IMG/VR virus record: IMGVR_UViG_3300027704_000114
Coordinates: 1 to 29,314 of that record
Reading direction: 5' to 3' (one strand)
DNA from: a virus
DNA: 29,314 nucleotides
In this document: positions 1-29,314 of the stretch, one piece after another
Layout: the number at the start of each line of letters is the position of its first letter
Numbering within the stretch: the stretch's first letter is position 1
Program-made: the position numbers and the translations under genes
Notes under the pieces: model-generated
Databases searched by the model: none
What the model saw: the letters and a program-made list of their open reading frames with translations, nothing else
Told to the model about the DNA's origin: nothing

Positions 1-175
1 CGTGACCGTTGCCAGTTGTTTCAGCGTGATTAGTACCACTTGGTTGAGCCACAGCTGCAGTAGTTATAACAACAGTACTCAAGTCATATGTAATACGGTT
101 TGTTAAATCTACCCACTCACTAAACGTATCAGTTGTAGGTGCTACGTTTGCTCCTGTATATGTTGTCTTAGCCAT
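1..175 (-). CDS. Structural / tail-fibre-like protein, 3' part beyond the window
   Basis: Reading the minus strand from an ATG at 173-175 gives 58 codons open to the left edge (begins MAKTTYTGANVAPTTDTF, then SEWVDLTNRITYDLSTVV, ending in TGNGH). The start has a GAGGG ribosome site a few bases upstream, inside the end of the preceding gene, and overlaps that gene by 8 nt. Openings with 'TF..W.D.TN' followed by Thr/Ala/Asn-rich sequence and 'TGNGH' are, as I recall, common in virion structural and fibre proteins of marine T4-like phages. Position at the distal end of the baseplate operon, after the giant structural gene, fits a fibre or receptor-contact protein. Only the N-terminus is visible, so the exact role is inference. 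Confidence 0.6.
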   Translation of the reverse strand, partial: MAKTTYTGANVAPTTDTFSEWVDLTNRITYDLSTVVITTAAVAQPSGTNHAETTGNGH

Positions 176-383
176 TGGACCCTCTAATGATACTATGTAG
201 CATCTGTTTAATTTCGTGTATGTCTTGTTTTAAATTATTTACGTCTTGTACCAAATCATTAGCCTTTTTATCTTGTTCTCTCTTTGCCTTGTACATACTA
301 TATGCAGTTCTATCAGTATTTATAACTGCACGAGAATTAGTATCTCTAACAAGATGTTTTTCTTCTGTTGCTACTATCGCCAT
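168..383 (-). CDS. Small coiled-coil protein of the baseplate/fibre operon
   Basis: The protein has 71 aa. After a short N-terminus it contains 'RDTNSRAVINTD' (about residues 13-24), a charged stretch rich in Lys/Arg/Asp, and a predicted coiled coil with heptad-like Val/Leu/Ile spacing (about residues 40-65, 'LVQDVNNLKQDIHEIKQML'). Small proteins with the pattern RD..SRA.INTD..A...YK followed by a coiled coil occur, as I recall, in many marine T4-like phages near baseplate/fibre genes and have no assigned function. It starts 1 nt after the stop of the 2140-aa gene and overlaps the next gene by 8 nt, so it is translated in the same message. It could be a trimeric adaptor or a fibre chaperone; this is a guess from shape and place only. 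Confidence 0.75.
   Translation of the reverse strand: MAIVATEEKHLVRDTNSRAVINTDRTAYSMYKAKREQDKKANDLVQDVNNLKQDIHEIKQMLHSIIRGSNG
317..324 (-). promoter_or_regulatory. Perfect TATAAATA late-promoter match inside the coiled-coil gene
   Basis: The minus strand reads TATAAATA, identical to the T4 late consensus, 142 nt upstream of the ATG of the left-edge structural gene. It lies within codons for the AVINTD part of the 71-aa protein, which may explain it without a promoter function. Confidence 0.3.
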
Positions 384-384
384 T

Positions 385-3300
385 TTATATACTCAATGCT
401 ATAGCTCGGAAATCTTTGATAGCTGGTGCTGTTGCAGTGCTATCAGATAGTAGAACTATTTTTATTGCAAACATTTTATATGTATTAAATTTAGATCCAT
501 CACTATTGAAGTATGTTACTACTGAACTGTTTTGAGGATCTTTAAATGCTGTCTGTGGAAGAGTAACTGTCGATACATCTGCTGCAACATTATTTGCAAA
601 TTGTATTGCTTCATCTAATATAATTGTTGTAGTACTTGCAGATTTTACTGTAGCTATTTGATAGTCAGTATTAGGATCACTGTTTGTTATTTTAACTAAT
701 GTACCTGCTGATAATGTACTTGCTTGATTACTTGCTGTAGTAATAGTTGTGTTACCAAATGTTTTAGCTTTCTCAACAAATACTGTTGCAGGTGTTTTAG
801 GTAATTGATATTCATACTCTCTGTAATCTAATCTATTATCAACATTACTGAAATGATCAGGTCCTATTAAATCTAGTTCAGTCCAATGTCTATCATAGAA
901 TGTACTATTATCTTCTTCGTTTAATAATTTACCATAAACTTTAATGTTGCAATTATCTTTACCAGGTTTAAATGCTGTTACATATACTCTAAGATCCTCT
1001 GCGTCTAAACCATCATCTAATGTTACAGTCTTAGAAACATAACTACAAGTAGCATTACCTTGACCTGTAAGATGTTCATTAGTAGCATCATTATTAATTT
1101 GATTCTCGTATATGTTGAATCCTAATGTTTGTGAATCTATCATAGGAGATATTCTTGCACTGTTAGTACTCATCTTAAAGTATGTTTTAAAGTTACCAGT
1201 TAAGTCATTGCTCTTACTTTTTATAACAGCCTTTTCTCTCATATGGAATCTATCATTAGTTCTAATTTGAGTATTACCAGTATCTCCTGAAGCTGTATTA
1301 GCATGAATATATAACTCTACATCTGTAGATGATGGGTTTGTTTTATATAATACAGGTTCTAAATAACTTACTGCTTTATCATTAATACTGCTTATTGTAG
1401 CATTAGCATATGACTCTGCACCTACTATATCTGCATCAGCTGCAAATTTAAATGCTGAACTTGATGCTGTAGAATCTTCTATATGCATATCTTTTGTTGA
1501 ACTATCATAATAGTACACTATACCAGTAGGTGTTTTACTAACTGCTATACCAGTTGTATTGGCTATTAATGGGTAACCTTTTAATATAATTTGTGTTGAG
1601 TTTGTTACACTATCAATCTCTACAATGTCTTGAGCAGTTGTATTTGAGAATGTAAGGAAGTCCCCTGCTGCATACTCAGTATTAAATGCTGTACCACTAC
1701 CAGTCACAATTGTATTAGATGTAGACATAGTGGCCGTACCAGTTGTTTGAGCTGTGGCATTAACTTGGTATACCATCTCACCTTGTTTGAAGTTACCATT
1801 AATACCCGTAAGCGATAAATATTCATTGGCTTTATTATAGAATGTTACTACACCTGCGTTTGCATTATTAGTAGTAAATCCAGCTCTATATAAAGTAAAT
1901 TTAATATCCTCATCAATTAATGGTTTCCAAGCAAGATTGTTTGTTGACATAAACATGCTTCCCATAAATTGATCTACCACTACTGGTTGACTTGTGGCCA
2001 CATCTGTTCCACCAGTTTTAGATATCCATAGTTGATAGTCAGGACTATTACCATCAGGTATTACTACAAAACAATATTCTTCAGTAGTAGAAAGAAATAT
2101 AGGTCCATCAAAAACTATTACTGATGCTGTGGCACCGTCTGCGCTTGTATTAATTTGAGAAGATCTCAAATGCTTTCTACCAAAAGGTATTAAGTCTGGT
2201 GCTGGAACACCACCTAATGTTTTTCTAATTTCTACTGTTACACCAAGTGTAGGATCTTTGGAAGCAAAATATAAATCCATTGATATAAGTTGAATGCCAG
2301 CTGTCTGTTCAAAATCTGGATTACTTATTTTAAATGTCTGAGCCATTGGATCTGTACCATTTTGTCTCCATGGGATAATACCACCTCGACTCCAAGATGT
2401 TAGTACTGTTCTAGTTGCAACTTCTTCTACTTGTATCATTGATATGGTAGGAGCTCGAGTACTCATCTCTATGGTACCTGTCTCTACACCAAAGTTAAAT
2501 GCATTGAAAGGTTCATCTGCTATTGATACTGCATTATTTACTATATTTGAATAAGTTGCATTATCAGCTAATACTAGATGTCTTTCGCCAACATAAAATT
2601 CCCCTTGAGGTATATGCAAAATACCAAACATCTCACCATTTGCATCAGTTGTAAGACTATCACCATAAGCACCAGATCCATAAATTGTACTTTTACCAAA
2701 ATGAGTTGCGTTTGTAGATAAAGCAGGCCTTGTATTAGCGTCCATGTTTACACCATCAAAATATAGATAATGTCTTACATTTGGTCTTAGACTCCATGCA
2801 TGGAAATGAATCATTTGTTCTCTTATGTATGGCTGCATTCTTACATCTGTTACAAACTCTCCAACATTCTGTGTTGTTGTAGTAGTTTCATTATTAAAAA
2901 GGTTTCTTGTTATTAATTCCTCTCTATCTAGAGAGTTCATCCCACTCACTGACCACCTAATTCCATCATTACTACTACCTGTAGTCCACGATCTTTGATT
3001 TGTCTCACTGAGTGTTCGTCTATCAACTTCTGTCAGTGATTCAATTGAATTCAATCCTTCTATAAGTGCGTCAAACGGTGTAGCTAAATCTATATCTAAT
3101 GTTAAGGCTAAGTCTGGATTATTTCTTATCTCTGAGAACCCATCATAATTAGGAAACAAATCCATTTTACCATTCCATTGCCAATTACTTTGTGTTACAG
3201 CACGTGCTATTGTTGCAAATCTTTGACTGGCAAATGGTGTAGCAATATAAGGATGTGTAATAACATCCCCAGTAATTGCTGTATTACTATGACCAACAAT

Positions 3301-6300
3301 AGTTAAATTTAAAGCGTTTTGTTTAAATTTTGGAATAATAGTTTGCTCTGATTTATTTCTACCAGCGTTCCAATCTTCATCATCTGTTCTAGCTATTTTT
3401 AAATCAACAAAATTATCTACTAAGAAACCTTGTTTAAATCTATCTACAGCATTATTAGATTCAGCAGGGATAGTTAAATCTTTTGTTTGTTTTTCTAATA
3501 AGTTTAATGAAGTATAATATTCAAGACGATTTACTCTTTGATCAAGCTGTCCTATATCCTTCATTGTATAATTACGTGATTGCTTGGCTGAAGCTATAAC
3601 TGCATAATCCATTCTATTTGCCGCAGTAGCTTCTTTAGATGATAGTGTGGGATATGCTGGAACTAATACAGTAGCCAATGTCATAGCGTCATTTTTGTCT
3701 CTTGGTGTAAGTGGACTAGTACCAGGTGCACCTTGTACCGTTTCCATTAATCCCTGAGGATTCAAAAATACTTTATCTATTCTTGGTAAATAATATTGGT
3801 AATCAAATTCAAAGTTTTGATTTGGTGCAGCTATAGAATGTTCACTTGCAGCAAACGCTACTGCTACATTTGGATTAATAGTTGCTGCGCCTACTGTTGC
3901 AGATTGTACTGCTGTGTTAGCTGCCACTGGTCTAAAGTCTACAGCATTCCTTAAATCTATTCCTTCACCAGTTAATTCCGATATAAAAACTGGTATCTCT
4001 TCTGTCTTAACATATTCATTTGAACCATTAGCAGTAGTATCATCAACTGGATATGAATCTACTGTGAAGAAACCTTTACCACCACCTGATGTATCTTTCT
4101 TAAAATGCCTTACTTTTGCTACAAAGAAATCATTTGCTACAAATGATTGTGCATTAGAATAATTTTTATATATTTTACCTAAACCATAGAAGGCATCTTT
4201 TTGGCCTGTATCTAATCTAAAACTATCTGTGTAATCTAACACTGTACTATTAGCTGCAGTAGTTCCATCCCAATATGCTTGGTTAGCAACATAGATAGCT
4301 TGTACATCTAGCACGTCTGTTAAACCTAAGGACCATGGACCATTTATTCCACCAGCATTATTACTACATACTATTTTTACAAATGATGTAGCTAATGTTT
4401 TATCTACTTGTGGTGCACTTATTTTTTTAACATTATGATATACATGCACTGGTAATGTTTGAGAACCATGAAGTGCTTTACCTCTTGTAGCATTAATTGT
4501 TACCGTGTTAGAATTTGTACCAACAAATACATTAGATGTTGAACCTTCCATATTAATTGCAACGTCTACAGGGAAGTAACGTGCATGTGTCTTTCCTGAT
4601 ACACCTGCACCAAAGTTATTTGCTGTTACCATTAATGTGTTACTAACCACAGATGTAATTCTATGTGTGTTTGCTGATTGTACTGTTATAAAGTCACCTG
4701 CTTTATACTCAGTTGTAAATAAAGTACTTGTACCAGTTACATTACCAGCTCCACTACTTACCGCTACTGTACCTGTTAATGAAACTGTTTGTGCAGTACT
4801 ATTATTAGATACTGCTATCCAATCTTTTTCTTGTGTATCATTTAAAAACGCACTTGCTGTATATGGAAATGTTTCTGTTCCTGTTACTGCAAATGTAACT
4901 GAACCATTAGTTGCCAAAGAACCATCTGTCTTTGCTGTTCTATAAATATATTGGTTATTAGAAGTACCATTTATACTTAATGATTTAACTCCTTGTCTAC
5001 CAACACCAGTTACTAATGTTCTAAAATTTGTTTCTTTTAATGAAGCATTAGCATTATCATCTAATACAACATCTGCTAGACCTTGTGCACTATACCATAT
5101 TGATCTTACATCTTGATATTTTTGACCTTGGTTCATTGCTATATCAAATAAATATAATCTATATCTACCAAGAGGAGCACCAACTGTATTTCCATCATAC
5201 TCTATAGATCTTATTTTTGCAGTACCTAAAATGTTAGAAGTGAATGTAGGATTGACTCCTGATACAACACTTGTATTAGAAGTTGCTGGAACAGTTGGTA
5301 CAGCTGTACCTAATGAAGACGATAGTCTGTTAGCTGCTGTATCTAATAATTTTACTTCGGCACCAAAGTTAAATGCAAAATGACCAATAGATTCATCAAC
5401 CAATTGATAGTTACCATAGTTACTTGCTACAACTGCGGAAGAAACATTTTGTGTTGTGTCAGCTTTTGGAATAGCTAGTCTTGATGCACCTATTGAACTT
5501 ACATTATAACCACCTACATAAGCATTACCAGCACCAACAGTTATATTAAGATGTGTGGTGTTACCTGATATACCTTCTGATATTGCACTAAATTGTTTTG
5601 TTACATAGTCGCCACTTTCTTCTTTTGTACGTTTGGCTAATCTGTCACCAATTTTATTATATACTGATTCTTGTTTAAGGGTTACAATTTTACCACTTTC
5701 GTATCTTGCTATGATAAAGAAGTTGTTAGTTGATTCTGCACTAGCAACTGTATTAACAACTAGTGTTGGTGTTAATTTTAATCTAAAAGCTCCTGGTGCA
5801 TTCTCGTTTTGGAAACCACTTGCGTTATCAGTTAATGATGTATCGTTTGTATTATTAGCAATTGTTTCAGTAGTATTAAATCCTACTGCTATATTGTTAG
5901 GTACATTTGTATAATCACTAACCATTACTGATTGTTGTGATATTTGTGAGAAGTGACCTTTTTGGAATAAGACACCTTCATTAACTTCAAATCTTTTTGC
6001 TAGTCCTATTGTTAAGAAGTCTGTGTTACCAGCAGCGTCATTAAAACTTGTGTTGGCTACTGTTATTATATTTTTCTTTGTAAGAGATACAGCAAATAAT
6101 TCTAAGTTAGCATTTGATCCTGTACTTGTTACAATGTTTGCTACTGAAGGTATGTCTGTAATTTTAAACGATACACCTTGTGATGCTACATTGTTAAATG
6201 ATGTACCAATAATACCACCTGTGCTATTTGTTGTAAGATTAGCAGATGCATTTGTACCATATGTAGAACTAAATGTTATTGTATCAGCATTAGAATAACT

Positions 6301-6807
6301 TGAACCAGTATTGCTTGTTAATGTAACTGTAGCTACAGATGTATTTGTTGCATAAACATCTAAGGTTTGACCAGCTGAAAATGATGTTTGTTCTGTACCA
6401 GCATTGTTACCTGCATTAACATATTGAAAGAAAATTCTATTAAGATCTGGGTTAGTAGATTCAAATCCACTCTTAGATTCATACACTTGACCAATTAAAT
6501 TAGCAGATGTTACAACGTGTGTGTCAGTAAAGTCTGACATAATTAATTGACCTAATGAAGTATTAGCATCATTAAGTTTAGCAAATCGTATATTTTCATC
6601 TGTTATTGCTCCACCGTTTACAATAGTACCTTCTTTAAATATATGTTCACCAAAACGCTCAACTTGGTTTTGTAGTATTGTTTGTAACTGTGTTAGCTCT
6701 CTTGCTTGGATAGGCACAGATGGACGGAACAATACTTTGTGGAATTTCTTATCCTCATCATAATCATCATAATATGGGGTTACGTTTAAATCTGTATTAA
6801 TTGGCAT
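385..6807 (-). CDS. Giant virion structural protein, DUF4815-type N-terminus
   Basis: At 2140 aa this is the largest gene in the window. The N-terminus (MPINTDLNVTPYYDDYDED, then 'VLFRPSVPIQARELTQLQTI', residues about 25-45, then 'NQVERFGEHIFKEG') matches the DUF4815 family as I remember it from cyanophage structural proteins. The rest is Asn/Thr/Ser/Ala-rich and looks beta-rich. Two copies of a small beta module with the signature 'G[ST]GT.F.TEY.AGDF' sit at about residues 680-735 and 1690-1750. The C-terminus ends in 'IKDFRAIALSI', a tail common to this family. There is no catalytic motif. Its place just after gp8 suggests a baseplate-periphery or fibre-attachment protein, standing where T4 has genes 9-12. 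The start ATG at 6805-6807 lies 9 nt after the gp8 stop. Confidence 0.85.
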   Translation of the reverse strand: MPINTDLNVTPYYDDYDEDKKFHKVLFRPSVPIQARELTQLQTILQNQVERFGEHIFKEGTIVNGGAITDENIRFAKLNDANTSLGQLIMSDFTDTHVVTSANLIGQVYESKSGFESTNPDLNRIFFQYVNAGNNAGTEQTSFSAGQTLDVYATNTSVATVTLTSNTGSSYSNADTITFSSTYGTNASANLTTNSTGGIIGTSFNNVASQGVSFKITDIPSVANIVTSTGSNANLELFAVSLTKKNIITVANTSFNDAAGNTDFLTIGLAKRFEVNEGVLFQKGHFSQISQQSVMVSDYTNVPNNIAVGFNTTETIANNTNDTSLTDNASGFQNENAPGAFRLKLTPTLVVNTVASAESTNNFFIIARYESGKIVTLKQESVYNKIGDRLAKRTKEESGDYVTKQFSAISEGISGNTTHLNITVGAGNAYVGGYNVSSIGASRLAIPKADTTQNVSSAVVASNYGNYQLVDESIGHFAFNFGAEVKLLDTAANRLSSSLGTAVPTVPATSNTSVVSGVNPTFTSNILGTAKIRSIEYDGNTVGAPLGRYRLYLFDIAMNQGQKYQDVRSIWYSAQGLADVVLDDNANASLKETNFRTLVTGVGRQGVKSLSINGTSNNQYIYRTAKTDGSLATNGSVTFAVTGTETFPYTASAFLNDTQEKDWIAVSNNSTAQTVSLTGTVAVSSGAGNVTGTSTLFTTEYKAGDFITVQSANTHRITSVVSNTLMVTANNFGAGVSGKTHARYFPVDVAINMEGSTSNVFVGTNSNTVTINATRGKALHGSQTLPVHVYHNVKKISAPQVDKTLATSFVKIVCSNNAGGINGPWSLGLTDVLDVQAIYVANQAYWDGTTAANSTVLDYTDSFRLDTGQKDAFYGLGKIYKNYSNAQSFVANDFFVAKVRHFKKDTSGGGKGFFTVDSYPVDDTTANGSNEYVKTEEIPVFISELTGEGIDLRNAVDFRPVAANTAVQSATVGAATINPNVAVAFAASEHSIAAPNQNFEFDYQYYLPRIDKVFLNPQGLMETVQGAPGTSPLTPRDKNDAMTLATVLVPAYPTLSSKEATAANRMDYAVIASAKQSRNYTMKDIGQLDQRVNRLEYYTSLNLLEKQTKDLTIPAESNNAVDRFKQGFLVDNFVDLKIARTDDEDWNAGRNKSEQTIIPKFKQNALNLTIVGHSNTAITGDVITHPYIATPFASQRFATIARAVTQSNWQWNGKMDLFPNYDGFSEIRNNPDLALTLDIDLATPFDALIEGLNSIESLTEVDRRTLSETNQRSWTTGSSNDGIRWSVSGMNSLDREELITRNLFNNETTTTTQNVGEFVTDVRMQPYIREQMIHFHAWSLRPNVRHYLYFDGVNMDANTRPALSTNATHFGKSTIYGSGAYGDSLTTDANGEMFGILHIPQGEFYVGERHLVLADNATYSNIVNNAVSIADEPFNAFNFGVETGTIEMSTRAPTISMIQVEEVATRTVLTSWSRGGIIPWRQNGTDPMAQTFKISNPDFEQTAGIQLISMDLYFASKDPTLGVTVEIRKTLGGVPAPDLIPFGRKHLRSSQINTSADGATASVIVFDGPIFLSTTEEYCFVVIPDGNSPDYQLWISKTGGTDVATSQPVVVDQFMGSMFMSTNNLAWKPLIDEDIKFTLYRAGFTTNNANAGVVTFYNKANEYLSLTGINGNFKQGEMVYQVNATAQTTGTATMSTSNTIVTGSGTAFNTEYAAGDFLTFSNTTAQDIVEIDSVTNSTQIILKGYPLIANTTGIAVSKTPTGIVYYYDSSTKDMHIEDSTASSSAFKFAADADIVGAESYANATISSINDKAVSYLEPVLYKTNPSSTDVELYIHANTASGDTGNTQIRTNDRFHMREKAVIKSKSNDLTGNFKTYFKMSTNSARISPMIDSQTLGFNIYENQINNDATNEHLTGQGNATCSYVSKTVTLDDGLDAEDLRVYVTAFKPGKDNCNIKVYGKLLNEEDNSTFYDRHWTELDLIGPDHFSNVDNRLDYREYEYQLPKTPATVFVEKAKTFGNTTITTASNQASTLSAGTLVKITNSDPNTDYQIATVKSASTTTIILDEAIQFANNVAADVSTVTLPQTAFKDPQNSSVVTYFNSDGSKFNTYKMFAIKIVLLSDSTATAPAIKDFRAIALSI

Positions 6808-6816
6808 CTTCTATCC

Positions 6817-8622
6817 TTAAAATGTTATAACAAGTCGAACTATTTCTGTTGTTGTGTTGGAACGACTAACTGCGTCTATATTATTTAGGTAGATTATATC
6901 ACCGGCATTGCGAACTAAATCTGGATTTGTTTGAGCAGTTAACTTGCTTGACCTTGATGTTGTTTGTCCAGTCACTACATTATCCGTTGCAATGTTAAAT
7001 GTACCTTTGACACTTGTTGCAGATACCTTTGAGGTATTAGCAAAAAATACAAAAGCGTTTGCACTTGTATCATCTTGTACTATTTTTTCATCTTCACTAA
7101 ATGCACTTGCTGAACCAAGGTTCTGTTTAAATATATATCTCTGATCAAATGTAGTAAATGATGATCTCTGAGATTCATTTGATACATTAATTGTTGCTGC
7201 TTCTGTTGTATTAACAAATAAGGATGAGACATTCATTGTTGCACTAGAAGTGCCACCAGATACATTTGCATGGTTAGTTGAATTGCCTGTACTTATATGA
7301 CCTACTACGTTAGCTAGTAACACTGAACTACTGTTAGCAGATATAACATATCCATAACTTGTTGTGTTGGCTTGTGTTACTAATTCACCAGTTGTCCATG
7401 TACCAGATACTATACCATTTATTTGTACATTGGCATGCATAGGATCTTTTATTATACCTACTTGTCTAAAATCATTATCTGTTGGTATATTTGCTGACTC
7501 TGTATTTGCAAACTCAACACTAATACCTACACGACTAGCTTCTAATTCATTAATTGGATCAAAGCCATGGCCACCTGTAGGTGCTATTGGTGCTCTTATT
7601 GCAGCAACATTAGCTGATGCCATGTTGTTAGCTTCTATAGTTGCATCAACATATGTATAACCTGAACCTCTTGTTACTACTTCTACATTAGCAATTGTAT
7701 TACTTGAAGTATTGACTAGTGCTCTTGCTGTTGCACTAGTGCCATCACCTTTTATAGTTACACTTGGTGTTATTTCAAACACACTATCAGATGTACTTGG
7801 ATTAGTACCCCATGCATTTTCTAAAGTAATTGTTTTACTACTACCAACGTAATCTATAATTTTATTTAAACCACCCGCTCCAGTACCAGATTTAATATAG
7901 ATAGCACAATTAACAAAGAAATCATTATTAGTCGATAATGTGAAATCACTACTTGCTAAAACTTGAGATGTTGCATTAGTAACAGTAGTGAACGTACCGT
8001 TACAAAATTCATTATAGTTATTACCTGAATTTGTTACTAAGTAAGCATCTAATGAGCCTGATACTGCATTAGTAGATGCATTAGTATGTGCAATATAAGG
8101 AATGTAATTTGTTGTTGTAAACTTAGTATTGTTTGTTCCTGTTACTGTATACATAAATCTCCACTGATAACCATCAGCTGTTTTAAGATATAATGTATTT
8201 AAACTTGATGATACATCTGAGTATAAAGGTTTAGATGTACTGTTGCCACTACTTTGATTATTAGCTATGCATTTCCATACATGAAAATCACTACCTTCAG
8301 AAGTAACTGCATGATAATCTGAACCATTGAAAGAACCATTGTGATCATCATAAGCTTGATATGCTTTATTAGATGCCCAAGTATTCTTTTCTATCATATG
8401 TTTTGCATCACTAGTAGTAACTTGCTTACCAGAAATCATCTCATCCCATACTTGGTATTGTGCATTTGCTACACTATCAGTAGGTGTAGGTGTTGAAGCC
8501 TCAGTATATACTTGAGGTTTACCTGTAAACACATAGTAAATAGAGTTAGACGTCTCATCTAATGACTCCATAAACTGTTTAGCATTATGTGTTTTGAATT
8601 CTTTTTTTATTAATGTACCCAT
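6817..8622 (-). CDS. gp8: Baseplate wedge protein gp8
   Basis: The protein has 601 aa against 334 in T4 gp8. N-terminal region: 'KEFKTHNAKQFMESL' followed by 'SIYYVFTGKP' and 'WDEMISGKQV' corresponds to the T4 gp8 opening (fibre of residues leading to 'FITFGRSEPW' and 'MWTHMMGT'). 'DGYQWRFMYTV' (about residues 150-160) matches gp8 'DGYVWEYLFEI'. The C-terminus 'AGDIIYLNN...TEIVRLVITF' matches the gp8 end 'GEMIYMENR...TEEINILFTF'. The extra length is beta-rich Asn/Thr/Ser sequence in the middle, including a 'RGSGYTYVDATI' module. gp8 dimers join the gp10-gp7 arm of the wedge in T4. The start ATG lies 1 nt after the stop of the gp7-like gene, as in the T4 order 6-7-8. Confidence 0.9.
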   Translation of the reverse strand: MGTLIKKEFKTHNAKQFMESLDETSNSIYYVFTGKPQVYTEASTPTPTDSVANAQYQVWDEMISGKQVTTSDAKHMIEKNTWASNKAYQAYDDHNGSFNGSDYHAVTSEGSDFHVWKCIANNQSSGNSTSKPLYSDVSSSLNTLYLKTADGYQWRFMYTVTGTNNTKFTTTNYIPYIAHTNASTNAVSGSLDAYLVTNSGNNYNEFCNGTFTTVTNATSQVLASSDFTLSTNNDFFVNCAIYIKSGTGAGGLNKIIDYVGSSKTITLENAWGTNPSTSDSVFEITPSVTIKGDGTSATARALVNTSSNTIANVEVVTRGSGYTYVDATIEANNMASANVAAIRAPIAPTGGHGFDPINELEASRVGISVEFANTESANIPTDNDFRQVGIIKDPMHANVQINGIVSGTWTTGELVTQANTTSYGYVISANSSSVLLANVVGHISTGNSTNHANVSGGTSSATMNVSSLFVNTTEAATINVSNESQRSSFTTFDQRYIFKQNLGSASAFSEDEKIVQDDTSANAFVFFANTSKVSATSVKGTFNIATDNVVTGQTTSRSSKLTAQTNPDLVRNAGDIIYLNNIDAVSRSNTTTEIVRLVITF

Positions 8623-8623
8623 A

Positions 8624-11600
8624 CTACGCCTGACTTACACTTGAGTTTGCTATTGCAAGAGCCATATTAGCTGTTGCTGATACTTCAGTTTGACCAAATA
8701 ATTTTGAACCTGCAAGATGAACCACATCTTTTACCTGTTGCCTATATTTATCAAATGGAATTACGGTCCTTACTTGATACGAATATTCTTGGTAGAAATC
8801 ATTATCATGTAGATATTTATCTTCGTTTAAGAAGCCTTTATTATTTCTATGGAACCCTGGAGAAATTCCATGATTGTTAACTACTGCAGCACCTGATATT
8901 AATTCAGTACCTTTAACCATTGTAACTGTTTCACCATCTTCATAACCATAGCCGGAATTAACAATTTGTATTGAATCAATTAATCCAGTTCCTATTGATG
9001 CAGTAATATTTAAATTAGCATTCAAACCTGCACGTTCATCTAATCTTACTCCAACTGGTCTTGAACTTGTATTAACATTTAAATATGATACTTCTGCAAC
9101 ATTAGCTGATGTACTAAAGTCTTCTATTTGTACATTAGCTCCTGTATTAAAATCAAATCTTGTATCAAACATTCGTACTTCTAACATATTAGTACTTGTG
9201 TTGGAAGTCAACACTTTTCCTTTAACAAATCTATTAACTATTGAAGTGGACTGCCCAGTTACATTACCTGTTGATCCTGAACTTAATCCTACAAATGTAT
9301 TACCAGTTGCCCATGTTATACTTGCATCAGTTAAACCAACATTAATATATCCACTTGATTCTACTTTTCTACGTTTACCATCTCTTATAGTAAACACTGT
9401 ACTGTTACCAGAAACATATGTTGCATAATTATTAACAGTGGAGTTAACTATCTGTGCTATACCTTCTCCAACTGTAAAAGCTGCATCATTAGCTCCGTTA
9501 TGTGTTATGGCTAAAAAAGATTGAGGTTGTGTTTGTACAATAGTATCATCAACTAAAAAATTACTTCGTGTACCTGATACTAATGTATCATATTTAAGTT
9601 GTACATTTCTTTGATTAAATTTATCAACTAAACTATTTTGTATTAATACAAACGGAGGTGCTGTATAATTATTACCACCATTAGTACTACTAAATGTGTT
9701 TATTGATCCTAATGTATCTGCACTAAATGCTAGTACATCATTTATTACATTTGAAAATCCACCACTGTGTGTTGTGTTAATTGTATTACCATGCTTAGCT
9801 AAACCATAACCATGTTTCATTACAGGAACTAAAGTACCAGAGCTACCACCTGATGTTGTAATAGTTATTGTTGGTGCGCTATAATATCCTACTCCATTAT
9901 TAGAAAGTGTGATACCAGTTATACCACCACTACCGTTTGTTGTAACTGTACCAATAGCATTTGTTGTAGGTAGAGTACCTGTAGTAATTCCTCCACTAGC
10001 AAATACTAGTGCATCATTGTTTGCATAACCAGAACCTGCTGCTGATATAGTTACTGAATTAACAATACCTACTCCTGAGTTGGCCCCACTAATAACAACA
10101 TCAAGCATAGAAGTGTTAGCACTGTTGTTAGAACTGTGTATAAAATCAGTGTACACATTTTTTGTCTCTGTATCAACTCCTATAGTTCCAATAGTTAAAG
10201 CACCACCACTACCTAATCTTACTGCTGTAACATTAGCATATGTATTACTGTCTGATCCTTTTATAAAATTTTGAGATGTTGTTAAGAATAATTCTGTGCT
10301 ATTTGCAACAAGACCAACACCTGTTGTATTACCACCTATTAATGTTCCTGTTCTATAACCATTTGCTACTGCTGTAGTATTAGCATTTGTAGATGCTGTT
10401 GCAGTAAGCCATAATTTTTTAACACCTGTCTGTACAACTTTACTTGCAGCACTTAAACCATTTGCTACTGCTCCTGATCTTTGACCTGTTACTTGTTGTG
10501 TAGCTACATTAGTAAATCCTACTGATGCAGCATTAATAGTTAATACAGTTGAATTAGCTGCATTTAGTATACCAGTTACTGTTGAGTTAACACTAACTGT
10601 TTCTCCAACTTGGAATGATGTTGTATTGGTTTGATAAAAATATTGTATTGTATTTCCAAATGTACCACTATCAACAAATAATGTCAACGATCCATTTGCA
10701 CCAGTATTACTGAATACACCTATCTTACCATTAGCTAAATGATTACTACCATTTAAAGAAGTGATACTACTATTAGTACCTACTACATATGTTGTAGTAT
10801 TTAAAGCAGCTGCAAATGTACTAGTGGCTGATGTGAAGTCTAAAAATTCTATTGGTTGTGTAATAGTTTCTAATGTAAAAAATGTATTACCACCATACTC
10901 ATTTCTAAAAGTAGCATTACTATTAGTATGATTATTAACAATTAATTGTGCTGATGATACTAAAACATTACTATGTGCTGAGTTTGTACTATATCCAAAA
11001 CCTCTTTGGTTAATTTCATATGCTGCAGTACCTGTACCATCTGTAACACTTGTTACTCTTACAGTACCACGACTACCATGTTTTGAACTAACAACATCTA
11101 ACTCATCACCCGGTGACAAGCCAATACCTTTAGCAGTAAGTGTAATGTCTGATAATGAACCAATAATTTTTGGTTGTAATGTTCCACCAACAAAACCTAC
11201 AAGCTCTTCTCTTTTAAATAAACCTACTACATCAACTAAAAACATTACATATGTTTGCTTACCAGATGCAGTTGTTTTTAAACATGAGTCAACGGTTGCT
11301 GTTGATCCTGTAATTGTTCCTGTAATATCTCTACCTTGAAAATTACTAAAGGCTTCATCTTGATCGTATGGAAATGTTACTTCTATATATTTTGGTTGAT
11401 AAAAATCTGCTTCTGATGCAGACATTAAATGTTGGCCAGGAACATAAATGGTTGAATCGACACCATGAACTAATTTCAAAAGTAAGTCAACAGCTCTAGG
11501 TGTACCTTTAGATCTGTACACGTCCATTATATGTTTTATTGTAAACGCTGTGCCTTTGTGAGTATCTTTTGGTATACCATTAAGATATTGTTTTCTAAAA

Positions 11601-11809
11601 TGATCTAAAAACGTATCAACACTCTGATCAACATCATTACGTTCCATCATTTTTCTTAATGTAAATATATCACCATCTGTTTGTTCTTGGTACTCATAGT
11701 ACGCTTTAAGAAATGCAACAAGTACCGGGCCTTCGTCTCTATAGACAGCCGGGAACTGTTGCTCAACTAACGGAGAGATAAAGTCTTCAAAATTATTTAA
11801 ACCAGCCAT
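8624..11809 (-). CDS. gp7: Baseplate wedge protein, gp7-like
   Basis: The protein has 1061 aa (T4 gp7 has 1032) and lies between gp6 and gp8, exactly the T4 order. Its first ~140 residues ('FLKAYYEYQE', 'LRKMMERNDVDQSVDTFLDH', 'YRSKGTPRAVDLLLKLVHGV') resemble the C-terminal third of T4 gp7 ('FCEAYIQYLS', 'LRNLIR', 'FYSTKGIEASYKFLFKVLYN'), then a G-D-I-T-G type segment. The end ('YQEYSYQVRTVIPFDKYRQ', 'DVVHLAGSKLFG') resembles gp7 'RSYYVMKIKSNLPSSRW...RFVHPVGFGF'. The long middle is Asn/Thr/Ser-rich with several G-x-G-Y beta modules. The comparison is from memory; the assignment rests on that plus synteny. gp7 is the wedge initiator scaffold in T4. A weak GAGAG ribosome site precedes the ATG. 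Confidence 0.72.
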   Translation of the reverse strand: MAGLNNFEDFISPLVEQQFPAVYRDEGPVLVAFLKAYYEYQEQTDGDIFTLRKMMERNDVDQSVDTFLDHFRKQYLNGIPKDTHKGTAFTIKHIMDVYRSKGTPRAVDLLLKLVHGVDSTIYVPGQHLMSASEADFYQPKYIEVTFPYDQDEAFSNFQGRDITGTITGSTATVDSCLKTTASGKQTYVMFLVDVVGLFKREELVGFVGGTLQPKIIGSLSDITLTAKGIGLSPGDELDVVSSKHGSRGTVRVTSVTDGTGTAAYEINQRGFGYSTNSAHSNVLVSSAQLIVNNHTNSNATFRNEYGGNTFFTLETITQPIEFLDFTSATSTFAAALNTTTYVVGTNSSITSLNGSNHLANGKIGVFSNTGANGSLTLFVDSGTFGNTIQYFYQTNTTSFQVGETVSVNSTVTGILNAANSTVLTINAASVGFTNVATQQVTGQRSGAVANGLSAASKVVQTGVKKLWLTATASTNANTTAVANGYRTGTLIGGNTTGVGLVANSTELFLTTSQNFIKGSDSNTYANVTAVRLGSGGALTIGTIGVDTETKNVYTDFIHSSNNSANTSMLDVVISGANSGVGIVNSVTISAAGSGYANNDALVFASGGITTGTLPTTNAIGTVTTNGSGGITGITLSNNGVGYYSAPTITITTSGGSSGTLVPVMKHGYGLAKHGNTINTTHSGGFSNVINDVLAFSADTLGSINTFSSTNGGNNYTAPPFVLIQNSLVDKFNQRNVQLKYDTLVSGTRSNFLVDDTIVQTQPQSFLAITHNGANDAAFTVGEGIAQIVNSTVNNYATYVSGNSTVFTIRDGKRRKVESSGYINVGLTDASITWATGNTFVGLSSGSTGNVTGQSTSIVNRFVKGKVLTSNTSTNMLEVRMFDTRFDFNTGANVQIEDFSTSANVAEVSYLNVNTSSRPVGVRLDERAGLNANLNITASIGTGLIDSIQIVNSGYGYEDGETVTMVKGTELISGAAVVNNHGISPGFHRNNKGFLNEDKYLHDNDFYQEYSYQVRTVIPFDKYRQQVKDVVHLAGSKLFGQTEVSATANMALAIANSSVSQA

Positions 11810-11816
11810 TTTTATA

Positions 11817-13622
11817 TTACTCTCTTATACCTTTTACGGTTACTGTTGTATCGTCAGTTTTTATTTCTATTAAATCATTTAACTTACCAGCAATATCAGC
11901 ATCCTCACTTCTAGCATATATTTTTATAGTAGTTCCTGTAGCTATTGCATTAACAGATACATTAGAAAACGTAACATTACCAGTAGCATAATCTACTTCA
12001 CCAACATTTGCATTAAGTATTGTTAATGCTGATGTATTAGCTACAACAATTTGAATTGCTCCATCTCCGTCATCTCTAAAAGATGCTCCACTAGTGCTGT
12101 TAAATGTAAATAGACCAGACTCAATAGCTGGTTCTGAATATGGTAACGAAGCACCTTGAGCAACTGTCACAGGATTATCTGGTCTTAAAGGATTAAAGAA
12201 TGAAACTGTATTAGTAAATCCTTGATTTAATATTGGGTTAATTTCTTTTATCATTCTTGTTTGTATACTATTACTTAGAATAGATGTATCACTTTCATTA
12301 ATTTTTTCTATAAGTTTACTTTGTCTAAATGTTTTATTAAACTTACCAAGATTGTTTGTATTAAATGTTGTTATTGCTGATTTAACAATTGTTTGAACAC
12401 CATTTTGATTACTTGATGTTTCATTCATATTATATGTTACTTTACAATCAACTTCTATTCTTAAAAATGTTGGGTCTTGCATAATTGGTTCTATAGTCAA
12501 CGGAGATTTAGGACCAATAAAATCTATTATTTGTTGCTTTTGAAAACTAGGTAATGTATCATATGTATTACTTGATGCAACCATAACTACTTTACCAAAT
12601 TGAGGTGGGGAGGCTTCATCACCACCATAAACATTCATATCGGTTATGTCACCAAATTCATTTTGTACTAATGTTTTATAATCATTAGCTGTAACAGCTC
12701 TCTCTTGTGTTGTTAAAGCACGAGGCGCTGCAAACTTAATATCGTCTAATGATTGATATTCTTGACCACCGGAAGCTCTCTCAACAACAGTTGCAGCAAC
12801 TGTACTATATCCTGATATAGCACCTGCACTTGTAAATGCATTAGCACCATCTGGTTCTGCACCACTCGATACTCTATAAGTAGCTTCAACTATATTACCA
12901 TCTGTTAACTTTCTTCCAAACGTATCGTTACCAAATACTAATTCATAGCTACCATTTGCAGCTGCTTGCACAAAGAATACATTAGATGTACTTCCGACAT
13001 CAAATAATGTATTAGCTCTTGTCCATTCTGTATTTGTTGTATTAGTATTAGATGTTCTAACACTTACTGATATACTTGTTGTATCCACATCATAGTTACT
13101 AATATAGAAAGTATTAGATGTACTACTTGTTTCAAAATATTCTGTTATAATTTCACCTTCATATAAAGCAACATTAGCTGCAAGATAACTATTGTTAGAA
13201 TATACAGATATAGCAGAGTTAGTTGAAAATGTATATGTGTTGTCCCCAACTGTTGATGTAAATTTAGTTAGCCTTGGTATGTCAATACTATGAGGGCTAT
13301 CACCTGGTGTAATTTGTACGTTAGCATATGCTACTGAACTTCTATATGAAGTTGGTAGATAATTTAATTTCTTTGCATGAGAATAAACACTATCTCTAAC
13401 TTGAGCACTATCTAAAAACATTTCAGATGCTACGTGATTTAAGTACATATTATTATAATATGTGTTGTATGAAAGCACGTCTAACATTACATTCATATTG
13501 GAGCCATCAAAATTATAATCATTAAAATATGATTGTGATGACAAGTATGCTTTTAAGTTTGATTTAATTGAATCAAACTCCAAATTGGCTACTATAAATT
13601 CAGCATTGGATGCGGTAGGCAT
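11817..13622 (-). CDS. gp6: Baseplate wedge protein gp6
   Basis: The protein has 601 aa (T4 gp6: 660). N-terminal signature 'IVANLEFDSIKSNLKAYLSS' with 'MNVMLDVLSYNTYYNNMYLN' and 'EMFLDSAQVRDSVYSHAKKL' then 'YLPTSYRSS' is characteristic of gp6 and of the wider baseplate J family. The central region has 'LTTQERAVTANDYKTLVQNE' (about residues 298-317), also a J-type hallmark. gp6 dimers form the continuous ring that links the six wedges round the hub. It overlaps the gp25 stop by one base (ATG read from 13622) and its stop is 7 nt before gp7-like. Normal length, no lesions seen. Confidence 0.94.
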   Translation of the reverse strand: MPTASNAEFIVANLEFDSIKSNLKAYLSSQSYFNDYNFDGSNMNVMLDVLSYNTYYNNMYLNHVASEMFLDSAQVRDSVYSHAKKLNYLPTSYRSSVAYANVQITPGDSPHSIDIPRLTKFTSTVGDNTYTFSTNSAISVYSNNSYLAANVALYEGEIITEYFETSSTSNTFYISNYDVDTTSISVSVRTSNTNTTNTEWTRANTLFDVGSTSNVFFVQAAANGSYELVFGNDTFGRKLTDGNIVEATYRVSSGAEPDGANAFTSAGAISGYSTVAATVVERASGGQEYQSLDDIKFAAPRALTTQERAVTANDYKTLVQNEFGDITDMNVYGGDEASPPQFGKVVMVASSNTYDTLPSFQKQQIIDFIGPKSPLTIEPIMQDPTFLRIEVDCKVTYNMNETSSNQNGVQTIVKSAITTFNTNNLGKFNKTFRQSKLIEKINESDTSILSNSIQTRMIKEINPILNQGFTNTVSFFNPLRPDNPVTVAQGASLPYSEPAIESGLFTFNSTSGASFRDDGDGAIQIVVANTSALTILNANVGEVDYATGNVTFSNVSVNAIATGTTIKIYARSEDADIAGKLNDLIEIKTDDTTVTVKGIRE

Positions 13623-14041
13623 TATCTTGTCCTCTCTAATATTATGTCTAGTGTTTCTGGTGTTGTTGTATTTATTATTCTAAAAGTTATTTGAAATGAT
13701 AGTGTATTGTGATCTGGATTTCCACCAACATCCACTTTCATTAATTCTGCTCTTGGCTCATGGTTGTCAAATACTTCTTCTACCATCTTTTTAGCTCTAA
13801 GTTCTAATCCAGGTGTATAGTTTTCAAACAACAATCCTTGTAATCCTGATCCTATTTCAGGTTGAAAGGGTCTCTCATACCGATTAGTTAACAATAAATT
13901 TCTTATAGATTGCTTAACAGCCTCTGCATTTGTCTTTCTATTAAGCTGACCAGTAACAGAATTTCTTGAAAAATCTGTAAAGAAATCTGAGTATACTACT
14001 TTTTTTATACTATGATCAGTTAATGTTTGTATTTTTGACAT
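13622..14041 (-). CDS. gp25: Baseplate wedge protein gp25
   Basis: The protein has 139 aa (T4 gp25: 132). It belongs to the gpW/gp25-like family: 'DFSRNSVTGQLNRKTNAEAV' near residues 23-42, 'QSIRNLLLTNRYERPFQPEI' near 44-63, 'GSGLQGLLFEN' and the invariant EPR motif at residues 95-97 ('FDNHEPRAELMKV'). gp25 is the sheath-initiating wedge subunit; its fold resembles a lysozyme but has no enzyme activity. It lies after a 32-bp gap containing a late-promoter-like CATAAATA, the longest non-coding gap within this operon, and is coupled to gp6. The ribosome site is weak (TAGG, about 8 nt before ATG). Confidence 0.95.
   Translation of the reverse strand: MSKIQTLTDHSIKKVVYSDFFTDFSRNSVTGQLNRKTNAEAVKQSIRNLLLTNRYERPFQPEIGSGLQGLLFENYTPGLELRAKKMVEEVFDNHEPRAELMKVDVGGNPDHNTLSFQITFRIINTTTPETLDIILERTR
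13669..13676 (-). promoter_or_regulatory. Possible late promoter upstream of gp6 (AATAAATA)
   Basis: The minus strand reads AATAAATA inside the 3' end of gp25, 47 nt before the gp6 ATG. It fits the NATAAATA core but also encodes gp25 residues (RIINTTT), so it may be coincidental. Confidence 0.25.
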
Positions 14042-14064
14042 TGTTTAACCTATCTTGTTTATAT

Positions 14065-14072
14065 TATTTATG
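14065..14072 (-). promoter_or_regulatory. Candidate T4-type late promoter upstream of gp25
   Basis: The minus strand reads CATAAATA here, matching the NATAAATA late-promoter core reported for cyanophage relatives of T4 (T4: TATAAATA). It lies inside the 32-bp gap between the 336-aa gene and gp25, 23 nt upstream of the gp25 ATG, which is a sensible promoter distance. The non-coding position makes it more credible than copies inside genes. An 8-bp AT-rich match can still be chance. Confidence 0.45.
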
Positions 14073-14073
14073 C

Positions 14074-15084
14074 CTAAACAGAAGCACTTGTTGCTAATCC
14101 TGTAGATACATTTGTTGTGGTTGATTGAGTATTTCTACTAGCAATTTTTTCTTCTAGTGTTAATAGAATTGTTTCTGGTGTAGGTGTTCCAAGTGTACCG
14201 TTTATTAACTCTGCAAAAACCGGATCCTCAACTTCTCCTTTTATTTTAGCTAATGCTTCTTTAGTTGCTCCGTATACTGGAGGTACTATATCATTACTTA
14301 ATAAACCTCCTAAAGCAAACCCAGGCGCTTCAAATGTTCCTAATGCAGCAGCTGCTGCTTGAGCTCTTGCTGCTGATTGTGCTATCTTAGCTGGTGCTCC
14401 AGAATTAATCACTATTTGTATTGCGTTACCAAGTTTATCAAAGCCCTGTTTAATTTGTTTGTTACCTAAGTTTTTAAATGGATTTGCAAGACCACCCGAC
14501 TCACCTTCTGGTAAACCAGTTTGTAACTTTCCGGTCATAAATTCAGCACCAGGACCAATGTCTGGTAATAGAGTTCCACATCCACCTATGGGTGGTATTG
14601 CTAATAAACCTGATACACCTTTTAACATTGAACCCATATCAAATCCTCCTCCTAATGATATACCAAAATCAAGTGATGGTAAACTTATATTAGGTAAATT
14701 TATATCAGGAAGATCAATATCTAAATCAAATGATGGAAGATTAAATCCTGGTGGTTTAATATCTAATCCATCCATAAGACCCTGTAAGCCAGATAAGACA
14801 GCTCCAGTTGGATTAGATATAGCTGACATCATTAAGCTAGCCACTGAAATTAAATTAGGACTGAAGTCTAAATTACAACCATCAGATAATTCAACTTGTT
14901 CTATTACAGCTGTAGTTTTTTCTTTTACTGTACTAACATAATCAGATACAGATAGAGCTGTTGGATCAAGAGCAGATATAACAGAAGATGCATCAAGTTG
15001 TGCTGTTATTTTATCTACTAGCTCTGTTGATCTACCAACATCATCTAATTGTTTCTGTTGTGCTAATTCTAATCCTGACGCCAT
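14074..15084 (-). CDS. Unknown baseplate-operon protein with LP pentapeptide repeats
   Basis: The protein has 336 aa and no family that I recognise. The N-terminal ~100 residues look helical ('LELAQQKQLDD', 'SVSDYVSTVKEKTTAVIEQV', 'LISVASLMMSAISNPTGA'). Residues about 110-145 hold a striking low-complexity stretch with Leu-Pro every five residues (P117, P126, P131, P136: 'LPDINLPNISLPSLDF'), then a Gly-rich segment ('GISLGGGFDMGSML') and 'IPPIGGCGTLLPDIGPG'. An Ala-rich helix follows (about 230-255). It lies between gp5 and gp25; in T4 the spike-tip PAAR protein gp5.4 follows gene 5, but this protein is three times longer and shows no PAAR pattern. A hub or spike-associated role is inference from place only. 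A GAGG ribosome site precedes the ATG. Confidence 0.8.
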   Translation of the reverse strand: MASGLELAQQKQLDDVGRSTELVDKITAQLDASSVISALDPTALSVSDYVSTVKEKTTAVIEQVELSDGCNLDFSPNLISVASLMMSAISNPTGAVLSGLQGLMDGLDIKPPGFNLPSFDLDIDLPDINLPNISLPSLDFGISLGGGFDMGSMLKGVSGLLAIPPIGGCGTLLPDIGPGAEFMTGKLQTGLPEGESGGLANPFKNLGNKQIKQGFDKLGNAIQIVINSGAPAKIAQSAARAQAAAAALGTFEAPGFALGGLLSNDIVPPVYGATKEALAKIKGEVEDPVFAELINGTLGTPTPETILLTLEEKIASRNTQSTTTNVSTGLATSASV

Positions 15085-15092
15085 TGTTACCT

Positions 15093-16670
15093 CTAATTTA
15101 AGTTAATTGTTCCGCCATCAATATCAACTTCAGTTGAACCATCAACATCAACTAAAACTCCTTTAATATTTACTAATGTTGGTATTTTTGCAGGTGAAGT
15201 ATCAGTATCTGCACCACCCGTACCTACAGTGAAAGATGTAGGTGCATCAATTTTTACAGATGTACCAGCATTTACATCAAAAGTAGAAGATGTGTTTGCT
15301 CTAAAGTGTGAATCTGTTTGTATATTAACATTACTGGTAGCTAATACACTAAAATTATTATCTGTTATAACTGTATGATTTAATAATGTTGTAGTGTCTG
15401 ATGTTCCTTCTGTAGTCTTAATACTATTTTCTTGTACCATTACAATTTCATCTTTACCAATTACCTGATTATAATAACCTCTAATATCTTCAACGTGATC
15501 ACCTATTATTGTTTCTATTCTATCATTGTTAACTAACAGACTTTGATCTTTTGAAATATTAGTAGCATGATGTGATAGGTACTCTTCATAAACAGTACCC
15601 CCTACTTTTGTAGTCATGTCGCCTCTAACATTAAGATTAAAATCACCATCTGTTTCTATAAACATATTACCACCTTTAGCACCAGGACCTGTGTCACCGT
15701 CTGCTTGTACCAATAGTCTAACATCAGAACCTTGTACAGTAATACTTACATTACCTTTAACAACCATATTCTTATCATGCATAACCATTTCATAGTCATC
15801 ACCAACAATTTTTGTTACTCTTGTTCCGTTTGGTTGTATCTCATAGAATGTACCAGCTGTATGATACTGTGCTATTCTTTCAGCCTTAGGTGAATCATCT
15901 ACTTCAAATACATGTCCTGACTCAGTTACTTTAACGTGGTTCAAAGGATAGATAGACTCTTCTCCAAATTCAGGAGTCCCTCCATAAGTCACTGATGATT
16001 TTTCACCTTCATCTTTACCACCGTATCTTGGATTAGGCTCGTTCCATGTTCTTCTACTATAATATGTTTCGGAGTTATACCCTGGTGGTGGTCCATCTTT
16101 AACCGTTGATGCCTCACCATCTTTTTTACCTGGGTCACTTTCTACACCAGGAGGTCCAGCTTTTGGTATCTTTAATACTCTATGCTTTTTCTTATGAGCT
16201 AATATATTTTCACCAGCTCTTACACTTGGTGCTTCGATAGTACTAGCTCTTATTGCATCACCTCTAGCTAATCTATTAACATCAGACTCACCTGGTATTT
16301 CTATTTTAGGATAAACTTTATTAGGATCATTAAACCCTAGTTCATTATAAGCCTCTGGAGCTCCAGCTAATGTACCCATAATCATAGGTTGCTGCATTTG
16401 TTTACCATCAACAAAGAAACCAAATACCCATGTTCCTTCAACAGGGCCAGTAGGACTTTCACCTATACCACTAATGGATGCACTTGTATATGGCATGATA
16501 GGTGTTGCCCAAGGAAGGTCTACTGTTGGTATCTTAGCTCTATCTTCTGTGTGAATGCCAAATGCTCTTATACGTACTCTTCCCATCTTTAAAGGATCTT
16601 GTCTATCTTCTACTACTCCAAAAAAATATTGGAAGTTTTTAAAATACTCTGCTGAATATACGGTTGACAT
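15093..16670 (-). CDS. gp5: Baseplate hub/spike protein gp5 without lysozyme domain
   Basis: The protein has 525 aa. Residues 1-110 are the gp5/VgrG OB-fold ('FFGVVEDRQDPLKMGRVRIR', 'LPWATPIMPYTSAS', 'GTWVFGFFVDGKQMQQPMIM'). Residues about 120-240 are a Lys/Gly/Pro-rich linker. From 'YPLNHVKVTESGHVFEVDDS' (about 241-260) a gp5C-type triple beta-helix follows, with alternating short strands ('IVGDDYEMVMHDKNMVVKGN'), ending 'VDIDGGTINLN'. T4 gp5 (575 aa) carries a lysozyme domain between the OB-fold and the needle; no lysozyme-like segment is present here, only the linker. The protein should be the trimeric membrane-piercing spike below the gp27 hub. Its ATG overlaps the stop of the gp27-like gene (TAATG). 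Confidence 0.93.
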   Translation of the reverse strand: MSTVYSAEYFKNFQYFFGVVEDRQDPLKMGRVRIRAFGIHTEDRAKIPTVDLPWATPIMPYTSASISGIGESPTGPVEGTWVFGFFVDGKQMQQPMIMGTLAGAPEAYNELGFNDPNKVYPKIEIPGESDVNRLARGDAIRASTIEAPSVRAGENILAHKKKHRVLKIPKAGPPGVESDPGKKDGEASTVKDGPPPGYNSETYYSRRTWNEPNPRYGGKDEGEKSSVTYGGTPEFGEESIYPLNHVKVTESGHVFEVDDSPKAERIAQYHTAGTFYEIQPNGTRVTKIVGDDYEMVMHDKNMVVKGNVSITVQGSDVRLLVQADGDTGPGAKGGNMFIETDGDFNLNVRGDMTTKVGGTVYEEYLSHHATNISKDQSLLVNNDRIETIIGDHVEDIRGYYNQVIGKDEIVMVQENSIKTTEGTSDTTTLLNHTVITDNNFSVLATSNVNIQTDSHFRANTSSTFDVNAGTSVKIDAPTSFTVGTGGADTDTSPAKIPTLVNIKGVLVDVDGSTEVDIDGGTINLN

Positions 16671-18022
16671 TATACCCTCTCACTGTGTTTAAAATCTAAT
16701 CCGTCTTTTACAACTGTTAGTTTTGTATTAAATAACATTTTGTCATATATGTGTTCAACTTTAGTAACATACCAATTACCACTATACATACTACCTTGGT
16801 TTTTTCTTTCAGGAGCTCCTGCCTCTTTTAAATTTAGTTGTATTATAGTACCAGCTACCAAACTACTATCACCATATATTGTTACTTGCATACTATAATG
16901 ACCTAACATTTGCATATAAGATTTTCTTTTACTTTGTATACCAGGTAGGTTTTCATTATATACACCTTTTGTTGTATCTACTGCAATAGATGTTTCAATA
17001 GGATTTGAACCAAACATATCAAAGAATGCTGATGACATATTAAAATGTTCACCTAATGTATTAAAATTATCTCTTTCTTTCATCATATCAAAATTTGTTA
17101 TTGAATAACTTTTTTTGTTAAAATCTATAGCTGTTACCTTTTGCGCAAACTCTCCATTTTGTATACCCTGCATAGTATTGTTTATTGCCATTGGAGTCAT
17201 AGATTTTATATTTCTATAGAATATTTTATCGTTTTGGGGAAGTGTTGCAACATCATCATCATATGTATATGGTTCTGTTTTAATATTATCAGACCATTTT
17301 TCTATATTTTTAAAATGGAATGCATCTTCACCTTCATAGAAAGTATAGAATGAACCTGGAAATTCTGATCCACCAAACGATCTAACTGCTAAAAAATGTA
17401 ATGCTTTAAATGGTGTCAGGCCTGGTATTATAAAATTTTGTATTCCTACTGACTCATCTATAACAATAGGTTTTTCTTTCCATATTGGTTGACCATCTTT
17501 ATTAGCTGTCTTTAATTGTTTATATTTCTCACTGCCAGCTATAAAATTATTAAAAATATTTTTAGCAATATCAGATGTTGAACCACTAAACGATTGGTTT
17601 ACAACCATTTGATCGTTAATTAATTTTTCTTTTGATACACAATTTAATACCATACTAGTAGAAAGACCTCTAGCGTCTTTTTTAACAGGACTATAACCAG
17701 AGACATAAAACAAATTTTCTATAATTTTTTTAGTAGGTGTTTGGAATTTTATTAATATAAACTCTTCACCCTGTAACCCCTTGGTGCCAAACTCTTCAAA
17801 AATTAATTTAGATTCTGTTATGTGTATACTCAATGTCATGTAAGGATTAAATACAGACTGGGTTATATTAATGTTAGTATACATATCATTTAAATCTACT
17901 AAACTTCTAAATTGGACACCCTCTTTATCATCATCAATAAGTTTGCCCATAAACATAGATAACTCAGCACTACCTGAGTTGAAAAGCATTTTATTTTCGT
18001 CGAGTTCTTTTACTAAGGACAT
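16670..18022 (-). CDS. gp27: Baseplate hub protein, gp27-like
   Basis: The protein has 450 aa (T4 gp27: 391). Features of the gp27/VgrG hub fold: an N-terminal beta domain ('AELSMFMGKLIDDDKEG', 'NINITQSVFNPYMTLSIHI'), 'IENLFYVSGYSPVKKDARGL', a central 'LTPFKALHFLAVRSFGG' with 'FYTFYEGEDAFHFKNIEKW' (about residues 205-245; T4 has '[20 protein letters not shown]'), and a C-terminal 'MLGHYSMQVTIYGDSSLVAG' with 'NWYVTKVEHIYDKMLFNTKL' matching gp27 '[20 protein letters not shown]'. It sits directly upstream of gp5, its partner in the hub. In T4 gene 27 lies elsewhere, next to 51 and 28. Comparison is from memory, so remote-homology confirmation would be useful. Confidence 0.75.
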   Translation of the reverse strand: MSLVKELDENKMLFNSGSAELSMFMGKLIDDDKEGVQFRSLVDLNDMYTNINITQSVFNPYMTLSIHITESKLIFEEFGTKGLQGEEFILIKFQTPTKKIIENLFYVSGYSPVKKDARGLSTSMVLNCVSKEKLINDQMVVNQSFSGSTSDIAKNIFNNFIAGSEKYKQLKTANKDGQPIWKEKPIVIDESVGIQNFIIPGLTPFKALHFLAVRSFGGSEFPGSFYTFYEGEDAFHFKNIEKWSDNIKTEPYTYDDDVATLPQNDKIFYRNIKSMTPMAINNTMQGIQNGEFAQKVTAIDFNKKSYSITNFDMMKERDNFNTLGEHFNMSSAFFDMFGSNPIETSIAVDTTKGVYNENLPGIQSKRKSYMQMLGHYSMQVTIYGDSSLVAGTIIQLNLKEAGAPERKNQGSMYSGNWYVTKVEHIYDKMLFNTKLTVVKDGLDFKHSERV

Positions 18023-18028
18023 TATATT

Positions 18029-18538
18029 TTATACCAAATTGTTAAATTGCTCAGTCACCGCTGCTAGATAAGATACGTTTACTAATTTAATAAATTTTCT
18101 ATTCTCATTTACTTTGTCCCAATATGTATATGCATCTACTGCTGTATAGTCACCAGATGACACACCATTAGAAACAGTCAATGAGTCAGCTGAAACAGTT
18201 ATATCTTTTGTATTGTGCTCACAATGTATAGTTATAGCTTGGGCAGCTGGTATACTTCCATATTTCTTTTTGATAAATTGAGTAAAGTCATATACAGAAA
18301 GTGGCCATTCAAAATATGGATCAATTATATTATTTGATAAAAGAACTAACCATGCATAAGATGGATCACTATAGTAATTAAATGCTACAGTGTCTGGTGA
18401 TTCACCATCTTTTATAACATAGTTTAATAATGCAAAGGCATCAGCTTTAATTAATTTATGTAACTTAACACTGGTAGCAAGATTAACTATGTCTTGGTTA
18501 AGGAATTTTATTTTTGGTAATTGATTAAAATAACTCAT
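18029..18538 (-). CDS. gp53: Baseplate wedge protein gp53
   Basis: The protein has 169 aa (T4 gp53: 196). The core 'ESPDTVAFNYYSDPSYAWLV' and 'LLSNNIIDPYFEWPLS' (residues about 46-81) matches gp53 'RPEELANAIYGNPQLYWVLL' and 'MCNDNYDPYYGW'. The N-terminus 'SYFNQLPKIKF' is typical of marine relatives. In T4, gp53 is the last wedge subunit and lets six wedges join round the hub; here the gene is coupled to gp48 by an ATGA overlap (18535-18538) and followed 6 nt later by gp27-like. The short C-terminal half ('DAYTYWDKVNENRKFIKLVN') fits the gp53 pattern of 'VWYDKGDKARK...'. Confidence 0.88.
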   Translation of the reverse strand: MSYFNQLPKIKFLNQDIVNLATSVKLHKLIKADAFALLNYVIKDGESPDTVAFNYYSDPSYAWLVLLSNNIIDPYFEWPLSVYDFTQFIKKKYGSIPAAQAITIHCEHNTKDITVSADSLTVSNGVSSGDYTAVDAYTYWDKVNENRKFIKLVNVSYLAAVTEQFNNLV

Positions 18539-19611
18539 TTACTTTGAATCCCTTGAAAAAGAGTGTTCTTGGTGATCGGAGCTTTTGGTGTAAGTGCAGC
18601 TTGTAAATTTTCTAGGTCTTTATAAATTTGTTGGGTATCATCTTCTTGTGCTCCTATAAAGTTAGCTACTGGATCATAATCTTCACGAGTATGAAGAACT
18701 GTCTCACCTAATTGCAGATCAAGAGTAACAGCTGTTGGTGCACCTGTCCCACCAAAGAAAGATAGTACACCATCTGGTGCAAAATTTGTTACCATATTTT
18801 TTACTACAGCAGTTTTAAAATGATACATATATTTAGTATTAGTACCCATAATATATATTTCACATTCATCTGGAAAGTTTAATGTGAAATTACCTAAACC
18901 TCTTCCTGGTAGGATTGCTGCTCTTAATGAATCTATTATTTTTGATAATGCATCTGATTCTTGTTTGCTTGCTGGAGCCAGCTTCCAATTAAAATTATGT
19001 TGTCTTAATCCTACACCTTGAAATAATGTTGTAATGTGAGGATTAGGGGCCGAACCAAAATATCTATTTAACCCTGCAGCAACTGCTCCTGATCCCCCTC
19101 TTCCCATTGCACCTGGAATTAATAAGGATCCTATACCTAAATTACCACCTTGTTCTCTTATTGCATCTTTAATACCTGATATTCCACCACCTACACCATC
19201 CACTAAGGCGGCACCAGCTGATACACCTGCTTTTAGTATGGCAGCTCCTTTTGATGCTGCCCCCTCTAAATCTCCTCGTCCTGCCATATCAGACAGTTCA
19301 CCACGTATTGCTCCAAGTGATGATTCGTTATATTGTATGTTTATTGTTTCAACTAATTGTAAAGGAACTGGTAATAATATAGTCTTATGTAGTTTTCTTT
19401 GTTGGAAAGAATTATCCTCAAATACATATCTATAAAATTGGAATGCCATATAGTGTGTTGATAAATCCATTGGGAATACTAATATATTAGCTTCTCCACT
19501 TTGACTTTGACCTGTAGTATCTCTTCTTTTTTTATCCATCATAGCATCTGGTGGTGCAAGTAAAGATTTAATTCTTTTTTGTGCTGCACCCATTGGTATA
19601 TCAGTCGTCAT
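18535..19611 (-). CDS. gp48: Baseplate tail-tube cap protein gp48
   Basis: The protein has 358 aa (T4 gp48: 364). N-terminal region 'ILVFPMDLSTHYMAFQFYRY' and 'LPVPLQLVETINIQYNES', a Gly/Ala-rich middle (residues about 105-170), then tail-tube-like beta sequence 'QHNFNWKLAPASKQESDALS', 'CEIYIMGTNTKYMYHFKTAV' and 'APTAVTLDLQLGETVLHTRE'. The last parts align by eye with T4 gp48 'TKVFTWDLTPRSTEDLMAI' and 'PSTFTLEITMREIITLNRAS'. gp48 and gp54 are related tube-fold proteins, so the paralogue assignment is less certain than the family. First gene of the leftward baseplate operon; AGGAG lies 7 nt before the ATG, within the 21-bp divergent gap. Confidence 0.82.
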   Translation of the reverse strand: MTTDIPMGAAQKRIKSLLAPPDAMMDKKRRDTTGQSQSGEANILVFPMDLSTHYMAFQFYRYVFEDNSFQQRKLHKTILLPVPLQLVETINIQYNESSLGAIRGELSDMAGRGDLEGAASKGAAILKAGVSAGAALVDGVGGGISGIKDAIREQGGNLGIGSLLIPGAMGRGGSGAVAAGLNRYFGSAPNPHITTLFQGVGLRQHNFNWKLAPASKQESDALSKIIDSLRAAILPGRGLGNFTLNFPDECEIYIMGTNTKYMYHFKTAVVKNMVTNFAPDGVLSFFGGTGAPTAVTLDLQLGETVLHTREDYDPVANFIGAQEDDTQQIYKDLENLQAALTPKAPITKNTLFQGIQSK

Positions 19612-19632
19612 TAGTTTCTCCTAAATATAGTT
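19612..19632. promoter_or_regulatory. 21-bp divergent junction between the two tail operons
   Basis: This gap separates gp48 (leftward) from gp4 (rightward). It contains AGGAG on the minus strand serving gp48. On the plus strand it contains CTAAATATA (19621-19629), one base short of the NATAAATA late-promoter core, ending only 3 nt before the gp4 ATG. No ribosome site for gp4 is visible in the 20 nt upstream. Any leftward promoter must lie inside the gp4 coding sequence. What is seen is the compact gap; the promoter reading is inference. Confidence 0.4.
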
Positions 19633-20073
19633 ATGAGCTATAAAGGTAAATTTACCCCCAACAACCCTTCTAAGTATAAGGGTAATCCCACTAACATTAT
19701 TTATAGGAGTTTGTGGGAGCGTAAGCTTATGTCCTATTTAGACAAACATTCAGACGTGATCCTGTGGTCAAGCGAAGAATTTTGTATTGCCTACAGAAGT
19801 CCTATTGATGGTAAGGTCCATAGATACTTTCCAGACTTCTGGGTAAAGAAGAAGAACAGAGATGGAAAGATAAATATAGCTGTATTAGAAGTTAAACCAA
19901 AAGCTCAATGTAAGCCTCCACTTATGGAGTTACGTAAAAAACATCCAAGGCGTTTTATCAATCAAGTAAAGACGTATGGTATCAATGAAGCTAAATGGAA
20001 AGCTGCTGATAATTTTTGTAAGGATAGAAATTGGGACTTTAAACTTATAACTGAAGATAACTTAGGTGTGTAA
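19633..20073 (+). CDS. gp4: Head completion protein gp4 (PD-(D/E)XK nuclease-like)
   Basis: The protein has 146 aa (T4 gp4, also called 50/65: 150 aa). Signature 'NPSKYKGNPTNIIYRSLWER' (11-30), 'WSSEEFCIAYRSPIDGKVHR' (45-64), 'YFPDFWV' with D68, and 'VLEVKPKAQ' with E86 and K88. This is the TnsA/PD-(D/E)XK-type nuclease core of the T4 head-completion family, with likely metal ligands D68 and E86 and K88 next to them. gp4 is needed to finish DNA-filled heads before tail joining. First gene of the rightward operon; its stop overlaps the next ATG (TAATG). In T4 gene 4 also lies beside 53, so this neighbourhood is partly conserved. Confidence 0.93.
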   Translation: MSYKGKFTPNNPSKYKGNPTNIIYRSLWERKLMSYLDKHSDVILWSSEEFCIAYRSPIDGKVHRYFPDFWVKKKNRDGKINIAVLEVKPKAQCKPPLMELRKKHPRRFINQVKTYGINEAKWKAADNFCKDRNWDFKLITEDNLGV

Positions 20074-20720
20074 TGGCTGCATTTATATTTAAAAAATTAT
20101 TAGAACAAGGAGGACCATCAGGTAAAAATGTTGATGCTGCTGTTGATTGGTTTCAAGAACAACAATCAATTACACCTACACGACCTTTACAAATAGTAAG
20201 AGGAACAGATTCAGAACAACATACACCTCAAAGATTTAAAAAAAGAATGAGACAAGGTAGGTATGAATGGGGTAGAATGGTTATGTTTCAATATGATCCT
20301 AAAGGTAAAGCTACTCTACCTTACTATGATAAATATCCTTTGGGATTTATTATAGATGTAACCTCTGATGGCTTTCTTATGTTGAACATGCATTATTTAC
20401 CTCCTATGCTTAGAGCTAATGTCATGGATGCTTTATATCAATTTTTACCACTACAAGAAGGACAAGAGCTACAAGATAGAGATAAATTACAAATGATGCC
20501 TCAACCATATAGAATATTAAAAAGATATAGAAGACTAAAATGGTACAAGGGATGCTTGAAAAGATACCTAAATACTAACATACAATCTCGTATTGTAACC
20601 ATATACCCTAAAGAATGGAACATGGCATTGTTTATGCCTATGACTAGAACATTTAGGGGTGCTAGTGCACAACAAATATGGAGAGATACAAGAATAAAAG
20701 GAAGAGGTCTTAAAGTTTAA
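20073..20720 (+). CDS. Conserved basic protein of unknown role, possibly gp2-like DNA-end protector
   Basis: The protein has 215 aa and is rich in Arg/Lys. Distinct blocks: 'YDPKGKATLPYYDKYPLGFI' (74-93), 'GFLMLNMHYLPPMLRANVMD' (100-119), 'YRILKRYRRLKWYKGCLKRY' (146-165), 'VTIYPKEWNMALFMPMTRTF' (175-194), then 'VW/IWRDTR'-type ending 'QQIWRDTRIKGRGLKV'. I recall this pattern from many T4-like marine phages, annotated variously as hypothetical or as DNA end protector gp2. T4 genes run 3-2-4, so a gp2 analogue next to gp4 would fit, and the high basic content fits DNA contact. The identity is not proven. Both ends are coupled by TAATG overlaps with its neighbours. Confidence 0.85.
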   Translation: MAAFIFKKLLEQGGPSGKNVDAAVDWFQEQQSITPTRPLQIVRGTDSEQHTPQRFKKRMRQGRYEWGRMVMFQYDPKGKATLPYYDKYPLGFIIDVTSDGFLMLNMHYLPPMLRANVMDALYQFLPLQEGQELQDRDKLQMMPQPYRILKRYRRLKWYKGCLKRYLNTNIQSRIVTIYPKEWNMALFMPMTRTFRGASAQQIWRDTRIKGRGLKV

Positions 20721-21541
20721 TGGCAAATATATTTAATCAATCTAATCTAGGTACTGCTGTTGGTATCCTTGATCTTCTTAGGAACAGAGGAAGAGGACGT
20801 CATCCTGAACCTGAGTTTGCAGCAAAAGGCTTCCAAGGTGATAGAGACGGTGGTAAGGCAAAATTTAGTTTAAATAACTTTATAGCTAAAATTAATGATG
20901 TTAAAATTGGAGGCTTATGGCAGCCAAACAGATTTGTAGTAAGAATAGGTCCAAGTGGCAAAGTAACAAAATTTATACATGACAATGTGGAAAATATGTC
21001 CTTTCTTTGTAACTCAGCTGCACTACCTGGTATACAAATAATTACAAGTGACCATAGAAGACAAAATATGGGTACATTTGATAGACGTCCTTTTGGTGTA
21101 CAGGCTACAGATATACCTTTAACATTTATGTTAGATCAGAGAGGTACTATACAAACAATATTTAGAAATTGGACAAATGAAATAGTTAATTATTCTTATA
21201 AACAAAAAGAACATGGTGCAATCAATGGCAAACAATTGTATGAAGTTGGTTATCGTGAGGATTATTTATGTGAAATAGATATATTTTGTTTAGATCAAAA
21301 ACAAGAAAATATTATTACGTATCATCTTTATGAAGCATTCCCAATGCAAGTTGGTGATGTCACTGCAGCATGGTCTGAAACAGATAGCTTTGGTGTGCTG
21401 CCAGTTCAATTTACATTTAGAACATATGATATAAAAGTAGAGGAAGTAGGTTCCAATGATACTAGTGCTACATTAGGTACACAAGCACCTTTGAGAGAAA
21501 CAACAGGCATAGGAGGAAGGTCTATCAGAAGACCTACATAA
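20720..21541 (+). CDS. Tail-tube-fold protein, probable gp54 tube initiator
   Basis: The protein has 273 aa. After a basic, Gly-rich N-terminus (to ~50) it shows a tail-tube-like fold: 'NRFVVRIGPSGKVTKFIHDN' (70-89), 'MSFLCNSAALPG' (93-104; T4 tube gp19 has 'FTFQCKATALPAG'), 'FGVQATDIPLTFMLDQRGTI', 'IFRNWTNEIVNY' and a late 'CLDQKQENIITYHLYEAFPM', 'LPVQFTFRTYDI'. Its length and the presence of a separate gp48 make the baseplate tube initiator gp54 (T4: 320 aa) the best guess; a gp19 paralogue is possible but 273 aa is too long for a plain tube subunit (163 aa in T4). Coupled to the upstream gene; 53 bp separate it from gp26. Confidence 0.75.
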   Translation: MANIFNQSNLGTAVGILDLLRNRGRGRHPEPEFAAKGFQGDRDGGKAKFSLNNFIAKINDVKIGGLWQPNRFVVRIGPSGKVTKFIHDNVENMSFLCNSAALPGIQIITSDHRRQNMGTFDRRPFGVQATDIPLTFMLDQRGTIQTIFRNWTNEIVNYSYKQKEHGAINGKQLYEVGYREDYLCEIDIFCLDQKQENIITYHLYEAFPMQVGDVTAAWSETDSFGVLPVQFTFRTYDIKVEEVGSNDTSATLGTQAPLRETTGIGGRSIRRPT

Positions 21542-21543
21542 AT

Positions 21544-21570
21544 AGATTTAATAACAAAGATTTAATAACA
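21544..21570 (+). repeat. Two tandem copies of a 13-bp motif before gp26
   Basis: AGATTTAATAACA occurs at 21544-21556 and again, identically, at 21558-21570 (14-bp period), in the 53-bp gap between the tube-fold gene and gp26. It is non-coding. It may be a duplicated protein-binding or promoter element, or simply a slippage duplication. Confidence 0.7.
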
Positions 21571-21594
21571 CGGTAAAAATTATGGAGATATAAA

Positions 21595-22296
21595 ATGGCA
21601 TTACCAATATTGAAACATCCAACATTTGAGTTGACGGTACCTTCTACAAAAACATTGTTGAAGTATCGACCTTTTTTAGTTAAAGAAGAAAAGATTTTAC
21701 TGTTGGCCCAAGGATCAAATAAGTCAAAAGATTTGATTTCAGCAGTTAAACAAATTGTTAAGAATTGTATTATTGAAGGAGAAATTGATGTAGACCACAC
21801 TCCTACATTTGATTTAGAATATATATTTTTAAAATTGAGAGCTAATTCTGTTAGTGATGTAGCTAAGTTTAATATGACAGATGAAGATGGAGTAGAGAGT
21901 AAGATAGAGCTTGATTTAAATATAGTTGAAGTACAACATACTGAAAATCATACTAATATTATTAATATAGGGGATGATATTTCTCTTGAAATGAAGTACC
22001 CTACATATACAACATTAAGTAGTATTCAAAGTGAGGATGCTGTTGAGGTTACATTTAGCATGATTGAAAGGTGTATTGATAAAGTAATACAAGGTGAAGA
22101 AGTTATGGAGTTAAAAGATTTTAGTAAAGCTGATGTAAAGGAATTTTTAGATTCTTTAACATCACAAAACTTTAAAGATATCCAAAAATTCTTTGATGAA
22201 ATGCCTAAGTTAGAACATACTGTTGAATATAAGGTTGATGGAAAAACAAAATCAAAAACATTCAAAGGCCTTGCTGATTTTTTTCAATCTGCCTGA
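21595..22296 (+). CDS. gp26: gp26 baseplate hub assembly protein / tail assembly chaperone (zero frame)
   Basis: The protein has 233 aa (T4 gp26: 208). 'MALPILKHPTFELTVPSTKT', 'LLKYRPFLVKEEKILLLAQG' and 'TFDLEYIFLKLRANSVSDVA' are the hallmark of the T4 baseplate family (gp26, PF12322 as I recall). A C-terminal domain ('IDVDHTP...', 'VEYKVDGKTKSKTFKGLADF') follows. In T4 gp26 is required for hub assembly; because it sits just before the tape measure gene and can be extended in the -1 frame (see 22278-22284), it looks like the short form of a tail-assembly chaperone pair. GGAG lies 7 nt before the ATG. A 3-codon ATG GAG ATA TAA at 21582 just precedes it and is probably accidental. Confidence 0.92.
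   Translation: MALPILKHPTFELTVPSTKTLLKYRPFLVKEEKILLLAQGSNKSKDLISAVKQIVKNCIIEGEIDVDHTPTFDLEYIFLKLRANSVSDVAKFNMTDEDGVESKIELDLNIVEVQHTENHTNIINIGDDISLEMKYPTYTTLSSIQSEDAVEVTFSMIERCIDKVIQGEEVMELKDFSKADVKEFLDSLTSQNFKDIQKFFDEMPKLEHTVEYKVDGKTKSKTFKGLADFFQSA
22278..22284 (+). promoter_or_regulatory. Probable programmed -1 ribosomal frameshift site (T TTT TTT)
   Basis: Seven T residues form a perfect X_XXY_YYZ heptamer in the gp26 reading frame (GAT TTT TTT CAA), three codons before the zero-frame TGA at 22294-22296. Slipping back one base leads straight into a 66-codon open frame that is gp51-like. A weak possible 4-bp stem (AGCC 22296-22299 with GGCT 22310-22313) lies 11 nt downstream; no strong stimulatory structure is evident by eye. 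Confidence 0.75.
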
Positions 22297-22484
22297 GCCA
22301 CTTAAATGCGGCTGCTTATTATAGACAAATATTTAGTATGGTTAATCATTATCAGTATGGAATACAAGATATAGAACAACTATACCCTTTTGAAAGAGAT
22401 ATTTATTATAGTTTATTAGAAGATCATGTCAAAGAAGTAAATGAGAGAAAGGAGACAAACAATGCCGGAGCAGGACTCAGTTAA
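22284..22484 (+). CDS. gp51: gp51-like extension made by -1 frameshift from gp26
   Basis: In the -1 frame relative to gp26, TCA at 22284 opens 66 codons ending at TAA 22482-22484. The predicted fusion has 296 aa (230 + 66). The extension reads SICLSHLNAAAYYRQIFSMV then NHYQYGIQDIEQLYPFERDI then YYSLLEDHVKEVNERKE; the pattern 'SH..A..YY..IF.M..H..Y....IE.LYPFERD.Y..LL' resembles gp51-type hub-assembly sequences and the T part of G/GT chaperones, as I recall them. There is no good ribosome site for an independent start: the first ATG is at 22338, inside the conserved part and preceded by no SD. The likely start therefore lies in gp26. It overlaps the next gene by 23 nt. Confidence 0.75.
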   Translation, partial: SICLSHLNAAAYYRQIFSMVNHYQYGIQDIEQLYPFERDIYYSLLEDHVKEVNERKETNNAGAGLS

Positions 22485-22725
22485 AAGTAACAAGTATCAA
22501 AAATGGGTTGATATGGCTTATATGTTTGATCAATGGAGAATATTTCCTAGAGTCTTTATCTCAATGTACATCTACTTATTATATAAAGTAGTAGTATGGT
22601 ATATGGCATTAGGTGCTCCATCAATGGAACAAAGTGGTTTAGTTTCTGTTGTAGTTGGTGCTGGTGCAGCATGGTTTGGTTTATATACAGGTTCTAGTAA
22701 ATCTGGTTCAGGCAAAGAGAAATAG
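22462..22725 (+). CDS. Small two-helix membrane protein, candidate holin
   Basis: I place the start at the ATG at 22462 (87 aa, MPEQDSVKSNKYQKW...) because AAGGAG lies 7 nt before it; the in-frame ATG at 22441 would add seven residues but has no ribosome site. The N-terminus is amphipathic ('KYQKWVDMAYMFDQWRIFPR', 11-30). TM1 covers about 31-50 ('VFISMYIYLLYKVVVWYMAL'), TM2 about 57-76 ('QSGLVSVVVGAGAAWFGLYT'), and the tail is hydrophilic ('GSSKSGSGKEK'). Size, an amphipathic head, a tight turn and a charged C-terminus fit class II-like or GTA-type holins, but a role as a tail-assembly membrane protein (T4 gp28 is membrane-associated and lies near 51) is equally open. It lies between the chaperone pair and the tape measure gene. 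Confidence 0.8.
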   Translation: MPEQDSVKSNKYQKWVDMAYMFDQWRIFPRVFISMYIYLLYKVVVWYMALGAPSMEQSGLVSVVVGAGAAWFGLYTGSSKSGSGKEK

Positions 22726-22736
22726 GGACTAAAAAA

Positions 22737-24881
22737 ATGGCTACCACATCCGGAACATCTGCTATTGATAGTTTACATAACACAATAGATAAATTTAGAT
22801 CTGAAAGCACTAATAACTTTAGTGAAATGATTAGTGGCCAACATAAGTTAATTGATGTTAGTACAGCTCAATTTGATCTTCTTAAAGATTCACAAGATAA
22901 AGCATACGAAGAATCAAGAAATTCATTAAAGAAACCAGCTATTGCAGCACTTGCTACAAGTGGTGCTGCAGGTGTTGCAGGTAAGGCTAAACCAAAAGGT
23001 GGTAAAGAAAAAAAAGGGGGTATATTTAGCAAAGCACTTGGTAGTCTTGGGGCACTGGCAGGTATAGGGATTTCATTAGCAGGGCTTGGTGCTTTATTTG
23101 CAGGTGGTGGTTATCTTATAAAACAACTTTCTGAATTTGATGGTGCGGCTGTCAAAAAAAATATATTATTATTATTGTCTATTCCATCATCTATTCCAGG
23201 TGATAGTACTCCTGAAAAAGCTCTACTTGTACTTGGTACTGCTGGAACTTTAGGAGTAATTGCTGCAGGGTTAATAGCTTTTTCAGCTGGTGCTTTTTTT
23301 GTAGGTGGGGTTCATAAATTATTTGGTGGTGAATGGGTTCAAGATACTGTAGATGGTGTAACTGCATTAGTAGGTATGTTAGATATTACAACTGGTAAAG
23401 ATTTACTTATACAATTGGCTAATATATTTGCTAGTACTGGTGCACTTATTGGAATTGGAATAGGTCTTGGAACATTTGCTTTAGGCAAAGGGCTTATAAG
23501 TGCCGTCAATTTCTTTACTAAGAATAAAGGATTTGCCGAAAAAACAAAAGAAGAGGTGGAAGTCTTATTGGGTATTGGATCTGGTAGTGAGTTTGGTGAA
23601 GGTTTTTGGGCTAAATTAGGAAGAATATTTGGGGCTACTGGTTCATTAGGTTTGATTGGTGCAGGTCTTGCAGTATATTCTGTTGGAAAGGCAGCTGCTA
23701 AAGGTGCTGAATGGTTTGCCGGGAATACAGGATTTGCCCAAAAAGTAAAAGATGAGGTACAAGTATTACTAGGAATTGGTAAAGGGCAAGCTGCGGATTT
23801 TGGATGGTTCCCCGTCAAGATGGCTTTTCTATTAGGTGGTCTTCTCTTATTCTCAATTGGTAAAGGTGTAGGGAGTTTAGTAGATGTTGCATCTACTACT
23901 ATAACAAAAGGTATTAATTGGTGGACAGATGATAACCAAAAAGATTTTGCGACAAAGATTAAATCCCAAGTTAAAACATTATTATCTATACCAAATTTAC
24001 CAGGAGCGGCAGGTGCAAATCTTGTAGACTTTGGTATAACTATGGGTGCAATATTAGGTGGTCTTCTTGCATTCTCGTTAGGTTTAGGTGTGGTAGGTAT
24101 AACTTCTGCTGCAGCTGAAGGATTATCTTTATGGACAACAGATACTGGTATGGCTGACAATGTATATAATAATGTTGAAAAATTACTGTCAGTTACAGAT
24201 TTGGCTGATGGGAAAGACATTGGGAGCTTCCTAGGAATTATGGCATCACTTTCTGTAGGGTTGCTTGCATTTGGTGGTACTACTGCTTTTGCTTCATTAG
24301 GATTAGCAATAGGTAGAATATTTACTTTTTTCACTGGAGAAAAATCTCCTTTTACACAAATAGAAATAATTGCTGAAAATGCTGAAAAATTAGATAAAGG
24401 TGCTAAAGCTATTGATTCAATCCAAGATGCTTTAAGAAAATTTAGTGATTTGAATTTCAAAGGTAGCAAAATTGGTATGGAAGACTTTGCAGAAGATTTA
24501 ATAAAATCTGTTCCTATTATAGAAAAAGCAGTAGGAGGTGGTAAAATAGGAGCATATTGGTCAACATTGCTTCCTGGTACACAAAATTATGAATTTAAAG
24601 GTCTTGCTAATCCTGATATTGGATTTGAACAAGCGGCTATAAATATTACAATACTTAAACGAGCACTTGCAGGTATTGGAGATGTGAACATGGGAGCTGT
24701 CGAAAAAGATAGTGGGGGAGGAGGCTCTGTAATTAATAATTATAATAGTGTCTCTAACAATGGTTATAGTCAAGGCAATGCTGGTGGTAATGACAGTGGT
24801 GTTAGACTAACCGTAACTCCAACAATTGCAAGCCAAACAAAAGGTGATAGGTATGATCTATGGGGCGTAAATATGGATTAA
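22737..24881 (+). CDS. Tail tape measure protein built from ~68-aa repeats
   Basis: The protein has 714 aa. The N-terminal 65 residues are helical/coiled ('DSLHNTIDKFRSESTNNFSE', 'STAQFDLLKDSQDKAYEESR'), then a Lys/Gly linker (80-95), then a long hydrophobic, Gly/Ala-rich region (95-540). A motif of the form '[DEN].V..LL.I' recurs near residues 141, 206, 272, 339, 410, 478 and 547, i.e. every 65-71 residues, each followed by 'GGLLAFS.G'-type helices and 'W.T.DxGFA'-type linkers. This repeat-plus-membrane-helix design is typical of tape measure proteins, which set tail length and enter the host envelope. It is the functional counterpart of T4 gp29 (590 aa). The C-terminus (655-685) is Gly/Asn-rich. 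It directly follows the chaperone-like 26/51 pair. Confidence 0.85.
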   Translation: MATTSGTSAIDSLHNTIDKFRSESTNNFSEMISGQHKLIDVSTAQFDLLKDSQDKAYEESRNSLKKPAIAALATSGAAGVAGKAKPKGGKEKKGGIFSKALGSLGALAGIGISLAGLGALFAGGGYLIKQLSEFDGAAVKKNILLLLSIPSSIPGDSTPEKALLVLGTAGTLGVIAAGLIAFSAGAFFVGGVHKLFGGEWVQDTVDGVTALVGMLDITTGKDLLIQLANIFASTGALIGIGIGLGTFALGKGLISAVNFFTKNKGFAEKTKEEVEVLLGIGSGSEFGEGFWAKLGRIFGATGSLGLIGAGLAVYSVGKAAAKGAEWFAGNTGFAQKVKDEVQVLLGIGKGQAADFGWFPVKMAFLLGGLLLFSIGKGVGSLVDVASTTITKGINWWTDDNQKDFATKIKSQVKTLLSIPNLPGAAGANLVDFGITMGAILGGLLAFSLGLGVVGITSAAAEGLSLWTTDTGMADNVYNNVEKLLSVTDLADGKDIGSFLGIMASLSVGLLAFGGTTAFASLGLAIGRIFTFFTGEKSPFTQIEIIAENAEKLDKGAKAIDSIQDALRKFSDLNFKGSKIGMEDFAEDLIKSVPIIEKAVGGGKIGAYWSTLLPGTQNYEFKGLANPDIGFEQAAINITILKRALAGIGDVNMGAVEKDSGGGGSVINNYNSVSNNGYSQGNAGGNDSGVRLTVTPTIASQTKGDRYDLWGVNMD

Positions 24882-24883
24882 TT

Positions 24884-24907
24884 AGAGTGGGCCCGAAGAC
24901 CCACCCT
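24884..24907 (-). terminator. UUCG-tetraloop hairpin at the end of gp32
   Basis: Read on the minus strand, AGGGTGGGTC-TTCG-GGCCCACTCT forms a 10-bp stem (two G-U pairs) closed by C(UUCG)G, starting 7 nt after the gp32 stop. This extra-stable loop type is frequent in T4 terminators. The U-tract after it is poor (AATTAAT). On the plus strand the same sequence forms a weaker stem (two A-C mismatches, CGAA loop) after the tape measure stop. It separates two convergent operons. Confidence 0.75.
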
Positions 24908-24914
24908 GTGATTA

Positions 24915-25799
24915 TTAGTCTGCTAATTTCTTAAAGAAACTCAAACTTTCATCATCATCATCTGCAGTATCAACAGCAGCTACTTGAGGTGCTGGATCTG
25001 ATGCAGGGGTAGGCGCATACTCTTCATCAACCGTTGCAGTTGAAGTCTGCGGTCCACCATCAAGAGCAAGAACTCTATACAGCCTCGATTTCAATTCATC
25101 ATAACTTTTAAATTGTGATGTGTCAATCTGTTCTTGGAGAGAGTATTGACCTTTCCAAACTTCTTCAAGTTTAGCATCATCATCTAATAATGGGGCTGGT
25201 GAATCAAACTCACTCTTATCATAGTTACGGAACCCTTCTACATTACGCATCTTTAGTCGGAAGGAAGTACCTTCCCACAAATCAAATGGGTTAACCGCTT
25301 TTTCATCTTCAAACTCAGGATTCATTTGATCGTTGAGCTTGTCGAATATTTTCTTACCAAACTTATACAGAAACACTTTACCTTCATTATGAGGGTTAGT
25401 AGGATCTTTAACTACGTATATGTTTGATATAAAACTCAAGCGACGTTTCTGTTTACGTGCTTGGTCTTTACTAGATTCAACACCACTGTTCCATAGTGTT
25501 GTATTATATTCTGAAACAGGATCTTGTTGTCCTAAAGTGGTCAATGATTTCTCAATGAACCATCCACCAGGTCCTTGAAACCCATGATCAAAACATCTAA
25601 CAAAAGGTACATCCTCATTGTTAGGTGCTGGTAGGAATCTAATGATAGCGTGTCCGTTACCAGACTTATCTACTTCTGGTTTCCAAAACCTATCATCTCC
25701 TTGGGGTGCTCCAGAACCTTGGAGCTTGTTAACTTCAGAACTCAGCTTTTCTATCTGAGACTGTCTACTCTGCTTCATTGCAGCAAATGAATTTGCCAT
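24915..25799 (-). CDS. gp32: Single-stranded DNA-binding protein gp32
   Basis: The protein has 294 aa (T4 gp32: 301). Basic N-terminus 'MKQSRQSQIEKL' (self-association region), then the core: 'DDRFWKPEVDKSGNGHAIIR' (35-54), 'FLPAPN', 'FVRCFDHGFQGPGGWFIEKS', 'LTTLGQQDPVSEYNTTLWNS', 'KQKRRLSFISNIYVVKDPTN', 'GKVFLYKFGKKIFDKLND'. The acidic C-terminal tail 'DTADDDDESLSFFKKLAD' is the partner-binding region. Only one cysteine is present, so the T4 zinc site (one His, three Cys) is not conserved. It binds ssDNA in replication, recombination and repair and recruits gp59. AGGAG lies 8 nt before the ATG; an A/T-rich leader with short repeats could allow self-repression as in T4. Confidence 0.95.
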   Translation of the reverse strand: MANSFAAMKQSRQSQIEKLSSEVNKLQGSGAPQGDDRFWKPEVDKSGNGHAIIRFLPAPNNEDVPFVRCFDHGFQGPGGWFIEKSLTTLGQQDPVSEYNTTLWNSGVESSKDQARKQKRRLSFISNIYVVKDPTNPHNEGKVFLYKFGKKIFDKLNDQMNPEFEDEKAVNPFDLWEGTSFRLKMRNVEGFRNYDKSEFDSPAPLLDDDAKLEEVWKGQYSLQEQIDTSQFKSYDELKSRLYRVLALDGGPQTSTATVDEEYAPTPASDPAPQVAAVDTADDDDESLSFFKKLAD

Positions 25800-25841
25800 T
25801 TATATTTCTCCTATATTTCGTTGTATTACGTTGTATCCGAT
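25800..25841 (-). promoter_or_regulatory. gp32 leader, possible autoregulatory operator
   Basis: This 42-nt gap between gp59 and gp32 is A/U-rich and unstructured on the minus strand around AGGAG (GAAATATAGGAGAAATATAAATG region, given here as 25797-25819). Two direct copies of ATACAACG with a 10-nt period lie upstream (plus-strand CGTTGTAT at 25819-25826 and 25829-25836). T4 gp32 represses its own translation by binding an unstructured A/U-rich leader. The likeness is only in composition and place; no pseudoknot was identified. Confidence 0.35.
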
Positions 25842-26405
25842 TTATTCGAACCTAGTCTTTATTATACTCTTAATACGAACTAGGTCAACACTATTTATAA
25901 AAAAAGGTGCATATTTTTTGAGCTTCTTATATTCGTCTGGCCAGATGATATCATCAGCCATTACTCTATTCCAGTATGGAAAGAATTTTGTTAACTTATC
26001 TAATATGATTATTGTCTCAGCACTTATTATTTTTCTTATGTATAGAACAAGTAATCTAGGGTGCTGACTCTCCTTAACTAGCACGTTGGTGTCATAGGTG
26101 TCGTCCATACGTTCGACCTCCTTAGAGACGATATATGAAAGGCTATCACGTCTTTTAACCCAATCATTGTACGTAGCGTGGGACTGTTCATCATTAACAT
26201 CCCCTGACCAGAAATTAGGATTGACCATCATATTGGCAACCATAAAATCAACAGGGTGTTTCATTTTAGATAGTTTATAAAAATGGAACTTATCTTTACG
26301 TGTTTCAAATTTATCTCTATTAGCTTTCAGCTTACCATGGTATCTAAAGTAGTCGTAGCTGTCACTTTTAAAATGTGTTCTGAGAGCTAAGTACTTTTGA
26401 TACAC
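25842..26405 (-). CDS. gp59: gp59 replicative helicase loader
   Basis: From a GTG at 26403-26405 the protein has 187 aa (T4 gp59: 217). It matches gp59 by 'YQKYLALRTHFKSDSYDYFR' (T4 'VYKLYLMIKQHMNGKYDVIK'), 'RKDKFHFYKLSKMKHPVDFM' (T4 'KRRDKYFFQKLSEKY'), 'NPNFWSGDVND' (T4 'NQDAWIGDISD'), and 'YIRKIISAETIIILDKL' (T4 'LLQSNIISFETFILLDSF'). It loads the gp41 helicase on gp32-covered forks. The GTG has no ribosome site, and the frame stays open nine codons upstream (ITNITDPFE) to an ATT at 26430-26432, with GGAG 9 nt before it; the true start may be there. Order 33-59-32 is as in T4. Confidence 0.92.
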   Translation of the reverse strand: MYQKYLALRTHFKSDSYDYFRYHGKLKANRDKFETRKDKFHFYKLSKMKHPVDFMVANMMVNPNFWSGDVNDEQSHATYNDWVKRRDSLSYIVSKEVERMDDTYDTNVLVKESQHPRLLVLYIRKIISAETIIILDKLTKFFPYWNRVMADDIIWPDEYKKLKKYAPFFINSVDLVRIKSIIKTRFE

Positions 26406-26419
26406 TTCAAATGGATCTG

Positions 26420-26662
26420 TTATATTGGTAATTTAGCACTGCTCCGTTTCAGTAATCTATTGTCTTCTGCATCAGCTTGTATCTTAGCTTTGAGGACTTG
26501 ACTACCTTTAATTAAACTTGCTACTGTTTCTATCTCTACATTTGCAGTGCGGGCATAATCAAGACATGCGTCAAGATAGTTCATGCTTTTTTCTTTGACT
26601 ATCTTTTCTACTTCAGCAACAAACTGTGTAGGTGTTTTTATATTATTAATTATATTTGTCAT
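26420..26662 (-). CDS. gp33: gp33 late transcription co-activator
   Basis: The protein has 80 aa (T4 gp33: 112). The match lies in 'FVAEVEKIVKEKSMNYLDAC' against T4 'FIIEKMVEEFGMSYLEATT', then 'EIETVASLIKGSQVLKAKIQ' against 'IPETQFAKFIPSGIIEKIQ', and 'AEDNRLLKRSS' against 'AIDENLLRPSV'. gp33 links the host RNA polymerase (beta flap) to the gp45 sliding clamp at late promoters together with gp55. The C-terminal clamp-binding tail of T4 (hydrophobic, '...LDFLL') is not present; the protein ends '...RSSAKLPI'. It is coupled to the upstream endolysin by ATGA (26659-26662). The neighbourhood 33-59-32 supports the call strongly. Confidence 0.85.
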   Translation of the reverse strand: MTNIINNIKTPTQFVAEVEKIVKEKSMNYLDACLDYARTANVEIETVASLIKGSQVLKAKIQADAEDNRLLKRSSAKLPI

Positions 26663-27210
26663 TTGTAAAATATATGGTCCTCTATTTCTACTACCTTCTG
26701 CATATTGTGAGCCCAGCTAGGGGACACGTAGAATGCATGATAGTTGGTTGCACCTTGAAGGTAATCCATTGAATGCTCTAACTCTTGTGCTGCATATACA
26801 CTTGCTTTCCATGTAATAGATCCATGTTGAGGTTCATCAGAACGACCGTCACACCAATAACTAAATTGACATTTGTGTCTAATTGGATACTGTGTACCAT
26901 CTTTTTTCCATGACTCTCTAACAGGGCCTTGGTGAACTACATCACAAATTGTATTGGGATACTTGCTACTTTTAATTCTATTCTTTATTACATTACCAAC
27001 AGCCATCTTACCAATGAATGGTTGATTGCCTGCTTCAAAGTATATTGCTTCAGCCATACATTTTGATTGCTCTGTAAGACCAGTCAGTCTAGCTTCTGGA
27101 TATTCATGAGCATCCAATTCATATATTAGTACAAGAGCTATACCCATTAAACCAATTATTACTGACAATGTCATCTTTAGTAACTTTGCTTTTAAACTAT
27201 TCTTTTCCAT
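26659..27210 (-). CDS. Endolysin: SleB/CwlJ-type cell-wall hydrolase with N-terminal signal anchor
   Basis: The protein has 183 aa. A hydrophobic segment at about 13-31 ('MTLSVIIGLMGIALVLIYEL'), preceded by lysines and with no clear signal-peptidase site, suggests a signal anchor. The catalytic domain (45-183) carries the Hydrolase_2 (SleB) pattern: 'CMAEAIYFEAGNQPFIGKMA' with the likely catalytic Glu59, 'VGNVIKNRIKSSKYPNTICD', 'CQFSYWCDG' (114-122), 'ATNYHAFYVSPSWA' and the end 'EDHIFYK'. Enzymes of this family cut peptidoglycan glycan strands. gp5 here lacks its lysozyme domain, so this is the only visible muralytic enzyme. It overlaps the GT2-like gene by 19 nt and gp33 by 4 nt, so all are co-translated. 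Confidence 0.87.
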   Translation of the reverse strand: MEKNSLKAKLLKMTLSVIIGLMGIALVLIYELDAHEYPEARLTGLTEQSKCMAEAIYFEAGNQPFIGKMAVGNVIKNRIKSSKYPNTICDVVHQGPVRESWKKDGTQYPIRHKCQFSYWCDGRSDEPQHGSITWKASVYAAQELEHSMDYLQGATNYHAFYVSPSWAHNMQKVVEIEDHIFYK

Positions 27211-27968
27211 GGGAACGTCACCAATCTTTTTTTATGTTTTCTTTCTTTATCTTCGTTTCTTTTCTTAACGAAGTCAACAGTTCTTGTAAGAGTTTTAACG
27301 TGTTCGGTTGCTTGGTTTAAATAACTACGATTTCTATTTGGCTTTCTAACATGCATAGCCATCTCTTTTTTTATATCAGGATGGAACAATTCATAGTCAT
27401 ACATTTCTTTATCTAATGATATAAAGAACTCAGCATCACCATGTCTCATTCCTGTAAACTCAACATCATAACCTCCACTAGACCAGAAGCATGGCTTATT
27501 CATTAACCATGTATTAGGATGTGCTTGGTATTTCAATATCTTTTTTGGATCTATATCTAAATTATCATAGTCTTCAGGATTGTCTGGATGATCAAATTCA
27601 ACTTTAAAACAATAAAACATTTTGTCGTTTAGCTTTGCTGTTATCATATTTTCATATAATTTTTTATTAAGTAATACATCAATATCCATTAACATGTTCC
27701 AGTTAGTTTCACTCTGTAACATCATTAGATTACGAGCACCATGGTTATTAAAACCAACATCTGTAGTAGCCTCATAAGCTTTTATATTCAAATGTGGATA
27801 TGATTTAACAATTGCCTCAAATAATCCAGCATCATTATATCCATCATTAATTAGTTGTATTGTTGTATTGTCTGTATATGTTTTCTTTTGCTCACTGAAG
27901 AAATCAAGCTGATATTGAAGACGCTCAACTTGTCCATAATAAGTCATACTAAAGGTTATTTCATTCAC
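27192..27968 (-). CDS. GT2-like (GT-A fold) glycosyltransferase
   Basis: The protein has 258 aa. Family-2-like marks in order: 'QYQLDFFSEQKK' (18-29), 'IQLINDGYND' (37-46, the nucleotide-binding DDGS-like turn), 'VGFNNHGARNLMM' (71-83), 'WNMLMDIDVLL' with a DxD-type D95/D97 metal site, 'GGYDVEFTGMRHGDAEFF' (165-182) with the acceptor-side acidic residues, and a very basic C-terminus. It transfers a sugar from a nucleotide-sugar donor; donor and acceptor cannot be read from the sequence. It is the third of three consecutive glycosyltransferase genes, overlapping the upstream one by 8 nt and the endolysin gene by 19 nt. Confidence 0.82.
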   Translation of the reverse strand: MNEITFSMTYYGQVERLQYQLDFFSEQKKTYTDNTTIQLINDGYNDAGLFEAIVKSYPHLNIKAYEATTDVGFNNHGARNLMMLQSETNWNMLMDIDVLLNKKLYENMITAKLNDKMFYCFKVEFDHPDNPEDYDNLDIDPKKILKYQAHPNTWLMNKPCFWSSGGYDVEFTGMRHGDAEFFISLDKEMYDYELFHPDIKKEMAMHVRKPNRNRSYLNQATEHVKTLTRTVDFVKKRNEDKERKHKKRLVTFPWKRIV

Positions 27969-28647
27969 TGTCTAATCCTAATTTTGTAAGTGTCCATAGA
28001 GATGAGTATTGTGTGTTCTGATAATCTTTAAACCACGGTCCACCATCTGTATAATGTATAGCTTTTGGTTCATCTAAATTATAATATCCATCTAAACAAT
28101 TCCACTCCAAAGGTATTGAACCTATCTCTTCATCTTTCAACCATTTGAAGTGATGAAAATCTATACCTGGTTTATGGTTGTTAAGATAGTCTGGTGTTAG
28201 TATTTTATTAGATGGATGTTCATTATTAAAAACAATTAATGAAGCCCAGTTCTTTCTAAAAGACCTATGCTGCGATACTCCATCCATTTTAATTTCCGTA
28301 TGTGGTGTATACACTGGATGCTGTACTACACTTATAGCTAGGTCAGGATTAATATATTGACTTAGCTCCTGTGGGTCTTCTAAGAAAAGAAAGTCACAAT
28401 CCACAAAGATACTATACCCTTTGAACTCACTTAGATATGGTACCCAAAATCTTGTAAAGGTAAAGTCTGTTGATTGAGGCTCTCCCCAATTTCTATTGTA
28501 CTCTGGTATGTTTTGGCTTTTCAATGCCTGCGTCTGTATAGTAGAAAAACTATCTATACTATGTGCACATACTCTAAAAGCCTCATGTTCCCTTGCCTCG
28601 TAACCTATGTATATTTGGGATATTGAGGTATTGTTCAAATTGGACAT
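27961..28647 (-). CDS. GT8-like (GT-A fold) glycosyltransferase
   Basis: The protein has 228 aa. 'QIYIGYEAREHEAFRVCAHS' at 11-30 is the opening strand seen in family-8-like enzymes; 'FKGYSIFVDCDFLFLEDPQE' (75-94) holds the DxD metal-binding motif (D83, D85); 'RKNWASLIVFNNEHPSN' (131-147), 'IPLEWNCLDGYY' (178-189) and 'AIHYTDGGPWFKDY' (196-209, with the family's H..G..W element) complete the pattern. Retaining transfer from a UDP-sugar is usual for family 8, but donor and target are unknown here. The ATG has AGGTG before it, inside the end of the upstream gene, with which it overlaps by 65 nt, an unusually long overlap for this window. Confidence 0.82.
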   Translation of the reverse strand: MSNLNNTSISQIYIGYEAREHEAFRVCAHSIDSFSTIQTQALKSQNIPEYNRNWGEPQSTDFTFTRFWVPYLSEFKGYSIFVDCDFLFLEDPQELSQYINPDLAISVVQHPVYTPHTEIKMDGVSQHRSFRKNWASLIVFNNEHPSNKILTPDYLNNHKPGIDFHHFKWLKDEEIGSIPLEWNCLDGYYNLDEPKAIHYTDGGPWFKDYQNTQYSSLWTLTKLGLDSE

Positions 28648-29314
28648 CTAATTCACCTAACCTATCTAATGATCTCTTTCTTAACTCTAAAGGATTTTTA
28701 TTAATTAAATCTTTTATTTCTAATTTATTATTTACTATAGCCCATTGAAATGATTTTGCTGTTGCTTTCTTACCTGAGTATATAATCATAGGACATCTCA
28801 TATATCTTGCTAACCACATAGTTGATCCATGATACCCTATAGCTAAAAAACATTTCTTATATATGTCTATAGCATCTTTGACTGGCGTAGTGTAGTCAAC
28901 ATATTTTACTGGCATACCCCATTCTTTTGCAATCTGTTGCTCAAGGCCTTGCCACTTAATTAACCCAACAGGATCTTTCCATGTCTTACCTTTACCACCA
29001 TACTCTTCTAATGTTTGTTTATGGTTGGCTGTTGTATTCATTGCAATGTAAGGTGTACTATTATCTGTATTCCGTTCATTAGCATACCAGAAGTTATGAA
29101 AGATATCACTATCATCATAGTTGGTATGGTTGAACTTTAACTTAGATTGAAATTTATGATTAATTTTTACTTGATGATAGTCAATTGGCTTAGCTATTGA
29201 AGCAAGATGTTTTGTACGCTGATCTAAAGATTCAGGATCACCATCTTTATATTTCACACCTTTTTTTTGAGGCCAATGAAATATAAGTTCAACATCACAA
29301 CAATTCTTTTGGGC
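28583..29314 (-). CDS. GT-B / heptosyltransferase-like glycosyltransferase, 5' end outside the window
   Basis: From the GTG at 29255-29257 the gene encodes 224 aa, but the frame is open without a stop to the right edge (upstream residues read AQKNCCDVELIFHWPQKKG), and this sequence looks coding, so the true start is probably beyond 29314. 'DPESLDQRTKHLASI' and 'VKINHKFQSKL' come first; the C-terminal half has 'YIAMNTTANHKQTLEEYGG' and 'KKCFLAIGYHGSTMWLARYM' (135-154) plus 'CPMIIYSG', which resembles the donor-binding part of GT-B enzymes such as heptosyltransferases. No GTG ribosome site is apparent. Donor and target are unknown; it is the first visible member of the three-gene sugar-transfer cluster. 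Confidence 0.75.
   Translation of the reverse strand, partial: AQKNCCDVELIFHWPQKKGVKYKDGDPESLDQRTKHLASIAKPIDYHQVKINHKFQSKLKFNHTNYDDSDIFHNFWYANERNTDNSTPYIAMNTTANHKQTLEEYGGKGKTWKDPVGLIKWQGLEQQIAKEWGMPVKYVDYTTPVKDAIDIYKKCFLAIGYHGSTMWLARYMRCPMIIYSGKKATAKSFQWAIVNNKLEIKDLINKNPLELRKRSLDRLGELDVQFEQYLNIPNIHRLRGKGT

Follow-up and report, generated by a model that had tools for sequence, protein, structure and literature searches.

The stretch of DNA analysed here (the window) is an entire virus record of 29,314 bases, whose minus strand carries a hub operon in which the genes for a tail-tube-cap protein (phrog_230), gp53, a phrog_350 tail protein, gp5 and ORF336 follow one another, and which continues from ORF336 with gp25, gp6, a wedge protein (phrog_17744), gp8 and a 2140 aa protein without assigned function. 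The gp5 spike protein (15093..16670, minus strand; phrog_430, PF06714) ends in EVDIDGGTINLN; in Pfam searches its OB domain was matched, the match to the C-terminal trimerisation domain fell just below the cut-off, and a lysozyme domain gave no match. The phrog_350 tail protein ahead of it (16670..18022, minus strand; PHROGs match) is by position probably a gp27-like hub protein, and the phiM12 protein at this position is annotated with an HHpred match to gp27. The baseplate wedge subunit gp25 (13622..14041, minus strand) is assigned by phrog_261 (E 1.5e-39) and PF04965. The tail-tube-cap gene which opens the operon is preceded at about 87 nt by TATAAATA (19698-19705, minus strand), which resembles a T4 late promoter; this sequence was rejected as such a signal, its number in the window (5 observed, 7.6 expected) not being above chance. 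Elsewhere in the window, a Gly-rich ORF of 714 aa (22737-24881, plus strand), the second gene after a gp26-like hub gene and without PHROG match, is by its position possibly the tape measure protein.

ORF336 itself (14074..15084, minus strand) encodes 336 aa from an ATG start which is preceded by AGAGGT, as read from the window sequence. It begins 8 nt behind the gp5 stop, exactly where the first-pass annotation had located it, and a gap of 32 nt separates it from gp25. Same-slot relatives and substitution rates identify it as a real, previously unnamed ORF. Compared with its relative in locus L002, dN is 0.038 at a dS of 0.32, while the corresponding values are 0.064 and 0.32 for gp5 and 0.059 and 0.37 for gp25. 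Since each of the four comparisons gave a dN well below dS, ORF336 is under purifying selection. Against the relatives in L003, L004 and L005 it diverges faster than gp25, with dN/dS of about 0.29, 0.26 and 0.51 compared to 0.11, 0.08 and 0.13. The encoded protein is of low complexity, rich in A, G, S, T, L and P and poor in aromatic residues, and contains two Cys and no His.

The search for homologues at the same locus, which had been proposed as a check, was productive. Scanning IMG/VR with ORF336 gave five loci, and extension through gp25 and gp5 scans, an iterated profile and further scans enlarged the family (designated A2) to 30 distinct sequences, two of which (L031 and L106) are contig-end fragments; complete members span 255-631 aa. 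Wherever both neighbours are readable in the IMG/VR loci, a family member occupies the slot between gp5 and gp25, and the distance between the gp5 end and the start of its gene is -7 to +23 nt in 24 of the 25 listed loci. The exception is L169 (173 nt), whose gp5 frame ends prematurely. When the genome collection was scanned by pattern for the close group of sequences (A6), 81 stretches matched a pattern, none of them encoding a relative. Loci were told apart by their gp5 end, gp25 or protein; near-copies therefore remain, and the counts are not independent. Of the 67 distinct rows in a gp25 tree, 23 belong to the family and group as a single clade (support 100/90), and hence the family loci represent one evolutionary association rather than many independent ones. 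Another 35 rows have PAAR and nine have neither PAAR nor a family member in reach, while no row combines a family member with an upstream PAAR. The nearest non-family row is phiM12, on a long branch.

Database searches agreed with the earlier statement that no known family could be recognised: at E up to 1, PHROGs, Pfam and the phage collection gave no match for ORF336, nor did the PDB at E up to 10, and the best hit of a PDB profile search (E 0.17) was read as chance. Pfam detected neither a tail lysozyme nor a peptidase domain in it. Its relatives match apolipoprotein, baculovirus PEP and other models (best E 7e-6), which in our judgement is amphipathic-helix noise. Literature queries, which were not worded for the slot protein, found no description of it by title or abstract start. 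The family is undescribed, and Pfam, PHROGs and the phage collection do not contain it.

Several regions can be delimited along ORF336. The N-terminal part (aa 1-110; 14755..15084) had been called a helical head, and helices are indeed modelled at 4-15, 20-38, 46-90 and 94-106, but they are weakly predicted (mean pLDDT of ten-residue blocks 44-67), so that the head remains putative. It is followed by the Leu-Pro array (aa 116-140; 14665..14739), including LPDINLPNISLPSLDF at aa 125-140, which lies inside a variable linker. Leu-Pro pairs start at positions 116, 125, 130 and 135, i.e. with spacings of 9, 5 and 5; the claimed proline at every fifth residue is therefore correct for P126, P131 and P136, but not for P117, which precedes them by nine residues. 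The array is more than a chance product of composition: three Leu-Pro pairs at period five were reached in 30 of 200,000 shuffles of ORF336, and among 871 distinct forward-strand ORFs of at least 100 aa in the fetched loci only five contain such a triple, all of them ORF336 copies or relatives. Leu-Pro at period five is also found in the pentapeptide stretches of the eukaryotic protein periaxin, to which the array of ORF336 may bear a resemblance.

Only five of the 30 distinct family members carry the period-5 run, namely those closest to the window (one of the 25 without it, L031, being a C-terminal fragment). Hence, the array is a small variable linker and a side feature rather than the defining part of the family. 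Where the linker can be delimited between the PPG-like and GG-FD-like motifs (18 of 30 members), it measures 16-47 aa. The DNA of L003 contains a 27-nt tandem near-repeat and that of L005 contains TTACCTAATATAAGT twice; the run thus looks as if it arose by tandem DNA duplication. The suggestion that it forms a beta-solenoid or a rigid rod extending the spike is not borne out by its narrow distribution, the variability of the linker, this appearance of duplication and a pLDDT of 32-36 for the ten-residue blocks of the array. The array comprises just three period-5 units, has no Pfam match and is without modelled structure, although pLDDT alone excludes nothing.

Downstream of the linker lies a GGFD stretch followed by C169-GTLLPDI (aa 146-176; 14557..14649), and the GGCGTLL segment reported earlier is present at aa 167-173. 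The motif C-x(2,6)-[ILVMF]-P-[ND]-[IVLMF], picked after inspecting the sequences, occurs in 10 of 30 A2 members, in 26 of 31 members of a second slot family, A3, and in one of 482 other forward-strand ORFs of at least 200 aa, this single outside match (L044) being a slot protein as well. Next comes a conserved, hairpin-like motif NPFK..GNK.IK..FD..GN (aa 199-232; 14389..14490), for which strands at 209-215 and 221-227 are modelled with low confidence and in which K212, D216, G219 and G229 are invariant in all 23 aligned A2 rows. The LPDI-like and hairpin-like motifs are more widely retained in the family than the Leu-Pro run. The C-terminal region from about aa 240 to 336 (14074..14367) is variable, with strong differences in length and sequence among relatives.

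Structure prediction, proposed as a further check, gave little to build on. With 23 sequences, AlphaFold modelled ORF336 at a mean pLDDT of 43.5 and a pTM of 0.20, the hairpin appearing at 209-227. Disorder throughout had been named as evidence against a structural array, and the monomer comes close to it (248 of 336 residues below pLDDT 50), but an obligate trimer or a protein folding in a complex could look alike. The A3 relative L161, modelled with 29 sequences, reached pLDDT 57.1 and pTM 0.27, with N-terminal helices and a hairpin after the FDPC motif. Both models are too weak to be interpreted for or against a trimer or complex; the empty Foldseek result for either of them against BFVD (0 matches at E <= 0.001) is therefore expected.

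A3, so far unnamed, is the second family found in the gp5-gp25 slot of uncultured T4-like phages (for example in L161 and L118). In tblastn searches of the phage collection, nothing was found for ORF336 or the A3 members L118, L052, L117 and L158, and L039 gave three matches at E 0.1-0.8. Comparing the profile of the close ORF336 group with that of a linking subfamily gave 97.8% over 211 columns, and the linking subfamily against the A3 profile (30 sequences) gave 89% over 74 N-terminal columns, compared to 0.2-0.4% for a control profile from another gp5-adjacent family. Direct comparisons are low, with 0.33% for the close group against A3 and 34% or 19% for all of A2 against A3, which is why the relationship rests on the intermediate. 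When the forward-strand ORFs were searched with the A3 model, the first matches outside A3 were to A2 members (E 4e-5 to 1e-2); in the other direction, L161, L128 and L158 of A3 were matched by the linking-subfamily model (E 9e-5 to 3e-3). A2 and A3 are thus probably homologous, through the intermediate subfamily and through helical sequence, and would form one wider superfamily, proposed here, whose members lie in the gp5-gp25 block. Within A3, the divergent slot proteins L123, L143 and L150, together with the copy L151, have the C-terminal motif FDDPSSPNYxxxxG in common, a pattern that the remaining forward-strand ORFs in the fetched loci lack.

The slot had been called the PAAR position. 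In KVP40, Melnitz-3, HTVC008M, Mosig and BUCT-ZZ01, the gp5-gp25 block encodes a protein with a match to PF05488, with many other genes also lying within this block in HTVC008M and Mosig. In the ORF336 family, a PAAR profile (A7) built from 20 sequences found none in any of 16 records, the whole window record included, and PF05488 found none in 13. One of the PAAR-negative records comprises 128,318 bases with portal and major capsid genes; all family records but one are shorter than 55 kb, where absence may reflect fragments. The same profile scores in all eight comparison records, a control that is partly circular because four of them contributed to the profile and two more are near-copies of contributors; L088 (E 6e-34) and L150 (E 6e-5) do not belong to these. 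As L150 scored merely E 6e-5, the search may miss divergent copies. PAAR was likewise undetected in Vi01 and Sf-FP1, and the sole match in the phiM12 genome (E 0.0065) lies in a frame with a stop and is not credible. The designation as PAAR position is partly right, in that other lineages encode PAAR there and none was detected in the family records.

For T4, PMC4576200 describes the last gp5 strand as conserved and binding gp5.4, with a blunt, mostly hydrophobic tip, and gp5C and gp5.4 form a 3:1 complex according to PMC7600766. A gp5 C-terminus of the type hydrophobic-x-L-N is referred to as an xLN end in the following. From 72 loci listed, 51 were counted; the other 21, which lack gp25 and extend less than 2.5 kb past gp5, were dropped. 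The counted loci comprise 22 with an A2 member, an xLN end and no PAAR, and two with an A2 member, another gp5 end and no PAAR (L034, with an extension, and L169). All 15 counted xLN loci with A3 have PAAR, whereas none was detected in the two counted A3 loci with another gp5 end (L130 and L143). Ten counted loci have neither A2 nor A3, six of them with PAAR, and L007 (Mosig) was counted as lacking PAAR because its copy sits outside that locus. Among the dropped loci, seven combine A3 with a non-xLN gp5 and no PAAR in the short sequence (L118, L120, L122, L128, L129, L140 and L161), five combine A3, xLN and PAAR (L123, L125, L127, L133 and L135), two have A3 and xLN without PAAR in about 1.3 kb (L152 and L163), and L106 has a family member without PAAR within 0.7 kb. 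The ORF336 clade thus mostly retains the gp5 end that is paired with PAAR elsewhere, while PAAR itself is undetected.

Two other arrangements were observed at or behind the gp5 end. In the uncultured relatives L118, L120, L128, L129, L130, L161, L034 and L036, gp5 carries a C-terminal extension with RHxxGxDxxC...C in place of xLN, which may be a built-in apex domain; no PAAR is present in the sequence at hand of these loci, five of which end within 1.2 kb of gp5. Directly behind gp5 in L044 (2853-3959), a 368 aa protein starts PAAR-like (PF05488 E 9.5e-5, below the cut-off) and continues into a long extension.

Given its place in the operon, there is about an even chance that this clade of uncultured T4-like phages uses ORF336 as an accessory structural subunit of its baseplate hub or central spike. 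Gene order suggests that its N-terminal helices would dock on the gp5/gp27 hub, with the Leu-Pro stretch as a putative linker that is flexible or extended and tolerates changes in length, the conserved working part presumably made up of the LPDI and hairpin-like motifs, and the C-terminal tail left free to vary; the protein may then travel with the spike towards the periplasm. Besides the position behind gp5, the low dN relative to dS, the single clade on the gp25 tree and the link to A3 speak for this reading, and against it speak the low confidence of both models, the dependence of the A3 link on an intermediate and the faster evolution compared with gp25. As the probably homologous A3 proteins sit together with PAAR in 15 of 15 xLN loci, ORF336 is probably an older companion of gp5 kept in a PAAR-less lineage rather than a PAAR substitute made from the array.

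A weaker form of the first-pass idea, in which ORF336 takes over from PAAR in capping or lengthening the gp5 spike and the array need not be a solenoid, appears unlikely. The best argument for such a substitute tip is the combination of a retained gp5 end (xLN in 22 of 24 counted family loci), corresponding to the strand that binds gp5.4 in T4, with the failure to find PAAR in all 16 family records, the 128 kb record included, by a profile that scores in 8 of 8 comparison records. Divergent copies may have been missed, though, as the score of L150 indicates, and Vi01, Sf-FP1 and nine of the 67 gp25-tree rows imply that the absence of PAAR alone does not demand an ORF336. Because A3 proteins and PAAR occur side by side, the superfamily probably does not serve as the spike tip, and in L034, one of the family loci, gp5 ends in a different C-terminal extension. 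The metal site of PAAR consists of three His and one Cys, and ORF336, with no His and two Cys, does not offer such a site. It is hence doubtful that the family represents a new spike tip or sleeve which binds the PAAR-type blunt gp5 end and replaces the PAAR cone; if true, this would mean PAAR-independent arming of a T4-type spike whose gp5 lacks a tip domain of its own.

It is quite unlikely that ORF336 is absent from the virion and serves the gp5 spike or the hub as an assembly factor or chaperone encoded beside its client. The logic of the gene neighbourhood applies to this reading equally, and a helical, aromatic-poor, low-complexity sequence of variable length would be in keeping with it. 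Nevertheless, ORF336 matches no known chaperone or adaptor family and the matches of its relatives look like amphipathic-helix noise, while a C-terminus that changes fast and lengths reaching 631 aa better suit an exposed virion part. A tail-lumen or injected protein, i.e. a tape-measure-like hub plug released into the periplasm before the DNA, is regarded as very unlikely. It would fit the A, G, S, T, L, P-rich and aromatic-poor composition, and tape-measure profiles match two of 23 family members weakly (best E 7.9e-5), but ORF336 itself has no such match and the relatives match apolipoprotein and baculovirus PEP models too. In phiM12, the long-branched neighbour of the family on the gp25 tree, the slot protein has a C-terminal peptidase M15 domain, which would also suit a released protein, yet homology of this slot protein to ORF336 is unsupported (1.1-1.5% probability) and was rejected. 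Preference is accordingly given to the accessory hub or spike subunit.

In the usual descriptions, the tip of a contractile spike is either PAAR or a built-in apex domain. With a clade that mostly has a PAAR-associated gp5 end, no detected PAAR and an undescribed gp5 neighbour, the identity of the spike tip becomes a testable question, and a protein family, probably a wider superfamily, has been outlined that is absent from the collections searched (Pfam, PHROGs and the phage collection). Compared with known systems, ORF336 shares with the PAAR spike tip (T4 gp5.4 and the KVP40 PAAR protein) the location of its gene within the gp5-gp25 block of related phages. It differs in having no PAAR profile or PF05488 match, no His and no sign of a PAAR fold, and in its length of 336 compared to about 98 aa. 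The A3 proteins resemble ORF336 in lying in the same block, in N-terminal helices in register with the linking subfamily and in the C-x(2,6)-hP[ND]h motif, whereas they coexist with PAAR, have a Cys near the N-terminus and are without a period-5 Leu-Pro run. The slot protein of Sinorhizobium phage phiM12 (L018:4004-5566; 520 aa) occupies the same slot and, like ORF336, has a long N-terminal part without convincing family and no credible PAAR; it differs by its peptidase M15 domain (aa 421-502; PF08291, E 8e-19), so that the gp5-gp25 slot is able to carry a likely cell-wall enzyme.

Follow-up and report, generated by a model that had tools for sequence, protein, structure and literature searches.

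The locus considered here raises the question of whether a marine T4-like phage makes its short and long tail-assembly chaperones from a single gene by programmed -1 ribosomal frameshifting, as lambda does with G and GT; a review describes the G-T frameshift as widely conserved in long-tailed phages "except T4" (PMC5009743). The initial annotation had proposed that genes 26 and 51 are the T4-type counterpart of G/GT and that they are joined, in this lineage, by a -1 shift ahead of the tape measure gene. The window, that is, the whole stretch of DNA analyzed, comprises 29,314 nt (IMG/VR record IMGVR_UViG_3300027704_000114, positions 1 to 29,314), and the following features, all on the plus strand, bear on this proposal.

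20720 to 21541, +, tail tube (gp54-type) protein, directly 5' of gp26 (PF23849, 3.5e-8; phrog_45, 6.8e-28)
21595 to 22296, +, gp26, short tail-assembly chaperone of 233 aa, zero frame (PF12322, phrog_150, AlphaFold model)
22264 to 22268, +, AAAGG, a weak Shine-Dalgarno-like stretch ending 9 nt ahead of the slip site (family-level signal)
22278 to 22284, +, slippery heptamer T_TTT_TTT in zero-frame phase (sequence; kept in relatives)
22284 to 22484, +, -1 frame extension, predicted gp51-like C-terminal domain of the long chaperone (phrog_634)
22285 to 22353, +, position of the downstream RNA structure of relatives, degenerate in the window (family folds against synonymous shuffles)
22294 to 22296, +, zero-frame stop TGA, three sense codons past the slip site (sequence)
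22462 to 22725, +, small ORF of 87 aa with its own Shine-Dalgarno sequence, starting inside the -1 frame (phrog_10198, 1.3e-23)
22737 to 24881, +, probable tape measure protein of 714 aa (position and composition)

The 3' end of gp26 reads GAT TTT TTT CAA TCT GCC TGA, with a run of exactly seven Ts in the X_XXY_YYZ phase relative to gp26; this is the phase that had been claimed for it, and every coordinate in the initial annotation proved to be right. Past the slip site, the -1 frame continues for 66 codons, as claimed, before it ends at TAA (22482 to 22484), and the virtual fusion of gp26 with this frame is 296 aa long. The window is AT rich, and its genes contain nine in-phase TTTTTT sequences among 9,234 codons, which makes the heptamer by itself weak evidence. 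None of the 9,234 other gene codons of the window is followed by 66 or more open codons in the -1 frame, the mean being 6.

The chaperone locus lies between the tail tube gene and the probable tape measure gene, within a T4-like structural module in which genes of the gp48, gp53, gp5, gp25, gp6, gp32, gp33, and gp59 types surround gp26. Profile searches returned no family match for the 714-aa protein itself, and BLAST detected no direct homology between it and T4 gp29; the counterparts of this protein in Cr30, Melnitz-3, and phiM19 do have matches among the tape measure families, which upholds the placement of the 26/51 locus ahead of the tape measure gene, with a small ORF intervening. That ORF, between the chaperone and tape measure genes, belongs to phrog_10198, a family of unknown function. 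Elsewhere in the window, a 336-aa ORF (14074 to 15084) within the baseplate gene cluster has no family match.

The zero-frame product matches PF12322, the T4 gp26 family, at 1.6e-56 (191.8 bits, against a curated cutoff of 24.5) and phrog_150 at 3.8e-61. The description of the -1 peptide as gp51-like was borne out by a family search, which matched it to phrog_634 ("baseplate hub assembly catalyst," gp51) at 1.6e-17. The virtual fusion gives a full-length match to phrog_150, with 237.6 bits compared with 208 for gp26 alone, and in profile comparisons with T4 gp51 the E value fell from 8.6e-8 for the -1 part to 4.7e-22 for the whole fusion, the alignment running from residue 21 to residue 285 unbroken across the slip site. 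The AlphaFold model of gp26 has a pLDDT of 93.8. Foldseek found no match to this model in the PDB that was significant by E value, and our statement that it adopts a chaperone fold of the HK97 gp13 type is based instead on a second-look aligner, VIA-align, for which the best solved neighbors were 3fgx (Z 7.9), 2ob9 from HK97 (Z 7.7), and 3klu (Z 7.2). These three structures are listed as tail-assembly chaperones (PMC9603447); the matches to them span residues 1 to 96, with Z below 8, and the next row scored 2.9.

Conservation was assessed in 80 IMG/VR relatives, chosen by similarity to the window and hence not independent, and 79 of them have either T_TTT_TTC or T_TTT_TTT at this codon of gp26, so that the heptamer, in the form T_TTT_TTY, and its phase are conserved; the single exception, L072, has G_TTT_TTC. 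The zero-frame stop lies 0 to 8 codons past the slip site, and a 51-like sequence beside gp26, where a search detected one, is in the -1 frame in every case (73/73). Codon counts were made on the 79 sequences that retain the slip site in a dereplicated set of 81. The codon ahead of the FF pair is NNT in all 79, against an expectation of 55, though the residue that it encodes is D, S, N, or A; the first Phe codon at the slip site is always TTT, compared with 70% elsewhere, and of the 75 FF pairs at other places in these genes, only 4 are encoded by TTTTTT. The fixation of NNT-TTT despite a varying residue, together with the rarity of TTTTTT at other FF pairs, argues for selection on the nucleotides and not on the protein alone. 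Log-probabilities for this fixation are about -13 and -12, rough values that are upper bounds on its strength because the relatives share kinship.

The same arrangement is present in isolated phages of cyanobacteria, Methylophilales, Sinorhizobium, Caulobacter, Vibrio, Aeromonas, Stenotrophomonas, Pseudomonas, and Cronobacter. In Aeromonas phage Aeh1 (L089, 3163 to 3372), an unannotated -1 frame after gp26 encodes a gp51-like domain. Synechococcus phage S-SCSM1 (L099, 1960 to 2180) keeps the heptamer and has its 51-like frame in +1, with an apparent 11-nt insertion just past the gp26 stop that may be a sequencing error or a true variant. Scans with Vibrio phage K452 as the query found no more distant relatives.

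Set against the three-part signal of the dnaX type, the window has the heptamer, and the other two parts, a Shine-Dalgarno-like stretch and a downstream structure, are clear across the family and weak in the window. In the relatives, anti-Shine-Dalgarno pairing peaks 9 to 15 nt before the slip site (mean of -4.5 versus -3.3 kcal/mol; z of -10 against synonymous shuffles); the value for AAAGG in the window is only -3.2 kcal/mol, which makes its role there doubtful. RNA structure in the relatives likewise peaks just past the slip site, with a mean z of -2.24 (standard error, 0.24) compared with -0.1 to -0.6 for controls and -0.2 for the window. RNAalifold gave no consensus downstream structure in either heptamer class, and single-sequence folds are stable. 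A subclade of 12 sequences has a common 9-bp stem starting 7 nt past the heptamer, in which 98% of cells are paired and two pairs show compensatory changes; the window keeps 6 of 10 pairs, and the stem is not retained. As the window's Shine-Dalgarno-like stretch and RNA structure are weak, the T7 run may be sufficient for this phage.

We conclude that, very probably, programmed -1 frameshifting yields the short and long tail-assembly chaperones of this marine T4-like phage. The proposal that 26/51 represent a T4-type G/GT joined in this way is supported by homology, by the 79 conserved sites among 80 relatives, by the isolates, by the gp51 alignment, and by the fold. From the site, its phase, its conservation, the homology, and the fold, which are established, we infer the occurrence and rate of slippage and the role of each form. 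Most ribosomes would end at the TGA (22294 to 22296) and release gp26 of 233 aa, whereas a minority would shift back by one base at T_TTT_TTT and continue to the TAA at 22484, giving a long form of 296 aa that would bear the gp51-like domain. If the two forms act as G and GT do in lambda, the tape measure protein, whose gene lies just downstream, may be coated by numerous short chaperones and a small number of long ones, with the 51-like domain perhaps recruiting tail tube subunits.

The 51-like piece might instead be a separate small protein, made from an internal start or by reinitiation after the gp26 stop, which we regard as unlikely. Most records in public databases are annotated in this way; none of the isolate records that we examined annotates a joined gp26/51 gene, and gp51 is entered as a gene of its own. 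Moreover, TAATG or TGATG occurs at the gp26 stop in 8 of 79 relatives, and in those 8 the overlap could allow reinitiation to yield a separate 51 piece. Only 13 of 79 relatives, however, have a -1 frame start codon (ATG, GTG, or TTG) at -9 to +14 nt relative to the slip site, and conserved -1 residues, typically ALSH..LE.YY..NF, begin directly at the slip site, ahead of any start codon; the first -1 frame ATG in most relatives comes after these residues, 18 to 19 codons past the slip site. No plausible internal start was found in the window: no -1 frame start codon precedes the ATG at 22338, 18 codons in, and that ATG has no Shine-Dalgarno sequence before it, in agreement with the initial annotation. 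A separate protein would also give the heptamer no reason for fixation at the codon level. In a few lineages, reinitiation may add to slippage or replace it; Vibrio phages K452 and SD25 (L097, 3190 to 3405, and L098, 3150 to 3354) have lost the slippery run and have TAATG, and their second piece may be produced by reinitiation and not by frameshifting.

Bacterial polymerases are known to slip on such homopolymer runs, and T7 is a homopolymer, on which RNA polymerase could slip and vary the number of Us so that a mixture of short and fused proteins results. We consider this even less probable than a separate protein; 55 of the 79 dereplicated relatives have just six Ts followed by C, the codon phase is fixed, and the RNA structure and Shine-Dalgarno-like signals of the family suit ribosomes and not polymerase. 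Least probable of all, to the point of being effectively refuted, is that the two frames reflect a pseudogene or a sequencing or assembly error within what is a single in-frame gene. Although a run of seven Ts invites errors, a second metagenome contig of the phage, L120, which aligns with the window at 99.87% identity and without gaps over 8,496 bp, also has seven Ts, not six or eight, and the phase is shared by 79 of 80 relatives, mostly with T6C. Programmed frameshifting remains our preferred reading.

The relation to T4 itself differs in part from what had been supposed. That 26 and 51 are two separate genes in T4 holds; that they are the two halves of a fusion does not, as the alignment of the full fusion identifies T4 gp51 as a long paralogue, with a gp26-like body and a 51 tail, and T4 gp26 as the counterpart of the short form; PMC10885494 describes T4 gp51 likewise. 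The T4 gp26 and gp51 profiles are themselves homologous (E, 1.9e-17), which, together with the alignment of the fusion to gp51 throughout, indicates that T4 encodes its short and long forms in separate genes. These two genes are oriented in opposite directions and the slip site is destroyed, in contrast to the single locus with a slip site in the window phage. Gp26 of the T4 type keeps the FF residues, encoded by GAGTTCTTT or GAATTCTTT (GAGTTCTTT in T4 itself), as would be expected if slippage were no longer needed. Genes 51 and 26 of T4 (L100, 3480 to 4229 and 2803 to 3429) are adjacent, oppositely oriented paralogues, an arrangement consistent with an ancestral frameshift locus having undergone inverted duplication. 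We tentatively raise the possibility that the T4 superfamily ancestrally used the three-part -1 signal, which would still be near universal in marine and several nonmarine lineages, that T4 and its close relatives are a derived two-gene exception, and that the widespread "short gp51" annotations are wrong.

Phage chaperone frameshifting is already described, and so are T4-like poly-T sites, according to a paper that cites the work in question. Lambda G/GT (Xu, Hendrix & Duda 2004) is unrelated in sequence to the window locus, which differs in its heptamer, T_TTT_TTY, and in its gene family, that of T4 gp26/gp51 (PF12322). Vladimirov, Gautam & Davidson (2022) are cited as having identified T4-like phage chaperones, as the source for some T4-like phages having a short and a long gene in place of frameshifting (PMC10885494), and as having recognized poly-T slip sites in the chaperone genes of T4-like phages (PMC12846349); on the latter account, the supposition in the initial annotation that frameshifting might be undescribed for T4-like phages is outdated. 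A -1 frameshift at a T-rich site is likewise predicted for the myophage chaperone gene of Vandenendeviridae (PMC12846349), a phage family different from that of the window's T4-like phage and with a GTTTTT site. Sullivan et al. (2010; PMC3037559) called gp51 of cyanophages and Vibrio phages a short separate gene that lacks the first ~200 residues and reported it to be absent from Aeh1. In S-SM1, P-SSM4, KVP40, and other phages, the locus, the -1 arrangement, and the heptamer are as in the window, and the -1 frame restores the "truncated gp51," in Aeh1 too. Possible novelties are the breadth of the phenomenon, the evidence at the codon level, the accessory signals, and the finding in Aeh1.

In summary, frameshifting at this locus would bring T4-like phages under the conserved rule for tail-assembly chaperones, contrary to the review cited at the outset, and would account for the apparent truncation of gp51 in cyanophages and its apparent absence from Aeh1. 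The locus occurs in several hundred public phage records, and our data suggest that in many of them the separate gp51 genes are misannotated. Phages of the T4 type, which have identical FF residues and no slip site, would serve as a natural control.
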